Shown here: one piece after another, positions 1 to 64,000 of the stretch
How positions within the stretch are numbered: position 1 is the stretch's first letter
How the letters are laid out: every line of letters begins with the position of its first letter
Origin: Corynebacterium sp. HMSC29G08
GTDB taxonomy: Bacteria; Actinomycetota; Actinomycetes; Mycobacteriales; Mycobacteriaceae
Length of the DNA: 64,000 nt
Direction of reading: 5' to 3'
Assembly (NCBI RefSeq): GCF_001806875.1
Contig: NZ_KV786209.1
Span: 62,520 to 126,519, forward strand
Notes under the pieces: model-generated
What the model was told of the DNA's origin: nothing
What the model saw: only the letters and a program-made list of their open reading frames with translations
Database searches by the model: none
Position numbers and translations under genes: made by a program

Positions 1-871
1 CGGCGGCGTAGGTGCGGCCGAAGGTGGAGGCGCCGACGTCGGGAAGCATGCCCACCTGATCGGAGCCGGAGGCCTGCATGCCGAACAACTGCATGTCCGC
101 GCCGTCGACGATGGGGAAGATAGAGCGCGACACCGACACGCGCGGCGTCCAATCGTGGCCCGCCTTCTTCCACGCGGCGCGGTAGCGGCTGATCTGATCC
201 GCCTGGATTTCGCCCAGAGTCTCGGCGGTGGTCTCGGAGACCAGGGTGGAGGACATCAGGTTGAGCCCGTCCTTGGCGGTTTGCTCGGCAGAAGCGTGGG
301 TGCCGGAGCCGTAGAAAATGTGCTTACGCAACTCGGGCACCATGGGGAAGACTGGCAGGGCGGAGCCGGGCTGGAACATGTTGGGGTACTGCCGGTCCAG
401 CGGTGCGGCGGTGGCGAATCCGTTGCCGTCCACTGCAGCCATGAACGCCTCGAGGTGGGCTCGCGCCACGTCCGCGCCGTTGGTCGCTTTACCCTTGTAG
501 CCGAAGGCCTCCCAGCCGCGGTCAGCCACCTCGGGGGCGCCGCGCGAGACGCCCAGGGCCACGCGGCCACCGGAAATTTGGTACAGCGACGCGGCCTCTT
601 CGGCGAGGTAGAGCGGGTTTTCATAGCGCATGTCGATGACACCGGTGCCCACCTCGATGTGTTTGGTGGTGGCCGCGACAGCACCCAGCAGCGGCATCGG
701 GGCGGAGGCCTGCGGCACGAAGTGGTGGACACGGAAGGACGCGTTGTTCACGCCGATTTCGTCCGCAGCCTGTGCGATCTCCAGATGAATCTTGGCAATC
801 TTTTCCGCGGACGGCCCGCGCTGGCCACCGAAGGCGTAATGCCCGAAGCTTAAGAATCCGAACGCTTTCAT
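1..871 (-). CDS. LLM-class flavin-dependent oxidoreductase, 3' end cut by window edge
   Basis: The first 290 codons of a luciferase-like monooxygenase; the stop codon lies beyond the left edge. The protein opens MKAFGFLSFGHYAFGG and continues with family hallmarks: a helix giving EIAQAADEIGVNNASFRVHHF, then GAVAATTKHIEVGTGVIDMRYENPLYLAEEAA, then a GRVALGVSRGAP segment. These match the F420/FMN-dependent TIM-barrel bacterial luciferase family. A good Shine-Dalgarno (AAAGGAG) lies 9 bases before the ATG. Family members oxidise organic substrates with reduced flavin; the substrate cannot be read from the sequence. It is separated from the next gene on the same strand by less than 100 bases that hold nothing recognisable. 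Confidence 0.85.
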   Translation of the reverse strand, partial: MKAFGFLSFGHYAFGGQRGPSAEKIAKIHLEIAQAADEIGVNNASFRVHHFVPQASAPMPLLGAVAATTKHIEVGTGVIDMRYENPLYLAEEAASLYQISGGRVALGVSRGAPEVADRGWEAFGYKGKATNGADVARAHLEAFMAAVDGNGFATAAPLDRQYPNMFQPGSALPVFPMVPELRKHIFYGSGTHASAEQTAKDGLNLMSSTLVSETTAETLGEIQADQISRYRAAWKKAGHDWTPRVSVSRSIFPIVDGADMQLFGMQASGSDQVGMLPDVGASTFGRTYAA

Positions 872-955
872 TGGATACCACTCCTTTTGATGGTGCTAAC
901 GAGCTAACGAGAAAGTAACTTTGCAACGAGATACCGTGGACTTCAAGCTCGACGT

Positions 956-1498
956 CTAGCCTCGCTCGGGGTAGCGCACGAGGAGATCGTTGCCGATGAC
1001 TGCGCCGTCGTTGAGCGTTGCCTCACTCACCTTCGCCCCGGCTGCGCCCAGGCCCATAATGTGGCCAACCTCGTCACCGTGGGCGATGAGGTGGTCGGCG
1101 ATGATACGCCGGTGGCAGCGCCACCACACCGCCTCGGCGCACATGATCGCGGTGGGGGTTTCGGCGGCGTTCGCCCGTAGCTGCGAGATCGCGTCGGAGA
1201 ACTCCTCGCCCAGCGCATGGTCGGCGTAATTGTGGAAGCTGCGGTTACGCCAGTTGCCGTTAACCTCAAAAGGCACCGAGTGGGACACGTTGCGCCGTCC
1301 GGTGAGGCCCTCGCTTCTGCTGTAAGTGATGCCACATGTGGGAAGGTGTTCGGCAAGGTGGTCGTCGTTGAACCACGGGTACTTCCTGGACCCGGGCAGC
1401 TTGCGCACATCCACGATGGATGCCACACCGGCAGCCTTGATCATTTCAACGAAGTCCTCGAACTCGAGGTTGGAGTGGCCCACGGTGAAAATGCGCAT
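956..1498 (-). CDS. DUF488 domain protein
   Basis: A 180-residue protein starting MRIFTVGHSN, the canonical DUF488 opening. It continues with a VDVRKLPGSRKYPWFN segment and a CAEAVWWRCHRR motif near the C-terminus, where the cysteine and histidines conserved in the family sit. A longer frame reaches 1615, but the domain begins exactly at this ATG. The ATG lies 7 bases behind a TAGCAT box, so I chose it as a leaderless start. The biochemical function of the family is unknown. Neighbours give no operon context: the next gene on the strand starts 180 bases upstream of it and is a membrane protein. Confidence 0.85.
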   Translation of the reverse strand: MRIFTVGHSNLEFEDFVEMIKAAGVASIVDVRKLPGSRKYPWFNDDHLAEHLPTCGITYSRSEGLTGRRNVSHSVPFEVNGNWRNRSFHNYADHALGEEFSDAISQLRANAAETPTAIMCAEAVWWRCHRRIIADHLIAHGDEVGHIMGLGAAGAKVSEATLNDGAVIGNDLLVRYPERG

Positions 1499-1678
1499 GT
1501 CACCAATGCTACGTGCCAGGCGGTTACACCTCACATCGGCGTCACGAATGAGAGGGTGACTATGCAGCGACACGTCGTGGAGTTTAAGTGTCACGTGTAA
1601 AGGTTTTTCAAGCATCGCGCGATGGGGACGTGGACCTACGATCGCAGGGGGAATCGTCGTAAATGTAGAGCCGTGTTT

Positions 1679-2764
1679 TCACCTTAGCCGCGGGATGACG
1701 CTTGGGTACTTGCGCGCGTACCCGATTGCGATGATGATCAGCGCCGCGATCGCGCCGATGACCGTCTCGGCGGTTCGAGCCAAGAGCATGGGACCTATGG
1801 GGGCGGCGTCGACTGCCTGCACCATCAGAAGCGCGGTTGGGGTGATGAAGCTTGTGGCGATGGTGTAGTTGCGGGTGACATACATTTCGGTGAGATACTG
1901 CAGGACCACGATCCAAATGACAAGCTGCCAGCCCTCCAAGGAGTGAGAGAGCAGAAACCCGGCGACCGCGATGCCGGTGAGGGTGCCAAGGACTCGCTCG
2001 ATCGCACGGTAGTACTGCATACGAAAGCGCGAGTTCACCAGGGGAGCGACGGCGGCAACCATGGCCCAATAGGAGTGGGAGAGCGGATCAATCAGCGTCA
2101 CCGAAATAAGACCCAGGGTGCCGGCGATCAATGGTGCGAAGAAGAAGCGCGCGGCCTCAACTCTGAGCCGCACCCATGGCAGGCGTTCGGCGTTGGGGCC
2201 GCGGGTGGGAAGCTCGTTCGCCTTTGCGTCGCCACCCGGACCTTCGCCGAAGAGGTGAGAAAACAAGCCGAGGACCAGGCTTATTAGCGCCGCACCACCC
2301 GCAATAGCGAACGCCATCAGCGGATGTACCGGGTTGCTTAAAGAGCCGACGGCTGCCACCGAAAAGACCACGAACACGGAGCCGGTGGGCTTCATATCCT
2401 TGGCAAGTGCGACCGTGGCCCACAGCGAGGACACCAGGCAGGTCACAACCATCAGAACCCACGGGCTGATGTCTAGCCACGCAATTGTCGCACCGAGCGT
2501 GACCGCCAAAGTTAGTGCACAGCCAGCCAAACAGTGATGTTGCAACCGCACTGCGCGGGTGGTGTGTCGACCATAGACGCCGGTGAAGGCGCCGAAGTTG
2601 GCGTAGATGGCGAGATCGAGGCGTCCTAACGCAAGCAGCGCGAACATCGGGATTGCAACGCCGAGGGCGACGCGGAAGGCAGGGATGTGGTCGCGTCGGG
2701 CAGGCCCCATCTGGAAGAGAGGACTGAAGTGGCGCACCTGTAACCTCCTGGCTGCAATCGTCAT
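1679..2764 (-). CDS. FUSC-family integral membrane protein
   Basis: About 361 residues with two sets of hydrophobic helices separated by a charged linker around residues 180-200. That is the layout of FUSC/aromatic-acid-exporter (YccS/AaeB-like) proteins in Actinobacteria. The N-terminal half has RVALGVAIPMFALLALGRLD and GAFTGVYGRH; the C-terminal half has SYWAMVAAVAPLV followed by ERVLGTLTGIAVAGFLL, the repeated FUSC core (GT.G...G). Such proteins are thought to export small aromatic or toxic compounds; the substrate is unknown. An upstream extension to 2875 would overlap the divergent chromate transporter gene, so the ATG at 2764 is preferred; the exact start is uncertain. Confidence 0.75.
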   Translation of the reverse strand: MTIAARRLQVRHFSPLFQMGPARRDHIPAFRVALGVAIPMFALLALGRLDLAIYANFGAFTGVYGRHTTRAVRLQHHCLAGCALTLAVTLGATIAWLDISPWVLMVVTCLVSSLWATVALAKDMKPTGSVFVVFSVAAVGSLSNPVHPLMAFAIAGGAALISLVLGLFSHLFGEGPGGDAKANELPTRGPNAERLPWVRLRVEAARFFFAPLIAGTLGLISVTLIDPLSHSYWAMVAAVAPLVNSRFRMQYYRAIERVLGTLTGIAVAGFLLSHSLEGWQLVIWIVVLQYLTEMYVTRNYTIATSFITPTALLMVQAVDAAPIGPMLLARTAETVIGAIAALIIIAIGYARKYPSVIPRLR

Positions 2765-2809
2765 TAGTACCCGAGACACTTTAACGAAGAGACAGTACGC
2801 TCGGATCGC

Positions 2810-3964
2810 GTGTTGAAAGTGCTGCGCATCTTTACTCGCCTCGGCCTGACATCTTTTGGCGGCCCGACGGCGCACCTGGGCTATTTTCGCGACGAGTTTG
2901 TTGACAAGCGCAAATGGCTCACAGATGAGGAGTACGCGGACCTAGTTGCGCTGTGCCAGTTCATGCCCGGACCCGCATCGAGCCAGGTGGGTATGGCAAT
3001 CGGGCTCAAGCGCGCAGGCTACGGAGGTATGTTGGCCGCGTTTGTGGGATTCACGCTGCCCAGCGTCATCCTCTTGGTGGCGTTTGCTCTTGGGGTGGCA
3101 CAGCTGGGCGACATCTCGGGCGCGGGTTGGCTCGCGGGGATGAAGGCTGCGGCGGTTGCCGTGGTGGCGCAAGCGGTGCTGGGCATGGCCAAAAGCATTG
3201 TGACTGACCGGCTGCGCGCCGCCGTTGCGCTGGCGGCGTTCCTGGTGGTTCTGCTGGTGCCGCACCCATTGGCCCAGGTGGGGGCCATTGCGGCTGGCAT
3301 GCTGGTTACGCTCGTGCTTTTGCGTATCGACGCCCCGTCGCACCCCATCCCCGCCACACCCCAGCGCAGCACTGTGGGTGTTGCGGCGTTGGGCACCTTT
3401 GCGGGCCTGCTTCTGCTGTTGCCGGCGCTGGGAAACACCAGCGTTGGTGCCGCGATCTTTGAGAGCTTCTACCGCTCCGGCGCCCTCGTCTTCGGCGGCG
3501 GGCATGTGGTGCTGCCATTGTTGGAGCAGGCGACGGTGCCGACGGGGCTGGTGGATCACGACACCTTCCTCGCAGGCTACGGCGCCGCGCAGGCGGTGCC
3601 GGGCCCGCTGTTTACGTTCGCGTCGTTTTTGGGCGCCTCAGCACAAGGCGTCAACTGGTTGTGGGGTGCAACTATTGCCATGGTAGCGATCTTCTTGCCG
3701 GCAGCGCTTTTGGTTGTTGGCGTGATGCCGTTCTGGGATCGCCTGCGCGCCACCCCGAAGGCTGCCAGTGCCTTGGCTGGCGCAAACGCAGCAGTTGTGG
3801 GCATCTTCGCCGCCGCGCTGTACAACCCCGTGTTCACCGTCGGCATTTACGGGCCTGCAACGATGGCGGTTGCCGCGGCGGCGTTCGCGGCGCTACACAA
3901 CTTCAAGGCTCCAGCCTGGGCTGTGGTTCCGCTGGCGGCCCTGGTTGGCTGGGTTGCGTTGTAA
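2810..3964 (+). CDS. chrA: Chromate transporter, CHR family
   Basis: A 384-residue polytopic membrane protein with the duplicated CHR architecture. The N-terminal half carries the signatures RLGLTSFGGPTAHLGYF and LCQFMPGPASSQVG. The C-terminal half carries the matching FGGGHVVLPLLE and GYGAAQAVPGPLFTFASFLG. This is the long-chain ChrA type, which effluxes chromate in exchange for other anions. The start is GTG, 8 bases behind a TACGCT box, implying a leaderless message; a TTG one codon later is an alternative. It is divergent from the FUSC gene with only 45 bases between start codons, so the two share a promoter region. No chromate regulator (chrB) is seen here. Confidence 0.9.
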   Translation: MLKVLRIFTRLGLTSFGGPTAHLGYFRDEFVDKRKWLTDEEYADLVALCQFMPGPASSQVGMAIGLKRAGYGGMLAAFVGFTLPSVILLVAFALGVAQLGDISGAGWLAGMKAAAVAVVAQAVLGMAKSIVTDRLRAAVALAAFLVVLLVPHPLAQVGAIAAGMLVTLVLLRIDAPSHPIPATPQRSTVGVAALGTFAGLLLLLPALGNTSVGAAIFESFYRSGALVFGGGHVVLPLLEQATVPTGLVDHDTFLAGYGAAQAVPGPLFTFASFLGASAQGVNWLWGATIAMVAIFLPAALLVVGVMPFWDRLRATPKAASALAGANAAVVGIFAAALYNPVFTVGIYGPATMAVAAAAFAALHNFKAPAWAVVPLAALVGWVAL

Positions 3965-3986
3965 GTGGTGCTGTAGCGTGGGCGCC

Positions 3987-4619
3987 ATGCACGCGCACGA
4001 CCTTTTAAACGTCATTTACACCGCTGGCGTGGTGTTTGACGGGCTATCCACCAGTCGTTTCGCAACAGACAAGTTTTTGCTCACTGGGGACACCGACGGT
4101 GTGCGGGGGAGAGGGGACTTGGCGCTGCTGCAAGACTTGCAGGCGGCGGCGGAGTTTGTTATCAAAACTGCTGGTAGCCACATTAATGCGGACTACTTGA
4201 GCAGGATTAATGGCCAACTGACGCGTAGTGCAGCCCTCAATCCGGGGGCGCTGCGGCGCGCCGAGCAAGGTATCGGAGTCAACACTGCGCATGGCAGACA
4301 TGAGCCGGAGGCGTTGACGGCTGGGGAGGTAGACGTGATCGTCGCAAAGCAGCTGGCCCATACGGACCCGCTTGAAGCTGCCGCGTACCTGTTTGTCGAG
4401 CTCGCGCGGGCCCAGCCGTTTGAGGACGGCAACAAACGCACCGCGATTTTCGCGGCGAACAGTTACCTGCTGGGCCAAGGGACTGGGGCGTTGCTTGCAG
4501 TGCCGCATGATGACGAAGACCCCACCGTGAGTGCCACGTTCAGCGACCTGCTAGCACGCGCCTATGTGTTTGGGGAAGTGGAGCCGGTCGTGGAGATGCT
4601 GCTTAAAAATCTAAGGTAG
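3987..4619 (+). CDS. Fic/DOC-domain protein with Gln in place of the catalytic His
   Basis: A 210-residue Fic-fold protein. The Fic core loop is present as QPFEDGNKRTA at residues 143-153. Canonical Fic AMP-transferases have HPFxxGNGR and Doc-type kinases have HxFxDGNKR, with the His as catalytic base. Here the codon is CAG (Gln143), while the following Phe, Asp, Gly, Asn and Arg residues that bind phosphate are retained. No [S/T]xxxE[G/N] inhibitory helix is obvious. The ATG lies 7 bases behind a TAGCGT box (leaderless start). A longer in-frame reading begins inside chrA and is unlikely. The 3' end overlaps the convergent histidine kinase gene by 17 bases. The protein may be catalytically dead or use altered chemistry. 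Confidence 0.8.
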   Translation: MHAHDLLNVIYTAGVVFDGLSTSRFATDKFLLTGDTDGVRGRGDLALLQDLQAAAEFVIKTAGSHINADYLSRINGQLTRSAALNPGALRRAEQGIGVNTAHGRHEPEALTAGEVDVIVAKQLAHTDPLEAAAYLFVELARAQPFEDGNKRTAIFAANSYLLGQGTGALLAVPHDDEDPTVSATFSDLLARAYVFGEVEPVVEMLLKNLR

Positions 4620-5571
4620 CTACCACGGAGCCGTCGTCGTGCTGGGTGATGGTGAAGGTGGCGCGGTGGGCGTCTGCAATTGCCTGCACCAGCGCGAGAC
4701 CCAAGCCGTGGCCGGTGGTGGAGCGCGCGTCGCCGTCGGCGTTGGTGACGCTGACCGTGGCGGGGTGAGAAAGCGCAAGCGTGGCCGTGTTGGGGGCGCC
4801 GTGGGTAACTGCGTTGCGCACAAGATTGTCCACGGCCTGGCGCAGCAGCTCCGGGTCGCCGTCAACCACGACGCCTTCGGTGATCTCGGCCCGCACGCCG
4901 CGTTCGGCGGCGATCGCCTTGCACAGTTTCGAAAGGTCGACGGGTTGGGGGTTGAGGGGGTGACCGGAGTGGGCGTTTGCAAGCAGCAAAAGCCCCTCGA
5001 CGGTGCGCAGGTTTCGAGCGTTGACCTCCCGGATGCGGGTGAGCGCTTCAGTGGCGCCGGCAGGGTTGGAAAGTGCGACGTCAGCGATGGTTTGGATGGT
5101 GGCGATCGGCGTTTTCAGCTCATGCGAGGCGTTGGAAGCAAAGCGCTTCTGCGCAGCCAAGGCGGCGGCGAGGGAATCCAACATGGTGTTTAAGGCGCCG
5201 GCAACCTCGGCGATCTCATCGTTTGCACTGGGCGGGGTGATGCGCACCGACGTGTCGCCGGCGGTGATCTGTTGGGCGGTAGCCGCGATGTCTCGCAATG
5301 GGCGGATGACTAGGCCTGCGAGGAACCAGCCCACGGCGCCGGCGGCTGCCGTCATCAGCGCCAACACCACCAGTGAGATGGTCAGCACGGTGCGCAAGAT
5401 TTCGTTGGTGATAGGGATGGCGGCGTCAATCACCGCGCCTTCGCCGGCGAACTCCGCCTGGAAAGGAACTGGGGTAAACCGCAGGTAGGCGTACACCAGC
5501 CCGATAAGCAGCAGCCCCGCACCCAGAGTGGTTGCCACGAACATGACGGTGATGCGAGCTCGCAGAGTCAT
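4603..5571 (-). CDS. Two-component sensor histidine kinase
   Basis: A 322-residue membrane kinase. It has a transmembrane helix at about residues 9-30, a short extracytoplasmic loop of about 30 residues, and a second helix at about 60-88. A HAMP segment follows (RPLRDIAATAQQI). The H-box ASHELKTPIAT carries phospho-acceptor His150, the N-box is NLVRNAVTHG and the G-box is GHGLGLALV. The short sensor loop suggests sensing within or near the membrane. Its start overlaps the stop of the response regulator gene by 4 bases (ATGA), so the pair is translationally coupled. The signal and regulon are not evident. Confidence 0.92.
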   Translation of the reverse strand: MTLRARITVMFVATTLGAGLLLIGLVYAYLRFTPVPFQAEFAGEGAVIDAAIPITNEILRTVLTISLVVLALMTAAAGAVGWFLAGLVIRPLRDIAATAQQITAGDTSVRITPPSANDEIAEVAGALNTMLDSLAAALAAQKRFASNASHELKTPIATIQTIADVALSNPAGATEALTRIREVNARNLRTVEGLLLLANAHSGHPLNPQPVDLSKLCKAIAAERGVRAEITEGVVVDGDPELLRQAVDNLVRNAVTHGAPNTATLALSHPATVSVTNADGDARSTTGHGLGLALVQAIADAHRATFTITQHDDGSVVATLDF

Positions 5572-6242
5572 GCCGGCTCCTCCGCCGCGTAGTAGCCCAC
5601 GCCGGGGGCGGTGTGGATGATCCAGGGGTCGCCCAGCTTGCGGCGCAGATGCGAAATGGTCACGCGCGGGGAGTTAGTGAACGGGTCGGCGTTTTCGTCC
5701 CATGCTTCTTCGAGGAGGGATTCTGCGGAGATGACGCCGCCGTCGTAACGCAGTAGCACCTCAAGCACCCTGAACTCCTTGGGGCTTAAGGCAACCGGAA
5801 CCCCCGCGCGCGTGACCTGCTTGCGGAAAGTATCAAGCCGCACATCGCCGCAGCGGAACACCTCGCCCTGCGTGGGGACGGCGCGTTTTGCTAGCGCCTG
5901 CACCCGCGCGATCAACTCGGGTACTTCAAACGGCTTGGGCAGGTAATCGTCGGCGCCGATGGCAAACCCCTCCAGCCGGTCATCCAGGGTGCCGGAGGCC
6001 GTCAGCATGATCACGCGCGTGGCCGGGTGGTCCTGAGTGATGCGCTGGCATACCTCGTCACCATGCAGGCGCGGCAGGTCACGGTCCAACACCACCACAT
6101 CGGGGCCGAGCTCATCGATCTTTGCTAGGGCCTCTTTGCCGTCGAAGGCAATGAACGTATCCATTCCTGCCTGCGACAACGCCTCGGCGACGGCCGCCGC
6201 AAGGTAGACCTCATCATCCACCACAAGTACTCGAATGCTCAT
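5568..6242 (-). CDS. OmpR-family response regulator
   Basis: A 224-residue regulator with an N-terminal receiver domain: acidic pair D9/D10, phospho-acceptor D53 in VVLDRDLP, and K103 in YLPKPF. The C-terminal winged-helix DNA-binding domain (residues ~128-222) contains LSPKEFRVLEVLLR and RVTISHLRRKLG. It is the first gene of the kinase operon. The ATG lies 7 bases behind TACCCT on its strand, pointing to a leaderless transcript. It is divergent from the acyltransferase gene with about 58 bases between starts, making that gene a candidate target, but this is inference. Confidence 0.93.
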   Translation of the reverse strand: MSIRVLVVDDEVYLAAAVAEALSQAGMDTFIAFDGKEALAKIDELGPDVVVLDRDLPRLHGDEVCQRITQDHPATRVIMLTASGTLDDRLEGFAIGADDYLPKPFEVPELIARVQALAKRAVPTQGEVFRCGDVRLDTFRKQVTRAGVPVALSPKEFRVLEVLLRYDGGVISAESLLEEAWDENADPFTNSPRVTISHLRRKLGDPWIIHTAPGVGYYAAEEPA

Positions 6243-6300
6243 GGTTTCAAGGGTAGGTTGCGCACGTTAACGCTGTCGCAACATGGGTACTTTTACTCTC

Positions 6301-7281
6301 ATGAGCATGCAGATGCGAAACGCGAACCGGATTGTCGGTGTGGACGTGGCCAGGGCGGTCGCGCTGATCGGAATGATCTGCGCACACCTGACATTCCCCG
6401 ACGGTGTTTTAGGCGAGGTGCTCTACGGGTTTCCGGCGGCGCTCTTCGGCCTACTCGCTGGGGTCAGCATGGGACTCATGCACGACCGCGGCGCGCGCCC
6501 GATGCACTTCGTGGTGCGCGGGCTGATCATCATCGCTCTCGGCATGGTGCTGTCGCTTGTGCCAAGCTCCATCGTCATCGTGCTGGGAACGATGGGCATC
6601 TGCATGGTCGTGCTGGCGTGGGCGCCAGGGCAGCGATCAGCTCTGCTTGCGGGATGTGCGGCTGCGGCTGCGATCGTCTCCGGGCTGGCCTATGAATTCC
6701 TGCCTTTTGGGCTGGGTGTATACCCGATCTTCATGTGGCTTGCGCTGCTGCTGTCCGGGATGCTGGCGCAGCGACACCTGCTTGGGCACCTGGTGCGCCT
6801 TGCGGTCGCTACGCTGGTGGGGCTCGGTCTGATGGCGGCAGATATCGCATCTCGCTGGTACCTGGAGCTGCCCCTTTTCCTGGAGGCCCAGGGCCACACA
6901 GGTGGGCTGGCGGATGTGATCGGCAGCGTCGGCGCAAGCGTAGGAATCGTCGCCCTGTGTTGCCTGGTGGCGCAGCCGTGGCAGATAGTCCTGCCGCGCA
7001 TGGGTGCGATGCCGCTGACGCTCTACTTCCTGCACGTACCAACATCACTGTTTATCGGCGTTGTGCCAACACTCATCGGCGCGGCCGTGTTCGCAACCGT
7101 GTGGCTTGCTGTATTTAAGCGTGGCCCGATGGAGGAAGCCGTGCGCCGCGGGGTTACCGCAGGCACCGGCTGGATTGAAAGGAAACGAAATGAAAAAAGT
7201 ATTGGGTCTGGCAGCAGTAGTGGGCATCTGCTTGTCGACGCCCCCCGCCCTCGCCATGGAGAGCACCACCTTCGCCGGTGA
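6301..7281 (+). CDS. DUF1624/heparan-alpha-glucosaminide N-acetyltransferase-like membrane acyltransferase
   Basis: About 326 residues, mostly hydrophobic, with around nine to ten helices. The start RIVGVDVARAVALIGMICAH is the signature of the acyltransferase family that includes DUF418, DUF1624 and HGSNAT (R..G.D..RG.A..GM...H). Such proteins move acyl groups across the membrane to cell-envelope or small-molecule acceptors. The ATG at 6301 sits 7 bases behind TACTTT and is preferred to the ATG at 6283. The last ~30 codons overlap the following protease gene by 92 bases and encode a low-complexity hydrophilic tail unlike the rest of the protein. That suggests an extension past an older stop codon. 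Confidence 0.75.
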   Translation: MSMQMRNANRIVGVDVARAVALIGMICAHLTFPDGVLGEVLYGFPAALFGLLAGVSMGLMHDRGARPMHFVVRGLIIIALGMVLSLVPSSIVIVLGTMGICMVVLAWAPGQRSALLAGCAAAAAIVSGLAYEFLPFGLGVYPIFMWLALLLSGMLAQRHLLGHLVRLAVATLVGLGLMAADIASRWYLELPLFLEAQGHTGGLADVIGSVGASVGIVALCCLVAQPWQIVLPRMGAMPLTLYFLHVPTSLFIGVVPTLIGAAVFATVWLAVFKRGPMEEAVRRGVTAGTGWIERKRNEKSIGSGSSSGHLLVDAPRPRHGEHHLRR

Positions 7282-8041
7282 CGCCGAAGAAGCCACCCCG
7301 GTAGTTAGCGTGCGCGTGGAAAAAACCGACCCGGACGACGGCGTGTGCACCGGCACCGCAATTAGCGAACACTGGGTGATCACCGCCCGGCACTGCACCG
7401 AGGCCGCCCGCAAGCTGGCACCAACGGTACGCACCGGCCAGGGCGACGAGCAGAAAACGTATGAAGTGGACCGCTGGGAGATCGCCCCGCGTGGCGATAT
7501 CGCCCTGCTCCACACCGTCCAACCTATGCAGCTTTCCCACTTCGCAGGCATTGCGGACACGGTGCCTTCCGGCAGCGTGAACGTGTACGGCTGGTCCTCC
7601 GACGGTTCGGGCGGATCCACCAAGCTGCCGTCTGCAACCGGCCAGGTCAAGGGAGAATCCCCGCTGGCGTTGTTCGAGGCGCCGAGTGCTTTGGAGGTTG
7701 CCTTGGAAAACGGTGCCCGTATCCAGCCGGGTGACTCCGGTGGCGCTGTGTTTGCCGACGGCAACGTCGCCGCCATCATGTCCGCCGGGCTCTTCGAAGA
7801 TCCCGAGAACCCCACGGAGGAGGAAATGACGTCCAACGCGGCGGTCGCCGTGGCGCCGGTTGCTGACCAGGCGGACTGGATCAAGGAAACGATCTCGCAG
7901 CCGGAGAACGATGCTGCTACGGGTGATGCTGCTGAGTCTTCTTCTGAGTCTGCGGGGGCACTGCAGTGGGTCCTTCTTGGTCTCGGTGCCCTTGTGGTGC
8001 TGGGCGGACTGTTCTGGATGCTCCAGCGTCGGAAGGGCTAG
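7190..8041 (+). CDS. Membrane-anchored trypsin-like serine protease
   Basis: A 283-residue exported protein. Residues 1-22 form a signal peptide ending ALA. The catalytic triad of the chymotrypsin fold is visible: His68 in VITARHC, Asp103 in RGDIALL and Ser183 in QPGDSGGAVF. Cys53 and Cys69 are placed to form the usual active-site disulfide. An acidic low-complexity linker follows. A C-terminal transmembrane helix (LQWVLLGLGALVVLGGLF) ending in a basic tail anchors it to the membrane with the protease domain outside. An AAAGGAAA ribosome site precedes the ATG. Substrates are unknown. The start lies inside the 3' end of the acyltransferase gene, suggesting co-transcription. Confidence 0.9.
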   Translation: MKKVLGLAAVVGICLSTPPALAMESTTFAGDAEEATPVVSVRVEKTDPDDGVCTGTAISEHWVITARHCTEAARKLAPTVRTGQGDEQKTYEVDRWEIAPRGDIALLHTVQPMQLSHFAGIADTVPSGSVNVYGWSSDGSGGSTKLPSATGQVKGESPLALFEAPSALEVALENGARIQPGDSGGAVFADGNVAAIMSAGLFEDPENPTEEEMTSNAAVAVAPVADQADWIKETISQPENDAATGDAAESSSESAGALQWVLLGLGALVVLGGLFWMLQRRKG

Positions 8042-8059
8042 CGGCTGGCTTGCGGCTGG

Positions 8060-8134
8060 CTAGTCCAGGTATTCGATCTTCTCGGGGTCCGAAACGTTTA
8101 GGGTGGCGTAGGGCGCCGAGGGGTCGTTCGGCAT
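8060..8134 (-). CDS. Possible 24-residue ORF or gene remnant
   Basis: The complementary strand between the protease and the HNH gene encodes a short frame, MPNDPSAPYATLNVSDPEKI plus four residues, with protein-like composition. No ribosome site is evident and the function is unknown. It could be a real small protein, the stump of a deleted gene, or chance. Confidence 0.2.
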   Translation of the reverse strand: MPNDPSAPYATLNVSDPEKIEYLD

Positions 8135-8179
8135 GGTTGTCAAGAAAGACCAAGGTCTACAAAGGCTAGGGTCTATAGA

Positions 8180-9688
8180 TCACACTCGGGGATGAAACGC
8201 AGGGTCCGGTATCCCTGTTCGGGCGCAGTCGCATCTTCCTTTGGCTGCATATATTCGGCTTACTGCAGATTGTGTTGCGGGGACCGACTGGTTGAAACGA
8301 AGCGGGTCACTTGGCCGTTTTCGGTACCCTGACCTGCCGGTTTGTGGATCAAAATCCATGTAGCCCTTGTTGAAAGAGCCATCCCTGTGGTCGTTGTTGC
8401 ACCTGTGGTGTTCTCGACATAAACCGGTGAGGTTTTCAATGTCGGTCCTGCCACCTTTGATCCAGGCCAGGATGTGGTGGGCTTCGCACTCCGACATGGC
8501 GGTGGTGCAGCCGAGCCAGGAGCAGACGCCCTGCACAGCGAACATGGCGATACGCTGCTCAATAGAGGCGATCCTGGCGCTCCGACCAAGCCAGAGGGGG
8601 ACAGAGGTTACCCCGTCTACTTGCAGCACGAAGTCGGTCGTGCCATCCATACCTAGGCGGACCAGGTCGAAACAGTCAACTTCAAGTCCCACGTTGGTGC
8701 CGTACAACATGGCAGCATCGCCATCCGCGAGGTCGTCCAGCGTAACCGCAATGACTACGGAGGCCGCGCCATTGTTTTCTTGCTGGTACTCCTGCTCGTA
8801 CTGACGGAAGATGGCAAAGAACTGGTCATAACGACGCTGGCGGGGCGTGCGTGGGTCAATCTCACCCTGCAACTCCTTGGGCAGGTTGCTATTTGGGGCC
8901 AAACCCTGATCCAAGTGAGCCTTGATTAGCGCCGCGTGTCCAGCCGTGGTGTTGATGTGAATATCAACGGTGCCGTCGGCCTTCCTGCGGCCAATCGCAA
9001 TGCCTCTGTTCTCATGACCTGCGTTCGGGTTAGAGCGCGGCGCATGTTTCCGGTTCGCGGACTCAACCGCCTTGCGTACATAGATGCGTAGGTCTTCAGG
9101 GGAGCGGGAGAGCGCTTCGCGCATTGCATCGGCATGAATGCGGGCGCGTTCACCTGCGGCAGCTTTGAGGAGTTTGTCTAACTCGCGACGGATGATGTCC
9201 TGTTTTTCCGCACTGACTTGGCCGGCGTGCCTGCGTGCGTCACTTTGTTGCTGGCGCTGTGCCTCTTCCTGTTCCTGGCGGCCGGCATCAGAACCGGCAT
9301 CAGTGCCAGAACCGGTATCAGCGCCGCCAAAAAGATCTTCTGCGTCTTCATCCGCAGGCGGGGGAGGAGGTGACGGTGGCTCCGGAGCGGCGAACAGGAG
9401 GCGGCCGCGCTGGAGGCGGTTGTACGCCTCAGACTTTGAAAGGTCTAGGCACTGCTGCAGGTATGCGTTGGCGTAGTTTGCGCCGACCGTGCGCCCAGCC
9501 TGGTCGCGATCGGCAATGAAGGCGAACGCTGCGTCAATTGTCGCCTTTTGCTTGAATTGCGCTTCGAGCAGCTCCATGTCTTTATGGATGTCTTCGAATG
9601 CCAAGCAGGAGGGGTCCTCGAACAGTGCGCTAAGTGATTCAAGTGCGGATGCAATCTGCTTTACACACTGCGTTACTTGCGTGCTCAT
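8180..9688 (-). CDS. DUF222/HNH endonuclease-domain protein (13E12-repeat type)
   Basis: A 502-residue protein of the family abundant in corynebacteria and mycobacteria. The N-terminal half is helical (DUF222-like) with a Pro/Asp/Ser/Gly-rich insertion at about residues 105-145. The C-terminus has the HNH nuclease motif: CEAHHILAWIKGG, then an Asn, then LCREHHR, with the metal-binding histidines in place. A strong Shine-Dalgarno (AAGGAGG) 6 bases upstream of the ATG fixes the start. Members are often repeated in a genome; a second, shorter one lies at 51066-52202. The biological role is unclear. Confidence 0.88.
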   Translation of the reverse strand: MSTQVTQCVKQIASALESLSALFEDPSCLAFEDIHKDMELLEAQFKQKATIDAAFAFIADRDQAGRTVGANYANAYLQQCLDLSKSEAYNRLQRGRLLFAAPEPPSPPPPPADEDAEDLFGGADTGSGTDAGSDAGRQEQEEAQRQQQSDARRHAGQVSAEKQDIIRRELDKLLKAAAGERARIHADAMREALSRSPEDLRIYVRKAVESANRKHAPRSNPNAGHENRGIAIGRRKADGTVDIHINTTAGHAALIKAHLDQGLAPNSNLPKELQGEIDPRTPRQRRYDQFFAIFRQYEQEYQQENNGAASVVIAVTLDDLADGDAAMLYGTNVGLEVDCFDLVRLGMDGTTDFVLQVDGVTSVPLWLGRSARIASIEQRIAMFAVQGVCSWLGCTTAMSECEAHHILAWIKGGRTDIENLTGLCREHHRCNNDHRDGSFNKGYMDFDPQTGRSGYRKRPSDPLRFNQSVPATQSAVSRIYAAKGRCDCARTGIPDPAFHPRV

Positions 9689-9810
9689 TATGCCCTCCTT
9701 CCTGCTGGTATGTCATCTGAACATCACTGTCAAAAACTGTTAAACAACACACTAGCAAGCGGGGTTAACACACTAACCAGAAAAACGAACGCACGTTCTA
9801 AAATATGGGC

Positions 9811-10299
9811 TTAGTCAGCGATTTCGTACCCGAATATCTCATCGATCCGCGGAGCGTCGGCGGGCCAACTTGGGTCACCCGGGTAGAAGATGCGGTCAGC
9901 ATGAAGGATCAGGTGAAGCACTTCGCCGTCGAGTAGGGAAAGGTCCGTGTCATAGCCGAAAAGGTCTAGCGCTTCATCTTCGGTGCCAATGGTGATCCAC
10001 TTCGTTTCGCGCACCTTCGGCGCACCGCCCTGAAACCCCGCAACCTCGGTGGAGGCAGGCAGTTCCAGGAAGAAATACGTCTCATCCGGGTCCGCGAAAA
10101 AGTTGCCCACCTCGCGCACAGCAGTTTCGCCGTCCATCACGCGCAGGGTGGCAAAAATATCGGAGTGGTCGGCGTTCACGGGAGCGTCGTCAAGCAAAGG
10201 CTCCTCAAGCGCAGGCTACTGAACCTCCGGCAACTCCGGAATGCCGGGCACACACGCGGTCAACACAAGCCCAAGAAGAACGACGCTGAGGCGGCGCAT
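9811..10299 (-). pseudogene. Lipoprotein gene interrupted by an in-frame amber codon
   Basis: Reading from an ATG at 10299 gives MRRLSVVLLGLVLTACVPG, a textbook lipoprotein signal peptide with lipobox LTAC (Cys16). After 27 codons comes TAG at 10216-10218. The same frame then stays open for 135 more codons, encoding a soluble acidic domain with FFLELPASTEVAGFQGG and ending FGYEIAD. The ATG overlaps the stop of the upstream lipoprotein gene by one base (TAATG), which argues that the signal peptide start is the real one. A downstream TTG (10197) could only give an unexported fragment. It is either a nonsense-inactivated gene or a sequencing error. The domain is not recognised. Confidence 0.7.
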
Positions 10300-11423
10300 T
10301 AATCCAGCACCTCGACATCCTTGAAGTCCATCACACGCAGTGCGCCCATCGGCATGCCGGTGTCGGTTTGGAAGTGCACTGCGTCAGCTCCAATTGTCAG
10401 GCGCACCCGTTTGCCTAGCACTTGCTCCCATTCGGTGCCCCAGTCGCGGGGGTATCTGCTGATTTCTCGGCCGCCTAGGGAGATGGTGTCGGTGTCGCGG
10501 GTCACTACATCTCCGGAGGCTCTGTAGTCAGTGAATTCCTGCGGTGCATCGAGCTGGAGCAGGAGGTATTCGCTGTTGGGGTCTTCGCCGTTTGGCATGC
10601 CTTCGGGGCGAATCTCATAGCCATGCTTCATCGCCACTGTGCCCTCGGCCACCACATCCGCCGCACCATCAGGGGCAGGACCTCGGCGGGTTTCGGGCAG
10701 TGCCACGGTCAGATCGCCACGTTCGAGCGGGCCGCGGTCCTCGATCGGGATCCATGTGATTGCTAGGTGTAGCGGGGTAGCGAACTGAATGTTGAAATCA
10801 CGGGGTTTTTCGGCCGGCATGATTTCCGTGCCGTCGATCGCGCACCAGGTTGTTTCGCCGGCACCCGTGCCGCTGGAGTGCTCGCTTTGATACAGGCCGT
10901 AGCCAAGCTGGGAGGCCTGGATCGTCGCACGGTATCCGCCTGCGCCGGAAGCACCATGGGTCAGGATGCTTGTCGACGCCTCCGCGGACCCACCATCCCC
11001 AATCCGAAACAGCAACACGCGAGAGAAGTGGTTGGACATCTCATCGACGCCGTCGAAGCTCAAGAGCAGCTCCGGGGCGCCGCCACCGTTGGCCTCTACA
11101 AGGGCATATCGGTAATGGCCTTCGGGGGCGTATTCAAGGGCAATGCCCGTGGGGTTGGGCAGGTCAAAGTTGTGACTGCCAGGGTTGTCCAGGACTTTGG
11201 CGTATTCGGTGCGCCAGTCTGATTCCTTGGCGCGGGTGTCCTGTTTGCGCGCAGACTGCTCCTCGGGCTGACCGACAACGGTGGTGTACACCTCGCCGGA
11301 ATCGGGGTCTACAACTTCGGTGGCGGTGACAACGACGGTGTCGCCGCTGCCAGAGCAGGCGCTGAGCGCAAGGGCGCAGGCAACAAACGGCAGGGCAACA
11401 CGCACGGGAAAGCTACGGTGCAT
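10299..11423 (-). CDS. Secreted lipoprotein of unknown function
   Basis: About 374 residues with a signal peptide and lipobox LSAC (Cys near residue 23), then a Thr/Val-rich and Ser/Lys-rich linker and a large mature domain. I do not recognise the family. The region AEGTVAMKHGYEIRPEG resembles a secreted repeat domain of corynebacterial lipoproteins, without assigned function. Two ATGs are close together; the second (11423) lies 8 bases behind TAGATT and is preferred as a leaderless start. It is followed with one-base overlap by the broken lipoprotein gene. The first nine codons and the promoter are duplicated at 12239-12277 on the far side of the toxin-antitoxin cassette. Confidence 0.7.
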   Translation of the reverse strand: MHRSFPVRVALPFVACALALSACSGSGDTVVVTATEVVDPDSGEVYTTVVGQPEEQSARKQDTRAKESDWRTEYAKVLDNPGSHNFDLPNPTGIALEYAPEGHYRYALVEANGGGAPELLLSFDGVDEMSNHFSRVLLFRIGDGGSAEASTSILTHGASGAGGYRATIQASQLGYGLYQSEHSSGTGAGETTWCAIDGTEIMPAEKPRDFNIQFATPLHLAITWIPIEDRGPLERGDLTVALPETRRGPAPDGAADVVAEGTVAMKHGYEIRPEGMPNGEDPNSEYLLLQLDAPQEFTDYRASGDVVTRDTDTISLGGREISRYPRDWGTEWEQVLGKRVRLTIGADAVHFQTDTGMPMGALRVMDFKDVEVLD

Positions 11424-11440
11424 AGTCATTTAATCTACCG
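11402..11440. repeat. 39-bp direct repeat, copy 1
   Basis: Matches 12239-12277 at 36 of 39 positions. It contains the -10 box (TAGATT on the minus strand) and the first codons of the lipoprotein gene. All three mismatches fall at third codon positions of that frame (CAC/CAT, AGC/AGT, TTT/TTC). Confidence 0.9.
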
Positions 11441-11559
11441 CCAAGCCTGCTGTTTTCTGGAGTTGGTTCATCGTTCGGCGCAGAAGCCGAAGTTTGGGGG
11501 TTGACGGGGAGTGGGCGATCTGCGTACCTTGTAGTTACATTGCTACTTAAGGGGGTCTC

Positions 11560-11814
11560 ATGGCTGCCAGTATCCAAAAAACAATGTCTGCCAGGGAGTT
11601 CAATCAGAACCTCAGCCGGGCAAAACGTGACGCACTTGCAGGGCCAGTTGTAATAACGGACCGAGGAGCCCCTTCACATGTGCTCTTGTCATATGAGGAA
11701 TATTCCAGGCTGACTGACAACGATGAGAGCTTCGTGGAAAAGCTCTTCATGAAGGAACCGGTCGATGTCGAGGTTGAGCCGTTAAACTTTGGACTTCAGC
11801 AGGTGGACTTTTGA
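11560..11814 (+). CDS. Phd/YefM-family antitoxin
   Basis: An 84-residue protein with the Phd/YefM fold: MSAREFNQNLSRAKRDAL, then GPVVITDRGAPSHVLLSYEEY, typical of the DNA-binding N-terminal domain, and an acidic toxin-binding C-terminus. A GGGGG ribosome site precedes the ATG, and a TTACAT/TAGTTA region upstream is a plausible promoter. Its stop overlaps the toxin start by one base (TGATG), so the two are translationally coupled. It should neutralise the PIN toxin and autorepress the operon, as is known for the family. Confidence 0.9.
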   Translation: MAASIQKTMSAREFNQNLSRAKRDALAGPVVITDRGAPSHVLLSYEEYSRLTDNDESFVEKLFMKEPVDVEVEPLNFGLQQVDF

Positions 11815-12224
11815 TGTACCTCCTAGACACGAATGTGCTGAGTGAATTCCGTCGCCCCAGGCCGGATCTCGGGGTGATTGAATGGATGCGAGCGCAAAGG
11901 CCAGGGGACCTGTACCTTTCCGTGATCACGGTCATGGAGCATGAGATTGGTTTCCGTCGGATTGAACGCCGTGATGAAGTGCAGGCACGACGGCTGCAAC
12001 AGTGGTTGGAAGACTCTGTTCTAGCAGGCTTTGAAAGCCGCATTCTGCCTATAGATTTAGCAGTAGCCCGCTGCTGTGCGGCCAGTCATGTTCCCGACCC
12101 AGCGCCTGAACGTGATGCACTCATCGCAGCGACGGCCTTAGTTCATGGCTTGACAGTAGTTACGCGCAATGAGAGGGATTTTCGCCGTTTCGGCGTCTCT
12201 GTGATGAATCCTTTTTCTGCCTGA
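11814..12224 (+). CDS. vapC: VapC/FitB-like PIN-domain ribonuclease toxin
   Basis: A 136-residue PIN domain. The acidic metal-binding residues are visible: Asp5 in YLLDTNVLSEF, Glu in SVITVMEHEIGF, Asp in ERDALIAATA, and Asp in RNERDF near the C-terminus. PIN toxins cleave RNA, usually tRNA or rRNA, when released from their antitoxin. The ATG at 11814 overlaps the antitoxin stop; a TTG one codon earlier is a weaker alternative. The cassette is opposite in direction to the flanking genes and bounded by 39-bp direct repeats, consistent with acquisition as a unit. Confidence 0.9.
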   Translation: MYLLDTNVLSEFRRPRPDLGVIEWMRAQRPGDLYLSVITVMEHEIGFRRIERRDEVQARRLQQWLEDSVLAGFESRILPIDLAVARCCAASHVPDPAPERDALIAATALVHGLTVVTRNERDFRRFGVSVMNPFSA

Positions 12225-12238
12225 CTGCGTTCGTAGTA

Positions 12239-12277
12239 GCACGGGGAAACTACGATGCATAGTCATTTAATCTACCG
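12239..12277. repeat. 39-bp direct repeat, copy 2
   Basis: Second copy of the repeat at 11402-11440. On the minus strand it carries a TAGATT box and the codons for MTMHRSFPV, then departs into unrelated sequence. It is therefore the orphan 5' stump of the lipoprotein gene left on the other side of the toxin-antitoxin cassette. Confidence 0.9.
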
Positions 12278-12477
12278 ACCGGTACACCTCGTAGTCATGT
12301 GGAACTCCTGCACCGGGGACATGTCGAAGTCCCAGCTTCAAAGCCAAACCAATTGACGCGGTATTTGTAGGGTCAATGATGGCAACCACAGACAACTCGG
12401 GGAACCGCTCACGGACGCTTGCCAGGGCAGCGGCTGCAGCTTCCTTGGAATAGCCTTTGCCTTGGGATTCTGGGGCG
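12267..12477 (-). pseudogene. C-terminal remnant of a GNAT acetyltransferase
   Basis: Only the end of a GNAT (RimJ/RimL-like) enzyme remains: PESQGKGYSKEAAAAAL, the acetyl-CoA-binding motif A region, then VVAIIDPTNTASIGLALKLG, the motif B region, ending YEVYRSVD. The N-terminal half of the domain is missing. Upstream codons read into the opposite-strand remnant at 12478 and look unrelated. The stop lies in direct repeat copy 2. A short expressed fragment is possible but would lack substrate binding. Confidence 0.7.
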
Positions 12478-12731
12478 GTGCTCGAGGCCTCCCCGGAAGC
12501 CCTTGCGGCAGCCTTGGAGCAGCACAAAAGGGCTCTTGCTTATCGACGCCGCACGCTCACCCAACAACTCACCACCATCAACAACCTGATCAACGATACG
12601 AAGAAGTATTTGGGTGAGGATATGCCCGCTTCCACAGGGCTTACGCCGGTGCCCAAGACTACCTGCTGCAGCTTGTTGAGGCCGCGGCTGCCGAAGCTGG
12701 CGTGGATGTGGATAACCCTCAGTGGGGATAA
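12478..12731 (+). pseudogene. Frameshifted remnant resembling a MerR-family C-terminal region
   Basis: The plus strand encodes SPEALAAALEQHKRALAYRR followed by LTQQLTTINNLINDTKKYLG. This resembles the coiled-coil dimerisation helix of MerR/TipA-type regulators. At about 12625 the frame shifts by one base; the other frame continues with FHRAYAGAQDYLLQLVEAAA and ends DNPQWG-stop at 12729-12731. The DNA-binding domain is absent. The left boundary abuts the GNAT remnant on the opposite strand. Family assignment is tentative. Confidence 0.5.
12530..12550 (+). repeat. Dispersed oligonucleotide, GGGC-N4-GCTTATCGACGCC
   Basis: One of at least nine copies of GCTTRTCGACGCC in the window. This copy is inside the MerR-like remnant, where it reads in the frame L-A-Y-R-R, different from most other copies. 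Confidence 0.55.
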
Positions 12732-12737
12732 GGGAAT

Positions 12738-13502
12738 TTATACGGGGCAGATGACGGGGACGTCGGCGTCGTAAAGAATGCGAGCGTCGATGTCGTAGAC
12801 CTCATGGAGCAGTTCCGGGGTGAGTACCGTTTTGGGCTTGTCGTGCGCGATGGCGCGGCCGCCTTTAATCACCAGCAGCTCGTCACAAAAACGGGCTGCC
12901 AAGTTGAGATCGTGGATGGCCACCACGGCCAGGCGGTCGGTGCCGCGCACCTCCTCGCGCACAATCTCCAGCAGGTGTACTTGGTGGTGGATGTCAAGGG
13001 CGGAAGTCGGCTCGTCTAGAAGCAAAATGTTCGGGTGGCGCACCAGCATCTGCGCAACGCCAACCAGCTGGCGCTGGCCGCCGGACATTTCGGAGATCAG
13101 CCGGTCTGACAGGTAGGTAATGCCAAGGCGTTCCAGGGTGTCAGCTGTTGCGCTTATTGGATCCCAGTCTTCCACTTCGCTCCGGCGGGCGGAGACCATC
13201 ACTGACTCGAAGGTGGTCAGGGACGCGGTTGCCAGCAGGTCCTGAGGCACGTATCCGATGGCCTGGGTTCGCTCTCTGCCCTCTACAACTTTGCTGCCCA
13301 CGGTGACGGAGCAAGTGCCTGATTGTGGACGCTTAATCCCCGCAATCGTTTTAACCAGTGTCGACTTGCCCGCCGCATTCGGGCCGATAAGCCCGATGAC
13401 CTTGCCCGTTTCGAGCGGGCCGAAGTCCATATTGTGCAGGATGGTTGTCCGGCCGTATCCGACAGTGAGTGCCCGCGCGGTAATTGTCACGCAACTTGTC
13501 AT
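12738..13502 (-). CDS. Iron-siderophore ABC transporter ATP-binding protein
   Basis: A 254-residue FecE/FepC-type ATPase with Walker A GPNAAGKST, Q-loop YVPQD, signature SEMSGGQRQ, Walker B ILLLDEPTSALD and the switch His in AIHDLNLA. It energises the FecCD-type permease encoded just upstream (5-base gap). It is the last gene of the three-gene operon whose promoter carries DtxR boxes. The C-terminal extension (HEVYDIDARILYDADVPVICPV) is typical of siderophore importers. Confidence 0.93.
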   Translation of the reverse strand: MTSCVTITARALTVGYGRTTILHNMDFGPLETGKVIGLIGPNAAGKSTLVKTIAGIKRPQSGTCSVTVGSKVVEGRERTQAIGYVPQDLLATASLTTFESVMVSARRSEVEDWDPISATADTLERLGITYLSDRLISEMSGGQRQLVGVAQMLVRHPNILLLDEPTSALDIHHQVHLLEIVREEVRGTDRLAVVAIHDLNLAARFCDELLVIKGGRAIAHDKPKTVLTPELLHEVYDIDARILYDADVPVICPV

Positions 13503-13507
13503 AGTGG

Positions 13508-14590
13508 TTATCTCCTGCCCTTTGTGCGAGTAAAGATGAGGAACACGAAAAACGGCACGCCAACCAGGGCCGTGATGATGCCGATCGGGATTGCCAAACC
13601 AGGGATGATGGACAGGGAAACGGCATAGGCCAAGCTGAGCAGCATGGCCCCTGCGGCAGCAGAACCTGGCAGGAAGTACTTCTGGTCCTCACCAACCAGC
13701 ATGCGGGCCACATGAGGCCCAACCAACCCGATGAATCCGATGATGCCGGTAAACGCCACGGATGCAGCGGCCAAGAGTGAAGCGACGATGAGGGTGGTGA
13801 GGCGGAGGCGCTTGACGTCGATGCCGAGGGCGGCCGCGCGGTCGTCGCCAAGCCGAAGCGCCGTTAAACGCCAAGAGTTAGCCACACAGTAGGGAACTGC
13901 AGCGGCCAGCACCACAGCAAGGATCGTGTTCGAGGTCCAGGTAGCGCGCTGCATTGAGCCCATGGTCCAGAACACGATCTGCTGCAGGGCCTCGATGTTG
14001 GCACCGTACTGCAAAAGGGACAACAATGCCTGGAAGAAAAACGACAACGCAATGCCGAGCAGGATCATGGATTCTGCGGTGGCACCACGCCACACCGATG
14101 CCACGGCGACAATTGCCACAGCAAGCAGCGCGGATACGGCGGCAGTTAGCGCCAGGTTGAACTGGGGGTTCGCAATCACCGTCCACCCCATCACGATGGA
14201 CAATGCTGCGCCGAAAGCAGCGGCGGCCGAAATGCCAAGCGTGAAAGGCTCGGCCAACGGGTTATCCAGAATCGTCTGCATCTTCCCACCGGCCAACCCG
14301 AGTGCTGCGCCGCACAGGACCGCCATTACCGCGGCGGGCAGGCGAAGCGTACGAATGACTACACGCGTCTGCTCATCTACATGATCCGGGCGAAATACTG
14401 CCAGAAACACATCAGCGATGGAGATGTTGAGGGGACCGACAATGATGGCAAACAGGAAGCTCGCAAAAACCGCGACGACTAGACCAGCAATAGCGAACGC
14501 TTTGTTACGTCCGCGTTTGCGGTAACTGTCAATCGCGGCCTGGCGGGCATCCACTGCCTTTATCTGTGGCGTAGATACCTGGGTAGTCAC
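13508..14590 (-). CDS. Iron-siderophore ABC transporter permease, FecCD family
   Basis: A 360-residue permease with about ten hydrophobic helices. Family motifs include LRLPAAVMAVLCGAALGLAG, TLGISAAAAFGAAL, GDDRAAALGIDVKRLR (the coupling helix contacting the ATPase) and FIGLVGPHVARMLVG. A single FecCD domain implies a homodimer in the membrane. It is separated by 3 bases from the binding-protein gene and 5 from the ATPase gene. Confidence 0.94.
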   Translation of the reverse strand: MTTQVSTPQIKAVDARQAAIDSYRKRGRNKAFAIAGLVVAVFASFLFAIIVGPLNISIADVFLAVFRPDHVDEQTRVVIRTLRLPAAVMAVLCGAALGLAGGKMQTILDNPLAEPFTLGISAAAAFGAALSIVMGWTVIANPQFNLALTAAVSALLAVAIVAVASVWRGATAESMILLGIALSFFFQALLSLLQYGANIEALQQIVFWTMGSMQRATWTSNTILAVVLAAAVPYCVANSWRLTALRLGDDRAAALGIDVKRLRLTTLIVASLLAAASVAFTGIIGFIGLVGPHVARMLVGEDQKYFLPGSAAAGAMLLSLAYAVSLSIIPGLAIPIGIITALVGVPFFVFLIFTRTKGRR

Positions 14591-14593
14591 GGG

Positions 14594-15805
14594 TTATGCC
14601 TTCTCCGGGTGAGCCGGGTCGAGGAAGAACACGCCGCTGTAAGGAATCGGTAGCCAGTCCTTGTGGAATTGCTTGAATTCCTCCGTTGGGTTGTAGTTAG
14701 CGAACTCTTCCGGGTGAATCCATGCAGCAAAAGCTTCGAGCGCGAATACGTTGAAGGGGTTGTCGTAGAACTGGTGGTACACGGCGAAGAAGTTGCCATC
14801 CTTCGGTGCCTGTAGCAGTTCAAAACCTGGCTTGTTCAGCGGGCCCTGTGACGTTTCCAACGCGAGTTCCGGGGTGGACTGGTAGCCCAGCTCTACGTGG
14901 CGAAACGTGTCAGTCTTGTTGGGGTCCCTGGCCCACTCGCCACCGGTGACAATGATCTTGTCAGGGTCAAGCTCAATGAGCTTTTCCGGAGTGATGGTCT
15001 TCGTCTCTGGGCCGAGGACATCCGGCCCGAGGTTGTGTCCACCTGCTGCGGTAACCAACGTGCCCAGGTGGACATTACCTGCGACGGCGCAGCACTCGTT
15101 GTAACCCGCAGCGGTCCACAGCAGCACGTTCGGGCGCTCTGTAGTTTTTGCAACGCGGTCAGTGATCTCTTTAACCTTTGCGTTGTAGAACTCGTTGTAC
15201 TTTTCTGCGCGTTCGCTCTGGCCCAGCAGGTCTCCCAGGAGCTTCATAGATACTGTGGTGTTTTCCAAGGGCTTTTGGCGGAAATCGATGAACGCGTAGG
15301 TGATGCCAGCGGCATCCATGTCGGAGATGAATCCGCTTTCCTCAACGGCCTTCTTCTGATCCAGGGTCATAATGACCACATCTGGGTTCTGCGCCAGCAG
15401 GTTTTCTACGGTGACATCGCCCTTGTGAACCGAGCCGATCACCGGCATCTTTTCCACCTCTGGGTCGAGTTCGATGAGCTTGTCGCGGAATGCGCCAGCA
15501 TTTTTCACCAGGTCCTGGCCGTATGCGGCGATGTTGTGCAGCGGATCTTCCTGCAACAGGGCAGTGGCGAAAGCGGCGCGGCCTTCGGCGAGCACAATGC
15601 GCTCCGGCAGTTCGTCGAATTTCAGTGTGCGGCCGGCGGCGTCCGTGACGGTGATTGCGGTCGTAGCGCTGCGCTCCACTGACGTGGATGTCGCAGGTGC
15701 TGTAGATGACGAAGCAGACGAGGTTTCGGAGCTTGAGCAGGCCGCAAGGCTTAGCGCGGTGCACGCTGCGATAGCGAACGCGCCGAGTTTGGTGGAGAGT
15801 TTCAC
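14594..15805 (-). CDS. Iron-siderophore substrate-binding lipoprotein
   Basis: A 403-residue FepB/FecB-type binding protein. The signal peptide ends in lipobox LAAC (Cys23), then a Ser/Thr linker and the two-lobed domain: ITVTDAAGRTLKFDELPERIV, LLAQNPDVVIMT, then a second lobe with LVTAAGGHNLGPDVLG. The start codon is GTG with a GGAAAGG ribosome site 8 bases upstream. It is the first gene of the operon; two DtxR-like boxes lie 18 to 71 bases upstream of the start. The large size is seen in actinobacterial relatives; the siderophore bound is unknown. Confidence 0.93.
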   Translation of the reverse strand: MKLSTKLGAFAIAACTALSLAACSSSETSSASSSTAPATSTSVERSATTAITVTDAAGRTLKFDELPERIVLAEGRAAFATALLQEDPLHNIAAYGQDLVKNAGAFRDKLIELDPEVEKMPVIGSVHKGDVTVENLLAQNPDVVIMTLDQKKAVEESGFISDMDAAGITYAFIDFRQKPLENTTVSMKLLGDLLGQSERAEKYNEFYNAKVKEITDRVAKTTERPNVLLWTAAGYNECCAVAGNVHLGTLVTAAGGHNLGPDVLGPETKTITPEKLIELDPDKIIVTGGEWARDPNKTDTFRHVELGYQSTPELALETSQGPLNKPGFELLQAPKDGNFFAVYHQFYDNPFNVFALEAFAAWIHPEEFANYNPTEEFKQFHKDWLPIPYSGVFFLDPAHPEKA

Positions 15806-15822
15806 AACACAACCTTTCCAGG

Positions 15823-15841
15823 GTAGGTAAGCCTAAGTTAA
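15823..15841 (-). promoter_or_regulatory. DtxR-type iron box, proximal
   Basis: About 15 of 19 positions match the DtxR/IdeR consensus TWAGGTTAGSCTAACCTWA. It overlaps the likely -10 region (TACCCT on the minus strand) of the siderophore transporter operon, so iron-loaded DtxR would block initiation. Confidence 0.6.
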
Positions 15842-15857
15842 GGATCGATATAGAGAT

Positions 15858-15876
15858 TAAGGTAAGGCTCACCTAA
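15858..15876 (-). promoter_or_regulatory. DtxR-type iron box, distal
   Basis: TAAGGTAAGGCTCACCTAA matches about 17 of 19 positions of the DtxR consensus. It lies 53 to 71 bases upstream of the siderophore-binding protein start and 51 bases from the divergent 2H phosphoesterase gene. It is the better of the two boxes. Confidence 0.75.
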
Positions 15877-15926
15877 TGTCAAGGAGGGGTAGTTGAGATT
15901 CCCAAGGCTCCGCTACCCTTGACCCC

Positions 15927-16418
15927 GTGTCACCCGAAAACATCCTGCTGCGCTTGTCGGATGAAGACGAGAAGACTGTGCGCGCCATCTACGCGGAGCT
16001 TGCGCGGCGGGGGTTTCCCAAGCAGCGCCAGCGCCCGCACGTGTCCATCACATTCGCGCCCACTATGCAGCGCCAGGTGATCGGGGAGGCTGCTGTGCTC
16101 TTGCCGCCGCTGCTTCCGGCTACGTTGCGGCGCGTCGGCGTCGCGATATTCGGCACCAAATCCAAACAAACAGTCACCTGGCTACTGGAGGCACCGGAAC
16201 CACTTGAGCGAGCCGCCCGCATCATCAGTGCGCTGAACCCGGAAGGACGCGGCGAGCGCTGGATTCCGCACCTGACCATGGGGCTGCGCCTGCCAAAAGC
16301 GATGGTGGCCGACTACATTGCGGCTCTGGCAGAAGTCACCTCGACCCACTTCAACGACATCACTGCCCAGCGCGCCGTGTTCTACCAGCCGAGCCTGAGC
16401 ACGGAGTTTGAGTTCTAA
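15927..16418 (+). CDS. 2'-5' RNA ligase / 2H phosphoesterase family protein
   Basis: A 163-residue protein with the two HxS/T motifs that define the 2H phosphoesterase fold: PHVSITF near residue 38 and PHLTMGL near residue 116. Members open cyclic phosphates or join RNA 2'-5'; the substrate is not determinable. The start GTG lies 7 bases behind TACCCT, indicating a leaderless message. It is divergent from the iron transporter operon and might feel the same DtxR region, but nothing shows that directly. Confidence 0.85.
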   Translation: MSPENILLRLSDEDEKTVRAIYAELARRGFPKQRQRPHVSITFAPTMQRQVIGEAAVLLPPLLPATLRRVGVAIFGTKSKQTVTWLLEAPEPLERAARIISALNPEGRGERWIPHLTMGLRLPKAMVADYIAALAEVTSTHFNDITAQRAVFYQPSLSTEFEF

Positions 16419-16440
16419 GAGTTTGAGTTCTGGAGTGGGG

Positions 16441-17226
16441 TTAGTCGTGGTGGGGGTTGGCGTGGGCGTCGATAAGCAAACTGCCCTTTTTGGATGGAAC
16501 CGCACCACGGAACGCCAAAGGAGTATCTGTTGCCGCAACCACCACGTTGCCGTACGCGCGGCCGGCAAGGACTTCAGGCGTGGCCGCGGCCATGGTGTAG
16601 GCGAAAACCTTGGCGAGTCCGGCAATCTCAGCGCGGGTATTTGGCAAGCCCACACGATCACCAATGTTGGCCACGAACAACCCACCTGGGCGAAGCGCGC
16701 GATGCGCTGCGCGGAAAAACTCCACCGTGGTCAGCGGGCGCGGGGTGTCGGGACCTGCAAACACATCGCGCACGATCACATCCACGGAGGCCGGCGCAAG
16801 AGCATGAGTAAACGCGCGGGCCTCAGCCACCACGATCTCCACCGGAGGGTCGAAAGCTTCGCGCACTACGCGCGCCAACCCTCGGTCCAGCTCAACGGCA
16901 ATATTGCGGCTCTTCCAACGGTGGTTGACGTAACTAGGCAGCGCGCACCCGGCCGCACCCAAATGGATCGCGGTAAACGGCTCCGTCAGCCCAGCGCCGG
17001 CGATGAAGCCTGCGACCCACCGCATGTAGTCATATTCCAGCACCTCCGGCGCGCCGGGCACCACGTAGGACGAGGGCACACGGTTGACCTCAAGGATGTA
17101 GCCGCCGTCACGCGCAGGGTCCGCGACGATGTTGGCCTGACCAGTGTCAATGGGGTAGCTGCCGGTGATTCGCCGTTTGGGGGAGCGTGGCTTTCGCCGA
17201 CTTGTCTCACTGCCCGTTACACTCAT
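16441..17226 (-). CDS. Spermidine synthase-like methyltransferase-fold protein
   Basis: A 261-residue protein related to the SpeE aminopropyltransferase family in Actinobacteria. It has the N-terminal strand region (GGYILEVNRVPSSYV), a nucleotide-binding Rossmann motif (AIHLGAAGCALPSYV), acidic residue in IAVELDRGLARVVRE, and VDVIVRDVFAG where SpeE has its catalytic Asp region. The C-terminus has RPGGLFVANIGD. True polyamine synthesis is uncertain; many actinobacterial members have no known substrate. The 3' end contains one copy of the recurring GCTTRTCGACGCC oligonucleotide. Confidence 0.75.
   Translation of the reverse strand: MSVTGSETSRRKPRSPKRRITGSYPIDTGQANIVADPARDGGYILEVNRVPSSYVVPGAPEVLEYDYMRWVAGFIAGAGLTEPFTAIHLGAAGCALPSYVNHRWKSRNIAVELDRGLARVVREAFDPPVEIVVAEARAFTHALAPASVDVIVRDVFAGPDTPRPLTTVEFFRAAHRALRPGGLFVANIGDRVGLPNTRAEIAGLAKVFAYTMAAATPEVLAGRAYGNVVVAATDTPLAFRGAVPSKKGSLLIDAHANPHHD
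16464..16486 (-). repeat. Dispersed oligonucleotide, full form GGGC...GCTTATCGACGCCC
   Basis: The complement reads GGGCAGTTTGCTTATCGACGCCC, with GGGC and GCCC at the ends as an imperfect inverted repeat. It lies in the last codons of the SpeE-like gene (frame L-L-I-D-A). Confidence 0.55.
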
Positions 17227-17231
17227 GCCTC

Positions 17232-17684
17232 ATGCATACACTGCGCGAGGCAACACCGGCGGATAGGGATCAGGTTTGTGAGGTGTGGGATGTCTCCGGC
17301 ATCACCACCCGATGGAACAACCCGCCGGTAGATTTTGATCTGGCTATGGCCACCCCCACCAGCACCATCTTCGTTGCGGAGGCGAACGGGGTTATTGACG
17401 GCGTGATCATGCCCGGCTTCGACGGCCACCGTGGCTGGCTGCACATGGTGGGGGTTCGCCCAGAAGTCCAAGGCAGCGGCATTGGGCGGATGCTTGTTAA
17501 CGCAGCCGTGAAGTACCTGGCCGACCTAGGCACCCCAGCCATTCACCTGATGGTCATGCCGACCAATACCCAGGCCGTGAAGTTCTGGGAGCACTACGGG
17601 TTTGAACGCATTGATCCTCCGGTGTGGAACCTGAACCCGGAGACGTACGCGGCTACTGCGCAGTCCAAGACTCCGTCCGTGTAA
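17232..17684 (+). CDS. GNAT-family N-acetyltransferase
   Basis: A 150-residue single-domain GNAT. The acetyl-CoA-binding motif A is visible as MVGVRPEVQGSGIGRMLV (R/Q-x-x-G-x-G/A), followed by TPAIHLMVMPTNTQAVKFWE and YGFER, the usual C-terminal lobe. It resembles the YpeA/ElaA-like group. The ATG at 17232 lies 8 bases behind TACACT (leaderless), so an upstream extension is not used. The 3' end overlaps the convergent exporter gene by 32 bases. Acceptor unknown. Confidence 0.88.
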   Translation: MHTLREATPADRDQVCEVWDVSGITTRWNNPPVDFDLAMATPTSTIFVAEANGVIDGVIMPGFDGHRGWLHMVGVRPEVQGSGIGRMLVNAAVKYLADLGTPAIHLMVMPTNTQAVKFWEHYGFERIDPPVWNLNPETYAATAQSKTPSV

Positions 17685-19116
17685 AGCAGCACGCCACCAA
17701 TACACCTAGCGCGACAACGGCGCATGGCAGCCAAATAGATGCGCTCATTGCGTGCGCAAACGGCTGGTGGAGCGGCGGCGGGAGGGTGCCGCTCATCTGC
17801 GCAGCCGTGCTGCTGCCTTCGGCGCCACCGCCAAGCGTGCGCGTGAGCTGAGACGCCATCATGGCAGCGATGGCTGCAGAGCCAACCACGGCACCGATCT
17901 GGCGTGTGGTGTTGTAGACGCTGGAACCTGCACCGGCAAGCGTGCGCTCGAGGTTGCGAGTAGCCACCATGGAAAGTGGGCCCCACATCATGGAATTGGC
18001 CACGCCGTAGAGCGCGGCGATGGCATACATCCAGCGTGGATCAACCTCAGGAGTGGTGATCAGCGCTGATATTGCCATAGATATTGCCGCGAGCGAAAGA
18101 CCGATAATGGCAAAAGGCTTCGGGTCGTGTGTGTTGGTGAGCCTGCCAATGAACGGCGCCAAAAGGCCAGAGACCACGCCAGAAGGCAGGACCAGAAGCG
18201 CCGCCTGGGTCGGGGTGAAACCCTGGACGTTTTGCACATAGATCATCCACGGGATGATGTAGGTGGAGATAGCAAACCCGACGGTGGCGATGGTGGCGTT
18301 GGCCAAGGTGAAGTTGCGGTCATGAAACAGGCGTAAGGGAACCAGCGCGGTATCTCCAAGCGCCCGCTGCTTTTGTACAAACAGCGTCAGCAGCAACGCC
18401 GCGGCGATCAGCAGCGCCCACACCCGCCAGTCCCAGTTGAAGTGCTCGGCCTCTTGAATGCCAAACACGAGGCAGAACATGCCGACGGCGCTGAGGACAA
18501 CGCCGAGCCAGTCAAAGGTGCGGTTGGTTTGCTCCAGCTTGGGCACGAAGATGAATGCCAAGATGATGCCGATGATGCCAATGGGCACGTTGACGTTGAA
18601 GATCCAGGGCCAGCCTCCAGCGTCTACAAGCACACCGCCCAAAAGCGGTCCCACGACGGTGGCAAGACCCGCGGTTGCACCCCACACTCCCATAGCGCCG
18701 CCGCGCTGAGTGGGGGAGAACGTGCGGATCATCACCGACATGGTCTGTGGCGTAACCATCGCCCCGCCGAACCCCTGGAACGCGCGTGCCGCGATCAGTG
18801 CTGCTGCGCTGTTAGCCAAACCACAGGCGAGCGACGAGACAGTGAACAGCGTTAAACCGATGATGTATATCGTGCGCGGACCAAAGCGGTCCCCAAGACG
18901 CCCCGTGATCAAAAGCGGCACTGCGTACGCAAGCAAGTAGGCGCTGTTGACCCAGATGACCTCGTTGTATGTTGCGTCGAGATCCGCAGCAATCGCCGGA
19001 ATAGCAACGGAGACGATGGTGGAATCCACCAAGATCATGAAAAAGCCCAGCATCATTGCCCAGAGCGCGGGCCACGGTGAGCTCTGCTGAGGTGAAGATG
19101 GGGCAGTGGGCTTCAT
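17653..19116 (-). CDS. MFS multidrug transporter, DHA2 family (14 TM)
   Basis: A 487-residue proton antiporter of the EmrB/QacA type. Motif C of drug exporters is partly visible, and motif A appears as ITGRLGDRFGPRTIY. TM1 has MMLGFFMILVDSTIVSVAIPAIA with the DHA2-typical acidic residue (D). PQTMSVMIRTFSPTQRGGAMGVWGATAGLATVVGPLLGG is the family signature and is present here in separate parts around residues 115-160. The start at 19116 is 7 bases behind TAAAGT, favouring it over an ATG seven codons upstream. It should export hydrophobic drugs or metabolites. No TetR-type regulator is adjacent. Confidence 0.92.
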   Translation of the reverse strand: MKPTAPSSPQQSSPWPALWAMMLGFFMILVDSTIVSVAIPAIAADLDATYNEVIWVNSAYLLAYAVPLLITGRLGDRFGPRTIYIIGLTLFTVSSLACGLANSAAALIAARAFQGFGGAMVTPQTMSVMIRTFSPTQRGGAMGVWGATAGLATVVGPLLGGVLVDAGGWPWIFNVNVPIGIIGIILAFIFVPKLEQTNRTFDWLGVVLSAVGMFCLVFGIQEAEHFNWDWRVWALLIAAALLLTLFVQKQRALGDTALVPLRLFHDRNFTLANATIATVGFAISTYIIPWMIYVQNVQGFTPTQAALLVLPSGVVSGLLAPFIGRLTNTHDPKPFAIIGLSLAAISMAISALITTPEVDPRWMYAIAALYGVANSMMWGPLSMVATRNLERTLAGAGSSVYNTTRQIGAVVGSAAIAAMMASQLTRTLGGGAEGSSTAAQMSGTLPPPLHQPFAHAMSASIWLPCAVVALGVLVACCFTRTESWTAQ

Positions 19117-19193
19117 CGCTGTGACTTTACGCCACAATCTTCACCCTCCCACGCAGATGTGGATCTCTCCAGGCTGTGGGGCGAAAAAGGGCT

Positions 19194-20753
19194 CTAGAAA
19201 GGCAGGGCGTCCTGGAGTTGCTGTGGCAGCAGCGGGCGCAGCATCGGCCACGAGATCACAGCGATCGCGCCAACGGTAGCCAAGACTCCAAGAACAATCC
19301 CCGCCGTTCGCACGGAATCCGAGGAGAGTGGCACCGGGATCGTCGGTTCTGGCAATGCGGGGCGGATCTTCTTGTCCGGGAACTTGCTGCGGGGCTCGAT
19401 GGATTCGAACAACTCGCCATGCTCGTCGCGCACGTTCGGGTAGAAGGTTTCCAAGCCGCGGACGCTGAACTGGGTTGCCATATAACGGCTGTTGTCACTG
19501 GTGTTCCACTGGGAGACAACAATGTCCATGTCATTGATGCTCGAGCCGGGGACAATGTAGCCGCCGTAGGGCTGCGACCAGTTCGTCGGCGTTTGGCTGT
19601 TGTCCCACTCGCCGTGCTTGGCAATAGCCACAGCGGGCACGTTGTTCCAATCAACAGCGATCTCTTTCGAGATGCGCACCTCAACCTGCAGGGTCGCTTC
19701 GTTGAACATGACGAGCACCCAGTTGCCGTCGATGTAGCGCAGGTTCATCTCACCTACCTGGATGGGAACCCCGTTAGCATCCTTTTCCATGATTGAGGTG
19801 CCGGTGCCGCCTTCGCCAGCCCAAGTGCCGTCATTAAGGTTGAGCATCTCCCAGGCGTCGCGGTCGGTGAGTTTCTCCGGCTTGACGCGGAAGAGGTACA
19901 TCGGCGCAGCGTGATTTCGTTCAAATGTCGTGGTGACGATGTAGACGAAGCCATCCGGACCCATATCCCACGACAACATCTCATCAAGACCCCGCGCGCT
20001 CGGCCTGTGTTTCATCGCGGAGTAGTAGTAGCCATCAGACTCCCAGGTCTGGCCTTGATCTTCAGAGCGCCAAAACTCCGACACCTCAGTGTTATGCAGC
20101 CCGTGGGTGCGCATCGTCTGCAGATAGAGCGTGCCGTTGATGTTGATAATGTCAGAAGGGATCATGGTGAGGTTGCCGTCACGCAGATACCCAATGGTCT
20201 GCTTGACGCGCTCACCCTTATTCAACGGGCGCTGAATGTCCACATAGCCGTTTTCATCACGTTTGGCCACGACACCGACAGGGCTCATCCACTCACCCTT
20301 GCCAACGGTATCGCCACGGAAGGAGTCACCAAAAATCATGGCGAACTCGCCCTCACTATTGATCGGCGCCATCATGCCCAAATCGCCCGAGCGGAAACCC
20401 ACGTGCTGCGAGTAGGGGCCGAGGATGTCCCCGAGAACCTGGACCGTGACATTCGGTTCTACCCTGCGCGGGGCAGCAACCCCCTGAGGGGCAGCGTTGC
20501 GCGAAAAAGGTTTGTCAAAGTACCCAAGGGCATCGCCCTTGTCAGCCGGGTCTGTGCCTTCTGTGCCCTCTTTATCCTCGGTGTCTTGGCTTTCAGAGGC
20601 TGTGTCGTTGCCCACCGGAATTTCAGGCTTCAGCGTTTCGTTTTCGGTGGACACCTCCTGCGCGTTGGCGGCTGGTGCGGCGGCTGCGGCCAGGGTGAGT
20701 GCCGAGACGGTTGCTGCGCTCAACAAGGCGCGGGAGGAGGCGTTGCGAAACAT
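19194..20753 (-). CDS. Secreted, membrane-anchored DUF4185 protein (candidate arabinan hydrolase)
   Basis: A 519-residue protein: signal peptide ending ANAQ, an acidic Thr/Glu/Asp-rich linker (residues ~30-75), a DUF4185 domain of beta-propeller type (GPYSQHVGFRSGDLGMMAPI, IFGDSFRGDTVG, WRSEDQGQTWE, DMDIVVSQWN), then a C-terminal transmembrane helix (TAGIVLGVLATVGAIAVISW). DUF4185 members include D-arabinan-degrading glycoside hydrolases (GH183) in mycobacteria, and corynebacteria carry arabinogalactan in their wall. Cell-wall arabinan remodelling is therefore a reasonable inference. I prefer the ATG at 20753 because the signal peptide begins there. Confidence 0.78.
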   Translation of the reverse strand: MFRNASSRALLSAATVSALTLAAAAAPAANAQEVSTENETLKPEIPVGNDTASESQDTEDKEGTEGTDPADKGDALGYFDKPFSRNAAPQGVAAPRRVEPNVTVQVLGDILGPYSQHVGFRSGDLGMMAPINSEGEFAMIFGDSFRGDTVGKGEWMSPVGVVAKRDENGYVDIQRPLNKGERVKQTIGYLRDGNLTMIPSDIININGTLYLQTMRTHGLHNTEVSEFWRSEDQGQTWESDGYYYSAMKHRPSARGLDEMLSWDMGPDGFVYIVTTTFERNHAAPMYLFRVKPEKLTDRDAWEMLNLNDGTWAGEGGTGTSIMEKDANGVPIQVGEMNLRYIDGNWVLVMFNEATLQVEVRISKEIAVDWNNVPAVAIAKHGEWDNSQTPTNWSQPYGGYIVPGSSINDMDIVVSQWNTSDNSRYMATQFSVRGLETFYPNVRDEHGELFESIEPRSKFPDKKIRPALPEPTIPVPLSSDSVRTAGIVLGVLATVGAIAVISWPMLRPLLPQQLQDALPF

Positions 20754-20863
20754 GAAACCCGATTTCTTGACAGCGAAATTTGATACAACTTGCAAGGATT
20801 CTCACTTTAACAAAAATGTCAAGGAAAGCGCGCCGCGAACCGTCCGGAAGTTTCAGTATCCGC

Positions 20864-20869
20864 TAGGGT
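20864..20869 (+). promoter_or_regulatory. -10 box (TAGGGT) of a leaderless formate dehydrogenase operon
   Basis: TAGGGT ends 7 bases before the ATG at 20877, leaving no room for a ribosome site. No clear FNR- or ArnR-type operator is seen in the 120 bases shared with the divergent DUF4185 gene. Confidence 0.5.
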
Positions 20870-20876
20870 GTGGTGC

Positions 20877-23800
20877 ATGTCTCGAATCAGTCCTCTCAAC
20901 TGGCCGGTAGTGCGCCAGCTACGCGGCGGTGACCTCTTCGCCCGCGGTGAGAACACTGAGTCTCGCCGCACGAAAGAAATGGAAGGGCGCACCATCGACG
21001 CTGACCGTGTGGTCAAAAGCGTGTGCCCGTACTGCGCTGTCGGTTGCGGCCAGAACGTCTATGTCAAAGATGGCAAGGTCATCCAGATTGAGGGTGACCC
21101 TGATTCCCCGCACTCCCGCGGGCGTCTGTGCCCGAAAGGTGCTGCCTCTGAGCAGCTGGTCAACGCTCCCAACCGCCTGACCGAGGTGCTCTACCGTGCG
21201 CCGAAGGCGACGGAGTGGCAGACGCTTGACCGTGAGACCGCGCTGGAGATGATCGCGGACCGTTTTTTGGAGGCCCGCAAGAACGGCTGGCAGGACACGG
21301 ACGAGCACGGCAACCCGGTTCGCCGCACCATGGGCATCGCTGGTCTTGGCGGTGCAGCCATGGACAATGAGGAAAACTATCTGATCAAGAAACTCTGGAC
21401 TGCCTCTGGCGCGGTGCAGATTGAAAATCAGGCCCGTATATGACACTCCTCCACGGTTCCCAGTTTGGGATCCTCGTTTGGCCGTGGCGGCGCGACCCAG
21501 CCGCTGCAGGATATGGCGAATGCGGACTGCATTGTCATTCAGGGGTCGAATATGGCCGAAGCACACCCGGTAGGCTTCCAGTGGGTGATTGAAGCCAAGA
21601 ATCGTGGCGCGCGGATTATCCACGTGGACCCGAGGTTCACGCGAACGTCTGCAATCGCCCACAAGCACATCCCGATCCGAGGTGGCTCGGATGTGGTGCT
21701 GCTTGGCGCGGTGATTAAGTACGTGCTGGACAATGAGCTCTACTTTGAGGATTTTGTCAAGGCATTTACCAATGCCTCTGTGATCATCAATGAGGACTTC
21801 CAGGACACGGAGGACCTTGAGGGCATCTTCTCTGGCTATGACCCGAAGACGGGTAAGTATGACAACTCCACGTGGCAGCCGAAGCTGGCTTGGGATGCGC
21901 AAGTGTCCTGGGACGTGCAGAAGGACGAGACGCTGCAGGACCCGAACTGTGTGTTCCAGATCCTGAAGCGTCACTACTCCCGCTACACCCCGGAGATGGT
22001 GGAGAAGTCCTGCGGTATTTCGCAGGAAGACTTCTACTACCTGGCTAACACCATTGCGGAGAACTCCGGCCGTGAGCGCACGACGTGCTTTGCCTACGCG
22101 CTGGGTTGGACGCAGCACACCATGGGTGCCCAGTTCATCCGAACTTGTGCGATCCTGCAGCTGCTCATGGGCAATGTGGGCCGTCCAGGCTCCGGCATTA
22201 TGGCGCTGCGTGGTCACGCGTCGATCCAGGGCTCGACTGACGTGCCGACGCTGTTCCACCTGCTGCCTGGCTACCTGCCGATGCCGCAGGCGGAGGTGCA
22301 GACCTGGGACCAGTACCTGGATACCGTGGCCGTGGCAGACCAAAAGGGTTTCTGGCAGAAGCGCGATAACTATTCGGTCTCCCTGATGAAGGCATACTGG
22401 GGCGATGCGGCCACCGAAGACAACAACTGGGGTATGGACCTCATGCCACGTCTGACCGGTGCGCACTCGACGTACCACACGCTGCAGCTGATGATGGATG
22501 GCAAGGTTGATGGCTACTTTGTGTTTGGCCAGAATCCGGCGGTGGCGCAGTCCAACGGCTTCATGCAGCGTATGGCGCTGTCCAAGCTGAAGTGGCTGGT
22601 GGTGCGTGACTTCCAAGAGATTGAGACGGCAACGTTCTGGAAGGATTCTCCGGAGGTTGCTTCCGGCGCGTTGGTGACCGAGGAGATTGACACCGAGGTC
22701 TTCTTGCTGCCTGCCGCGAACCACGTGGAAAAGGCCGGTACATTTACCCAGACGCAGCGTCTGCTGCAGTGGCGCTTCCAGGCGAAGCAGCCGCCAGGCG
22801 ATGCGGATAGTGATCTGCAGTTCTTCTACGAGCTGGGTCTGCGCCTGAAGGAGCGGGTGAAGGATTCTACTGACCCGCGTGACCTTCCGCTGCAGTCCAT
22901 CACCTGGGACTATGACTTGGATGCACACGGCGAAATCGATGCGGAGTCTGTGCTGCGCGAGATTAACGGCTACTTCCTCGAAGGCCCGCGCAAGGGACAG
23001 CTGGTGGATAGCTTTGCTGACCTGAAGGCAGACGGCACCACCTCGTCTGGGTGTTGGATTTACTCCGGCGTGTTCGCAGGAGGCGTGAACCGTTCCGCCA
23101 ATAAGCGACCTGGATCCGAGCAGGATGAGATGGCGCTTGATTGGGGCTGGGCGTGGCCGCTGAACCGTCGCGTGCTGTACAACCGTGCCTCGGCTGACGC
23201 GGACGGCAAGCCGTGGTCTGAGCGTAAGAAGCTGGTCTGGTGGAATGAAGACGCTGAGCGCTGGGAGTCGCCGGATGTGGTGGACTTCCCGGTAAACAAG
23301 GCGCCGGATTACAAACCGGACCGTGACGCTGTGGGCCCGGACGCATTGGCGGGCGATGATCCGTTCATCATGCAGCCGGACGGCAAGGGTTGGCTGTTTG
23401 CCCCGCGTGGCATGGTCGACGGCCCGATGCCGACACATTATGAGCCACAGGAGTCGCCATTCCCGAACTTCCTGTACACGCAGCAGCAGTCGCCGTCGCG
23501 AATTGTCATGCGTGGCCCGAACAACCTGTCTGCGCCGAACTACGGTGAGGAAGGCACAGAGGTCTACCCGTACATCCTGAACACCTACCGTTTGACGGAG
23601 ATGTACACCTCGGGTGCGATGACGCGAACGCTGCCATTCTTGGCGGAGCTGCAGCCAGAGCTGTTCTGCGAGGTTTCCCCGCAGCTGGCCGAGAAGGTTG
23701 GTTTGGAAAACGGTGGCTGGGCAACCTTGATTTCGCCGCGTGGCGTAATCGAGTCCCGCGTGCTGGTCACGGACCGCATTCAGTCCCTGACCATTGGGGA

Positions 23801-24140
23801 GCAGCAGTACGAGCAGATCGGCATGCCGTTCCACTACGGCCAAGGCAAGTACGCCGAGGTCAGCGGTGACGGGCCAAATGACCTGCTTGGCATCATGCTG
23901 GATCCAAACGTGAACATTCAGGCGTCCAAGGTGTCCGCGGTGGATATCCGCCCGGGCCGCCGTCCACGCGGTGCTGAACGCGATGCGCTGGTGCGTGAGT
24001 ACCAAAAACGTGCAGGCCTGACCGAGGACACTGGCTCCAAACTGGGCTCGCACGACGCAACCGCGTCGCCGGGATTAGACGATGAGCACACGGCGGAAGT
24101 GGATAACACGAAGCAGAATATGGCGGAGAGGGAAGGCTAG
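20877..24140 (+). CDS. fdnG: Selenocysteine-containing formate dehydrogenase, alpha subunit
   Basis: A 1087-residue molybdopterin/tungstopterin oxidoreductase whose codon 189 is UGA (21441-21443), read as selenocysteine. The context is IENQARI-Sec-HSSTVPSLGSSFGRGG, aligning with the Sec-His pair that ligates the metal in FdnG/FdoG. Upstream, Cys50-x2-Cys53-x3-Cys57 and Cys85 bind the [4Fe-4S] cluster (VCPYCAVGCGQ and GRLCPKG). Downstream are pterin-binding motifs such as QGSNMAEAHPVGFQW and the C-terminal molydopterin-dinucleotide domain. A SECIS-like hairpin follows the UGA. No hydrophobic twin-arginine signal is present; RR at residues 30-31 is not followed by a hydrophobic run, so a cytoplasmic orientation is likely. 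It oxidises formate to CO2 or the reverse. Automatic annotation will split it into a 188-residue piece and an 891-residue piece. Confidence 0.95.
21441..21487 (+). promoter_or_regulatory. Bacterial SECIS element (UGA plus stem-loop)
   Basis: Immediately 3' of the UGA, CCACGG (21451-21456) pairs perfectly with CCGTGG (21482-21487). Within it UCCC (21458-21461) pairs with GGGA (21467-21470), closing an AGUUU loop about 20 bases from the UGA. The spacing and a GU in the apical loop match the SelB-binding hairpin known from E. coli fdhF/fdnG. Confidence 0.8.
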
Positions 24141-24150
24141 GTACACGCCA

Positions 24151-25173
24151 ATGGCGAAGACGAACAGCATTACCGAAGCGCCACAGCACGTTGGCTACGA
24201 CCGCGCTGCGCGCAAGGCGTTCTTCACGGATACCTCGATTTGTATTGGCTGCAAGGCCTGCGAGGTGGCGTGTAAAGAGTGGAACCGCAACCCGCAGGAT
24301 GGCTACGAGTTGTCGGGTAATTCCTACGACAACACTGGCTCGCTCGGCGCGGATACGTGGCGCCACGTGGCGTTTATTGAGCAGAGCGAGGAACAGATCA
24401 CCATAGCCCGCGAAGAGGGCGCGAAGTTGGTCTCGCTGGGTATGCCGAGTGTTGGGGCAGGCGGCAACGCTGAAACCACGCAACCCGCACAGCCTGCGCA
24501 GTCTGTTACTCCGGGTGATACACCGGATTTCCGTTGGCTCATGTCCTCTGATGTGTGCAAGCACTGCACCAACGCGGGCTGCCTTGACGTGTGCCCGACA
24601 GGTGCGCTGTTTCGCACGGAGCACGGCACCGTGGTGGTGCAGGATGACGTGTGCAACGGTTGCGGCACCTGCGTGGCAGGCTGCCCGTTCGGCGTGATCG
24701 AGCGCCGTGAAGACGGCGGCGTGTCCAAGCGCGACGATCGCACGAAGCGTGGAGAAGACTTCACCGTTGGCGAGGTCGCGCCAATCAAGAACATCGGCGT
24801 GGCGCAGAAGTGCACGATGTGCTTTGACCGTCAGGCGATCGGGGAGGGTCCGGCGTGCGCCAAGACGTGCCCGACCACGTCGATTAAGTACGGCTCCTAT
24901 GACGAGATGCTGGCAACCGCCCAGGCACGCGTGAAGGAGCTACACGCCCAGGGCATGACGGAAGCGCGTCTGTATGGCGCCAACAGCGAGGACGGAGTTG
25001 GCGGTACAGGCTCAATCTTCTTGCTTTTGGACGCCCCAGAGGTCTACGGCCTGCCGCCGGACCCCCAGGTGCCAACTGCTAACTTGCCCACGATGGCCAA
25101 GCGTGCAGTCTTTGCAGCAGCCGGCTTGATTGGTGCGGTTGCGGGTGCATTTGTGATTGGAGGACGCAGCTAA
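24151..25173 (+). CDS. fdnH: Formate dehydrogenase iron-sulfur subunit
   Basis: A 340-residue electron-transfer subunit with four [4Fe-4S] cysteine groups: CIGCKACEVACKEW, VCKHCTNAGCLDVCP, VCNGCGTCVAGCP, and KCTMCFDR paired with GPACAKTCP. A single C-terminal transmembrane helix (FAAAGLIGAVAGAFVIGG) anchors it. It passes electrons from the selenoprotein to the membrane subunit. The ATG at 24151 begins 10 bases after the alpha-subunit stop. Compared with FdnH of E. coli it has an insertion rich in Ala/Gln/Pro/Thr around residues 105-120. Its TAA overlaps the ATG of the next gene by one base. Confidence 0.93.
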   Translation: MAKTNSITEAPQHVGYDRAARKAFFTDTSICIGCKACEVACKEWNRNPQDGYELSGNSYDNTGSLGADTWRHVAFIEQSEEQITIAREEGAKLVSLGMPSVGAGGNAETTQPAQPAQSVTPGDTPDFRWLMSSDVCKHCTNAGCLDVCPTGALFRTEHGTVVVQDDVCNGCGTCVAGCPFGVIERREDGGVSKRDDRTKRGEDFTVGEVAPIKNIGVAQKCTMCFDRQAIGEGPACAKTCPTTSIKYGSYDEMLATAQARVKELHAQGMTEARLYGANSEDGVGGTGSIFLLLDAPEVYGLPPDPQVPTANLPTMAKRAVFAAAGLIGAVAGAFVIGGRS

Positions 25174-26276
25174 TGGCAGAGTTTGATAGCTACCGGCCCC
25201 CGGAAGAGCCGCGCGGACCGAAGCGAAACCAGGGCAGTGGTAGTGGCGGTGCAAAACCGCGGGGCAAGAAACGGCGCCGTGGTGAAGAACTCATGGTGCC
25301 GAAAGCGGACTTCGCGCAGTATGACTCCTACTACGGCAAGCCAATTGTGAAGTTCCCGCCGTGGGAGTGGCCAATTGCCGGATACTTGTTCCTCGGCGGT
25401 GTAGCGGGCGGGTCGGCGCTTCTGGCCGTTGGCGCAGGGCTGACCGGCAACCGTGAGCTGCAGCGCAACACCCGACTGACCACTTTCGCGGCGGCAGGTT
25501 TGGGATCGAGCTTTCTGATTCTGGACCTAGGACGTCCGGAGCGGATGCTCCACATGTTCCGCGTGTTCAAACTGTCCTCGCCCATGAGCGTGGGTTCGTG
25601 GATTTTAGGCGCGTTCGGTTCAACCTCTGCGGTGCCTGCGATAGCTGAGGTGGACAAGCTCACAGGTGAGCGTTTGCCGTTGCCCGATTTCGCGCGTAGT
25701 TTGCTCCACTGGGCCGCCACTCCTGCTGGCGTGGCTACCGGTCTGCTCGGCGCGCCCCTTGCCGCGTACACAGCAGTGCTGTTGGGCAACACGTCAGTGC
25801 CGCTGTGGCAAGACGCGCACAAGGAACTGCCGGCGCTGTTTGTCTCCTCAGCAGCAGCTGCCTCCGCAGGAGCGGCGCTAGTGACTACGTCCACTAAGAA
25901 CAACGGTCCGGCACGTGTGCTGGGTGCCGTTGGTGCCGCGGCGGACATTCTCGCCTCCAAGAATGTGGAGCGTAACCTGCACGCGCCGCTGGAGGAGACG
26001 ATGCACGACGGCAAGGCTGGCAAGCTGCTCAAGGCCGCAGAGGCCTGCGTTATCGCCGGCGGTTTGGGTGCGCTCGTGGGTGGTCGAAACCGTGTCATCA
26101 CCGCACTTTCGGGTGCGGCACTCATGGCCGGTTCCTGCCTAACCCGCTTTGGCATTGTGCAAGCTGGGCATCAGTCCACGGAAGACCCGAAGTACGTCGT
26201 GGAGCCCCAGCGCGCCCGACTCAAGGAACGCCAGACCGCGGGCCAGGTCGGGGACTCAATCACCACAGTGCGCTAG
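25173..26276 (+). CDS. nrfD: NrfD/PsrC-type membrane subunit of formate dehydrogenase
   Basis: A 367-residue polytopic protein. A hydrophilic, basic N-terminus (residues 1-45, with KPRGKKRRRG) precedes about eight helices. FPPWEWPIAGYLFLGGVAGGSALLAVGA is the region diagnostic of NrfD, and LILDLGRPERMLHMFRVFKL and SPMSVGSWIL are further conserved parts. NrfD/PsrC proteins lack haem and bind quinone; they replace the cytochrome b556 (FdnI) of enterobacterial formate dehydrogenase. It is translationally coupled to fdnH (TAATG). The stop overlaps that of the convergent selD by 3 bases. Confidence 0.88.
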   Translation: MAEFDSYRPPEEPRGPKRNQGSGSGGAKPRGKKRRRGEELMVPKADFAQYDSYYGKPIVKFPPWEWPIAGYLFLGGVAGGSALLAVGAGLTGNRELQRNTRLTTFAAAGLGSSFLILDLGRPERMLHMFRVFKLSSPMSVGSWILGAFGSTSAVPAIAEVDKLTGERLPLPDFARSLLHWAATPAGVATGLLGAPLAAYTAVLLGNTSVPLWQDAHKELPALFVSSAAAASAGAALVTTSTKNNGPARVLGAVGAAADILASKNVERNLHAPLEETMHDGKAGKLLKAAEACVIAGGLGALVGGRNRVITALSGAALMAGSCLTRFGIVQAGHQSTEDPKYVVEPQRARLKERQTAGQVGDSITTVR

Positions 26277-27262
26277 CGCACGCGCACCCGCCCGGTGCCC
26301 GGTGCGGTTTCGCCGATGATGGGGTAGCCGGGCACTTCGCCGATGACGAGGAGGCCGCCGGACGTCTGGGCGTCTGCAAGCAAGAGCAGCGCCACCTCAT
26401 CTAGATCGGAGTCGACGTGTGGGCTGACCCAGTCCAGGTTGCGGCGCGAGCCGCCGGGGACGAAGCCGTCGCGGAGGGTTTCACGTGCGCCGTCGATAAA
26501 TGGCACAGCAGCGAAATCAATCACCGCGTCCACCTTGGAGGCGCGTGCCATCTTGTACAGGTGGCCGAGCAAGCCGAAGCCGGTGACATCGGTCGCTGCC
26601 TTCACACCAGCATCCACTGCTGCGCGCGAAGCGTCCCGGTTCAGGGTGGTCATTACGTCGACTGCCTGCTGGAACCACTCGCCGGTGGCCTTGTGACGGT
26701 TGTTTAACAAACCAGAGCCGATCGGCTTGGTCAGGGTAATCGGCAGCCCGGCCTCGGCGGAGTCGTTGCGCATCAGGCGCGCGGGGTCGGCGGTGCCGGT
26801 TGCGGCCATGCCGTAGATCGGCTCCGGTGCAGTAATGGAGTGTCCGCCGGTAACGGAAATGCCGGCTTCAGTTGCGGCGTCGAGCCCGCCGTGGAGGACT
26901 TCACGGATCAGTTCCTGCGGCAGGACTTCGCGCGGCCAGCCCAAAATATTCAGCGCGGTAATCGGGGTGCCGCCCATGGCGTAGACATCGCTCAGTGCGT
27001 TGACAGCTGCGATCTTGCCCCAGGTATACGCGTCATCCACCACGGGGGTGAAAAAGTCGGTGGTGGAGATAATCGCCAGGTCATCACGGACGCGGATGGC
27101 GGAGGCATCATCACCGTCGTCAAGACCAACGATCACGTTGGGGTCTGTAAAGCCAACCAAGCCGGCTACTGCGTCTTCGAGTTCACCGGGTGGGATTTTG
27201 CAGGCGCATCCACCACCTGCGGCGAATTGGGTGAGTCGGATTTCTGGGGCTGTTTTGCTCAT
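26273..27262 (-). CDS. selD: Selenophosphate synthase
   Basis: A 329-residue PurM-like synthetase that makes selenophosphate from selenide and ATP. The catalytic N-terminus GGGCACKIPP has Cys19 and Lys22, corresponding to Cys17 and Lys20 of E. coli SelD, so this SelD is a Cys form, not a selenoprotein. Further motifs are VGLDDGDDASAIRVRDDLAIISTTDFFTP (Asp cluster binding Mg-ATP), seen in parts, VNALSDVYAMGG and GGHSI. The ATG at 27262 lies 8 bases behind TACCAT. It is divergent from the tRNA-Sec gene (27 bases between) and convergent with the formate dehydrogenase operon. Confidence 0.95.
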   Translation of the reverse strand: MSKTAPEIRLTQFAAGGGCACKIPPGELEDAVAGLVGFTDPNVIVGLDDGDDASAIRVRDDLAIISTTDFFTPVVDDAYTWGKIAAVNALSDVYAMGGTPITALNILGWPREVLPQELIREVLHGGLDAATEAGISVTGGHSITAPEPIYGMAATGTADPARLMRNDSAEAGLPITLTKPIGSGLLNNRHKATGEWFQQAVDVMTTLNRDASRAAVDAGVKAATDVTGFGLLGHLYKMARASKVDAVIDFAAVPFIDGARETLRDGFVPGGSRRNLDWVSPHVDSDLDEVALLLLADAQTSGGLLVIGEVPGYPIIGETAPGTGRVRVR

Positions 27263-27288
27263 ACCGCTGTATGGTAGCGTCACGCGAC

Positions 27289-27383
27289 GGAGGCGTACGT
27301 GTCCTGGTGGGCGCCCCAGTCTTCAAAACTGGTGAGGTTGAGCATCTCAGCCTGGCAGGTTCGATTCCTGTCCGTCTCCGCCA
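27289..27383 (+). tRNA. selC: tRNA-Sec (anticodon UCA)
   Basis: A 95-nt tRNA, the same length as E. coli selC. The anticodon stem CCAGT/ACTGG closes the loop CTTCAAA with anticodon TCA. The D stem has six pairs (GTGTCC with GGGCGC, including G-U) and a four-base TGGT loop, diagnostic of tRNA-Sec. A long variable arm with a TGAG/CTCA stem follows, then T arm CAGG-TTCGATT-CCTG. Acceptor GGAGGCG pairs with CGTCTCC (one G-U); the eighth position is a T-C mismatch. Discriminator G73 and CCA are encoded. selA starts 22 bases downstream. Confidence 0.97.
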
Positions 27384-27404
27384 TAGTTTTTCGGGAGGTT
27401 TCGT

Positions 27405-28703
27405 TTGGATCCGCGCCGCAACATTCCCCGTACGGATGAGCTTTTATTGCTTGCCGACGCCACGTCGAACCTCTCAACCGCCACCCTCAAAGCCCTCGCG
27501 CACGATGTGCAGGCGGCTGCCCGCCGAGGCGAGATTTCGCCTGAGGATGTGCGCGACGTGTTTGTGGCGCGGGCGAACCAAGGCGCAACCACGCTGACTG
27601 CCGTGATCAACGCAACGGGCGTGGTGGTGCACACGAACGTGGGGCGTGCGCCCCTGTCGCCCGGCGCAGTGGAGGCGATGGCGCGCGCCGCGGGATATGT
27701 GGACGTGGAGATGGACCTGGACGCAGGCGTGCGTTCGCGTGAGCGCGGCAAGCAGGCAACGGATGCCTTGTTAGCTGCGTGCCCCGCCGCCGAAGATGCG
27801 CTGGTGGTGAACAACGGTGCCTCCGCGTTGCTGCTGGCAGCGGCAACGTTTGCTGAGGGCGGCGAGATGGTGATCTCTCGCGGTGAGCTCATTGAGATCG
27901 GTGCGGGTTTCCGCCTGCCGGAGCTGATTGAGTCTGCGCGCGTGCGTTTGGTGGAGGTCGGGGCGACGAACCGTACGCACCCGGCGGATTATGAACGCGC
28001 TCATGAGGCGAAGGCGATTCTGAAGGTGCATCCGTCGAACTATCGGGTGGAAGGGTTTACCGCGAGTGTGAGCGTGGCGCAGCTGCGCGAAATTGCGGAT
28101 GCTCATGGTCAGACGCTGATCGTAGATACCGGCTCTGGCCTTTTGGCATCTGACCCGTTGCTGCCGGATGAGCCGGACGCGACAACTGCGTTGAAGCAGG
28201 GGGCGGACGTTGTGTTGTTTTCCGGTGACAAGCTTTTGGGCGGCCCGCAGGCAGGCGTGATGTTGGGTACGCGTGAGGCGATTGCGAAGATGCGCAAGCA
28301 CCCCCTGGCGCGCGCGGTGCGCATTGACAAGTTGCGCTTGGCGGCGCTTGAGGCGACCATGCGCCTTGCCCATAATCCTACGCACGCGTACCTGCACGCG
28401 GACCTTGCTGTGTTGAAGCAGCGTACCGAGGCCCTAGCCGCCAAGGTGGCCTCCAAAGTAGAGGGCAGGGTTGTGGCGCACGATGGCCGCGTTGGGGGCG
28501 GGGGAGCGCCCGGCCACCCGTTGCCCGGCTATGCGGTGGAGCTGGATGAGTCGCTGGCAGCAGCGTTACGGCGCCACGATCCCGCTATTCTCGGCCGCAT
28601 CCACGGTGGGCGTTTACTTATTGATCTGCGTTGTGTGCCGGAAGACCAAGACGCGCTTGTTGCCGCCGCCATTGTTGAAGCCGCTGGTGAGGTGCACGCA
28701 TGA
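27405..28703 (+). CDS. selA: L-seryl-tRNA(Sec) selenium transferase
   Basis: A 432-residue PLP enzyme that converts Ser-tRNA(Sec) to Sec-tRNA(Sec) using selenophosphate. The PLP lysine is Lys276 in FSGDKLLGGPQAG, matching E. coli SelA. Other conserved parts are VINATGVVVHTNVGRAPLS, NNGASALLL and LIVDTGSGLL. The start codon is TTG with ribosome site GGGAGG 7 bases upstream; no better start exists because tRNA-Sec ends 22 bases before. The stop overlaps the selB start by 4 bases (ATGA). Confidence 0.97.
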   Translation: MDPRRNIPRTDELLLLADATSNLSTATLKALAHDVQAAARRGEISPEDVRDVFVARANQGATTLTAVINATGVVVHTNVGRAPLSPGAVEAMARAAGYVDVEMDLDAGVRSRERGKQATDALLAACPAAEDALVVNNGASALLLAAATFAEGGEMVISRGELIEIGAGFRLPELIESARVRLVEVGATNRTHPADYERAHEAKAILKVHPSNYRVEGFTASVSVAQLREIADAHGQTLIVDTGSGLLASDPLLPDEPDATTALKQGADVVLFSGDKLLGGPQAGVMLGTREAIAKMRKHPLARAVRIDKLRLAALEATMRLAHNPTHAYLHADLAVLKQRTEALAAKVASKVEGRVVAHDGRVGGGGAPGHPLPGYAVELDESLAAALRRHDPAILGRIHGGRLLIDLRCVPEDQDALVAAAIVEAAGEVHA

Positions 28704-30439
28704 GTTTCGTCGTTGCCACTGCAGGCCATGTTGATCACGGCAAGTCCACGCTGGTCAAGCGCCTCACAGGTATGGAGCCAGACCGCTGGGACGAGGAACG
28801 AAAACGCGGCCTGACCATTGATCTTGGGTTTGTGTGGGTTGGCGATATTGCCTTTGTGGACGTGCCGGGACATGAGCGTTTTATTGCCAACATGCTCGCT
28901 GGCGTGGGTCCCGCGCCCGCAGTGATGTTGGTCATCGCTGCTGATGAGGGGGTCAAAGAGCAGTCCAAGGACCACCTGGACGCCATCAACGCGTTTGGCA
29001 TCACTACCGGGGTGATTGCGATGTCGCGTGCGGATAATGCTGACCTGCAGCGCCGCGCCGAGGTGCGCCAACAGATCGCGCGTGAGGTCGCTGGCACCAC
29101 AGCGCAGGGCTGGCCGGTGGTGGAGGTGTCCGCGAAAACCGGTGAGGGGATCGGGGAACTCACCCGTACTCTCCACGAGGTGCTTGAGGCCGCACCGGCC
29201 CCGGACCCAGGCGCGCGGATCCGTTTTTGGGTGGATCGTGCTTTCAGCGTCAAAGGCGCGGGCACGGTGGTTACCGGCACGCTCACCGCTGGCACGATCC
29301 GACCGGGGGACGTGCTTGAACTGCGCGGTCAGCAGGTTCACGTGCGTTCCGTGCAGTCCGAGGACACTCCCATTGACGTGGCGCAACCGGCGATGCGCGT
29401 GGCACTGAACCTGCGTGGCATCGATGCCGAAAGTATCGGCCGCGGCGATGCCTTACTCACCCCGGGAGCTTGGCAGAGCACGCTGCTTATCGACGCCACG
29501 TTAACCACCCTAACCACCTCCCCCCTCCCACGCGAAGCCGTCGCTCACGTTGGTACCGCCAGCGTGGCGTGTGCCGTGCGGCTGCTGGGGAAGAAGCACG
29601 TGCGCCTGAGCTTTGAGTTGCCGCTGCCGCTCAAGATCGGCGACACGGTAGTGTTGCGAGGCTCCGGCGAGCAGCACATCCTGGCTGGTGCTCGAGTGGT
29701 GGACGCGGATCCGCCGGCCTTTCTCCGGCGCGGGGATGCCGCGCGCCGCGCAGAAGCTTTGCCCACGTTGCCGGACCTTGGCGCCGAGATTACCCGCCGC
29801 GTGGCCGTGACCCCGGCGCACCTGGCGCGGCTGGGCTACGACGTACCCGAGGAGCCCCCTGCGGGCACAATTGCGTTTGCTGGTTACTGGATTCAAGCCA
29901 GTCAAGTCATGGCTTGGAGGAACGCCCTGCTTGAAGCCGTTGCAGAACATGAGCGGGTGAATCCGTTGTCGGCGGGGATGGGGGTTGCGGAGGGCGTGGA
30001 TAAGCTAAAGCTCCCCGATGCCAAGCTGCTGCCACTGGCTGCCGCCGCGGCAAAACTGACGGTAGCCGAAGGGCTGATTTCGACTGGCCGCACTCTGGAT
30101 TTGGGCGAGGGGATAGCCAAGCTGGAGGAGCACCTGCACGCCTGGCCGTTTGCCGCGCCCGAGGCCGCTGACCTTGCGGCGTGGGGGGTGGGCGATAAGG
30201 AGCTGGCGGCAGCCGAGCGTGCTGGGCGCATTGTGCGGATTGCTGACGGTGTGGTGTTGCTTGCCAACGCCCCCGCCAAAGCCGCCGCGCTTCTCCAAGC
30301 ATTGGAGCAGCCGTTTTCAGCTTCCGACGCCCGCAAAGCGTGGGGCACGACGCGGCGCGTGGCAATTCCGCTGTTAGAGATGCTTGACGCGCGCGGCTTG
30401 ACCCGTCGCATCGACGGCACCGCGCGCGTTGTGCGCTAG
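28700..30439 (+). CDS. selB: Selenocysteine-specific elongation factor
   Basis: A 579-residue GTPase delivering Sec-tRNA(Sec) to UGA codons. G1 is GHVDHGKST (residues 8-16), G2 region GLTIDLGFVW, G3 DVPGHE. The G4 motif is degenerate: MSRADNAD where canonical factors have NKxD. EF-Tu-like beta-barrel domains follow (TGTLTAGTIRPGD). The C-terminal ~200 residues form the winged-helix repeats that bind SECIS RNA, with the end segment RRVAIPLLEMLDARGLTRR. It is the last gene of the tRNA-Sec/selA/selB unit. Confidence 0.95.
   Translation: MSFVVATAGHVDHGKSTLVKRLTGMEPDRWDEERKRGLTIDLGFVWVGDIAFVDVPGHERFIANMLAGVGPAPAVMLVIAADEGVKEQSKDHLDAINAFGITTGVIAMSRADNADLQRRAEVRQQIAREVAGTTAQGWPVVEVSAKTGEGIGELTRTLHEVLEAAPAPDPGARIRFWVDRAFSVKGAGTVVTGTLTAGTIRPGDVLELRGQQVHVRSVQSEDTPIDVAQPAMRVALNLRGIDAESIGRGDALLTPGAWQSTLLIDATLTTLTTSPLPREAVAHVGTASVACAVRLLGKKHVRLSFELPLPLKIGDTVVLRGSGEQHILAGARVVDADPPAFLRRGDAARRAEALPTLPDLGAEITRRVAVTPAHLARLGYDVPEEPPAGTIAFAGYWIQASQVMAWRNALLEAVAEHERVNPLSAGMGVAEGVDKLKLPDAKLLPLAAAAAKLTVAEGLISTGRTLDLGEGIAKLEEHLHAWPFAAPEAADLAAWGVGDKELAAAERAGRIVRIADGVVLLANAPAKAAALLQALEQPFSASDARKAWGTTRRVAIPLLEMLDARGLTRRIDGTARVVR
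29485..29497 (+). repeat. Dispersed oligonucleotide GCTTATCGACGCC
   Basis: Exact copy of the recurring 13-mer, inside selB (frame L-L-I-D-A). The flanking GGGC half is absent here. Confidence 0.45.
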
Positions 30440-30467
30440 TTATTTGGCGCTGGTTAAACCGCGCCGG

Positions 30468-30890
30468 TTACACAGCGTCGTGCTCGTTCGGATCATTGTC
30501 CGCATCCGCCTTGGTCTCGTGGCGAGTCCCCGGCTTGTGCTCCGGAGCTGCGTAAATGGAGTAGAGCTTCGCCGGCTTGTCTGACTCATTGACAAAGTTG
30601 TGGTACTTGCCGGACGGCACGAACGCTGCCCAGTCTGCGCCCACAACCTGGTCAATCTCAAGGTTGTCCTTGCTTTGGCCGATCTGTGCGCGCAGCTCGC
30701 CCTCTTCGAGGCGGAGGAACTGATCGTGACCCTCGTGGATCTCAGCGCCGATCTCGCCGCCAGCCGGGATGGTCATAACCGTAAGCTGCAGGTGTTTACC
30801 GGTCCACAGGGTGTCACGGAAAGCCTCATTTTCCAATGTGGCCTTCTCAATATCTACTACGTACGGGTTAGGTCCTTTATCGTTGCTCAT
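30468..30890 (-). CDS. Cupin-domain protein
   Basis: A 140-residue single cupin. Motif 1 appears as GGEIGAEIHEGHDQFLRLEEGE (metal-binding His-x-Gly-His and Glu) and motif 2 as PSGKYHNFVN. It resembles the small cupins with a charged C-terminal tail (HKPGTRHETKADADND). The ATG at 30890 is 7 bases behind TACGGT (leaderless). No enzymatic activity can be assigned. It converges on selB with a 28-base gap that contains a GGCGC/GCGCC hairpin but no T-tract. Confidence 0.85.
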   Translation of the reverse strand: MSNDKGPNPYVVDIEKATLENEAFRDTLWTGKHLQLTVMTIPAGGEIGAEIHEGHDQFLRLEEGELRAQIGQSKDNLEIDQVVGADWAAFVPSGKYHNFVNESDKPAKLYSIYAAPEHKPGTRHETKADADNDPNEHDAV

Positions 30891-30914
30891 GGGTACCACC
30901 GTACGCGTCTTTGC

Positions 30915-32012
30915 CTACTTGCGGTGCCGACCAACCTCGACAGCAACCCGCTCGCGGCGCCTGAGCTGTACCTTCTCAATTTCTGTGAGGTAGCCGCCGG
31001 AACCTTGCCACCCGATTTCGGGCTTTTCCTTAACGACGGCACGCTCCCGCACCTCTACCGGCTTGTCTTCCGGCTTGTCTGCCGGAAGTTTATCTTCCGG
31101 TTTATCTTCCGGACGCTCCACCTTGGTAAACATCTGCGTCGGTGGGGCGACATCGTCGGGGCGGTCCTGACCCGTCAGCGACACGTATCGTGCCCTGTAG
31201 TGTGGCCGGACCGTGTCTTCGGGGTCCGTGGCAAAGGGGCGCTCCACCGTGATCGCCCATGATCCGTCGGGGAAGTCTACGAGTGACCACGGGGTAGTAG
31301 GTGTTGTGTCTGGGACCTTCAGCACCGGGATTGTCTGCAGACCCTCAGCTGGGGCGCCGGCATTGAGCGCAGCCATGCCCTCCAACAGCACGGCACGTGC
31401 GTACAGCGGGGCGCCCGCTTCTTCGATGTAGGCAAGGAGTTCCTTGGCATCTTTGGCAGCGAAGCCACCGAGTGCCTTGCCGTTGAGCGTGACAGCAACC
31501 GTGCCCGCCAGCGGACGCAACGCAACAAACCAGATGCCGGGGGAGAGTGCGACGAGCTCGTCAGCACTGAACTCTCCTTTGGCGGTATCCACCACAATCA
31601 TGTCCCCAGGCGGTAGCACTAGCGCACCTTCTGGAGGATCGTTGCGAGGCACCGTAAGTTCGGGCGGCGGCAGAATAATCTTGGCCCGAAACAGGCCGGT
31701 CTGGTTATCAAAACGAATCTCTGCGACCGTGGTTGGCATCAACAGCGAGGCCTCAATGCGTTGCATCTCCGGGTAACGCTCGCGGTGCGCAGCGGCGACT
31801 TCCCCTAGGACCCTGCCCTGGGTGCGGTCATGGCCCACCCGGCGTACCCGCCACGATCCGTTGAGCGGATTCGGGTGGAGCAGGACTGGCAAAAATGCTG
31901 ATTTTTTCGTGGCCCCAAACTCTTCAAAAAGGGGAGCTTGGATCACGCTGGCGAGCTCAATTTCCTCGCCAGCACCCCATATCGACGGTGCGAGAGAGTA
32001 GAGCCTGTCCAT
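30915..32012 (-). CDS. Hypothetical protein with PEDKP-type repeat
   Basis: A 365-residue protein I do not recognise. It has no signal peptide or membrane helix. The N-terminal part is folded-looking (SIWGAGEEIELASVI, then VGHDRTQGRVLGEVAAAHRE). Around residues 302-320 is a short charged repeat built from PEDKP and PADKP units, followed by a basic C-terminus (RRRERVAVEVGRHRK). The ATG lies 6 bases behind TAAGCT (leaderless). The next gene on the strand, DUF808, ends 10 bases upstream of this start, so read-through is likely. Confidence 0.65.
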   Translation of the reverse strand: MDRLYSLAPSIWGAGEEIELASVIQAPLFEEFGATKKSAFLPVLLHPNPLNGSWRVRRVGHDRTQGRVLGEVAAAHRERYPEMQRIEASLLMPTTVAEIRFDNQTGLFRAKIILPPPELTVPRNDPPEGALVLPPGDMIVVDTAKGEFSADELVALSPGIWFVALRPLAGTVAVTLNGKALGGFAAKDAKELLAYIEEAGAPLYARAVLLEGMAALNAGAPAEGLQTIPVLKVPDTTPTTPWSLVDFPDGSWAITVERPFATDPEDTVRPHYRARYVSLTGQDRPDDVAPPTQMFTKVERPEDKPEDKLPADKPEDKPVEVRERAVVKEKPEIGWQGSGGYLTEIEKVQLRRRERVAVEVGRHRK

Positions 32013-32021
32013 TGCTTCAGC

Positions 32022-32960
32022 TTAAGCGTTGGCCTTCGCGCCGCGCATGTTGCCTAGTAGTTTGCCTAGCAGCGCGACGATTTCCAGCACGATGAAACCG
32101 GTGATCAACCCCGCAGTCAGAGACACACCGGTCTCAGCCAGCCACCCAAGCGCCCCGCCGCCAGCGGCCTCCTTGAGGTGCTCCGAGATGTCGTGCGGCC
32201 AATGCCAGCCGACAACCTCGTGCAAGCCACGCACGATTAGGTGGCCGCCAACCCACAACATGGCAACCGTGCCCACAACACCAATCGCGGTCAAGATATA
32301 CGGCATGCTCTTCACCAGGCCGCGCCCAAGCGTGGGTGCTTTGTCGCGTTCGATCATGCCGCGGCCGATGTCATCAATCTTGACTAGGATCGCCACCGCG
32401 CCATAAACCGCGATGGTGATGAGGATACCCACTGAAATAAGCACGGCAGCCTCCATCCAGATGGGCTGATCAGCAACCTCATCAAGCGCGATGATCATGA
32501 TCTCCGCACTCAAGATCAGGTCTGTCATGATTGCGCCTTTGACTAAGGAATCCTCATCCTCCGGCGTTTTGTTTACCGCACGTTCCTGCTCTTCTTCAGG
32601 ATTTGCCTTGATCTTGTGGACGATCTTCTCTGCGCCCTCATAACAGAGGTATGCACCGCCCAACATCAACAGCGGTACCAATGCCCACGGCGCGAATGCG
32701 TTCAGGACAAGTGCAATGGGCAGGATGATTAGCAGCTTGTTGCGCAAAGAACCCTTGGTGATCTTCCAGATCATCGGCAGCTCACGCGCCGGGGTGACCC
32801 CAGAGACAAACTGTGGGGTCACTGCTGCGTCATCAATCACCACGCCCGCAGCTTTCGCAGACGTCTTCGCCGTCATCGCTGCCACGTCGTCGGCTGAGGC
32901 GGCGGCAGTGCGGGCGATCAGCGCAACGTCGTCAAGCAAGGCGAGCAAACCACCGGACAT
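32022..32960 (-). CDS. DUF808 family membrane protein
   Basis: A 312-residue protein starting MSGGLLALLDDVALIARTAA, the fixed opening of DUF808 (YedI-like). It continues with DDAAVTPQFVSG and ARELPMIWKI, then several hydrophobic helices and the conserved LCYEGAEKI. Function unknown. An AAAGGAG ribosome site 7 bases upstream selects this ATG over the longer reading from 33017. Confidence 0.9.
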   Translation of the reverse strand: MSGGLLALLDDVALIARTAAASADDVAAMTAKTSAKAAGVVIDDAAVTPQFVSGVTPARELPMIWKITKGSLRNKLLIILPIALVLNAFAPWALVPLLMLGGAYLCYEGAEKIVHKIKANPEEEQERAVNKTPEDEDSLVKGAIMTDLILSAEIMIIALDEVADQPIWMEAAVLISVGILITIAVYGAVAILVKIDDIGRGMIERDKAPTLGRGLVKSMPYILTAIGVVGTVAMLWVGGHLIVRGLHEVVGWHWPHDISEHLKEAAGGGALGWLAETGVSLTAGLITGFIVLEIVALLGKLLGNMRGAKANA

Positions 32961-33120
32961 GAAGGACTCCTTTGGTAGGTAGCGGCGGGCGCAACCCTTT
33001 GACGCTACCAGCTCCACAACAGGTCACAGTGAACGCAAAGTAAATACGAGAAAAACTCTCGGGTGGATTTACGGAATCTGTTGAGTAGTATTGTGTTCTA
33101 TTCCGGCTACCGGTAATAAA

Positions 33121-33136
33121 TGTGATTGGGATCATT
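33121..33136 (+). promoter_or_regulatory. Weak GlxR-like (CRP-family) half-matched site
   Basis: TGTGATTGGGATCATT matches TGTGA-N6-TCACA at 8 of 10 positions. It is about 33 bases upstream of the peptide-binding protein start. GlxR is the CRP-type regulator of corynebacteria; a chance match is possible. Confidence 0.25.
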
Positions 33137-33168
33137 GGGATCATCGCATGAATCAAGGAGAATCTATA

Positions 33169-34752
33169 GTGAACATGAAGAAGACCCTGGCTGTTGTTGC
33201 AGCCAGCGCGCTGACCTTCACCATGACCGCATGTGGGTCGGACAGCGCCTCCAACGGCGGTGCTGCGGGCGGCAATTACATCACCGCTAGCAGCACTGAG
33301 CCGCAGAACCCGCTCATCCCGGGCAACACCAATGAGGTCGGCGGCGGCAACATCGTCGATATGATCTACTCGGGTCTTGTCTACTTTGACAAGGACGGCG
33401 TGTCCCACAACGAAATGGCACAGTCCGTTGAGCTGGAGGGTGAAAAGACCTACCGCGTGACCCTGCGCGATGACATCAAGTGGTCCGACGGCTCCCCGGT
33501 GACCTCCAAGGACTTCGTCAACACCTGGAACAAGGTTGTTGAGGACGCAATGCTCGGCGCCTACTTCTTCGAGTCCATCCTGGGCTTCGAAGAGGGCAAG
33601 CCGCTCGAGGGCCTGGAGATTGTGGACGATCAGACGTTCACGATCGAGCTGACCCAGCCAGAAGCCGACTTCCCGCTGCGCCTGGGCTACTCCGCCTTCT
33701 ACCCAATGCACGAGTCTGCATTCGATGACCTTGCTGCATACGGCGAGAACCCGATCGGCAACGGCCCGTACAAGCTGGCTGAGTGGAACCACAACCAGGA
33801 CGCCATCATCGTTCCGAACGAGGAGTACTCCGGCGACCGCGCTGCGCAGAACGACGGCATCAACTTCGTCTTCTACGCACAGCAGGACGCTTCCTACGCT
33901 GACCTGCTCGCAGGCAACCTGGACGTGACCGACGCTATCCCGGACTCTGCGTTCGCAACCTTCAACAACGAGCTGGGCGAGCGTGCTGTGAACCAGCCGG
34001 CTGCCATCTTCCAGTCCTTCACCATCCCGGAGCGCCTCGAGCACTTCGGTGGTGAAGAAGGCAAGCTGCGCCGCGCTGCAATCTCCCGTGCAATCAACCG
34101 CGAGGAGATCACCGCGACCATCTTCGACGGCACCCGCACCCCGGCAACGGACTTCACCTCCCCGGTGATCGCTGGCCACACCGACACCCTCAACGGTGCT
34201 GAGGTTCTGGAGTACGACCCGGAGGAAGCAAAGCGCCTGTGGGAGGAGGCTGACAAGATCAACCCGTGGACCGGTACGTTTGCCATCTCCTACAACGCTG
34301 ATGGTGGCCACCAGGCATGGGTTGATGCAGTTGCAAACTCCATCAAGAACACCCTGGGCATTGAGGCTGAGGGCAACGCATACCCGGACTTCAAGTCCCT
34401 GCGTGATGACGTGACTAAGCGCGAGATCACCACCGCGTTCCGCACCGGCTGGCAGGCAGACTACCCGTCCTTGGGTAACTTCCTGTCCCCGCTGTACGGC
34501 ACGAACGCTGGCTCCAACGACGGTGACTACTCCAACGCCACCTTCGACCAGCTGCTAAAGCAGGCTGCCGGCGCAGCCAGCGTTGAGGAGGCTTCCGAGT
34601 ACTACAACGAGGCTCAGGAGATCCTGCTGCAGGACCTGCCGGTTATCCCGCTGTGGTACTCCAACGTGGTCGGTGGCTACTCCGAGAACGTTGACAACGT
34701 GGCATTCTCCTGGAAGTCCGTCCCGCTGTTCTACGCGATTACGAAGAACTAA
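33169..34752 (+). CDS. Peptide ABC transporter substrate-binding lipoprotein (system 1)
   Basis: A 527-residue OppA/DppA-family (SBP_bac_5) protein. The signal peptide ends in lipobox MTAC (Cys22). The mature domain has LRDDIKWSDGSPVTSKDFVNTW, IGNGPYKLAEWNHNQDAI and RRAAISRAINREEI, all typical. An AAGGAG ribosome site is 8 bases before GTG 33169 and 14 before an in-frame ATG at 33175, so the GTG is chosen. Codon use is strongly biased, suggesting high expression. It is the first gene of a four-gene operon; a long hairpin separates it from the permease genes. Confidence 0.93.
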   Translation: MNMKKTLAVVAASALTFTMTACGSDSASNGGAAGGNYITASSTEPQNPLIPGNTNEVGGGNIVDMIYSGLVYFDKDGVSHNEMAQSVELEGEKTYRVTLRDDIKWSDGSPVTSKDFVNTWNKVVEDAMLGAYFFESILGFEEGKPLEGLEIVDDQTFTIELTQPEADFPLRLGYSAFYPMHESAFDDLAAYGENPIGNGPYKLAEWNHNQDAIIVPNEEYSGDRAAQNDGINFVFYAQQDASYADLLAGNLDVTDAIPDSAFATFNNELGERAVNQPAAIFQSFTIPERLEHFGGEEGKLRRAAISRAINREEITATIFDGTRTPATDFTSPVIAGHTDTLNGAEVLEYDPEEAKRLWEEADKINPWTGTFAISYNADGGHQAWVDAVANSIKNTLGIEAEGNAYPDFKSLRDDVTKREITTAFRTGWQADYPSLGNFLSPLYGTNAGSNDGDYSNATFDQLLKQAAGAASVEEASEYYNEAQEILLQDLPVIPLWYSNVVGGYSENVDNVAFSWKSVPLFYAITKN

Positions 34753-34787
34753 CCATCCTTCAAGCGGATGCCGCTTCGTAAGTTCAC

Positions 34788-34827
34788 AAACCCACACTTC
34801 GACACGGGATGTGTCGGGTGTGGGTTT
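34788..34827 (+). promoter_or_regulatory. Intercistronic stem-loop in peptide operon 1
   Basis: AAACCCACAC (34788-34797) pairs with GTGTGGGTTT (34818-34827), and CGACAC (34800-34805) pairs with GTGTCG (34811-34816) around a GGGAT loop. No T-tract follows. It likely stabilises the binding-protein message or partly terminates transcription, giving more binding protein than permease. Confidence 0.65.
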
Positions 34828-34924
34828 CGTGTTGCTTTCAGCGGTATTCTGCCAAGCGTGTCCACAACACCGACAACCGAACCTGTCAACGAAACTGCTT
34901 AACCGAAAGAGAGCGAACTAACCC

Positions 34925-35851
34925 ATGTGGCGCTACATCGGGCGGCGGCTCTTGCAAATCATCCCCGTGTTCTTCGGGGCTACGCTTTTGCTCTATGCCC
35001 TCGTCTTCCTTATGCCGGGCGACCCAGTCGAAGCGCTCGGCGGCGACCGAGGCTTGAGCGAAGCTGCTCGCCAACGCATCACCGAAGAATACAACCTAGA
35101 CAAGCCATTTCTAATCCAGTACCTGCTCTACCTCAAAGGCATTTTGACGCTGGACTTCGGCACTACGTTCTCCGGCCAGCCGGTGCGTTCCGTGATGGCG
35201 AATGCCTTCCCAGTAACCATCAAGCTGGCGCTGATGGCGCTGGCCTTTGAGGCCATCTTTGGCATCATCTTCGGCGTGATCGCCGGTGTGCGCCGCGGCG
35301 GCTTCTTTGACTCCACGGTGCTGGTTGTCTCCCTGTTTGTTATTGCGGTGCCGAGCTTTGTTATCGGTTTCGTGCTGCAGTACCTCGTTGGCGTGAAGTG
35401 GGGATTACTCCCCGTGACAGTGGGAAGAAACGAAAGCTTCACAGCGCTGTTAATGCCCGCGGTGGTGCTAGGCGCCTTGTCATTTGCGTACGTGTTGCGA
35501 TTAACCAGGCAGTCCGTCAGCGAAAACCTCCGCGCGGATTATGTGCGTACCGCCCGTGCTAAGGGCCTGTCCAACGGCCAAGTGATGAACCGCCACGTGC
35601 TGCGCAACTCCATGATCCCGGTTGTGACCTTCCTGGGTGCTGACCTTGGTGGGCTGATGGGCGGCGCCATTGTTACCGAAGGCATCTTTGGCATCAACGG
35701 CGTTGGCGGCACCATCTTCCAAGCAATCATCAAGGGTGAGCCTGCCACGGTGGTGTCATTCACCACGGTGCTGGTGATCGTGTACATCGTTGCCAACCTG
35801 CTGGTGGACCTGCTCTACGCTGTCCTGGATCCGAGGATTCGCTATGCATAA
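34925..35851 (+). CDS. Peptide ABC transporter permease, DppB type (system 1)
   Basis: A 308-residue inner-membrane permease with six helices. The opening MWRYIGRRLLQIIPVFFGATLL and PGDPVEALGG are the DppB/OppB signature, and DYVRTARAKGLS is the EAA coupling loop that contacts the ATPase. It pairs with the DppC-type permease, whose start overlaps its stop by 8 bases. Confidence 0.94.
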   Translation: MWRYIGRRLLQIIPVFFGATLLLYALVFLMPGDPVEALGGDRGLSEAARQRITEEYNLDKPFLIQYLLYLKGILTLDFGTTFSGQPVRSVMANAFPVTIKLALMALAFEAIFGIIFGVIAGVRRGGFFDSTVLVVSLFVIAVPSFVIGFVLQYLVGVKWGLLPVTVGRNESFTALLMPAVVLGALSFAYVLRLTRQSVSENLRADYVRTARAKGLSNGQVMNRHVLRNSMIPVVTFLGADLGGLMGGAIVTEGIFGINGVGGTIFQAIIKGEPATVVSFTTVLVIVYIVANLLVDLLYAVLDPRIRYA

Positions 35852-36824
35852 CCCAAGAACCAATAACGCTGTAGATACTGTAGACACTGGGCTGCCTGGG
35901 CAGGAATACTACGTAGCTGAGACTGATGAGTCGGGCCTGGGCGCCGTTGACGCTGTGGCCGATGACCGGGCGCCGTCAAGCCAATGGGGCGAAGCGTGGA
36001 AGTACCTGCGTCGCCGCCCCCTGTTTTGGGTAGCAGCCGCACTGATCCTGATGGCGCTTGCCGTGGCAATCGCACCTCAGCTGTTCACCGCTACTGACCC
36101 GCGTGAGTGCATCCTGTCGCGCTCACTGAATGGACCGACCTCGGGCCACCCATTTGGTTTTGACCGTCAAGGCTGCGACATTTACGCGCGCACCATCTAC
36201 GGTGCACGTGCATCCGTTGCTGTGGGCGTGCTAACCACGCTGATTGTTACCGCACTTGGCACCATCATCGGTTCCATCGCCGGCTTCTACGGTGGTATCT
36301 GGGACACGCTGCTGTCTCGCCTGACGGACATCTTCTTCGCCGTCCCGCTGGTGCTGGCTGCGATCGTGGTCATGTCCATGTTCCAAAACCAGCGCTCCAT
36401 CTGGATGGTGGTGCTTGCACTGTCTATGTTCGGCTGGACGCAGATCGCACGTATTACTCGTGGCGCGGTGATGGGCGTGAAGAACGACGAGTTCGTGACC
36501 GCTGCGCGCGCACTTGGCGCCAGCGACAGCAAGATCATCTTCTCCCACATCCTGCCGAATGCAGCGGCGCCGATCATTGTGTACGCGACGGTGGCGCTGG
36601 GCACGTTCATTGTTGCTGAGGCAACGCTGTCGTTCCTTGGTATTGGTTTGCCAACGTCCGTGGTGTCGTGGGGTGGAGATATTTCGAGGGCGCAGGCGTC
36701 CCTACGCACCCAGCCCATGGTGCTGTTCTACCCGGCAATTGCCCTGGCACTGACGGTGCTGAGCTTTATCATGATGGGCGACGTGGTCCGCGACGCCCTC
36801 GACCCGAAGGCGAGGAAACGATGA
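35844..36824 (+). CDS. Peptide ABC transporter permease, DppC type (system 1)
   Basis: A 326-residue permease. A long hydrophilic N-terminus (~55 residues) precedes the first helix (FWVAAALILMALAVAI). HPFGFDRQGCDIYARTIYGAR is the conserved DppC loop (usually GTD..GRD) and DEFVTAARALGAS the coupling loop. It starts inside the end of the DppB gene and ends in an ATGA overlap with the ATPase gene. Confidence 0.94.
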   Translation: MHNPRTNNAVDTVDTGLPGQEYYVAETDESGLGAVDAVADDRAPSSQWGEAWKYLRRRPLFWVAAALILMALAVAIAPQLFTATDPRECILSRSLNGPTSGHPFGFDRQGCDIYARTIYGARASVAVGVLTTLIVTALGTIIGSIAGFYGGIWDTLLSRLTDIFFAVPLVLAAIVVMSMFQNQRSIWMVVLALSMFGWTQIARITRGAVMGVKNDEFVTAARALGASDSKIIFSHILPNAAAPIIVYATVALGTFIVAEATLSFLGIGLPTSVVSWGGDISRAQASLRTQPMVLFYPAIALALTVLSFIMMGDVVRDALDPKARKR

Positions 36825-38503
36825 ACCAGCCACTGCTTAACATTGAAGACCTCAAGATCACCTTCGAATCCACCACGGGTGTGGTGGAAGCCGTACGTGA
36901 CTTTGACCTGACGATCTACCCAGGCCAATCCGTGGCCATTGTGGGTGAGTCTGGCTCCGGCAAGTCCACCGCTGCGATGAGCATCTTGGGCCTGTTGCCA
37001 GGAACCGGCAAGGTGACCAACGGCACCATCACGTTCGACGGCAAGGACCTGACCAACCTCGACGAGAAGGGTTGGCAGGAAATCCGAGGCAGCGAGATTG
37101 GGCTGGTGCCACAGGACCCGATGAGCAACCTCAACCCGGTGTGGCGCATTGGCACACAGGTGGAGGAGTCGCTGCGCGCCAACAACGTGGTGCCAGGCTC
37201 CGAGCGCCACAAGCGCGTTGTTGAGCTTTTGGAGGAAGCCGGCCTGCCGGACGCTGAGCGCCGAGCGAAGCAGTACCCGCACGAGTTCTCTGGAGGCATG
37301 CGCCAGCGAGCGCTCATTGCGATCGGCCTGGCTGCACGCCCGAAGCTGCTCATTGCCGACGAACCAACATCCGCCCTCGACGTCACGGTGCAGAAGAAAA
37401 TCCTGGATCACCTGGACAAGCTCACCGCGGAATTGGGCACATCGCTGCTGTTTATTACTCACGATCTCGGGTTGGCAGCTGAGCGCGCCGACTTCCTCGT
37501 AGTGATGCACCGCGGCCGCATCGTGGAAAAAGGCCCAAGCCTGAAGATTCTGCGTAACCCGCAGCACCCGTACACGCAGCGGTTGGTGAAGGCGGCGCCG
37601 TCATTGGCGTCTGCACGAATCCAGTCCGCTAAGGCACAGGGGCTGGAAACCGCAGAGCGCGTTGCCGGAAAGCGCGATGGCGAGGAAGTGGTTCGCGTAG
37701 AAAACCTGGTGAAGGAATTCGACGTGCGCGGCCAAAGAGGCGCCAAGAAAATCCTTCGTGCGGTTGATGACGTGAGCTTTTCTTTACGACGTGGCACGAC
37801 GCTCGCCCTCGTCGGCGAGTCCGGCTCCGGCAAATCTACCGTGGCCAACATGGTGCTGCGTCTTCTCGAGCCGACCAGTGGGCGAGTGATCTTCGAGGGC
37901 CAGGATATTGCGCAGCTTAAAGGTAAAGAGCTGTTTGAGATGCGCCGCAAAGTCCAGGTGGTGTTCCAAAACCCCTACGGCTCACTCGACCCGATGTTCT
38001 CGGTGTACAAGTGCATCGAGGAACCACTAGCGCTGCACAAGGTCGGCGGCCGCAAGGAGCGCGAAGCTCGCGTTGCTGAGCTGCTAGACATGGTGCAGAT
38101 GCCGCGCTCTGCTATGCGACGCTACCCGAACGAACTCTCCGGCGGCCAGCGCCAACGCATCGCAATTGCGCGAGCGCTTGCGCTGCACCCGGAAGTTGTC
38201 GTACTGGATGAGGCCGTGTCTGCACTTGACGTGCTGGTGCAAAACCAGATCATCAACCTGCTGGCAGACCTGCAGGACGAGCTCGACCTTTCCTACCTGT
38301 TCATTACCCACGACCTAGCTGTGGTCCGCCAGACCGCCGACGACATTGTGGTGATGCGCCAAGGCGTTGCCGTGGAGCAGGGTAGCTCGGACGACATCTT
38401 TGATAATCCGCAAGACCCATACACCCAGAACCTGATCAATTCGGTTCCGGGCTTGGGCATTGAATTGGGCACTGGCGAAGACCTCGGTATCGAGATTCGT
38501 TAA
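36821..38503 (+). CDS. Peptide ABC transporter, fused double ATP-binding protein (system 1)
   Basis: A 560-residue fusion of DppD- and DppF-type ATPases. Domain 1: Walker A GESGSGKST, signature LSGG replaced by FSGGMRQR, Walker B LLIADEPTSALD. Domain 2 (from about residue 290): Walker A GESGSGKST, signature LSGGQRQR, Walker B VVVLDEAVSALD, where DEP is changed to DEA. Each domain has the C-terminal peptide-transporter extension (HPYTQRLV and DPYTQNLI). The ATG overlaps the DppC stop (ATGA). Confidence 0.94.
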   Translation: MNQPLLNIEDLKITFESTTGVVEAVRDFDLTIYPGQSVAIVGESGSGKSTAAMSILGLLPGTGKVTNGTITFDGKDLTNLDEKGWQEIRGSEIGLVPQDPMSNLNPVWRIGTQVEESLRANNVVPGSERHKRVVELLEEAGLPDAERRAKQYPHEFSGGMRQRALIAIGLAARPKLLIADEPTSALDVTVQKKILDHLDKLTAELGTSLLFITHDLGLAAERADFLVVMHRGRIVEKGPSLKILRNPQHPYTQRLVKAAPSLASARIQSAKAQGLETAERVAGKRDGEEVVRVENLVKEFDVRGQRGAKKILRAVDDVSFSLRRGTTLALVGESGSGKSTVANMVLRLLEPTSGRVIFEGQDIAQLKGKELFEMRRKVQVVFQNPYGSLDPMFSVYKCIEEPLALHKVGGRKEREARVAELLDMVQMPRSAMRRYPNELSGGQRQRIAIARALALHPEVVVLDEAVSALDVLVQNQIINLLADLQDELDLSYLFITHDLAVVRQTADDIVVMRQGVAVEQGSSDDIFDNPQDPYTQNLINSVPGLGIELGTGEDLGIEIR

Positions 38504-38517
38504 CACCAGTGCCCTAA

Positions 38518-38543
38518 GGGGGCGTCGACAAGCAACAAGGCCC
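38518..38543 (-). repeat. Dispersed oligonucleotide between convergent operons
   Basis: The complement reads GGGCCTTGTTGCTTGTCGACGCCCCC, the full form of the recurring motif, here in the 39-base gap between two convergent operons. With GGGC and GCCC ends it might fold weakly, but no T-tract marks a terminator. Confidence 0.55.
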
Positions 38544-40450
38544 TATTCCGGCTGGTAGGTTTGGCGCACGCGGTTGCGCTCAACCTCCGGGTCAGGAATC
38601 GGGATCGCAGACAACAACGCCTTGGTGTACGGGTGCTGGGGGTTATCAAACACCTCATCCGCGTCGCCGAATTCCACAAAGTCGCCCTTGTACATCACCG
38701 CAACACGGTCCGACAGGTGGCGGACCACCGACAGATCGTGTGCCACGAACAGGTACGACAGGCCAAGCTCGCGCTTCAGGGACTCCAGCAGGTTAATCAC
38801 ACCAGCCTGGATAGATACGTCGAGCGCTGAGACCGGCTCATCCAGCACAATCACCGAGGGGTTGGTGGCAAGCGCACGGGCGAGGCCGATGCGCTGGCGC
38901 TGGCCTCCCGAGAAATGGCCCGGGAAACGGTCAATCTGAGACTCGTCCAGACCTACGGTGCGCATCAGCTCAGCAATACGCTCGTCCTTGTCGCCTTGGT
39001 AACCAAGCGCGTTCAGCGGCTCCTGGATGATCTCCTTGACCGTCATGCGCGGGTTCAGCGAGCTCATCGGATCCTGAAACACCATCTGCAGGTTGCGGCG
39101 GGCCTTCTGACGAGACGCGTGGTTGAATTTCGAGGCATCCTCACCGCACAACACAATGCGGCTGCCGGGAGCAGGATCCAGGTTCATGATCTCCAGCAAG
39201 GTGGTGGTCTTGCCGGAGCCGGACTCGCCCACGATAGCCATGCACTCACCGGCGCGAAGGTCGAAGGAGACGTTCTTTACCGCGTGCACTGTACCTACGC
39301 GACGCTTCACCAACGCACCCTTAGTCAGCGGGAATTCCTTGTTCAGGTTCTCCACTTCCAGGGTCACCTCGCGCTCTTCGCGAGGCACGTTAGCCAGCGA
39401 ATCCTCCGGAAGCACCGGGGTGGGGTAGAGCGGACAGCCGTTGATCGTGCCGTTTTCAATCTCGTTGTGGCGAATGCAGGCGACCTCGTGGCCTTCGTTA
39501 TCCCCCACAGGCTCAAGCTTCGGCTCGCCGTTTGAGCACTCCGGGACAGCGATCGGGCAGCGCGGCGCGAACTGGCAGCGTTCCTGCATGTTCACCAGCT
39601 TCGGCGGGGTGCCCTCGATAAACGTCAAGGGCTCGTCTGAGGGGACGTCCACACGCGGTGTGGAACCAAGCAGGCCGATGGAGTACGGCATTTGCGGGGC
39701 CTTAAACAGCGTGTGCACGCCGGCCTTTTCCACGGGGCGGCCACCGTACATCACCAGCACGTCATCTGCGGTGCCAGCAACCACGCCCATGTCGTGGGTA
39801 ATCATGATGCAAGCCGCGCCAGTTTCACGCTGCGCAACCTTGATCACGTCCAGGATCTGGGCCTGGATGGTCACGTCGAGGGCGGTGGTTGGTTCGTCCG
39901 CGATCAGTACCTTCGGATCATTCGCAATCGCAATAGCAATGACCACGCGCTGGCGCATACCACCGGAAAACTCGTGGGGGAAGGACTTCAGGCGCTTCTG
40001 CGGCTCCGGAATACCCACAAGGTCCAAAAGCTCAGCCGCACGGGTGAGTGCCTTGGACTTGGAAATGTTGTTGTGGGCCTGCATGGCTTCCACCAGCTGC
40101 GTACCAATGTCATACACCGGCGTCAAAGCGGACAGTGGGTCCTGGAAGATCATGCCGATCTCGTTGCCGCGGATGTGCGACATGGCCTTGTCGTTTTTGG
40201 TCAGCAGTTCCTCGCCTTTGTACAGCACCGAGCCGGTGACCTTGGCGTAATCCGGCAAAAGCCCCATCACAGCCATGGACGTGACCGACTTGCCCGAGCC
40301 GGACTCGCCCACAATGCCAAGGGTTCGGCCGGGGTAGAGGTCAAAGTCCACGCCGCGTACCGCGGAGACAACGCCTGCCTCCGAGGGGAAAGAAACGTTG
40401 AGGTCACGAACGCTAAGTACCGGGTTAGCGGAATTCACGGAAGATGTCAT
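38543..40450 (-). CDS. Peptide ABC transporter, fused double ATP-binding protein (system 2)
   Basis: A 635-residue fusion, paralogous to the system 1 ATPase. Domain 1 has GESGSGKS, FSGGMRQR and VLIADEPTTALD; domain 2 has GESGSGKTT, FSGGQRQR and VIVLDEPVSALD. Between them is the oligopeptide extension with Cys residues (MQERCQFAPRCPIAVPEC and HEVACIRHN), the putative Fe-S or zinc-binding CxxxxCP region known from DppD/DppF. That region is missing in the system 1 protein. It is the last gene of the operon; the start overlaps the DppC stop by 4 bases. Confidence 0.94.
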   Translation of the reverse strand: MTSSVNSANPVLSVRDLNVSFPSEAGVVSAVRGVDFDLYPGRTLGIVGESGSGKSVTSMAVMGLLPDYAKVTGSVLYKGEELLTKNDKAMSHIRGNEIGMIFQDPLSALTPVYDIGTQLVEAMQAHNNISKSKALTRAAELLDLVGIPEPQKRLKSFPHEFSGGMRQRVVIAIAIANDPKVLIADEPTTALDVTIQAQILDVIKVAQRETGAACIMITHDMGVVAGTADDVLVMYGGRPVEKAGVHTLFKAPQMPYSIGLLGSTPRVDVPSDEPLTFIEGTPPKLVNMQERCQFAPRCPIAVPECSNGEPKLEPVGDNEGHEVACIRHNEIENGTINGCPLYPTPVLPEDSLANVPREEREVTLEVENLNKEFPLTKGALVKRRVGTVHAVKNVSFDLRAGECMAIVGESGSGKTTTLLEIMNLDPAPGSRIVLCGEDASKFNHASRQKARRNLQMVFQDPMSSLNPRMTVKEIIQEPLNALGYQGDKDERIAELMRTVGLDESQIDRFPGHFSGGQRQRIGLARALATNPSVIVLDEPVSALDVSIQAGVINLLESLKRELGLSYLFVAHDLSVVRHLSDRVAVMYKGDFVEFGDADEVFDNPQHPYTKALLSAIPIPDPEVERNRVRQTYQPE

Positions 40451-41472
40451 GCTCGGCCTCCAGAGTTCGAGTTCGGGTCAAAAGCGTCACGCAGGCCGTC
40501 AGCAATGAAAGCCATGGAGACGGTCAACAGCGTCAGCACAAGCGCCGGGAAGTAGAACTGCCACGGGGTGGTGATCAGGGTTCCGGTACCGGTCTGCAGC
40601 AGGGTACCCAGAGACACATCTGGCAGCTTCACGCCTAAGCCAAGGAAGGACAGGGCGGTCTCACTCATGATTGTGGAGACCACGCCCATCATGAACTGGA
40701 TCACCAACAGCGACGCCACGTTGGGGATGATGTGGCGCACAATCGACTTCGGACGGGAGACACCCATGAAACGGGCGGCGCGAACGTAGTCGTTTTCTCG
40801 GATAGACAAAGCCAGTGACCAAATCACACGAGCGGGGTACATCCAGCCGAAAGCGATGAGCACCACGGTGAGCACCTTCCAGTCGCCGCCAGAGCCGGAG
40901 ACCAACAGTGCAATCATCAAGAAGGTCGGCACTGCCAGCATGAAGTGGATGATTGCCAGCACAATTTTTTCAAGCGCACCGCCGTAGAGCGCAGCACCTG
41001 CACCAATGAGCGCAGAGAGGATCGTGATAGCCAGCGCTGCTGGCACTGCAATGGTCAGGGAACGGCCAAGGCCGTGCACAACCTGAGCGAATAGGTCATT
41101 GCCGGAGTCAGTGGTACCAAACCAGTGTTCCTTGCTTGGGCCGGTGGCTAGGTTCAAAAAGTCCGGTTCATCGTAGGCCCAAGGCGTGATGAACTTGCCA
41201 AAGACAGCGAGCAGGACCAGCACGATGAAGATAACCGTGCCTACTACCGCCATGCGGTTTCGCAGGAAGCGGCGCAGGTAGATACGGCTCTTGCTGGTGC
41301 CGCGTAGTGCTGCGGACTGGTTTAGTGGCTCAGCACTTGCCGTGCCGTCTGCCTGGCGTCCGGTTTCAGACGTAGCCGTCATGTCATTAACTGGGATGTT
41401 TGCGTGCATACCCAGGTTCTGGCTGGCGCGACGTGGCTGGCCAGAGTTAGATCCGGTGTATTTCGTCGACAT
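40447..41472 (-). CDS. Peptide ABC transporter permease, DppC type (system 2)
   Basis: A 341-residue permease with a hydrophilic N-terminus of about 65 residues (rich in Thr, Ser, Ala and Gln), then the first helix (NRMAVVGTVIFIVLVLLAVFG). The loop EHWFGTTDSGNDLFAQVVHG is the DppC signature and DYVRAARFMGVS the coupling loop. It lies 12 bases after the DppB gene. Confidence 0.93.
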   Translation of the reverse strand: MSTKYTGSNSGQPRRASQNLGMHANIPVNDMTATSETGRQADGTASAEPLNQSAALRGTSKSRIYLRRFLRNRMAVVGTVIFIVLVLLAVFGKFITPWAYDEPDFLNLATGPSKEHWFGTTDSGNDLFAQVVHGLGRSLTIAVPAALAITILSALIGAGAALYGGALEKIVLAIIHFMLAVPTFLMIALLVSGSGGDWKVLTVVLIAFGWMYPARVIWSLALSIRENDYVRAARFMGVSRPKSIVRHIIPNVASLLVIQFMMGVVSTIMSETALSFLGLGVKLPDVSLGTLLQTGTGTLITTPWQFYFPALVLTLLTVSMAFIADGLRDAFDPNSNSGGRA

Positions 41473-41484
41473 TGGTGTGCCTCC

Positions 41485-42468
41485 CTAGCTAACCCGGACT
41501 CGGGGATCAAGTGCCACCACAAGCAGGTCCGCCAAGATCGCAGATATTGCGGTCATCGCGGCGCCGAAGGCCGCAACAGCAACTGCGCCATGCACGTCGT
41601 TGCGGCTGATGGTCTGGATGAAGTATTGGCCCATGCCGTTCCAGGCGAAAATGCGCTCCGTCATCACCGCACCGGTGAAAATACCGGGAACGGAGAATGC
41701 CACCGAGGTTGCCACCGGAATCAGTGAGGTGCGAAGCGCGTGCTTGCGCACCGCCTGCGCCTTGGTCAGGCCCTTGGCGCGAGCAGTGCGGACGTAGTCC
41801 GCGTTCAAGTTATCCAGCAGCAAGGTGCGCTGCATGAAGTGGTAGCCCGCGTAGGAAATGATCAGCAGCGCAAGCGTGGGCAAGATAAGGTGCTGACCAA
41901 AGTCAACTAGCTTGTTCCACGTGCCTTGCACATTGGAGTTAGATGCGCCGGTGACGTAGAAGATACGGCGCCCGGTCCACTCGTTGATCTTGATGCCAAG
42001 CCACACCACTGCAATAGACGCCACAACCACGTGCGTGTTCATCGTGATGATGGAAATGCCCTGCCAAACGCGGTCGGCGCGCTTGTACTGGCGCGACGCC
42101 GTGTACACGCCCACTGCCACACCAATGACGATGGACAGGAAGGTTGCCACGAACGTCAGCTGGGCGGAGACCCAGATGCGAAACGCAATCTGTTCGTTCA
42201 CCGAGTCACCGAGCGGGGAGTTACCCCAGTCCCAACGTGTCAGGATGCCGGTGAGCCATGTCCACCAACGCTCAATTATCGGCGTATTCGGGCTCAAGTT
42301 GTTGGGCTCAAGCAAAGCATCGATCTGCTCTGGTGAAAGCGGAGGGCGACGGCCGAAGTAGTTGGCGCGCGGGTCCAAAAAGAAGCTGGCGAGGAAATAC
42401 GTGAGGTTGGTGGCCAGAAAAACGATGAGGCTCCAGCTCAGAATTTTCCTTATGAGGTAGCGGAACAT
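41485..42468 (-). CDS. Peptide ABC transporter permease, DppB type (system 2)
   Basis: A 327-residue permease: MFRYLIRKILSWSLIVFLATNL, six helices, coupling loop DYVRTARAKGLTKAQ. Compared with DppB of system 1 it has an insertion before helix 3 (SQYKRADRVW region and ITMNTHVVVASIAVVW). It begins downstream of a long hairpin that separates it from the binding-protein gene. Confidence 0.92.
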   Translation of the reverse strand: MFRYLIRKILSWSLIVFLATNLTYFLASFFLDPRANYFGRRPPLSPEQIDALLEPNNLSPNTPIIERWWTWLTGILTRWDWGNSPLGDSVNEQIAFRIWVSAQLTFVATFLSIVIGVAVGVYTASRQYKRADRVWQGISIITMNTHVVVASIAVVWLGIKINEWTGRRIFYVTGASNSNVQGTWNKLVDFGQHLILPTLALLIISYAGYHFMQRTLLLDNLNADYVRTARAKGLTKAQAVRKHALRTSLIPVATSVAFSVPGIFTGAVMTERIFAWNGMGQYFIQTISRNDVHGAVAVAAFGAAMTAISAILADLLVVALDPRVRVS

Positions 42469-42492
42469 GGCGTCTCTCAGTCTGTGTCAAAA

Positions 42493-42538
42493 CGCATAAA
42501 TCCGCTCGAAGCCACAAGGGCCTCGGCGGATTTACGCG
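42493..42538 (-). promoter_or_regulatory. Intercistronic stem-loop in peptide operon 2
   Basis: TAAATCCGC (42497-42505) pairs with GCGGATTTA (42526-42534), extended by CGC/GCG across one mismatch, with a GCC/GGC inner pair. It occupies the same place, between binding-protein and permease genes, as the hairpin of operon 1, but the sequences are unrelated. Confidence 0.6.
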
Positions 42539-42563
42539 ACGTGATCAACGGTTACCGGGTCTC

Positions 42564-44264
42564 TTACTTCGCCCAGCCGACGTTCTCGATCGGCAGCACT
42601 GCGAAGGACATAGCACCCAAGTTAGCCAGGCCCGGCTTGGTAGCAACCATCTCAGGGCCGTTGGCGTACGGCATGATGCCGAACTCGCCGAAAGCTTCCT
42701 TCTCAAGCTCGTTAGCGCGCTTGATCTGCTCGTCAGCGTCCTCGATCTTCTGCAGCTCTTCGATCTTCGCGTCCAGCTCAGCGGAGCCCGTGCCGGACTT
42801 GTTCAGCTCAGAATCAGATGCGTAGACCTGGCCGAAGTAGGCAACACCGAACGGGTCGGTGGAGGAGAAGCCCATCATGAACAGATCGAAGTCCTTCTCG
42901 GAGGTCACCTTGGAGAAGTCAGAGCTCGGGCGCTCCTCGATCTGGACGTCGATGCCAACTGCGCGCAGCATGGACTGCATTGCGGAGGTGGTGGCCTGAA
43001 CCATCGGGGAGTCACCCAGGGTGACGTAGCGAACGGTCAGCGGGTTCGCCTCAGAGTAGCCAGCCTCCTCGAGCAGCTTCTTTGCCTTCTCCTGGTCGTA
43101 CTGAACCACGGAGCCGAAGTTGTCCTCGTAGCCATCCTGGGTCTGGAACAGGGTGAAGGAGCCCGGCAGGTCCTCGGTGTAGTCCAGGCCGTTGAAGCGG
43201 ATCGCGGCAAGCTGGGAACGGTCAATTGCCGTCATGATTGCCTCGCGCACCTTCGGATCATCCAGGCCCGGTGCCTCAGAGTTGATGGTCAGCAGGAAGT
43301 TCGACGGACGCAGGGAGACGCGGATGTCAGCCTGGTCACCCATCTGACGTGCGGTCTCCAGACGGTCACGGGAACCAACGCCGGTCAGGTCGATCTCACC
43401 TGCGCGGAAAGCGTTGATGGAAGCCTGGTCCTCCATTGCGCGGTAGGAGATGCGCTCCAGCTTGGCAGGCTCGCCCCACCACTTCTCGTTGCGCACGAAG
43501 GAAACTTCACCGGTTTCAAAGTTGACGTTTTCAACCTTGAACGGGCCTGCGCCCCACTCCGGGTGGAGCTGCTTGAGGTAGGCGTTCATGAAGGTGTCAG
43601 CGGAGTCAACCTGCGGCGGAACGAGGTTGCCGAAGAGGCCCTCCCACCACGGGTATGCCTGCTTGAAGGTGACAACTGCCTGTTTGTCGGTCTCGCCACG
43701 GGTGACAGATTCGATCAGCTCGTAGCCGTCGGTGGAGTTGACCTGAACATCCGGGTTGGAGCCGTTGTTGAACTTCCAGGTGTTCTCAAATGCGGTCCAG
43801 TCGATCGGAGTGTCGTCGTTGTACTTGGCCTCATCCACGATGGTGTAGGTGACCACGGTCTTGCCGTCCACAACCTCGTCCTTCACGTCGCTGAGGTAGG
43901 CCGGGTTCGGGTGGTAGGTACCGTCACCGTCGAAAAGAGTCAGCTGCGGGTTGTACTTGACCCACACGTCACGTGTGTAGCGGTTCATGTTGGCGTGGAA
44001 CACGTTCTGCTGCTCAGCCATCTCGGTGATAGCCATGGTCAGCTCACCGCCGTCCTGGATTTGGTCGCGCTCGAGCGGGTTGTAGTCTCCAGCGGCGTTG
44101 ATTTCCAGGCCACCCGTGGACTCACCAGTGGACTCTGCAGCCTGGCTCGACTCTGTGGAGGTGCCGGCGCTGGTGGACTCCGTGCTGTCACCTGCACATG
44201 CGGTGAGGGTCAGGGAGATGGTGGACAGGCCGGCGATTGCGGCGAGGCGAATGCGGTTCTTCAT
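42564..44264 (-). CDS. Peptide ABC transporter substrate-binding lipoprotein (system 2)
   Basis: A 566-residue SBP_bac_5 protein. The signal peptide ends in lipobox LTAC (Cys23), followed by a Ser/Thr/Glu linker. The mature part has NGSNPDVQVNSTDGYELIES, GAGPFKVENVNFETGEVSFV and REAIMTAIDRSQLAAIRF. I chose ATG 44264 for the compact signal peptide; ATGs at 44276 and 44294 are alternatives, and a GAAAGG element sits between them. It is the first gene of the second peptide operon. Confidence 0.92.
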   Translation of the reverse strand: MKNRIRLAAIAGLSTISLTLTACAGDSTESTSAGTSTESSQAAESTGESTGGLEINAAGDYNPLERDQIQDGGELTMAITEMAEQQNVFHANMNRYTRDVWVKYNPQLTLFDGDGTYHPNPAYLSDVKDEVVDGKTVVTYTIVDEAKYNDDTPIDWTAFENTWKFNNGSNPDVQVNSTDGYELIESVTRGETDKQAVVTFKQAYPWWEGLFGNLVPPQVDSADTFMNAYLKQLHPEWGAGPFKVENVNFETGEVSFVRNEKWWGEPAKLERISYRAMEDQASINAFRAGEIDLTGVGSRDRLETARQMGDQADIRVSLRPSNFLLTINSEAPGLDDPKVREAIMTAIDRSQLAAIRFNGLDYTEDLPGSFTLFQTQDGYEDNFGSVVQYDQEKAKKLLEEAGYSEANPLTVRYVTLGDSPMVQATTSAMQSMLRAVGIDVQIEERPSSDFSKVTSEKDFDLFMMGFSSTDPFGVAYFGQVYASDSELNKSGTGSAELDAKIEELQKIEDADEQIKRANELEKEAFGEFGIMPYANGPEMVATKPGLANLGAMSFAVLPIENVGWAK

Positions 44265-44363
44265 GTGACCGGTCATCCTTTCAACGGAAAACAAAACTTA
44301 TTGCCACGAAAGCAGTGGGTTTCATAAACGTTAATGAAAAAAGTGATGTGTCACACCATTTTC

Positions 44364-44381
44364 GGCGCATTAATTTGCGCC
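44364..44381. terminator. Possible hairpin terminator
   Basis: GGCGCA-TTAATT-TGCGCC is a perfect 6-bp stem just beyond the DUF402 gene, in the 130 bases before the peptide operon 2 start. Neither strand has an immediate T-run (TTTTT lies 9 bases away on the plus strand), so termination is only suspected. Confidence 0.35.
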
Positions 44382-44394
44382 AAAGGGCTTTTTG

Positions 44395-44931
44395 CTAGCC
44401 GACGGGGGTGAGTTCCACCTCATCCGCCCACGTCAGCTCGATGCCGAGGGTGCGCAGCCATTCCATCGGATCATCGCTGTGACGGGTGATGCCCTCGACG
44501 GCATTCAAGGTGCAGTCAATGGCTTTCTCGGCTTCCTCAGCAGTGATTAGCCCTGCGGAGGTAGCTGCGGCGAGTTCGTCGATATCCAAGACGTCGATAG
44601 GAGTGCCGGTGTTTGAGACTAAGTCAACGTAGAGGTCACGCGTTGTCCATACGTCGCCGTCAACGTCAATGTCCGCAACGTCGAAGTAATACTCCTGCTC
44701 TTCTTCTACACCCTCGCGGAAGTGAAAGATGTTGGCTCTCAGGCCGAGCTTTGGAAGCAGCCAGCTTTCGAGGTAGCCAAAGCGGGGGTGGTTTGCCCCA
44801 CGTGCCATGTACAGGCCAAAGTCAGTCACCCGAAACGTGTCTACCTCACGGAGGAATCCCTTGGGGTCCACGTTGGTTTTGGAGACCGTGTCAAAGGTTT
44901 CCTGCTTGACAGGGTGTAGGTCAACGCTCAT
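44395..44931 (-). CDS. DUF402 domain protein
   Basis: A 178-residue protein with the DUF402 core: FGLYMARGANHPRFGYLESW, YYFDVADIDVDGDVWTTRDLYVDL and DVLDIDELAAA. The acidic residues and the WTTRDLYVDL strand are typical of the family, whose structurally known members include nucleoside di/triphosphate phosphatases; the activity here is unknown. It starts 3 bases after the secreted protein gene, so the two are co-transcribed. Confidence 0.88.
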   Translation of the reverse strand: MSVDLHPVKQETFDTVSKTNVDPKGFLREVDTFRVTDFGLYMARGANHPRFGYLESWLLPKLGLRANIFHFREGVEEEQEYYFDVADIDVDGDVWTTRDLYVDLVSNTGTPIDVLDIDELAAATSAGLITAEEAEKAIDCTLNAVEGITRHSDDPMEWLRTLGIELTWADEVELTPVG

Positions 44932-44934
44932 CTC

Positions 44935-45633
44935 TTACCTCACAGAAAAACTTGCGGCGGTGGGGGCGAAGTTGCACACCCTGTCTTGGGTGCGCACGCC
45001 TCCGTCTACAACTGCGAGTACGCGCCCAGTGCCCGTCTTTGCGGTTGCGGACAGGGTTGCCGGTCCTGATGGGTTTATCAGATTGTTATCTAAAGGCGTT
45101 ACGCCCGTGCGGAAATTGTTGAGATTGATCCAGTACACCTTCATCAACCCCTGGTCGGGTGCGGCGGCCGGTGTGCCAAGCGCGGTGAAGACAAACGTGA
45201 CCTCCCCAGCGTTAGCTCCAGGTGCCGGGGTGGTGGCCGGACCTGGGACGACGAGCGCTGATGCTGTGGAGTGCAGGCCAGGGCCAATGCAGTGGGAGGA
45301 TACCGTTGGCCAGTAGAACTGGGTGAACGGGGGAGCGTCCTCGGGCAGCGGGGGGCCTCCGAGTTCTCCACCACCGGCGTAGAACGTGATCGCCGTGCGC
45401 AGGGCGTTAGCTACCTGGTCAGGTACGAACGGTTTGTCTGCAAAGTCATGGACGCGCTGGACTACCTGTGGAGTAGGTCGGCCTAGCTCATCAAGCAGTC
45501 CAAACGAAGCAGAGGATGCTTGAGCGCTGGCTGCGGAGGCGAAAACGCTCGCGCCGACCAACAGGGATGCGCTCAGCGCGGTAAGCACGGTGCTTGCGGA
45601 GGCGCGGATTGATTTGGGCAGGGAAAACGTCAC
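44935..45633 (-). CDS. Secreted protein of unknown function
   Basis: A 232-residue exported protein. The signal peptide (MTFSLPKSIRASAST, then a long Ala/Leu/Val core) ends ASAQA. The mature domain has two Cys residues likely to form a disulfide (SSHCIGPGLH and RVCNFAP) and a VYWINLNNFRTG segment. Similar secreted proteins of unknown function occur in corynebacteria and mycobacteria. The start is GTG 45633, 7 bases behind TATTGT; a GTG six codons upstream is an alternative. Confidence 0.7.
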   Translation of the reverse strand: MTFSLPKSIRASASTVLTALSASLLVGASVFASAASAQASSASFGLLDELGRPTPQVVQRVHDFADKPFVPDQVANALRTAITFYAGGGELGGPPLPEDAPPFTQFYWPTVSSHCIGPGLHSTASALVVPGPATTPAPGANAGEVTFVFTALGTPAAAPDQGLMKVYWINLNNFRTGVTPLDNNLINPSGPATLSATAKTGTGRVLAVVDGGVRTQDRVCNFAPTAASFSVR

Positions 45634-45894
45634 TTGAGCAACAATAGTCACTTATGTAACAACGTCAAGGTGAAATCGAGTTTTTGCTCCCTGCCGTGTG
45701 TGGTGTTGTGGGCCACAAAGAAGCAGGCCGAACAGGCGAAAGGGCTGAAAAGTCAAGACTGCCGGGGCAGGTCCACACCCTACTGAACGGCACAGGGAAA
45801 GCTCAATGACCAGCTAGAGCGAACGTGCGATTCGGAAGTCAGAGGGGTAGTGTTTAGACGTTCATACCGCCTATATATAAGGAGCAGCGGTTAA

Positions 45895-47811
45895 GTGTCG
45901 CACCCTGAATTTCGAAATGTAGCCATTGTTGCCCACGTTGACCACGGCAAGACCACCCTGGTCAACGCCATGCTGGAGCAGTCCGGCGTGTTCGGTGACC
46001 ACGGTGAACACGGCGACCGCGTGATGGACTCCGGTGAGCTCGAATCCGAGCGCGGCATCACAATTTTGGCCAAGAACACCGCCATCCGCCGCGCAGGTGC
46101 CGGTAAGGACGGCCGCGACCTGGTGATCAACGTGATTGACACCCCGGGACACGCCGACTTTGGTGGCGAGGTTGAGCGCGGCTTGTCCATGGTGGACGGC
46201 GTTGTGCTCTTGGTTGATGCATCTGAGGGCCCGCTGCCGCAGACCCGCTTCGTGCTGGGCAAGGCGCTGGAATCCAAGAAGCCGGTCATCATCTGTGTGA
46301 ACAAGACTGACCGTCCGGACGCACGTATTGATGAGGTTGTTGAAGAAGCCCAGGACTTGCTGCTTGAGCTGGGCGCTGGCCTGGAAGATCCGGAAGCAGC
46401 TGAGGCTGCGGAAAACCTGCTGGAACTGCCAGTGCTCTACACCTCCGGCCGCGCGGGCCGTGCTTCCCAGGAAAACCCGGGCAACGGCAACCTGCCGGAC
46501 AATGAGGATCTGCAGCCGCTGTTTGACGTTATCTATGACGTGCTGCCAGAACCGTCCGCCGACATCGACGCCCCCTTCCAAGCGCAGGTGACCAACCTGG
46601 ACTCCTCCTCCTTCCTGGGCCGTATCGCACTGATCCGCGTATTCAAGGGCTCCGTGAAGAAGGGCCAACAGGTCGCGTGGGTGCACTATGACGCGGAAGG
46701 CAACCAGCATGTGAAGAACGTGAAGGTGGCTGAGCTCCTGGTCACTGAAGGCCTGGATCGCGTCCCCGCCACCGAGGATGTGGTTGCCGGAGACATTGCC
46801 GCAATCTCCGGTGTGGACGAAATCATGATCGGTGACACCTTGTGCGACCCGGAGCACGTTGCACCGCTGCCGCGCATCAAGGTGGATGACCCTGCGATTT
46901 CCATGACCATTGGCGTGAACACTTCGCCGATGGCTGGCCGTAACGGCGGTGACAAGCTCACTGCTCGCATGATCAAGGCGCGCCTGGACCAGGAGCTGAT
47001 CGGTAACGTCTCCATTAAGGTGCTGCCGACGGAGCGCCCGGACGCCTGGGAGGTCCAGGGCCGTGGTGAGATGGCGTTGACGGTGTTGATTGAAACGATG
47101 CGTCGTGAAGGCTTTGAGCTCACCGTGGGCAAGCCGCAGGTAGTGACCAAGGAGATCGACGGCAAGACCTACGAGCCGTACGACCACATGGTTATCGACG
47201 TGCCGAGTGAGCACCAGGGTGCCGTCACCCAGCTACTGGCAAACCGCAAGGGGCAGATGACCGCCATGTCCAACACCGGTGCGGGTGATTGGGTGCGTAT
47301 GGAGTTTGACGTGCCGTCGCGAGGCCTGATCGGCTTCCGCACCACCTTCCTCACCGAAACCCGCGGCGCCGGCATTGCCAACTCGTACTCCATCGAGCAC
47401 CGTCCATGGGTAGGCGAAATCAAGGGCCGCCCGACCGGCTCCCTGGTAGCAGACCGCTCCGGCCAGGTCACCGCATACGCCCTGCAGCAGCTGGCGGACC
47501 GCGGCGACTTCTTCGTGGAGCCGGGCGCTGAGACCTACGAGGGCATGGTCGTTGGCGCGAACTCGCGTGATGAGGATATGGACATCAACATCACCAAGGA
47601 AAAGAAGCTGACCAACATGCGTGCAGCCAGCGCCGATACGACCGTGACGCTGCAGAAGGCCCGCACCCTGTCGCTGGACGAGGCCATCGAGTTCTGTGAT
47701 GAGGACGAATGCGTCGAGGTCGCGCCCGAAGCGATGCGTGTTCGCAAGATCATCCTCAACGCCACTGAGCGTGGCCGTGCACGTTCCCGCGCCAAGCAGC
47801 TGAATAAGTAA
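45895..47811 (+). CDS. typA: Translational GTPase TypA/BipA
   Basis: A 638-residue ribosome-associated GTPase. G1 is AHVDHGKTTL (residues ~12-21), G2 region SERGITILAKNTAI, G3 DTPGHADFGGE, G4 NKTDRPDA. The BipA-specific C-terminal domain has GRGEMALTVLIETMRREG and MTNTG-type MSNTGAGDWVRMEF. It acts in ribosome assembly and stress adaptation. The start GTG has AAGGAG 10 bases upstream, and TATATA overlapping it is a likely -10. It heads the conserved block; the mshB ATG follows its stop directly. Confidence 0.97.
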   Translation: MSHPEFRNVAIVAHVDHGKTTLVNAMLEQSGVFGDHGEHGDRVMDSGELESERGITILAKNTAIRRAGAGKDGRDLVINVIDTPGHADFGGEVERGLSMVDGVVLLVDASEGPLPQTRFVLGKALESKKPVIICVNKTDRPDARIDEVVEEAQDLLLELGAGLEDPEAAEAAENLLELPVLYTSGRAGRASQENPGNGNLPDNEDLQPLFDVIYDVLPEPSADIDAPFQAQVTNLDSSSFLGRIALIRVFKGSVKKGQQVAWVHYDAEGNQHVKNVKVAELLVTEGLDRVPATEDVVAGDIAAISGVDEIMIGDTLCDPEHVAPLPRIKVDDPAISMTIGVNTSPMAGRNGGDKLTARMIKARLDQELIGNVSIKVLPTERPDAWEVQGRGEMALTVLIETMRREGFELTVGKPQVVTKEIDGKTYEPYDHMVIDVPSEHQGAVTQLLANRKGQMTAMSNTGAGDWVRMEFDVPSRGLIGFRTTFLTETRGAGIANSYSIEHRPWVGEIKGRPTGSLVADRSGQVTAYALQQLADRGDFFVEPGAETYEGMVVGANSRDEDMDINITKEKKLTNMRAASADTTVTLQKARTLSLDEAIEFCDEDECVEVAPEAMRVRKIILNATERGRARSRAKQLNK

Positions 47812-48675
47812 ATGCGGGATCTCATCGGCTATCGCGCCGTATTCGTCCACGCGCACCCGGACGATGAGGCGATTACTACCGGCGGCACCATTGCGGATCT
47901 TGCACGTCGTGGCGCGGACGTCACCGTGGTCACCTGCACCCTCGGCGAAGAAGGCGAGGTGATCGGAGAGACGTACCAGCACCTGGTTGCCGGCGAGGCC
48001 GACCAGCTTGGTGGCTTCCGCATCGGCGAGCTTGCGGCCTCCCTGCGTGCGCTCGGCGCCCGCGGTGAGTTCCTCGGCGGCGCCGGTCGCTTCCGTGATT
48101 CCGGCATGGCCGGCTCGCCAGCACACCAGAACCCGCGCGCGTTTGTGAATAACACGCACACCGCTACCGACCTGCTGGTGGCGCTGTTTGAGCGCATCCG
48201 CCCGCATGTTGTGGTGACCTACAATGAGGTCGGCGGCTATGGCCACCCGGACCACATCCAGGCCCACCGCATCACACACGCCGCTGCCACTCGTGCCCAG
48301 GTGCCGCGCGTGCTGCACACCGTCCGCCTCGCGCGTGAGACTAACGCCGCCCTGCCCGCGGTTGCCCCCGCCGGTTGGCGCCTGCCGCAGCCAGGAGAGC
48401 TCGATGGGGTAGAGACAGCCGATTTGAGCATTTTGCTTGACGACGCCACGTATTCCGCCAAAACCGCCTCCATGCAAGCCCACGCCACTCAGCTGTGGAT
48501 TGCCAACGGCCTGGTTTCTGAAACCAACCCACACGCAGTGCTCTGTGACGGCCCAATGGTCTACTACGCCCTGAGCAACCTGATCGTGCAGCCGCTGCAG
48601 CGCGTGGAGCACTACCAGCTCGGGGCGGGTGCGCCGCTGCCGGATGACGCGGACGGGATTTTTTGCGGACTGTAA
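47812..48675 (+). CDS. mshB: GlcNAc-inositol deacetylase of mycothiol synthesis
   Basis: A 287-residue LmbE/PIG-L-fold zinc deacetylase that removes acetate from GlcNAc-Ins to give GlcN-Ins, the third step of mycothiol biosynthesis. The zinc and catalytic motif HAHPDDEAITTGG is near the N-terminus and the second zinc His is in YGHPDHIQAH. VTCTLGEEGEVIGE is typical of MshB. Its ATG follows the typA stop with no gap; the next gene starts 13 bases before its end. Confidence 0.95.
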   Translation: MRDLIGYRAVFVHAHPDDEAITTGGTIADLARRGADVTVVTCTLGEEGEVIGETYQHLVAGEADQLGGFRIGELAASLRALGARGEFLGGAGRFRDSGMAGSPAHQNPRAFVNNTHTATDLLVALFERIRPHVVVTYNEVGGYGHPDHIQAHRITHAAATRAQVPRVLHTVRLARETNAALPAVAPAGWRLPQPGELDGVETADLSILLDDATYSAKTASMQAHATQLWIANGLVSETNPHAVLCDGPMVYYALSNLIVQPLQRVEHYQLGAGAPLPDDADGIFCGL

Positions 48676-48977
48676 AGCGTGGCGACTCCCGCGAGTTTTC
48701 CCGCGGCGAAATTATCCAGGCTTATGGCTTCCTGAGTGTTTTCGCCGCGGTTTCCGCGTTTGTGGGGGCAACGTATCTGTGGCAACCGCTTGCGTGGATA
48801 CTTATGCCGTTGGCAACGTTGGTGTTCACGCGTACTGCCGCGCTGTGGACGTCGCGACGCATTGTGTGGCTGGTTCCTTTGGGGGTGTGGTGCGTCGTAT
48901 GGATCTTCTTTGGCGGTGGTTGGGCGTTCGTCGCCGGTTTGGTCGGCGGCGTTTGGCCCCTCGCCAGGGCGAAGTGA
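48663..48977 (+). CDS. Small membrane protein following mshB
   Basis: A 104-residue protein with three to four hydrophobic helices ([54 protein letters not shown]). It starts at TTG overlapping the end of mshB. A small membrane protein occupies the same place after mshB in mycobacteria; no function is known. Confidence 0.72.
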
Positions 48978-48990
48978 CATACTAGAGCGC

Positions 48991-49314
48991 ATGACTTATG
49001 TAATTGCTCAGCCGTGTGTTGATGTCAAGGACCGCGGCTGCGTGGAAGAATGCCCGGTCGACTGCATCTACGAAGGCAAGCGCATGCTCTACATCCACCC
49101 GGATGAGTGCGTGGACTGCGGTGCTTGTGAGCCTGCCTGCCCGGTGGAAGCCATCTTCTACGAGGATGACACTCCGGAAGAGTGGAGTGAGTACTACGAC
49201 GCCAATGTTGGCTTCTTTGATGAACTCGGTTCCCCAGGTGGCGCCGCGAAGACGGGCGCGCTTGATTTTGACCACCCGTTTGTGGCTGCGTTGCCGCCGC
49301 AGAACCAGGACTAG
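48991..49314 (+). CDS. fdxC: Seven-iron ferredoxin
   Basis: A 107-residue 7Fe ferredoxin. The [3Fe-4S] cysteines are in [18 protein letters not shown] and the [4Fe-4S] cysteines in [16 protein letters not shown]. The C-terminal extension ([20 protein letters not shown]) is typical of actinobacterial FdxA/FdxC. It carries low-potential electrons. The ATG lies 7 bases behind CATACT. dapC starts 5 bases after its stop, the usual corynebacterial order. Confidence 0.95.
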
Positions 49315-49319
49315 ATTTT

Positions 49320-50411
49320 ATGCGTACCCCTTTGGCCTTGGTGTTGCCCGATTTCCCCTGGGACACGATTGCAGACGTGAAGGCGAAAGCCGCGTCGCAC
49401 CCGGACGGGCTGATTGACCTTTCCGTTGGCGGGCCGGTGGACCCGGTCGCGCCTGCGATCCAGCTTGCGTTGACGGAGCACGCCGCGATCCCTGGCTACC
49501 CGCAGACGGCGGGCACGCCTGAGTTGCGTCGCACGATTGTGGAGGCGCTTTCGCGCCGCTTCGGCATTACGGGCTTGGATGAGCAGTCGGTGCTGCCGAC
49601 GATTGGCCTGAAGGAGGCTATCGCCTGGCTGCCCACGCTTCTGGGCATGCGCGGCGAGACGGTCATCATCCCCGAGGTTGCGTACCCCACCTATGAGGTC
49701 GCCGCCCTGATTGCGGGTTGCAAGGTGGTGCGCTCTGATCTGCCTATCGACGGCGCGTCGTTGGCCTTCATCAACTCCCCATCCAACCCGACGGGGGCGG
49801 TTATGGGCGTTGACCAGCTGAAGTCCTGGGTGGAGTTCAGCCGCGATACCGGTGCAATTGTGGCCTCTGATGAGTGCTATCTCTACCTCGGCTGGTCCGC
49901 TGAGGCGGTGTCCATCCTGCATCCGAGCGTGACTGGCGGGGACAACACGGGTCTTCTGGCGTTGCATTCGTTGTCGAAGACGTCGAATATGGCGTCGTAC
50001 CGCGCGGGCACCATTTCCGGCGACCGGGCGTTGGTCCAGGAGCTGCTGGAGGCGCGCAAGCACGCGGGTCTCATGGTGCCGGGGCCGATCCAGGCGGCGA
50101 TGGTCGCCGCGTTTGCGGACGACACACACGAGGAGCTGCAGCGCACCACGTACGCCGCGCGTCGCGCCGTGTTGCTGAAGGGCTTGGTTGCCGCGGGCTT
50201 TGAGGTGGATAACTCTGAGGCTGGTTTGTACCTGTGGGCGAGGAAGGACGGCTTGAGCTCGCGCGAGGCGCTCGCGTGGCTGGCTGAGCGTGGCATCCTT
50301 GCCGCCCCGGGTGATTTCTACGGCCCGGCGGGTGGAGACCACGTGCGCGTGGCTATGACCACAACGGATGCACACGCTGCCGAAGCAGCGCAGCGCCTAG
50401 GCGCAAGCTAG
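49320..50411 (+). CDS. dapC: N-succinyldiaminopimelate aminotransferase
   Basis: A 363-residue fold-type I PLP aminotransferase. NSPSNPTGAVM, ASDECYLYLGW and the PLP lysine motif HSLSKTSNMASYRAG are in order, and RVAMTTTD is near the end. It converts N-succinyl-2-amino-6-ketopimelate to N-succinyl-diaminopimelate in the succinylase branch of lysine and peptidoglycan synthesis. dapD and dapE lie downstream in the window, which supports this over a generic aminotransferase. Confidence 0.93.
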   Translation: MRTPLALVLPDFPWDTIADVKAKAASHPDGLIDLSVGGPVDPVAPAIQLALTEHAAIPGYPQTAGTPELRRTIVEALSRRFGITGLDEQSVLPTIGLKEAIAWLPTLLGMRGETVIIPEVAYPTYEVAALIAGCKVVRSDLPIDGASLAFINSPSNPTGAVMGVDQLKSWVEFSRDTGAIVASDECYLYLGWSAEAVSILHPSVTGGDNTGLLALHSLSKTSNMASYRAGTISGDRALVQELLEARKHAGLMVPGPIQAAMVAAFADDTHEELQRTTYAARRAVLLKGLVAAGFEVDNSEAGLYLWARKDGLSSREALAWLAERGILAAPGDFYGPAGGDHVRVAMTTTDAHAAEAAQRLGAS

Positions 50412-50413
50412 GA

Positions 50414-50941
50414 ATGACCCCGCAACGGTTTGCGGCTGGTGTCACACAGTTTCTGAAGTTCGGCATCGTCGGCGGCTCCGGCGTGCTGGTCAACTTGGCC
50501 GCGTTTTATGTGTTCAAGAAGCTGTTGGACTCCGGCTTTGGCGTCCACGAGTCCGAGGTGTTTTTCAACCTCCTCGGCACGCGCTTTAACGTGCGCTGGT
50601 ACCACGTGTTGTCCACAGTGGCGTTTGTGGTGGCGAATACGTGGAACTATCAGTTGAACCGTTCCTGGACGTTCCGCGGGGAGGGCGGGCGTTCGTGGCT
50701 GCGCGGGTATGTGCCGTTTCTGGCCACGGGTGTGGTGGCGCTGGTTGTGTCGCTGACGGTGATGACGTTTTTGATGAACCCGAACTCACCCTTCGCGTTG
50801 CCGGCGGATTTGTTTGATGACTCTACGGGGCTTCGCACCAAGAGCTATTGGGCGCAGGCAATTTCGACGTTTGCGGCCATGCCCGTCAATTTCGTGATTA
50901 ACAAATTCTGGGCATTCGGTAAGCCGAAGGCCGCTTCCTAA
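50414..50941 (+). CDS. GtrA-family membrane protein
   Basis: A 175-residue protein with four helices and GtrA hallmarks: FLKFGIVGGSGVLVNLAAFYVF at the start and NTWNYQLNRSWTFRG in the middle, ending VNFVINKFWAFG. GtrA proteins are thought to flip or aid translocation of lipid-linked sugars for cell-envelope glycans. An insertion of about 25 residues precedes the NTWNYQLNR motif. It lies 2 bases after dapC. Confidence 0.9.
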   Translation: MTPQRFAAGVTQFLKFGIVGGSGVLVNLAAFYVFKKLLDSGFGVHESEVFFNLLGTRFNVRWYHVLSTVAFVVANTWNYQLNRSWTFRGEGGRSWLRGYVPFLATGVVALVVSLTVMTFLMNPNSPFALPADLFDDSTGLRTKSYWAQAISTFAAMPVNFVINKFWAFGKPKAAS

Positions 50942-51065
50942 ACCAGCAGGTCAGCGCGTTGGGCCTTTTGCTTAGCGACGCTCCACCTGTGGATAACTTC
51001 AACTTATCCACAGGCGCAAGCGTCGGCGCTTGTGTGTGATTTTGGCGCGCATTAGCTTGTGGCTC

Positions 51066-52202
51066 ATGAACTTTGGGGACTTTCTTTCGGCGGGGGTGGA
51101 TACCCTGGCTGGCTTCGACCGTGACGCGGCGTTGGCGGTGTGCATCGCGCCGTCTAGGGTGCGTGAATGGCAGGCCGTTCACGGCGTCTATTACGGGCCG
51201 ACGCGCTTTACGCGTAGGCAGGCGCAGGCCCGCGAGATGGCGGGAGGGGCGAGCCTGGACAAGCTTGTGCTTATAGAGCGCAAACTGCGCCGCGTTACCG
51301 ACGACGGCGAGCGCTGGCGCCTGCGCGAGGAACTGCTGCGCTTCACTGGGCGCTATGACGCCCTTTCGCGCCACGCCGATACCCTCATTGACACCCCGAA
51401 GCCGCCGCCGCAGAAGCAGCTGCGCTTTAGCCGTTCGAAGTCGGGTATGCGGACGATGACGCTAACCTATGCCGAGCGCGACATTGCGGATGTGGAGCAC
51501 GCGCTGCGCCAGGTCATCGACCACGAGCGTCCCGCCGCAGCCCAGCTTGCAGATGCGTTTGTGGGCCTTTTGCGTAACGACGCCTACGACAACCCACCCA
51601 GCGCCCCCACCCGCATCCCGCACGCCGCACCCCGCCCGATGATCCTCATCCCGCTGCCGCAGTGGATCCGCTTGGGTGCCGCAGCAACCACCGGCGCTGA
51701 CGCACCCGCCACCGGCGCCACCGGCACTGACGCAGCCGCCGCAGCAGAGGTGACCCTGCACCTGACGGACGGCACGTCAATGACCGGTGCGGAGTTCCTA
51801 GCCAAGCACTACGGCGCAGAGCTGGAGGTGGCGCTGTTCCATCCTCGCGAGGGAGCGGTGAACCTGTATCGGACGCAGCGTTTCGCCAACGCGAAGCAGC
51901 GTGACCTGGCGGGGTTGTTGATGCCGGTGTGTCCGGCGCCTGACTGCCGCCACGGTTCCGACGCCTGCGAAATGCACCACGTGCAGTCCTGGGCACGCGG
52001 CGGGATGACGAACATGAATAATCTTTCGCCGCTGTGTCGCTATCACAACGGTGTCAATGACGACGATCCCGCGCACCACTATCGAGGCCGAATAGAGCTA
52101 AGGGGTGGGACGCCGATGTGGGTGTCGCCAAGCGGGCGGGCCGTACCGGCTAGAACTCCAGGCGCGATGCGCCTACTTTTCGGTGACGCTACGTCTCCGT
52201 GA
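51066..52202 (+). CDS. DUF222/HNH endonuclease-domain protein
   Basis: A 378-residue relative of the protein at 8180-9688. The C-terminal HNH motif is CEMHHVQSWARGGMTNMNNLSPLC then RYHNGVND. An Ala/Thr/Gly-rich low-complexity segment (residues ~205-225) joins the halves. The ATG at 51066 is 7 bases behind TAGCTT (leaderless). A similar HNH gene occurs between dapC and dapD in other corynebacteria, so it is part of the conserved order, not a recent insert. Confidence 0.88.
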   Translation: MNFGDFLSAGVDTLAGFDRDAALAVCIAPSRVREWQAVHGVYYGPTRFTRRQAQAREMAGGASLDKLVLIERKLRRVTDDGERWRLREELLRFTGRYDALSRHADTLIDTPKPPPQKQLRFSRSKSGMRTMTLTYAERDIADVEHALRQVIDHERPAAAQLADAFVGLLRNDAYDNPPSAPTRIPHAAPRPMILIPLPQWIRLGAAATTGADAPATGATGTDAAAAAEVTLHLTDGTSMTGAEFLAKHYGAELEVALFHPREGAVNLYRTQRFANAKQRDLAGLLMPVCPAPDCRHGSDACEMHHVQSWARGGMTNMNNLSPLCRYHNGVNDDDPAHHYRGRIELRGGTPMWVSPSGRAVPARTPGAMRLLFGDATSP

Positions 52203-52213
52203 CTAGCTGCTGG

Positions 52214-52762
52214 CTAATCGCTGGCGAGGCGTGAGTACTGCGCGTGGTCGATGAACTCCCCGTGCAGTAATTCGCCGCCGCGGATGACACCTTCGAAGGT
52301 GTAGCCAGCCTGCTCGGCTACGTGCCGGGAGGCGGCGTTGTCTACCGCTGCCTGAATCACCAGGCGGTGGAAGCCGTGGGAAAAGGCGTGTTCGCTGACC
52401 AGACGGACTGCGCGCGTCATTGCGCCGCGTCCGCGTGCCCAGGGGGCGGCGTTGTAGCCGAAGGTGGCTGTTCGGTGTTGGGCGGAGCCCAGACGCAGTT
52501 CGATGTTGCCGGAGAAGCGGGCGTGGATAACAAGCGCCCACCGCATGCACTCTGGTCCGGGGTTTTCTAAAAACGCCTCAGCCATGTCTTTGGTGTAGGG
52601 GTGGGGGACTTGCGTCCAGCGCACCATGCGCGGGTCATTGCACGCGGCAATCAGATCTTCGCGCACATCCGCGATGGTGCGTACTTGTGACCACGGTATG
52701 AGCGCCAAGTCGGCGTCGACGAGGACGTCCTCCGGCAGCGGCCAGGTGAGGTTAGTTGGCAT
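52214..52762 (-). CDS. GNAT acetyltransferase, RimJ/RimL type
   Basis: A 182-residue acetyltransferase. Motif A is [22 protein letters not shown], with the RGRG acetyl-CoA loop; it continues [20 protein letters not shown] and [15 protein letters not shown]. Such enzymes acetylate N-terminal amines of proteins or small molecules. Its start overlaps the dapD stop by 11 bases, so it is translated from the dapD message. Confidence 0.88.
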
Positions 52763-53681
52763 GGAGGATGTCGTTGAGTGCGACGCCCTTAGCGGGTACT
52801 ACCTCGATGGCGCCGGAGAGGGAGTTGCGGCGGAACAGGAGCCCGTCCTTGCCGGAAAGTTCTACGGCCTTGACGGTTTCGCCGTTGACTTCCACCTTGG
52901 AGGATGCGGTGACGTAGAGGCCGGCTTCCACGATGCAGTCATTGCCCAGCGAGATGCCCACACCGGCGTTGGCGCCGAGCAGGCAGCGTTCGCCGAGTGA
53001 GATAACTTCCTTGCCGCCGCCGGATAGGGTGCCCATGATGGATGCGCCGCCGCCGATGTCGGTGCCGTCGCCAACCACAACACCTGCGGAGATGCGGCCT
53101 TCAACCATGGAGGCGCCGAGGGTGCCGGCGTTGAAGTTAACAAAGCCTTCGTGCATGACGGTGGTGCCTTCGGCGAGGTGTGCGCCGAGACGGATGCGGT
53201 CCGCATCGCCGATACGCACGCCGGAGGGGACGACGTAGTCCACCATGCGCGGGAACTTGTCTACGGAGAACACCACGACTGGGCCCTTGGCGGCCAGGCG
53301 TGCGCGGGTCATCTGGAAGTCGGCCACGGCGCAGGGGCCGTAGTTGGTCCAGACTACGTTTGCCAGCAGGCCGAACACGCCGTCCATGTTGGCGCCGTGC
53401 GGCTTGATCAGGCGGTGGGAGAGCAGGTGGAGGCGCAGGTAGACGTCGTAGGCGTCGATAGCTGGCTGATCAAGATCAGCAATTTGCGTATCGACGACCA
53501 CGCGAGCCACCCCTCGCGCCTCATCCGGGCCCACCAAGTCGGCGAAGCGGGAGTCTTCTTTTTCAACTCGGGTGGTGCCGGTCTCGCCGGTGCCCTCGAG
53601 TTTCGGGGCGGGGTACCAAACGTCCAAAACAGTGCCGTCGTGCGTAACGGTTGCCAAACCACGGGCGGATGCAGAAGTCAT
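52752..53681 (-). CDS. dapD: Tetrahydrodipicolinate N-succinyltransferase
   Basis: A 309-residue actinobacterial-type DapD. The N-terminal domain has [14 protein letters not shown] and [17 protein letters not shown]; the middle has [27 protein letters not shown] left-handed beta-helix of hexapeptide repeats follows ([40 protein letters not shown]). It transfers succinate from succinyl-CoA to tetrahydrodipicolinate. The ATG at 53681 is 7 bases behind TAAGGT (leaderless). Confidence 0.95.
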
Positions 53682-53691
53682 GACAGACACC

Positions 53692-55071
53692 TTAGCCCTT
53701 CCTAGAGCCCTTGCTGGATTTTGTCAGGAACGACAGACCGATGAGGACGGCGGAAAGGATGGTGACGGAGATGATTTGGGTGCGTGATGAGGCGTCGAAA
53801 AGCATGAGCACCGTAAGCCCCACAAGGGCGGCGAGGGTGACCCAGGGCACCCAGGACGCGCCGCGCACACGCACGGTGGTGGCATGGATCTGGGGGTGCA
53901 GTTTGATGTAGCTCAGGGTGATCATGGTCCAGGTGACGATCAGGCAGCCGCCAGTTGCTGCCATGAGGAAGTCGATCATCCCCGGCGGGTTCCACCACTG
54001 CAGGCCGACGGCCACGAATGCGAAGAAAACACTGATCAGTACCGCGTTGGTGGGTACGGCGTTGGCGTTGGTTTTGGCGGTCCAGCGTGGGGCGTCGCCT
54101 TCCAGGGCCAGCTGGTAGATCAGGCGGGAGGTGCCGTAGAGCTGGGCGTTGAACGCGGACAGCAGTGCGAGCACGATCACGGCCTCCATGAGTCCTACGG
54201 CGCCCGGAATATTCGCCAGCTCAAGCACTTGGGTAAACGGGGAGTCGGCGGCGGAGTCGGCGCCGTCGATCTGGGCGTATGGCAGAAGCAGCACGATGAC
54301 GGCGATGGAGCCGAGGTAGAACAGCGCGATACGCCAGATGATGGTGTTAACGGCCGTTTTGACGTTTTGTGCCGGGTTTTCGGATTCCGCGGCGGCGATG
54401 GTGACCACTTCGATACCGCCGAAAGCGAATGCCACGGCCAGCAGACCTGCGGCGATGCCGGTTATGCCGTGCGGGGCGAATCCGGATTCACGGACGTTGT
54501 CAAAGCCGACGAAGCCGTTGGACGGCAACAGGCCCAGCCAGAGGGCTGCGCCGATGATGATGAACCCGACGATCACGGCGACTTTGATCATGGCGAACCA
54601 GTACTCGAACTCGCCGAAGCCGCGCACTTGCGCAAGGTTGACGGCGGTGAGGAAGGCAACCACTACAAGGGCTGGTACCCACTGTGGGACGTTGAACCAG
54701 CCAGCCATCATGGCGGATGCGCCGGTGATTTCGGCGCCGCACGCCATAATCAGCAGGAACCAATAGAGCCAGCCGAGGAGGAAGCCTGCCCAGTGGCCGA
54801 AGGCTTGTCGGCCGTAGGTGGAAAAGGAGCCGGAGGAGGGGCGGGCGGCGGCCATTTCTCCAAGCATGCGCATTACGGCGATGACGATGGCGCCGGCGAT
54901 GATGTAGGCGATGATGATGGCGGGGCCGGCGGCGCGGATACCTACGCCGACGCCGAGGAAGAGCCCGGCGCCGACTGCGGTGCCGAGCCCCATGAGGGTG
55001 AGGTGGCGTGATTTCAGGCCGGTGCCAAGATCACCGTCGGTGGTTAGGGTGCTGGGTGTGCTGGTGGTCAT
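53692..55071 (-). CDS. Amino-acid permease, AroP-like (copy A)
   Basis: A 459-residue APC-superfamily permease with 12 helices. [25 protein letters not shown] is the first helix substrate-binding motif, [22 protein letters not shown] the conserved loop, and [19 protein letters not shown] the AAT-family signature. It takes up aromatic or related amino acids; in C. glutamicum an aroP gene lies here between dapD and its paralogue. It starts 4 bases inside the end of its paralogue (55068-56426). Confidence 0.9.
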
Positions 55072-56426
55072 TGTGGGGTCTTTCGGGTCCAGATTGCGCC
55101 GGCGAGGCAGATGACGCCGACGACGACGGTGACGGCCAAAACCTGGAAGCGGCCGTCTGGGTTGGTGAGCATGAGCAGGACGAGGCCTGCGATTAGGGCG
55201 ATGGTGGCCCAGGGCAGCCAGCTGGGTGCCCACATGCGGACGTGGGTGATTTCACCTCGCGTTACCAGCTGCGGGTGGAGGCGCAGGAAGGAAAACGCGA
55301 TGGCGAACCAGATCACGATCAGGCAGCCGCCGACGGCATTGAGCAGAAATGCTAAAAGCCCCGGCGGGTTCCAGTACTGCAGACCAACGGCGACAAGCCC
55401 GAAGAAGACGGACACCAGCACGGCTCGGACGGGGACTCCGCGGGGGTCGGTTTGGGCGAAGGAGGTTGGGGCGTCGCCACGCACGGCGAGGGAATGGAGG
55501 AAGCGTGAGGATCCGTAGACCTGTGTGTTGCAGGCGCTGAGCAATGCGACGGCGATGACGGCTTCCATAATCCCAACGGCACCTGGGATGTTGGCGAGGC
55601 GCAGCAAGGCGGTAAAAGGCGATTCGGAGGCATCGTTGGCGCCGCCGATTTGGTCAAACGGCAGAAGTAGCACGATCAGCAGCACGGAGCCGATGTAGAA
55701 CACGGAGATGCGCCAGATGATGGTCCTGATGGCGGAGTGCACGGCTACTTCGGGGTCTTCGGATTCGGCGGCCGCGATGGTGACAAGTTCGATGCCGCCG
55801 AAGGCGAACGCTACGGCCAGTAGTGCGGTGGCTACGCCGCCGAAGCCGTTGGGCATAAAGCCGACGTCGCGGATCTGGCTTAAGCCCACAAAGGACGTGC
55901 CTGGCAACAATCCCAGCCACAGTGCCACGCCGAGCGCGAGGAACGCCACGATGACTAGCACTTTGATCAGGGCGAACCAGAATTCGAATTCGCCGTAGTT
56001 CTTCACTGCGGCGAAGTTGATCAGCGTGAACACCACGATGGCGATGAGTGCTGGGATCCATGGGGAGATGGAAAACCAGGAGGCGATGATCGCGGAAGCG
56101 CCGGTGATTTCTACCGCCATGATCATGATCATCATGAACCAGTAGAGCCAGCCGATGGCGAAGCCCGCCCAGCGGCCGAAGGCTTGCTCGGCGTAGGTGG
56201 AAAACGCCCCGGAGGAGGGGCGTGCGGCAACCATTTCAGCCAGCATCTGCATCACACAGACGGTGATGAAGCCTGCGATGATGTAGGCCAAAAGCACGGC
56301 CGGTCCTGCGGCGGCGATGCCTACGCCGGTGCCGAGGAAAAGCCCGGCGCCGATGGCGGAGCCGAGGCCCATCATGGTGAGGTGTCGTGTTTGAAGTCCT
56401 CGCCCGAGCGAGGTGTTGTCTGCCAT
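55068..56426 (-). CDS. Amino-acid permease, AroP-like (copy B)
   Basis: A 452-residue paralogue of the adjacent permease, similar along its length: [67 protein letters not shown]. The ATG is 7 bases behind TAACGT (leaderless). The tandem copies overlap by 4 bases and should be co-translated; divergence in the substrate helices suggests different amino-acid preferences. Confidence 0.9.
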   Translation of the reverse strand: MADNTSLGRGLQTRHLTMMGLGSAIGAGLFLGTGVGIAAAGPAVLLAYIIAGFITVCVMQMLAEMVAARPSSGAFSTYAEQAFGRWAGFAIGWLYWFMMIMIMAVEITGASAIIASWFSISPWIPALIAIVVFTLINFAAVKNYGEFEFWFALIKVLVIVAFLALGVALWLGLLPGTSFVGLSQIRDVGFMPNGFGGVATALLAVAFAFGGIELVTIAAAESEDPEVAVHSAIRTIIWRISVFYIGSVLLIVLLLPFDQIGGANDASESPFTALLRLANIPGAVGIMEAVIAVALLSACNTQVYGSSRFLHSLAVRGDAPTSFAQTDPRGVPVRAVLVSVFFGLVAVGLQYWNPPGLLAFLLNAVGGCLIVIWFAIAFSFLRLHPQLVTRGEITHVRMWAPSWLPWATIALIAGLVLLMLTNPDGRFQVLAVTVVVGVICLAGAIWTRKTPQ

Positions 56427-56441
56427 GGGGATGACGTTAGC

Positions 56442-57362
56442 CTACGGCCGTTGGCGCAGTACTGGGGAGTTCGAAAATGGTTCGTTGCTGATGACAATGT
56501 TGGATTCGCCGCTGATGTCGCGGGCGTGGACTTGGTGGCCGACGCGGGCGTCGAAAAGCGTGGTGCTCGGCTCTAGGACGACGCCGAGGCCGAGCTCACA
56601 GTTATTGCCGAGGTCTACGCCGATCAGCCCGGAGGAGTGACGCAGCTTGCAGTTTCGGCCGATGGTGAGGGGTTTGCGGTTGCGGCGCACCCCTTCGTCG
56701 GCGGCAACCAGCGCGTTGAGTGCGACTTTGCTGCCTTCGCCGACGGTTACGGAAGAAGACAGGCGGCCTTCGATGCGCGCCGGGCCGATGGTGCCGGCGT
56801 TGTATGACACGTAGCCTTCGCGGATGACTTGGGTGCCTGGTGCGAGGTGGGCGCCGAGGCGGACGCGTTCGGCTTCGGCGATGGCAACGCCGGTGGGCAC
56901 CACGTAGTCCACCATGCGGGGGAGCTGTTCAATGCTTAAGACTTGAATTTGGCCGCGGGAGCGCAGGTTGGTGCGGATGTATTCGAAGTTGTCGGCAAGG
57001 CAGGGGCCTTTGTTAGTCCAGACTACTTCGGCGAGGTGTTCGAGGCAGTCGAACATGTTGATTTGCATGGGTTGGACGAGCCTGTGGGAGAGCAGGTGGA
57101 GGCGGAGGTAGACGTCGTGGGCGTCGATGGGTGGGGCGGAAAGATCGGCGATTTCGGTGCGTACGGGCACGAGTTCTACGAGCCGGTCGTGGTCCATGCC
57201 GATGAGGTTTAAGAAGCGGTCGGACAATTCGCGTGCGGAGACGCGCCGGGTTGCGGTGGTGAGGTTTTCGCCGCCGAGTTGTGGGCTGGGGTACCAGGTG
57301 TCCAGCACCGTCCCGTCCATGGCGATGTTGGCAATTCCTATTCCGTGGGCTCCTTGCAGCAT
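56442..57362 (-). CDS. dapD2: Paralogous tetrahydrodipicolinate succinyltransferase-like protein
   Basis: A 306-residue paralogue of DapD with the same layout: [60 protein letters not shown] and a beta-helix end (IGRNCKLRHSSGLIGVDLGNNCELG). The segment before the last coils is changed: EGVRRNRKPLTIG replaces the GGAS..GTLSGG.K region, which may alter activity. The ATG at 57362 is 6 bases behind a perfect TATGAT box, which settles the start. It is divergent from dapE. Confidence 0.9.
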   Translation of the reverse strand: MLQGAHGIGIANIAMDGTVLDTWYPSPQLGGENLTTATRRVSARELSDRFLNLIGMDHDRLVELVPVRTEIADLSAPPIDAHDVYLRLHLLSHRLVQPMQINMFDCLEHLAEVVWTNKGPCLADNFEYIRTNLRSRGQIQVLSIEQLPRMVDYVVPTGVAIAEAERVRLGAHLAPGTQVIREGYVSYNAGTIGPARIEGRLSSSVTVGEGSKVALNALVAADEGVRRNRKPLTIGRNCKLRHSSGLIGVDLGNNCELGLGVVLEPSTTLFDARVGHQVHARDISGESNIVISNEPFSNSPVLRQRP

Positions 57363-57368
57363 TGTTGC

Positions 57369-57386
57369 ATCATAACCAAGTAGCAT
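57369..57386. promoter_or_regulatory. Back-to-back leaderless promoters of dapD2 and dapE
   Basis: TATGAT (57374-57369, minus) drives dapD2 and TAGCAT (57381-57386, plus) drives dapE. Only 31 bases separate the two start codons, so each promoter's -35 region lies around the other gene's start. Confidence 0.6.
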
Positions 57387-57393
57387 CGGCGCA

Positions 57394-58512
57394 ATGGAGC
57401 TTTCGCTTATCGACGCCCCCGTGACCCTGACCACCGAACTCATCGATATCGAGTCGCCTTCGCACCATGAGGCGAACATTGCCGATGTGATTGAGGCTGC
57501 GCTACGTGGCCTTGATGCTGGCAGTGCTGGCAGTGCTGGCGCTGTCAGTGTTGATCGTTTTGGCAACACGATTGTCGCGCGCACGCATTTTGCTAAGACG
57601 CAGCGCGTGGTGCTTGCTGGCCATGTGGATACGGTGCCGCTTGCAGATAACACGCCGCACCATTTCGAAGACACCGCGCAAGGACGTGTGCTGTTTGGCT
57701 GCGGCGCGGTGGATATGAAGTCCGGGTTGGCGTGTTACCTGTCGGCGTTTGCCGCGTTGGCGAACAATCCGGAGGCTTCGGCGTTTGACCTGACGTTTAT
57801 TGCCTATGAGGGCGAAGAGGTTGCCACGAAGTACAACGGGCTTTATCACTTGGAGCGTGATCATCCGGAGTTGTTGGCGGGTGATATTGCGCTGCTTGGG
57901 GAGCCTTCGGGAGGCATCATCGAGGCCGGCTGCCAGGGCACGATCCGGGTGTTTGTAGACGCGCACGGTACTCGGGCGCATTCTGCCCGCTCGTGGCTGG
58001 GTGATAATGCCGCGCATAAGTTGGCTGGGGTGCTGGGCCGAATTGCGGCCTATGAGCCGCGCGATGTCACGATCGCGGGCTGTACGTACCGCGAAGGTCT
58101 CAACGTGGTGGGCATGGAAGGGTTCGTGGCCACCAATACGATTCCGGATTTTGCACGGTTGACGGTGAATTTTCGGTATGCGCCGGATCGTGGCGTCGAT
58201 AGTGCAAAAGCCCACTTGGAGGAAGTGCTGGCCTTGGAGCCGGGATTGGAGCTGATTTACGACGATGTGGCGCCCGCCGCCCTCCCCGGCCTCGACGACC
58301 CGGTGGCCGCGGAGTTGGTGCGCGCCGTTGGTGGCAATGTGCGGGCCAAATACGGATGGACGGACGTGGCACGCTTCTCTAGTCTGGGGGTGCCGGCCGT
58401 CAACTTCGGTCCCGGAGATCCCGGTTTTGCGCACAAGCGCGATGAGCAGTGCCCAGTTGACCAGATTGAGCATGTGTACGAGCAGCTCATGGACTACCTG
58501 ACGGCGAAATAG
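57394..58512 (+). CDS. dapE: Succinyl-diaminopimelate desuccinylase
   Basis: A 372-residue M20-family zinc amidohydrolase. LAGHVDTVPLAD provides the first metal His and catalytic Asp, GCGAVDMKSGLA the bridging Asp, and AYEGEEVATKYNG the catalytic Glu pair. The dimerisation lid follows (GTRAHSARSWLGDNA), and a C-terminal His is in GFAHKRDEQC. It releases succinate to give LL-diaminopimelate. The ATG lies 7 bases behind TAGCAT (leaderless). Confidence 0.94.
   Translation: MELSLIDAPVTLTTELIDIESPSHHEANIADVIEAALRGLDAGSAGSAGAVSVDRFGNTIVARTHFAKTQRVVLAGHVDTVPLADNTPHHFEDTAQGRVLFGCGAVDMKSGLACYLSAFAALANNPEASAFDLTFIAYEGEEVATKYNGLYHLERDHPELLAGDIALLGEPSGGIIEAGCQGTIRVFVDAHGTRAHSARSWLGDNAAHKLAGVLGRIAAYEPRDVTIAGCTYREGLNVVGMEGFVATNTIPDFARLTVNFRYAPDRGVDSAKAHLEEVLALEPGLELIYDDVAPAALPGLDDPVAAELVRAVGGNVRAKYGWTDVARFSSLGVPAVNFGPGDPGFAHKRDEQCPVDQIEHVYEQLMDYLTAK
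57405..57417 (+). repeat. Dispersed oligonucleotide GCTTATCGACGCC
   Basis: Exact copy of the recurring 13-mer within the first codons of dapE (frame L-I-D-A), 12 bases after the start codon. Confidence 0.45.
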
Positions 58513-58525
58513 GAGGCGAGTTTTC

Positions 58526-59353
58526 TTGGCACCCCACATCACTCCACGACGGCCAGAGCGCGACCGCAAGCTGCGGGGCCCGTTGATGCTGCGCAGCAAA
58601 CAGCAGCAGGAAACGACGTATGACCAGCGTCTGCTGGAGTCCCTGGGCCACACGGATCATGACTGGAAGCATGCGGACCCGTGGCGCGTGATGCGTATTC
58701 AGTCTGAGTTTGTGGCTGGTTTCGACGCATTGTCGGAAATCCCGAAGGCCGTAACCGTGTTTGGCTCGGCGCGTCTGGGGGAGGGCACCCCGGAGTATGA
58801 GCTGGCGCGTGAGATTGGCAAGGCGCTGACGGAGGCTGGCTACGCGGTGATCACTGGCGGCGGGCCGGGCCTGATGGAAGGCCCGAACCGCGGCGCGCAC
58901 GAGGCGGGTGGCATTTCGGTGGGCCTGGGCATTGAGCTGCCGCACGAGCAGGGCCTGAACGATTGGGTGGATCTGGGCCTGAACTTCCGTTACTTCTTTG
59001 CCCGCAAGACGATGTTTTTGAAGTACTCGCAGGCGTTCATCTCCTTGCCGGGTGGTTTTGGCACGATGGATGAGGTCTTTGAGGTGCTGTGCATGGTGCA
59101 GACCGGCAAAGTGACCAACTTCCCGATCGTGTTGATGGGCACAGAGTTTTGGTCCGGCCTGGTTACGTGGCTGCGTGAGCAGCTGCTTGGCCGTGGGCTG
59201 ATTTCGCCTGGAGATGATGAGCTGTTCATCGTGACCGACTCCGTTGAGGAAGCTATTGACCACATTGTTTCTGCGCACCGCGTAATGACGGATGCGCGTC
59301 TCACCGGCTGCGAATCTCTCGCGGACTCCGTTATTGAACGCCCAGATGTCTAA
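58526..59353 (+). CDS. LOG-family Rossmann-fold protein (TIGR00730)
   Basis: A 275-residue member of the LOG/lysine-decarboxylase-like family. The signatures are VFGSARLGEGTPEY, VITGGGPGLMEGPNRGAHEAGG and LPGGFGTMDEVFE (PGGxGTxxE). Members act as nucleoside-5'-monophosphate phosphoribohydrolases; in mycobacteria one makes cytokinin-like compounds. The start is TTG behind GGAGGCGAG; the stop overlaps the folP2 start by 8 bases. Confidence 0.9.
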   Translation: MAPHITPRRPERDRKLRGPLMLRSKQQQETTYDQRLLESLGHTDHDWKHADPWRVMRIQSEFVAGFDALSEIPKAVTVFGSARLGEGTPEYELAREIGKALTEAGYAVITGGGPGLMEGPNRGAHEAGGISVGLGIELPHEQGLNDWVDLGLNFRYFFARKTMFLKYSQAFISLPGGFGTMDEVFEVLCMVQTGKVTNFPIVLMGTEFWSGLVTWLREQLLGRGLISPGDDELFIVTDSVEEAIDHIVSAHRVMTDARLTGCESLADSVIERPDV

Positions 59354-60194
59354 ATCCTTGGGTAAACCGTTGGCCCAGGTGATGGCCATTGTCAACCGCA
59401 CCCCGGACTCGTTTTATGACCAGGGTGCAACGTTTGCCGTTGATGCGGCCGTTGCGCGGGCAACTGAGGCGGTGGCGGACGGGGCGAGCATTATCGACGT
59501 TGGCGGGGTCAAAGCCGGCCCCGGCGACGAGGTCGACGCTGTAGAGGAAATTGAGCGCATCGTGCCGGTGATCGCCGCGGTGCGTGCTGCGCACCCGGAT
59601 GTGGTGATCAGCGCGGACACGTGGCGTGCGGACGTCGCCCAAGCGGCGGTGGACGCAGGCGCGAACCTGATCAATGACACGTGGGCGGGGTTTGACCCGC
59701 AGCTGGTGGAGGTCGCAGGCGCAAACGGTGTGGGGTACGTGTGCTCACACACCGGTGGCGCGGTGCCGCGCACACGCCCGCACCGCGTGCGTTACGACGA
59801 CGTAGTGGCCGACGTGATTGCCGAAACCACCGCACTTGCCGAGCGCGCGGTGTCTTTAGGGGCGCGGGAAGACCTGGTGTTCATTGACCCGACGCATGAC
59901 TTTGGCAAGAACACCTTCCACGGCCTTGAGCTTTTGCGACGCGTGGATGAACTAGTGGCTACCGGCTGGCCGGTGCTGATGGCGCTGTCCAATAAGGACT
60001 TCGTGGGTGAGACGGTGGATCGTCCGGTGGGCGAGCGCGTGGCCGGCACCTTGGCGGCGACAGCGTGGGCGGCAGCGCGTGGCGTGGCGGCGTTTCGTGT
60101 GCACGAGGTCCGCGAAACCGTCGACGTGATCCGCATGACCGCCGCGATTGCCGGCCAGGCTCCGCCGCTGAACACCGTCCGGGGGTTGGCGTGA
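59346..60194 (+). CDS. folP2: Dihydropteroate synthase-like protein (FolP2 type)
   Basis: A 282-residue DHPS-fold protein. QVMAIVNRTPDSFYDQG replaces the canonical NVTPDSFSDGG loop, followed by GASIIDVGGVKAGPG and ISADTWRADVAQAAVDAGANLINDT. The changed loop and the neighbours (LOG protein before, gpgS after) match mycobacterial FolP2, which has not been shown to make dihydropteroate. Function is therefore uncertain. GTG of gpgS overlaps its TGA. Confidence 0.88.
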   Translation: MSKSLGKPLAQVMAIVNRTPDSFYDQGATFAVDAAVARATEAVADGASIIDVGGVKAGPGDEVDAVEEIERIVPVIAAVRAAHPDVVISADTWRADVAQAAVDAGANLINDTWAGFDPQLVEVAGANGVGYVCSHTGGAVPRTRPHRVRYDDVVADVIAETTALAERAVSLGAREDLVFIDPTHDFGKNTFHGLELLRRVDELVATGWPVLMALSNKDFVGETVDRPVGERVAGTLAATAWAAARGVAAFRVHEVRETVDVIRMTAAIAGQAPPLNTVRGLA

Positions 60195-60925
60195 TTGGAA
60201 ACCTGACCGTCAGCGTGGTCATCCCGGCGCTCAACGAGGAAGCCACGGTGGCGCACGTTGCACAGGCGTGTTTGGCGTCGTGCGCTGATGAGGTCCTCGT
60301 GATCGATTCTGCCTCCACTGACAACACCGCCGCGGAAGCGGCGCGGGTGGGGGCGCGTGTGGTGGGTTGGCGTGGCGTCGATAAGCAAAAGCCCTGGCCC
60401 GGCAAGGGGGAGGCCCTGTGGCGCGGGGTGAAAGCCGCGCGCGGGGACGTGGTGGTGTTTGTGGATGCGGACGTGACCAACGTGGAGCCCTGGTGGGTGG
60501 ACACGCTGGCCACGCCGTTTGCGGACCCCGCAATTCACCTGGTCAACGCCACCTACGAGCGGCTCGGCGCCGGCGGGCGCGTAACCGAGCTGACCGCCAA
60601 ACCGCTGCTGCGCACCTACTTTCCGGAGCTCGCCACCCTTGATCAGCCGCTGGCGGGTGAATACGCCATCCGCCGCGAAACCGCCCTGGAGTTGCCCTTC
60701 GTTGCAGGTTATGGGGTAGAGGTCGGGTTGCTTATCGACGTCAACGCCACCCACCCCAACGCCATCACCCAAGTCAACCTAGGCGAGCGCACCCACCGCA
60801 ACCGGCCACTTGCTGAGCTCGGACCGATGGCCGACGTAGTCACCCGTACGGTCCTTTCGCGCGCCGACGTGCTGCCGGAAGGGGCCGCGGCGCTCAAACA
60901 GCGACCGCCGTGGAATATGATGTAG
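60191..60925 (+). CDS. gpgS: Glucosyl-3-phosphoglycerate synthase
   Basis: A 244-residue GT-A glycosyltransferase (GT81). VSVVIPALNEEATVAHV and VLVIDSASTDNTAAEA bind the nucleotide, VVVFVDADVTN carries the DxD metal site, and GYGVEVGLLIDV follows. It makes glucosylglycerate phosphate, the first step towards methylglucose lipopolysaccharides or glucosylglycerate. It is shorter than mycobacterial GpgS (about 320 residues), mainly at both ends. GTG start overlaps the folP2 stop. Confidence 0.85.
   Translation: MIGNLTVSVVIPALNEEATVAHVAQACLASCADEVLVIDSASTDNTAAEAARVGARVVGWRGVDKQKPWPGKGEALWRGVKAARGDVVVFVDADVTNVEPWWVDTLATPFADPAIHLVNATYERLGAGGRVTELTAKPLLRTYFPELATLDQPLAGEYAIRRETALELPFVAGYGVEVGLLIDVNATHPNAITQVNLGERTHRNRPLAELGPMADVVTRTVLSRADVLPEGAAALKQRPPWNMM
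60374..60394 (-). repeat. Dispersed oligonucleotide within gpgS
   Basis: The complement reads GGGCTTTTGCTTATCGACGCC. It is read in the antisense orientation in gpgS (frame G-V-D-K-Q-K). A further partial copy lies at 60730-60742. Confidence 0.5.
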
Positions 60926-60928
60926 CCC

Positions 60929-61288
60929 ATGCTTTCGTGGATCTTGCTGATTGTGGCTCTGGCGGTCTTTGCCCTGATGGGCATGTGGTTGTTCTCCGCC
61001 GTGTTTGGGCGCGGCGAGGCGCTGCCGCCCATGGAGGACACCGCCGACGTCATCGACGCCAACCGGACCGCCGTTGAGGAAGGCCGTTTTGACGACATTC
61101 AGCTGGAAGTTGTTCACCGCGGATACCGCATGGACCAGGTCGATGCGTTGCTTGCCCAGCTGACAGACGCGGAGGGGGCTTCGGAGCTCGCCCCCGAAAA
61201 CGCGCCGGAGCGCGTACAATTGGGCGAAGAACTTCTAGTCAGTGAAGGAGAGCCTACCCATGGCAGCAATGAAGCCGCGCACCGGTAA
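60929..61288 (+). CDS. DivIVA-domain membrane protein
   Basis: A 119-residue protein: one N-terminal transmembrane helix (ILLIVALAVFALMGMWLFSAVFG), then a cytoplasmic part with the DivIVA-like motif VVHRGYRMDQVDALLAQLTD. A similar protein follows gpgS in mycobacteria. It probably localises to curved membrane or interacts with polar-growth proteins; this is inference. The ATG is 7 bases behind TATGAT (leaderless). Its 3' end overlaps the DUF3117 gene by 29 bases. Confidence 0.8.
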   Translation: MLSWILLIVALAVFALMGMWLFSAVFGRGEALPPMEDTADVIDANRTAVEEGRFDDIQLEVVHRGYRMDQVDALLAQLTDAEGASELAPENAPERVQLGEELLVSEGEPTHGSNEAAHR

Positions 61289-61427
61289 TGGTCCGATGGA
61301 AGCAGTGGAAGAAAGCCGCAAGATTGTAATGCGTATCCCCTCCGACGGCGGTGGTCGTTTGGTTGTGGAGATGAGTAAGGAAGAGGCTGCCGAACTTGGG
61401 CAGCTGCTGCTTGATGCATCGAAGTAG
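61260..61427 (+). CDS. DUF3117 small protein
   Basis: A 55-residue protein: MAAMKPRTGNGPMEAVEESR then IVMRIPSDGGGRLVVEMSKEE. This is the invariant sequence of DUF3117, found throughout Actinobacteria; the function is unknown. GAAGGAG 9 bases upstream sets the start inside the preceding gene. A strong terminator follows. Confidence 0.93.
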   Translation: MAAMKPRTGNGPMEAVEESRKIVMRIPSDGGGRLVVEMSKEEAAELGQLLLDASK

Positions 61428-61444
61428 CGCGATTATTCCCCTTC

Positions 61445-61467
61445 GCCCCGCCCAGCGGGGCTTTTTT
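61445..61467 (+). terminator. Rho-independent terminator
   Basis: GCCCCGC-CCA-GCGGGGC forms a perfect 7-bp stem with a 3-base loop and is followed at once by six T residues. It ends the operon that finishes with DUF3117. Confidence 0.93.
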
Positions 61468-61488
61468 ATTGTGCGGTAGGATGCACGC

Positions 61489-62352
61489 ATGCTGAAAGAC
61501 ATCGTTGACGTGCTGGCTGACCCTGTGGATCGCACTCCGCTGCGCGTGGAAGATGAGGGTTCCCGGTTGGTGTCGGAGTCCGGGCATTCGTATGACGTGG
61601 CTCGTCAGGGCTATGTCACGCTTGCAGGCGGCAAGGGCTTAAACCATGAGGGTGACTCGCTGGAGATGGTGCAGTCGCGTGAGGCGTTTTTGTCGCAGGG
61701 GTACTTCGCGCCGTTTGTTGAGGCCGTGACCGAGGCGGTTGAACACGTGCTGGGGGTCAGTGCTGCTGATGTTGAAGAGCCGGTGATCCTGGAGGTGGGC
61801 GCTGGTACTGGCTACTACCTGGCACACACGCTGGACACCGTTGAAGGGGCGCGAGGCGTTGGGCTAGATATTTCCGTACCGGCGGCGAAGCACTTGGCCA
61901 AGTCGCATCCGCGGGTGGGGGCTGTGGTTGCGGATGTGTGGGAAGGCCTGCCGCTTCAAGACGCCTCCGTGCACGCCCTGACCGTCGTCTTCGCGCCACG
62001 CAACCCGGCGGAGTTTGCGCGCGTGCTTGTAGACGGCGGCGAGGCCGTCATCCTCACCGCCCACCAAGGGCACCTGGATGAGCTGCGTGAGCCACTGGGC
62101 ATTTTGGGTGTGGAAGGCGGCAAGCTGGAGCGCATGCTGGAGCAGGCAGAAGGCTACTTGGAGTTGGTGGGGGAGCCGCAGCTCATTGAGTTCCCGATGG
62201 AGCTGGAGCGCGCCGCAATCGCCGCCCAGGTGGGCATGAGCCCCTCTGCGCGCCACTTGGATAAGGAAACGCTCCAGAGCCGCGTTGCCGCGCTGCCGGA
62301 GACGCTGCGCGTCACCGCGAAGGCGAACCTGGTTCACCTTCGCAAGTGCTAG
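61489..62352 (+). CDS. RlmA-like 23S rRNA (guanine-N1) methyltransferase without zinc cysteines
   Basis: A 287-residue SAM-dependent methyltransferase. The RlmA-type N-terminus is recognisable (GHSYDVARQGYVTLAGG, GDSLEMVQSREAFLSQGYF) and the SAM motif is VILEVGAGTGYYLA, with VFAPRNPAEFARVL after it. RlmA of E. coli has four zinc-binding Cys in the first 35 residues (CPLC...CPQ.H); here only the His remains (LADPVDRTPL, then SESGHSYD). It probably methylates G745/G748 of 23S rRNA or a related target. The ATG is 6 bases behind TAGGAT (leaderless). Confidence 0.83.
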   Translation: MLKDIVDVLADPVDRTPLRVEDEGSRLVSESGHSYDVARQGYVTLAGGKGLNHEGDSLEMVQSREAFLSQGYFAPFVEAVTEAVEHVLGVSAADVEEPVILEVGAGTGYYLAHTLDTVEGARGVGLDISVPAAKHLAKSHPRVGAVVADVWEGLPLQDASVHALTVVFAPRNPAEFARVLVDGGEAVILTAHQGHLDELREPLGILGVEGGKLERMLEQAEGYLELVGEPQLIEFPMELERAAIAAQVGMSPSARHLDKETLQSRVAALPETLRVTAKANLVHLRKC

Positions 62353-63767
62353 AGCAGCGAGCTGTGGCCGCGGCGCCATTCGGAGTAGATCTCCGCATCG
62401 CCGCTTGTGCGTACCTTGATGCCGCTGGAGCCGTTTTCGGGCCAGAAGCGTGAGCTCATGGCTACGCTGCCGCCGCCGGCATAGACCTCCAGGGTGGAGC
62501 CGTCGACGATGACGGTGATGTTGTCCTCGTCATCGTCGTGAAGCGGGGCGGTCTTCGGATCCCCGTCAAAACGATCAAGTTCGATGTGCTCGCCGGTGTG
62601 GCGGATGCGGGCGGCGGGCTCGCCGTTGCCGTCAATCACCTCAACGACAACCTCGGAACCTGCCGGAATATCGCACAGGCCCGTCCACAGCAGCGCACGC
62701 TGCGCCTCATCAACCGCATCCGGAAGCCCTGGGGCTGGCACCTGGTAAAGGTGGCCGTGCTGCAGCGTGATGCGCCTCGGCAACGTCAGCGCGTTGGCCC
62801 AGCCTTCCGCCTCCCAGTTGGGCTCAGCGGTGGGGTCGCCGGTGCGCCCCGCGTTGGTCATGAACCCGTAGATGTAGGCGCGTTCGTACAGCTTGAACTG
62901 GTTTTCGGTGCCGCGCGGGTAGTTGGTGTTGCGCGGGCGGGTGAAATCATGGCCAAAATCGAAGCGCTGGCTGGGGGTGACCACGTGGAATTGGTTGCCC
63001 TTCAAACGTCCGATGATGTAGCTGGCGATGTCTTTGCCGTCTACTTCGGTGGTGATGAACAATACGTCGTAAATATCGCCGTCTACTTCGTCGCGCAGGC
63101 GCACCAAGCGCGGGGCGACGAGGGAGCCGTCCATTTCAAAGCCCGCGTCTCCGACAAACTCAAGCGGGCCGATGAACTGCCAGTCGCGACCATCGTCGGA
63201 GCTCAGCACCACCGGTTGCGGGTTGTCGACATGGCCGGTGACGGCGAGCATGAGCCAGCCTTCGTGACCGGCGTTGCGGTCGCTTAAACGGTTCCAGCCT
63301 GGGATGACGCAAGGGGAGCGGAAGTTGGAAAACTCGTCGGTGCTCTCCACCACTTTGCCTAGGCGCTGCACGACGGTAGAGACTTCCACCGTGTCGTCAT
63401 CAAGGTCGGTGCACAGCGCGTCCACATCATCAACGCGGGCCACCTGGACGGTGCTGCCGGCGTCTGTGCGGGATGTGAAGTAGATGTCAATGCCGCCGTC
63501 TTGGACGTCGCCGCCAACAACGGCGCCGGCGCGCAGGTGCCGCTCCCCACCGGCGGGGACGATCGCGTCGTTACACTCGTACCAACTAAACGGGTCGCCC
63601 TCGCTCATGCTGTGGCCCCAGCGGCTCTGGCCGTCCGGGGTCGGGCGGTACTGGTAGAACATGTGCCACACGTGCTCGTTTTTCGCGCCGAGGCGGATAA
63701 CACCCGCGGGTCCTTCGAGAATGCCTTCCTCAGCGGTGAGGTGCAGTTCGGGTCTAAACGTAGTCAT
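62349..63767 (-). CDS. GH32-type (beta-fructosidase-like) protein with altered catalytic motifs
   Basis: A 472-residue five-bladed-propeller GH32 protein with a C-terminal beta-sandwich (residues ~330-472, VDGSTLEVYAGGG). The overall order follows levanase/invertase: HMFYQYRP, WGHSMSEGDPFSW, FRSPCVIP, and RFDFGHDFTRPRNTNYP, but catalytic signatures are changed. WMNDPNG is EGILEGPAG and RDP is RSP; the ECPD acid/base segment appears as FEMDGSLVAP. No signal peptide is present, so it is cytoplasmic. It starts 17 bases after glgA ends. Its substrate may not be sucrose. Confidence 0.75.
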   Translation of the reverse strand: MTTFRPELHLTAEEGILEGPAGVIRLGAKNEHVWHMFYQYRPTPDGQSRWGHSMSEGDPFSWYECNDAIVPAGGERHLRAGAVVGGDVQDGGIDIYFTSRTDAGSTVQVARVDDVDALCTDLDDDTVEVSTVVQRLGKVVESTDEFSNFRSPCVIPGWNRLSDRNAGHEGWLMLAVTGHVDNPQPVVLSSDDGRDWQFIGPLEFVGDAGFEMDGSLVAPRLVRLRDEVDGDIYDVLFITTEVDGKDIASYIIGRLKGNQFHVVTPSQRFDFGHDFTRPRNTNYPRGTENQFKLYERAYIYGFMTNAGRTGDPTAEPNWEAEGWANALTLPRRITLQHGHLYQVPAPGLPDAVDEAQRALLWTGLCDIPAGSEVVVEVIDGNGEPAARIRHTGEHIELDRFDGDPKTAPLHDDDEDNITVIVDGSTLEVYAGGGSVAMSSRFWPENGSSGIKVRTSGDAEIYSEWRRGHSSLL

Positions 63768-63784
63768 CAGAGAGAAGGTTCCTC

Positions 63785-64000
63785 TTAGATCAGCTTCTTG
63801 TAAATATCAACGGTCTGTTGTGCGATGGTGGCCCAGGAAAAATCGGCCACGGCGCGATCACGCCCGGCTTGGCCCATGCGTGCTGCGGTATCCTTGTTCG
63901 AAACAATGGCGTTTACGGCTTCGGCCAGGTCACGCTCGAAGGTTTCGGGATCCGGTTCGTTGTAATCCACCAGGGTGCCGGTCACGCCGTCTACAACCAC
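63785..64000 (-). CDS. glgA: Glycogen synthase-like glycosyltransferase, 5' part beyond window
   Basis: The C-terminal 71 residues of a GT-B glycosyltransferase: VVDGVTGTLVDYNEPDPETF, then AARMGQAGRDRAVADFSW and IAQQTVDIYKKL. The VDGVTG..V pattern with RA..DFSW matches the actinobacterial GlgA/GlgM group, which transfers glucose from ADP-glucose. The gene order after the gpgS/DUF3117 block also fits glgA. The rest of the gene lies beyond the right edge. Confidence 0.8.
   Translation of the reverse strand: MVVDGVTGTLVDYNEPDPETFERDLAEAVNAIVSNKDTAARMGQAGRDRAVADFSWATIAQQTVDIYKKLI

Follow-up and report, generated by a model that had tools for sequence, protein, structure and literature searches.

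The block at positions 20877-30439 of the window (the whole stretch of 64,000 nucleotides of Corynebacterium sp. HMSC29G08 analyzed here) holds the three subunits of a formate dehydrogenase, the first of them interrupted by an in-frame UGA, together with the genes for the synthesis and insertion of selenocysteine (Sec) (Table 1). All the parts named in the first-pass annotation, which described a complete Sec-decoding module beside its client, were located where it had placed them.

Table 1. Features of the Sec block and its two flanking genes, in window coordinates
Feature	Position	Strand	Description	Basis
Left flank	19194..20795	-	DUF4185 protein; marks the left edge of the presence/absence polymorphism, outside the module	PF13810
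fdnG	20877..24140	+	Formate dehydrogenase catalytic subunit, 1087 aa; predicted Sec is residue 189	NCBIfam NF041513, TIGR01553; one in-frame TGA
In-frame TGA	21441..21443	+	Predicted Sec codon (codon 189 of fdnG)	Comparison with relatives
Predicted SECIS hairpin	21455..21473	+		21455-21462 pairs with 21466-21473 (one U-U mismatch) around a GUU loop
fdnH	24151..25173	+	Iron-sulfur subunit, one C-terminal TM-like helix	TIGR01582, Fer4 domains; open frame from 24082
Membrane subunit	25173..26276	+	NrfD type	PF03916, 72.6 bits
selD	26273..27283	-	Selenophosphate synthetase, Cys form (GGGCACK)	TIGR00476, 390.9 bits (cut-off 125)
selC	27289..27383	+	tRNA-Sec, anticodon UCA	ARAGORN; Rfam RF01852, 74.9 bits
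selA	27405..28703	+	Sec synthase	TIGR00474, 396.9 bits (cut-off 267.9)
selB	28700..30439	+	Sec-specific elongation factor, C-terminal SelB-wing_3	TIGR00475, 284.2 bits (cut-off 242.25)
Right flank	30468..30899	-	Cupin protein; marks the right edge of the presence/absence polymorphism, outside the module	PF07883

Components of the block and known relatives

FdnG, SelD, SelA and SelB all scored above the cut-offs of their curated models. In the case of FdnG, the score was 1752.8 bits against NF041513 (actinobacterial formate dehydrogenase, threshold 1400 bits) and 936.4 bits against TIGR01553, and residues 532-573 of SelB matched PF09107. The 95-nt tRNA-Sec with a UCA anticodon and a 6-bp D stem proposed in the first pass was recovered by ARAGORN (27289-27383, anticodon TCA) and by the Rfam covariance model RF01852 (27289-27379), whose score of 74.9 bits lies well above the cut-off of 47 and whose family fold includes the long arms and the same 6-bp D stem; it was the sole match above this cut-off in its 2.41-Mb genome. 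SelD is indeed a Cys form, as had been claimed, and the same GGGCACK motif occurs in all six selD genes read among the 78 Sec-positive Corynebacterium genomes described below, that of the window being the seventh. Candidates for a Sec-containing SelD in G013 and G217 were rejected, as their selD matches have the TGA ahead of the ATG and code for Cys at the catalytic position.

The two partner subunits scored under their NCBIfam cut-offs (for FdnH, 164.1 bits against TIGR01582, cut-off 334.7) and were identified through Pfam, which finds the Fer4 domains of FdnH. Seven of nine other occupied loci align with the longest fdnH frame from residue 24, one from residue 22 and one from residue 1, and the start lies more probably at 24151 than at 24082; numbered from 24151, the TM-like helix spans residues 319-337. 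The third subunit shows four TM-like stretches at the threshold applied and, because it is of the NrfD type, the name fdnI would be unsuitable for it. In the first 75 residues of FdnG no Tat-like signal is seen, there being no TM-like stretch (15-residue hydropathy maximum 0.95), and for want of such a signal the catalytic subunit is tentatively placed on the cytoplasmic side. The FdnG-FdnH-FdnI enzyme of Escherichia coli and its selABCD genes are comparable in belonging to the TIGR01553 family and in their bacterial-type Sec machinery, but in E. coli the catalytic subunit carries a Tat signal and is partnered by a cytochrome b subunit, and the sel genes are scattered, whereas in the window no Tat-like signal is seen and the membrane subunit is of the NrfD type.

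Formate dehydrogenase had been called the only selenoprotein visible here, and no second one appeared among the families searched, which do not amount to a full survey: the four AhpC/TSA matches and the one DsbA match have no internal stops, the molybdopterin oxidoreductase matches contain a TGA in fdnG only, and no match to selenouridine synthase exceeded the cut-off. A SECIS model (R1), trained on fdnG alone so that other SECIS types would escape it, returned only the known site from its own genome (70 bits), the next match having 16.8 bits (E 1.2). Scans for terminators (7 sites against 8.4 in shuffles) and promoters (3 against 1.7) were not used, and PADLOC, run on two proteins, gave no result.

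Both the cluster and its interpretation are already in print for a sister species. In C. aurimucosum ATCC 700975 the genes cauri_0962-0968 bring together in one region fdnG with an internal UGA, fdxH, selD, selC, selA and selB, which the authors interpreted in 2010 as encoding a selenoenzyme; the sole mention of SECIS in the accessible part of that paper is general and names no element (PMC2830990). That locus (L090) resembles the window in having a TGA as codon 189, the hairpin and a tRNA-Sec, and differs in belonging to another species, with FdnG about 68% identical. The Sec modules of Kocuria, Arthrobacter, Brevibacterium, Mycobacterium and other actinobacterial genera encode FdnG proteins 63-66% identical to that of the window; all 51 non-Corynebacterium loci compared share both the position of the TGA and the hairpin, and of 11 such loci scanned for tRNA-Sec, 10 contain it. 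According to the accessible text of Peng et al., Sec genes and formate dehydrogenase as the sole selenoprotein are adjacent or in one operon in most transfer donors and recipients, Arthrobacter included (PMC5029168). As a gene cluster the block is what would be expected, a sound but ordinary find.

Distribution in the genus and the chromosomal site

The Sec trait had been thought uncommon in Corynebacterium, and this expectation of rarity did not hold: tRNA-Sec, UGA-containing fdnG, selB and selD occur in an identical set of 78 out of the 242 genomes examined, and in the remaining 164 not one of the four is found alone. The genus-wide co-occurrence was established for these four components, and selA is present in all 13 of the occupied blocks described below and in eight atypical genomes. 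The tRNA-Sec of G232 was missed by ARAGORN and has the lowest Rfam score of the 78 (66.6 bits). Not every genome with the trait has a compact block serving one client: in G232, G215 and G040 the fdn genes and selD are separated by about 9, 14 and 25 kb of unrelated sequence, respectively, and G105 carries fdnG with its UGA in two copies. The gap from fdnG to the tRNA gene measures 3.1-3.8 kb in G013, G069, G131, G199, G207, G212 and G217, where the fdnG match is split.

Comparison of genomes with conserved flanks, as suggested in the first pass, shows one site in two states: between the DUF4185 and cupin genes the block is whole in 13 genomes and absent in 22, in which nothing matching a sel or fdn gene was detected with an E-value limit of 1e-5. 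The occupied set comprises 11 genomes with both flanks plus G067 and G158, in which there is no cupin match, and the empty set derives from 27 Sec-negative genomes with both flanks close, after exclusion of five with reversed order (G059, G112, G171, G186, G223). The other 65 Sec-positive genomes lie outside this comparison, both flanks not being near the block, and a check of the remaining cupin rows from genomes that also have a DUF4185 row, and of the DUF4185 row of G094, added no new genome within 60 kb.

A horizontally mobile cassette recently inserted between the two flanking genes would suit the clean empty sites in 22 genomes. It would also suit the G+C content, which is 62.6% in the block compared with 59.0% and 59.5% in the two adjoining 10-kb stretches, and the published finding that Actinobacteria have passed Sec genes to one another together with formate dehydrogenase (PMC5029168, in excerpt). 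Nevertheless, we consider such an insertion unlikely. The same site is used in all 13 genomes, and the tree of the block proteins is congruent with the one obtained for the flanking proteins (r 0.947, a value reached by 0 of 2000 permutations). On the flank tree, presence requires four changes with "present" as the Fitch root (shuffled labels gave a mean of 10.8 and a minimum of 7 in 500). Moreover, the genes of the block include no mobility gene, and the G+C of the block exceeds the window mean by only about one standard deviation. Recent mobile insertion was hence rejected as the main reading on the empty-site data and the tree congruence. The comparison is consistent with vertical descent in this clade, with about four clean losses and no movement, so that of the earlier suggestion that the block moves or is lost as a unit, the loss as a unit stands in part and the movement does not.

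The in-frame UGA and the hairpin behind it

The UGA that the first pass placed at codon 189 is the single TGA in a frame otherwise open over its whole length when read through, and taking it as a stop splits fdnG into ORFs at 20868-21443 and 21465-24140. A Cys codon at 21441-21443 finds no support in the relatives' loci: the codon is TGA in 80 of 80, and a TGA lies within fdnG in all 78 Corynebacterium genomes with the gene, two of which (G142 and G232) have an additional in-frame TAG. In the protein search with FdnG, 7996 candidates sharing most words were scored and the best 120 listed. Among these 120, all 68 full-length relatives have Cys aligned to Sec189, so the UGA sits where homologues carry Cys or UGA; the Cys-type enzymes (Streptomyces, Actinomadura and others) keep the same motif around the residue at about 56-62% identity. 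The other 52 of the 120 are short (<1000 aa) and all start after residue 189, one of them being an 875-aa entry from C. riegelii labelled formate dehydrogenase. The forecast that gene calling would break fdnG is thus borne out, and it amounts to an annotation fault in databases, in which these 52 entries start past the Sec codon.

A hairpin absent from the first-pass description starts 11 nt past the TGA. The limits published for bacterial SECIS elements are, in the accessible text of PMC13188914, a loop of 3-9 nt with G in its first two positions, an upper stem of 4-16 bp, a distance from UGA to loop of 16-37 nt and an energy of at most -7.5 kcal/mol. The hairpin falls within these limits: its loop has 3 nt (GUU, G first) and lies 19 nt from the UGA, its stem has 5 bp above the mismatch, and its energy of -7.7 kcal/mol is just inside. 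RNAalifold chooses the same hairpin. The comparison covers 81 actinobacterial rows, of which alignment A1 contains 44. In the 81 rows the pair 21-27 is CG in 62 and TA in 19 and never mixed, the pair 18-30 is TA in 72, CG in 3 and TG in 6, and the loop is GTC in 43 and GTT in 38; the U-U mismatch that the window has at stem position 17-31 is found in 12 rows, and 13 rows lack pairing at the bottom of the stem. The synonymous codons are constrained as well: Ser is encoded by AGT in all 73 rows with Ser (the remaining 8 having Gly, GGT) against a share of 5.0% for AGT among the Ser codons of the surrounding frame in those loci, and Val by GTT in 78 of 81 rows, GTT being 7.6% of Val codons.

In the 43 distinct rows, 94.8% of cells are paired, where shuffles reach 89.0% and slid controls 25.0-62.5%, and double changes affect three of eight pairs in 24 cells, against 6.6 cells in shuffles. 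Paired cells, double-change cells and the covariation score were each matched by 0 of 500 shuffles, a significance that is overstated because the rows are related by descent. Two of the five measures lie within the shuffle range, namely the number of pairs with a double change (3 against 2.3 expected; 177 of 500 shuffles as high) and that of further pair types (10 against 9.0; 121 of 500), and the 55 nt that follow the UGA fold with no greater stability than their shuffled versions (z -0.78). The compensatory changes and the rare synonymous codons are consistent with a predicted bacterial SECIS element.

That the UGA mostly terminates translation, the two halves being separate products and the Sec machinery a relic, could be argued from the general competition of recoding with termination (PMC4513850, in excerpt), but it is very improbable in view of the synonymous constraint in the hairpin and of the exact co-occurrence of client, tRNA-Sec, selB and selD, which point to selection for recoding. 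The two ORFs and the truncated database calls might also suggest that the UGA was introduced by faulty sequencing, or that the gene is dead and the UGA a nonsense mutation, a reading that we rejected and to which we give practically no credence, since the TGA recurs in every relative's locus compared and every fdnG examined in the genus has a TGA inside it, the frame is otherwise open and the hairpin and all the sel genes are kept.

Predicted decoding and its significance in Corynebacterium

Our reading, to which we assign a probability of roughly 0.95, is that the block is a single-client selenocysteine module in which UGA 189 would be read as Sec by means of SelB and the hairpin, Sec being a likely metal ligand of a membrane-bound formate dehydrogenase. 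As predicted from sequence, SelD would make selenophosphate and SelA would convert Ser-tRNA-Sec to Sec-tRNA-Sec, which SelB with GTP, bound to the hairpin, would bring to the marked codon. Electrons from formate would then pass through FdnH and the NrfD-type subunit to the quinone pool.

For the genus as a whole, we lean slightly toward the view that Sec is all-or-none and essentially a one-enzyme trait, machinery and client never being apart in the 242 species and no Cys client serving as an escape, so that each loss would remove the 21st amino acid and the enzyme together, with at least four clean losses at one site. If this is true, the genus would be a natural deletion series for the question of why Sec is kept for one enzyme. 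The 78 genomes with the trait and the 164 without it, the exact co-occurrence of client and machinery, and the occupied and empty versions of the locus offer a clean comparison for asking which selection maintains Sec when it serves mainly one enzyme.

The selenocysteine module and its predicted SECIS

The first-pass annotation had described a complete selenocysteine (Sec) decoding module lying beside its client, a formate dehydrogenase catalytic subunit (FdnG) with an in-frame UGA; this observation was sound and the coordinates of the block were correctly placed (see table). The tRNA-Sec scored 74.9 bits against a cut-off of 47 and was the sole match above the cut-off in the 2.41-Mb genome, whose closest named relative is C. 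riegelii (98% identity in FdnG). The place of residue 189 was occupied by Cys in all 68 full-length relatives among the 120 database matches listed, and every one of the 52 short relatives in this list starts past that residue.

Features of the Sec module and its flanks (window numbering)
Feature	Coordinates	Strand	Remarks
Module	20877-30439		fdnG, fdnH, NrfD-type membrane subunit gene, selD (strand opposite to the rest), tRNA-Sec, selA, selB
Codon 189 of fdnG	21441-21443		single in-frame TGA
Hairpin GGUUCCCAGUUUGGGAUCC	21455-21473		predicted SECIS, 11 nt past the UGA
tRNA-Sec	27289-27383		Rfam tRNA-Sec model
DUF4185 protein	19194-20795	-	borders the block
365-aa protein	30915-32012	-	adjoins the cupin gene; without Pfam match

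The part absent from that annotation is the SECIS, for which we propose the hairpin past the UGA as a predicted element. Folded alone, this hairpin yielded -7.7 kcal/mol, a value equalled by 5 of 200 shuffles, and RNAalifold chose the identical hairpin from 44 sequences. Comparison of 81 rows (the window and 80 actinobacterial loci) showed a loop of GUC or GUU in every row, and pair 21-27 was C-G in 62 rows and U-A in 19, with none mixed. The Ser codon of the hairpin was AGT in all 73 rows having Ser (the other 8 have Gly), as against a 5.0% share of AGT among the Ser codons of the frame around it, and the Val codon was GTT in 78/81 rows, as against 7.6% of Val codons elsewhere in that frame. 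In the covariation test (43 distinct rows, 500 shuffles), paired cells amounted to 94.8% versus 89.0% in the shuffles and cells changed on both sides to 24 versus 6.6, neither value being attained by any shuffle; the count of pairs with double change and that of pair types were not unusual, being reached by 177 and 121 shuffles, respectively. The hairpin also satisfies the bSECIS limits quoted in PMC13188914. A longer 55-nt fold was unexceptional (z = -0.78), which counts against the SECIS reading.

Searches of this genome with a SECIS model built from the fdnG hairpin and for AhpC/TSA, DsbA and molybdopterin oxidoreductases found no second Sec client. A TGA seemingly within selD in two species was rejected as a candidate because it sits before the start codon. 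The genome holds a second molybdopterin oxidoreductase (G000:C59:64325-66507), free of internal stops. No selenouridine synthase scored above the cut-off there, and SelD therefore likely serves Sec only.

SelA, SelB, SelC and SelD have established roles involving selenophosphate, Sec-tRNA-Sec and SelB-GTP. Under the proposed mechanism selenophosphate and then Sec-tRNA-Sec would be formed, and SelB-GTP at the hairpin would direct the insertion of Sec at UGA 189, Sec would act as the metal ligand at the Mo/W site, and FdnH and the NrfD-type subunit would pass electrons to quinone. A Tat-like signal was searched for at the FdnG N-terminus and none was found; we therefore infer that FdnG lies on the inner, cytoplasmic side of the membrane.

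Distribution and departures from the standard layout

A tRNA-Sec was present in 78 of 242 Corynebacterium genomes, and searches for UGA-fdnG at E up to 1e-100, and for selB and for selD at E up to 1e-40, each gave the identical 78; the other 164 lacked a formate dehydrogenase of the FdnG kind in any form at E up to 1e-100. The gene fdnG lies upstream of the tRNA-Sec on a shared contig and strand in 77/78 genomes, the two being split over two contigs in G204. The gap between them is 3.1-6.6 kb in 74 genomes, 12.5 kb in G232, 16.9 kb in G215 and 28.1 kb in G040. In these last three, fdn and selD are about 9, 14 and 25 kb apart (L168, L196 and L167/L195), with other open frames between. TGA stands at the Sec codon in all 80 loci of the named collection (29 from Corynebacterium, 51 from other Actinobacteria), and ARAGORN reported tRNA-Sec in 38 of the 40 scanned, the exceptions being Brevibacterium album (L122) and C. 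tapiri (L091), where it is located farther away.

A further in-frame TAG interrupts fdnG in two of the 78 genomes, at codons 373 (G142, L194) and 492 (G232, L168) of the match; selD and selA are uninterrupted in both loci and selB was seen in part. The tRNA-Sec of G232 went unreported by ARAGORN and, at 66.6 bits, scored lowest among the 78. These two genomes hold either decaying modules or assembly errors. G105 (L193) carries UGA-fdnG in duplicate; the copies are separated by about 10 kb, each is accompanied by its own fdnH and NrfD-type subunit gene, and both sets lie upstream of one selD, tRNA-Sec and selA.

Occupied and empty sites

The flanking DUF4185 (left) and cupin (right) genes lie near each other in 38 genomes, spaced 9.7-11.0 kb apart in 11 trait-positive and 139-1387 bp in 27 trait-negative ones. 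Of the 27, 22 share one gene order, and we compared these empty sites gene for gene with 13 occupied ones, namely those of the 11 trait-positive genomes plus two in which the cupin gene is missing. The order fdnG-fdnH-NrfD-selD-selA-selB was uniform across the occupied sites, and no remnant of the block was detected in the empty ones at E up to 1e-5, nor in 15/22 at 1e-3. On a tree of four flanking proteins presence and absence required four changes, with 'present' as the root state (mean 10.8 and minimum 7 in 500 label shuffles). For the 13 genomes, distances in the module tree correlated with those in the flank tree (0.947, a value attained in 0/2000 permutations), and the trees of fdn and sel agreed at 0.969. 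Because of the site comparison, the flank-tree changes and the agreement between trees, we read the block as probably inherited in place, with about four losses of the whole block, in a test covering 35/242 genomes in which flank genes substitute for the species tree and roots are midpoints.

Of the bordering proteins, DUF4185 is less conserved than the module (identity is 76% with C. riegelii and 44-55% with the remaining matches listed), and the gene of the 365-aa protein stands instead between the DUF4185 and cupin genes in 10 of the 35 compared genomes.

The block is a system of an ordinary and already known type. The C. aurimucosum genome paper describes this same cluster with a UGA in fdnG, reads it as encoding a selenoenzyme and marks UGA and selC in a legend (PMC2830990); Peng et al. 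report that the Sec trait has been transferred with formate dehydrogenase as sole selenoprotein, Arthrobacter being among the recipients (PMC5029168); and Romero et al. describe its patchy presence inside genera (PMC1273633). A literature search, with most subscription journals outside its reach, listed no paper that surveys Corynebacterium as a whole for the trait. What is added here is the SECIS evidence, the count of 78/242 genomes and the comparison of occupied and empty sites.
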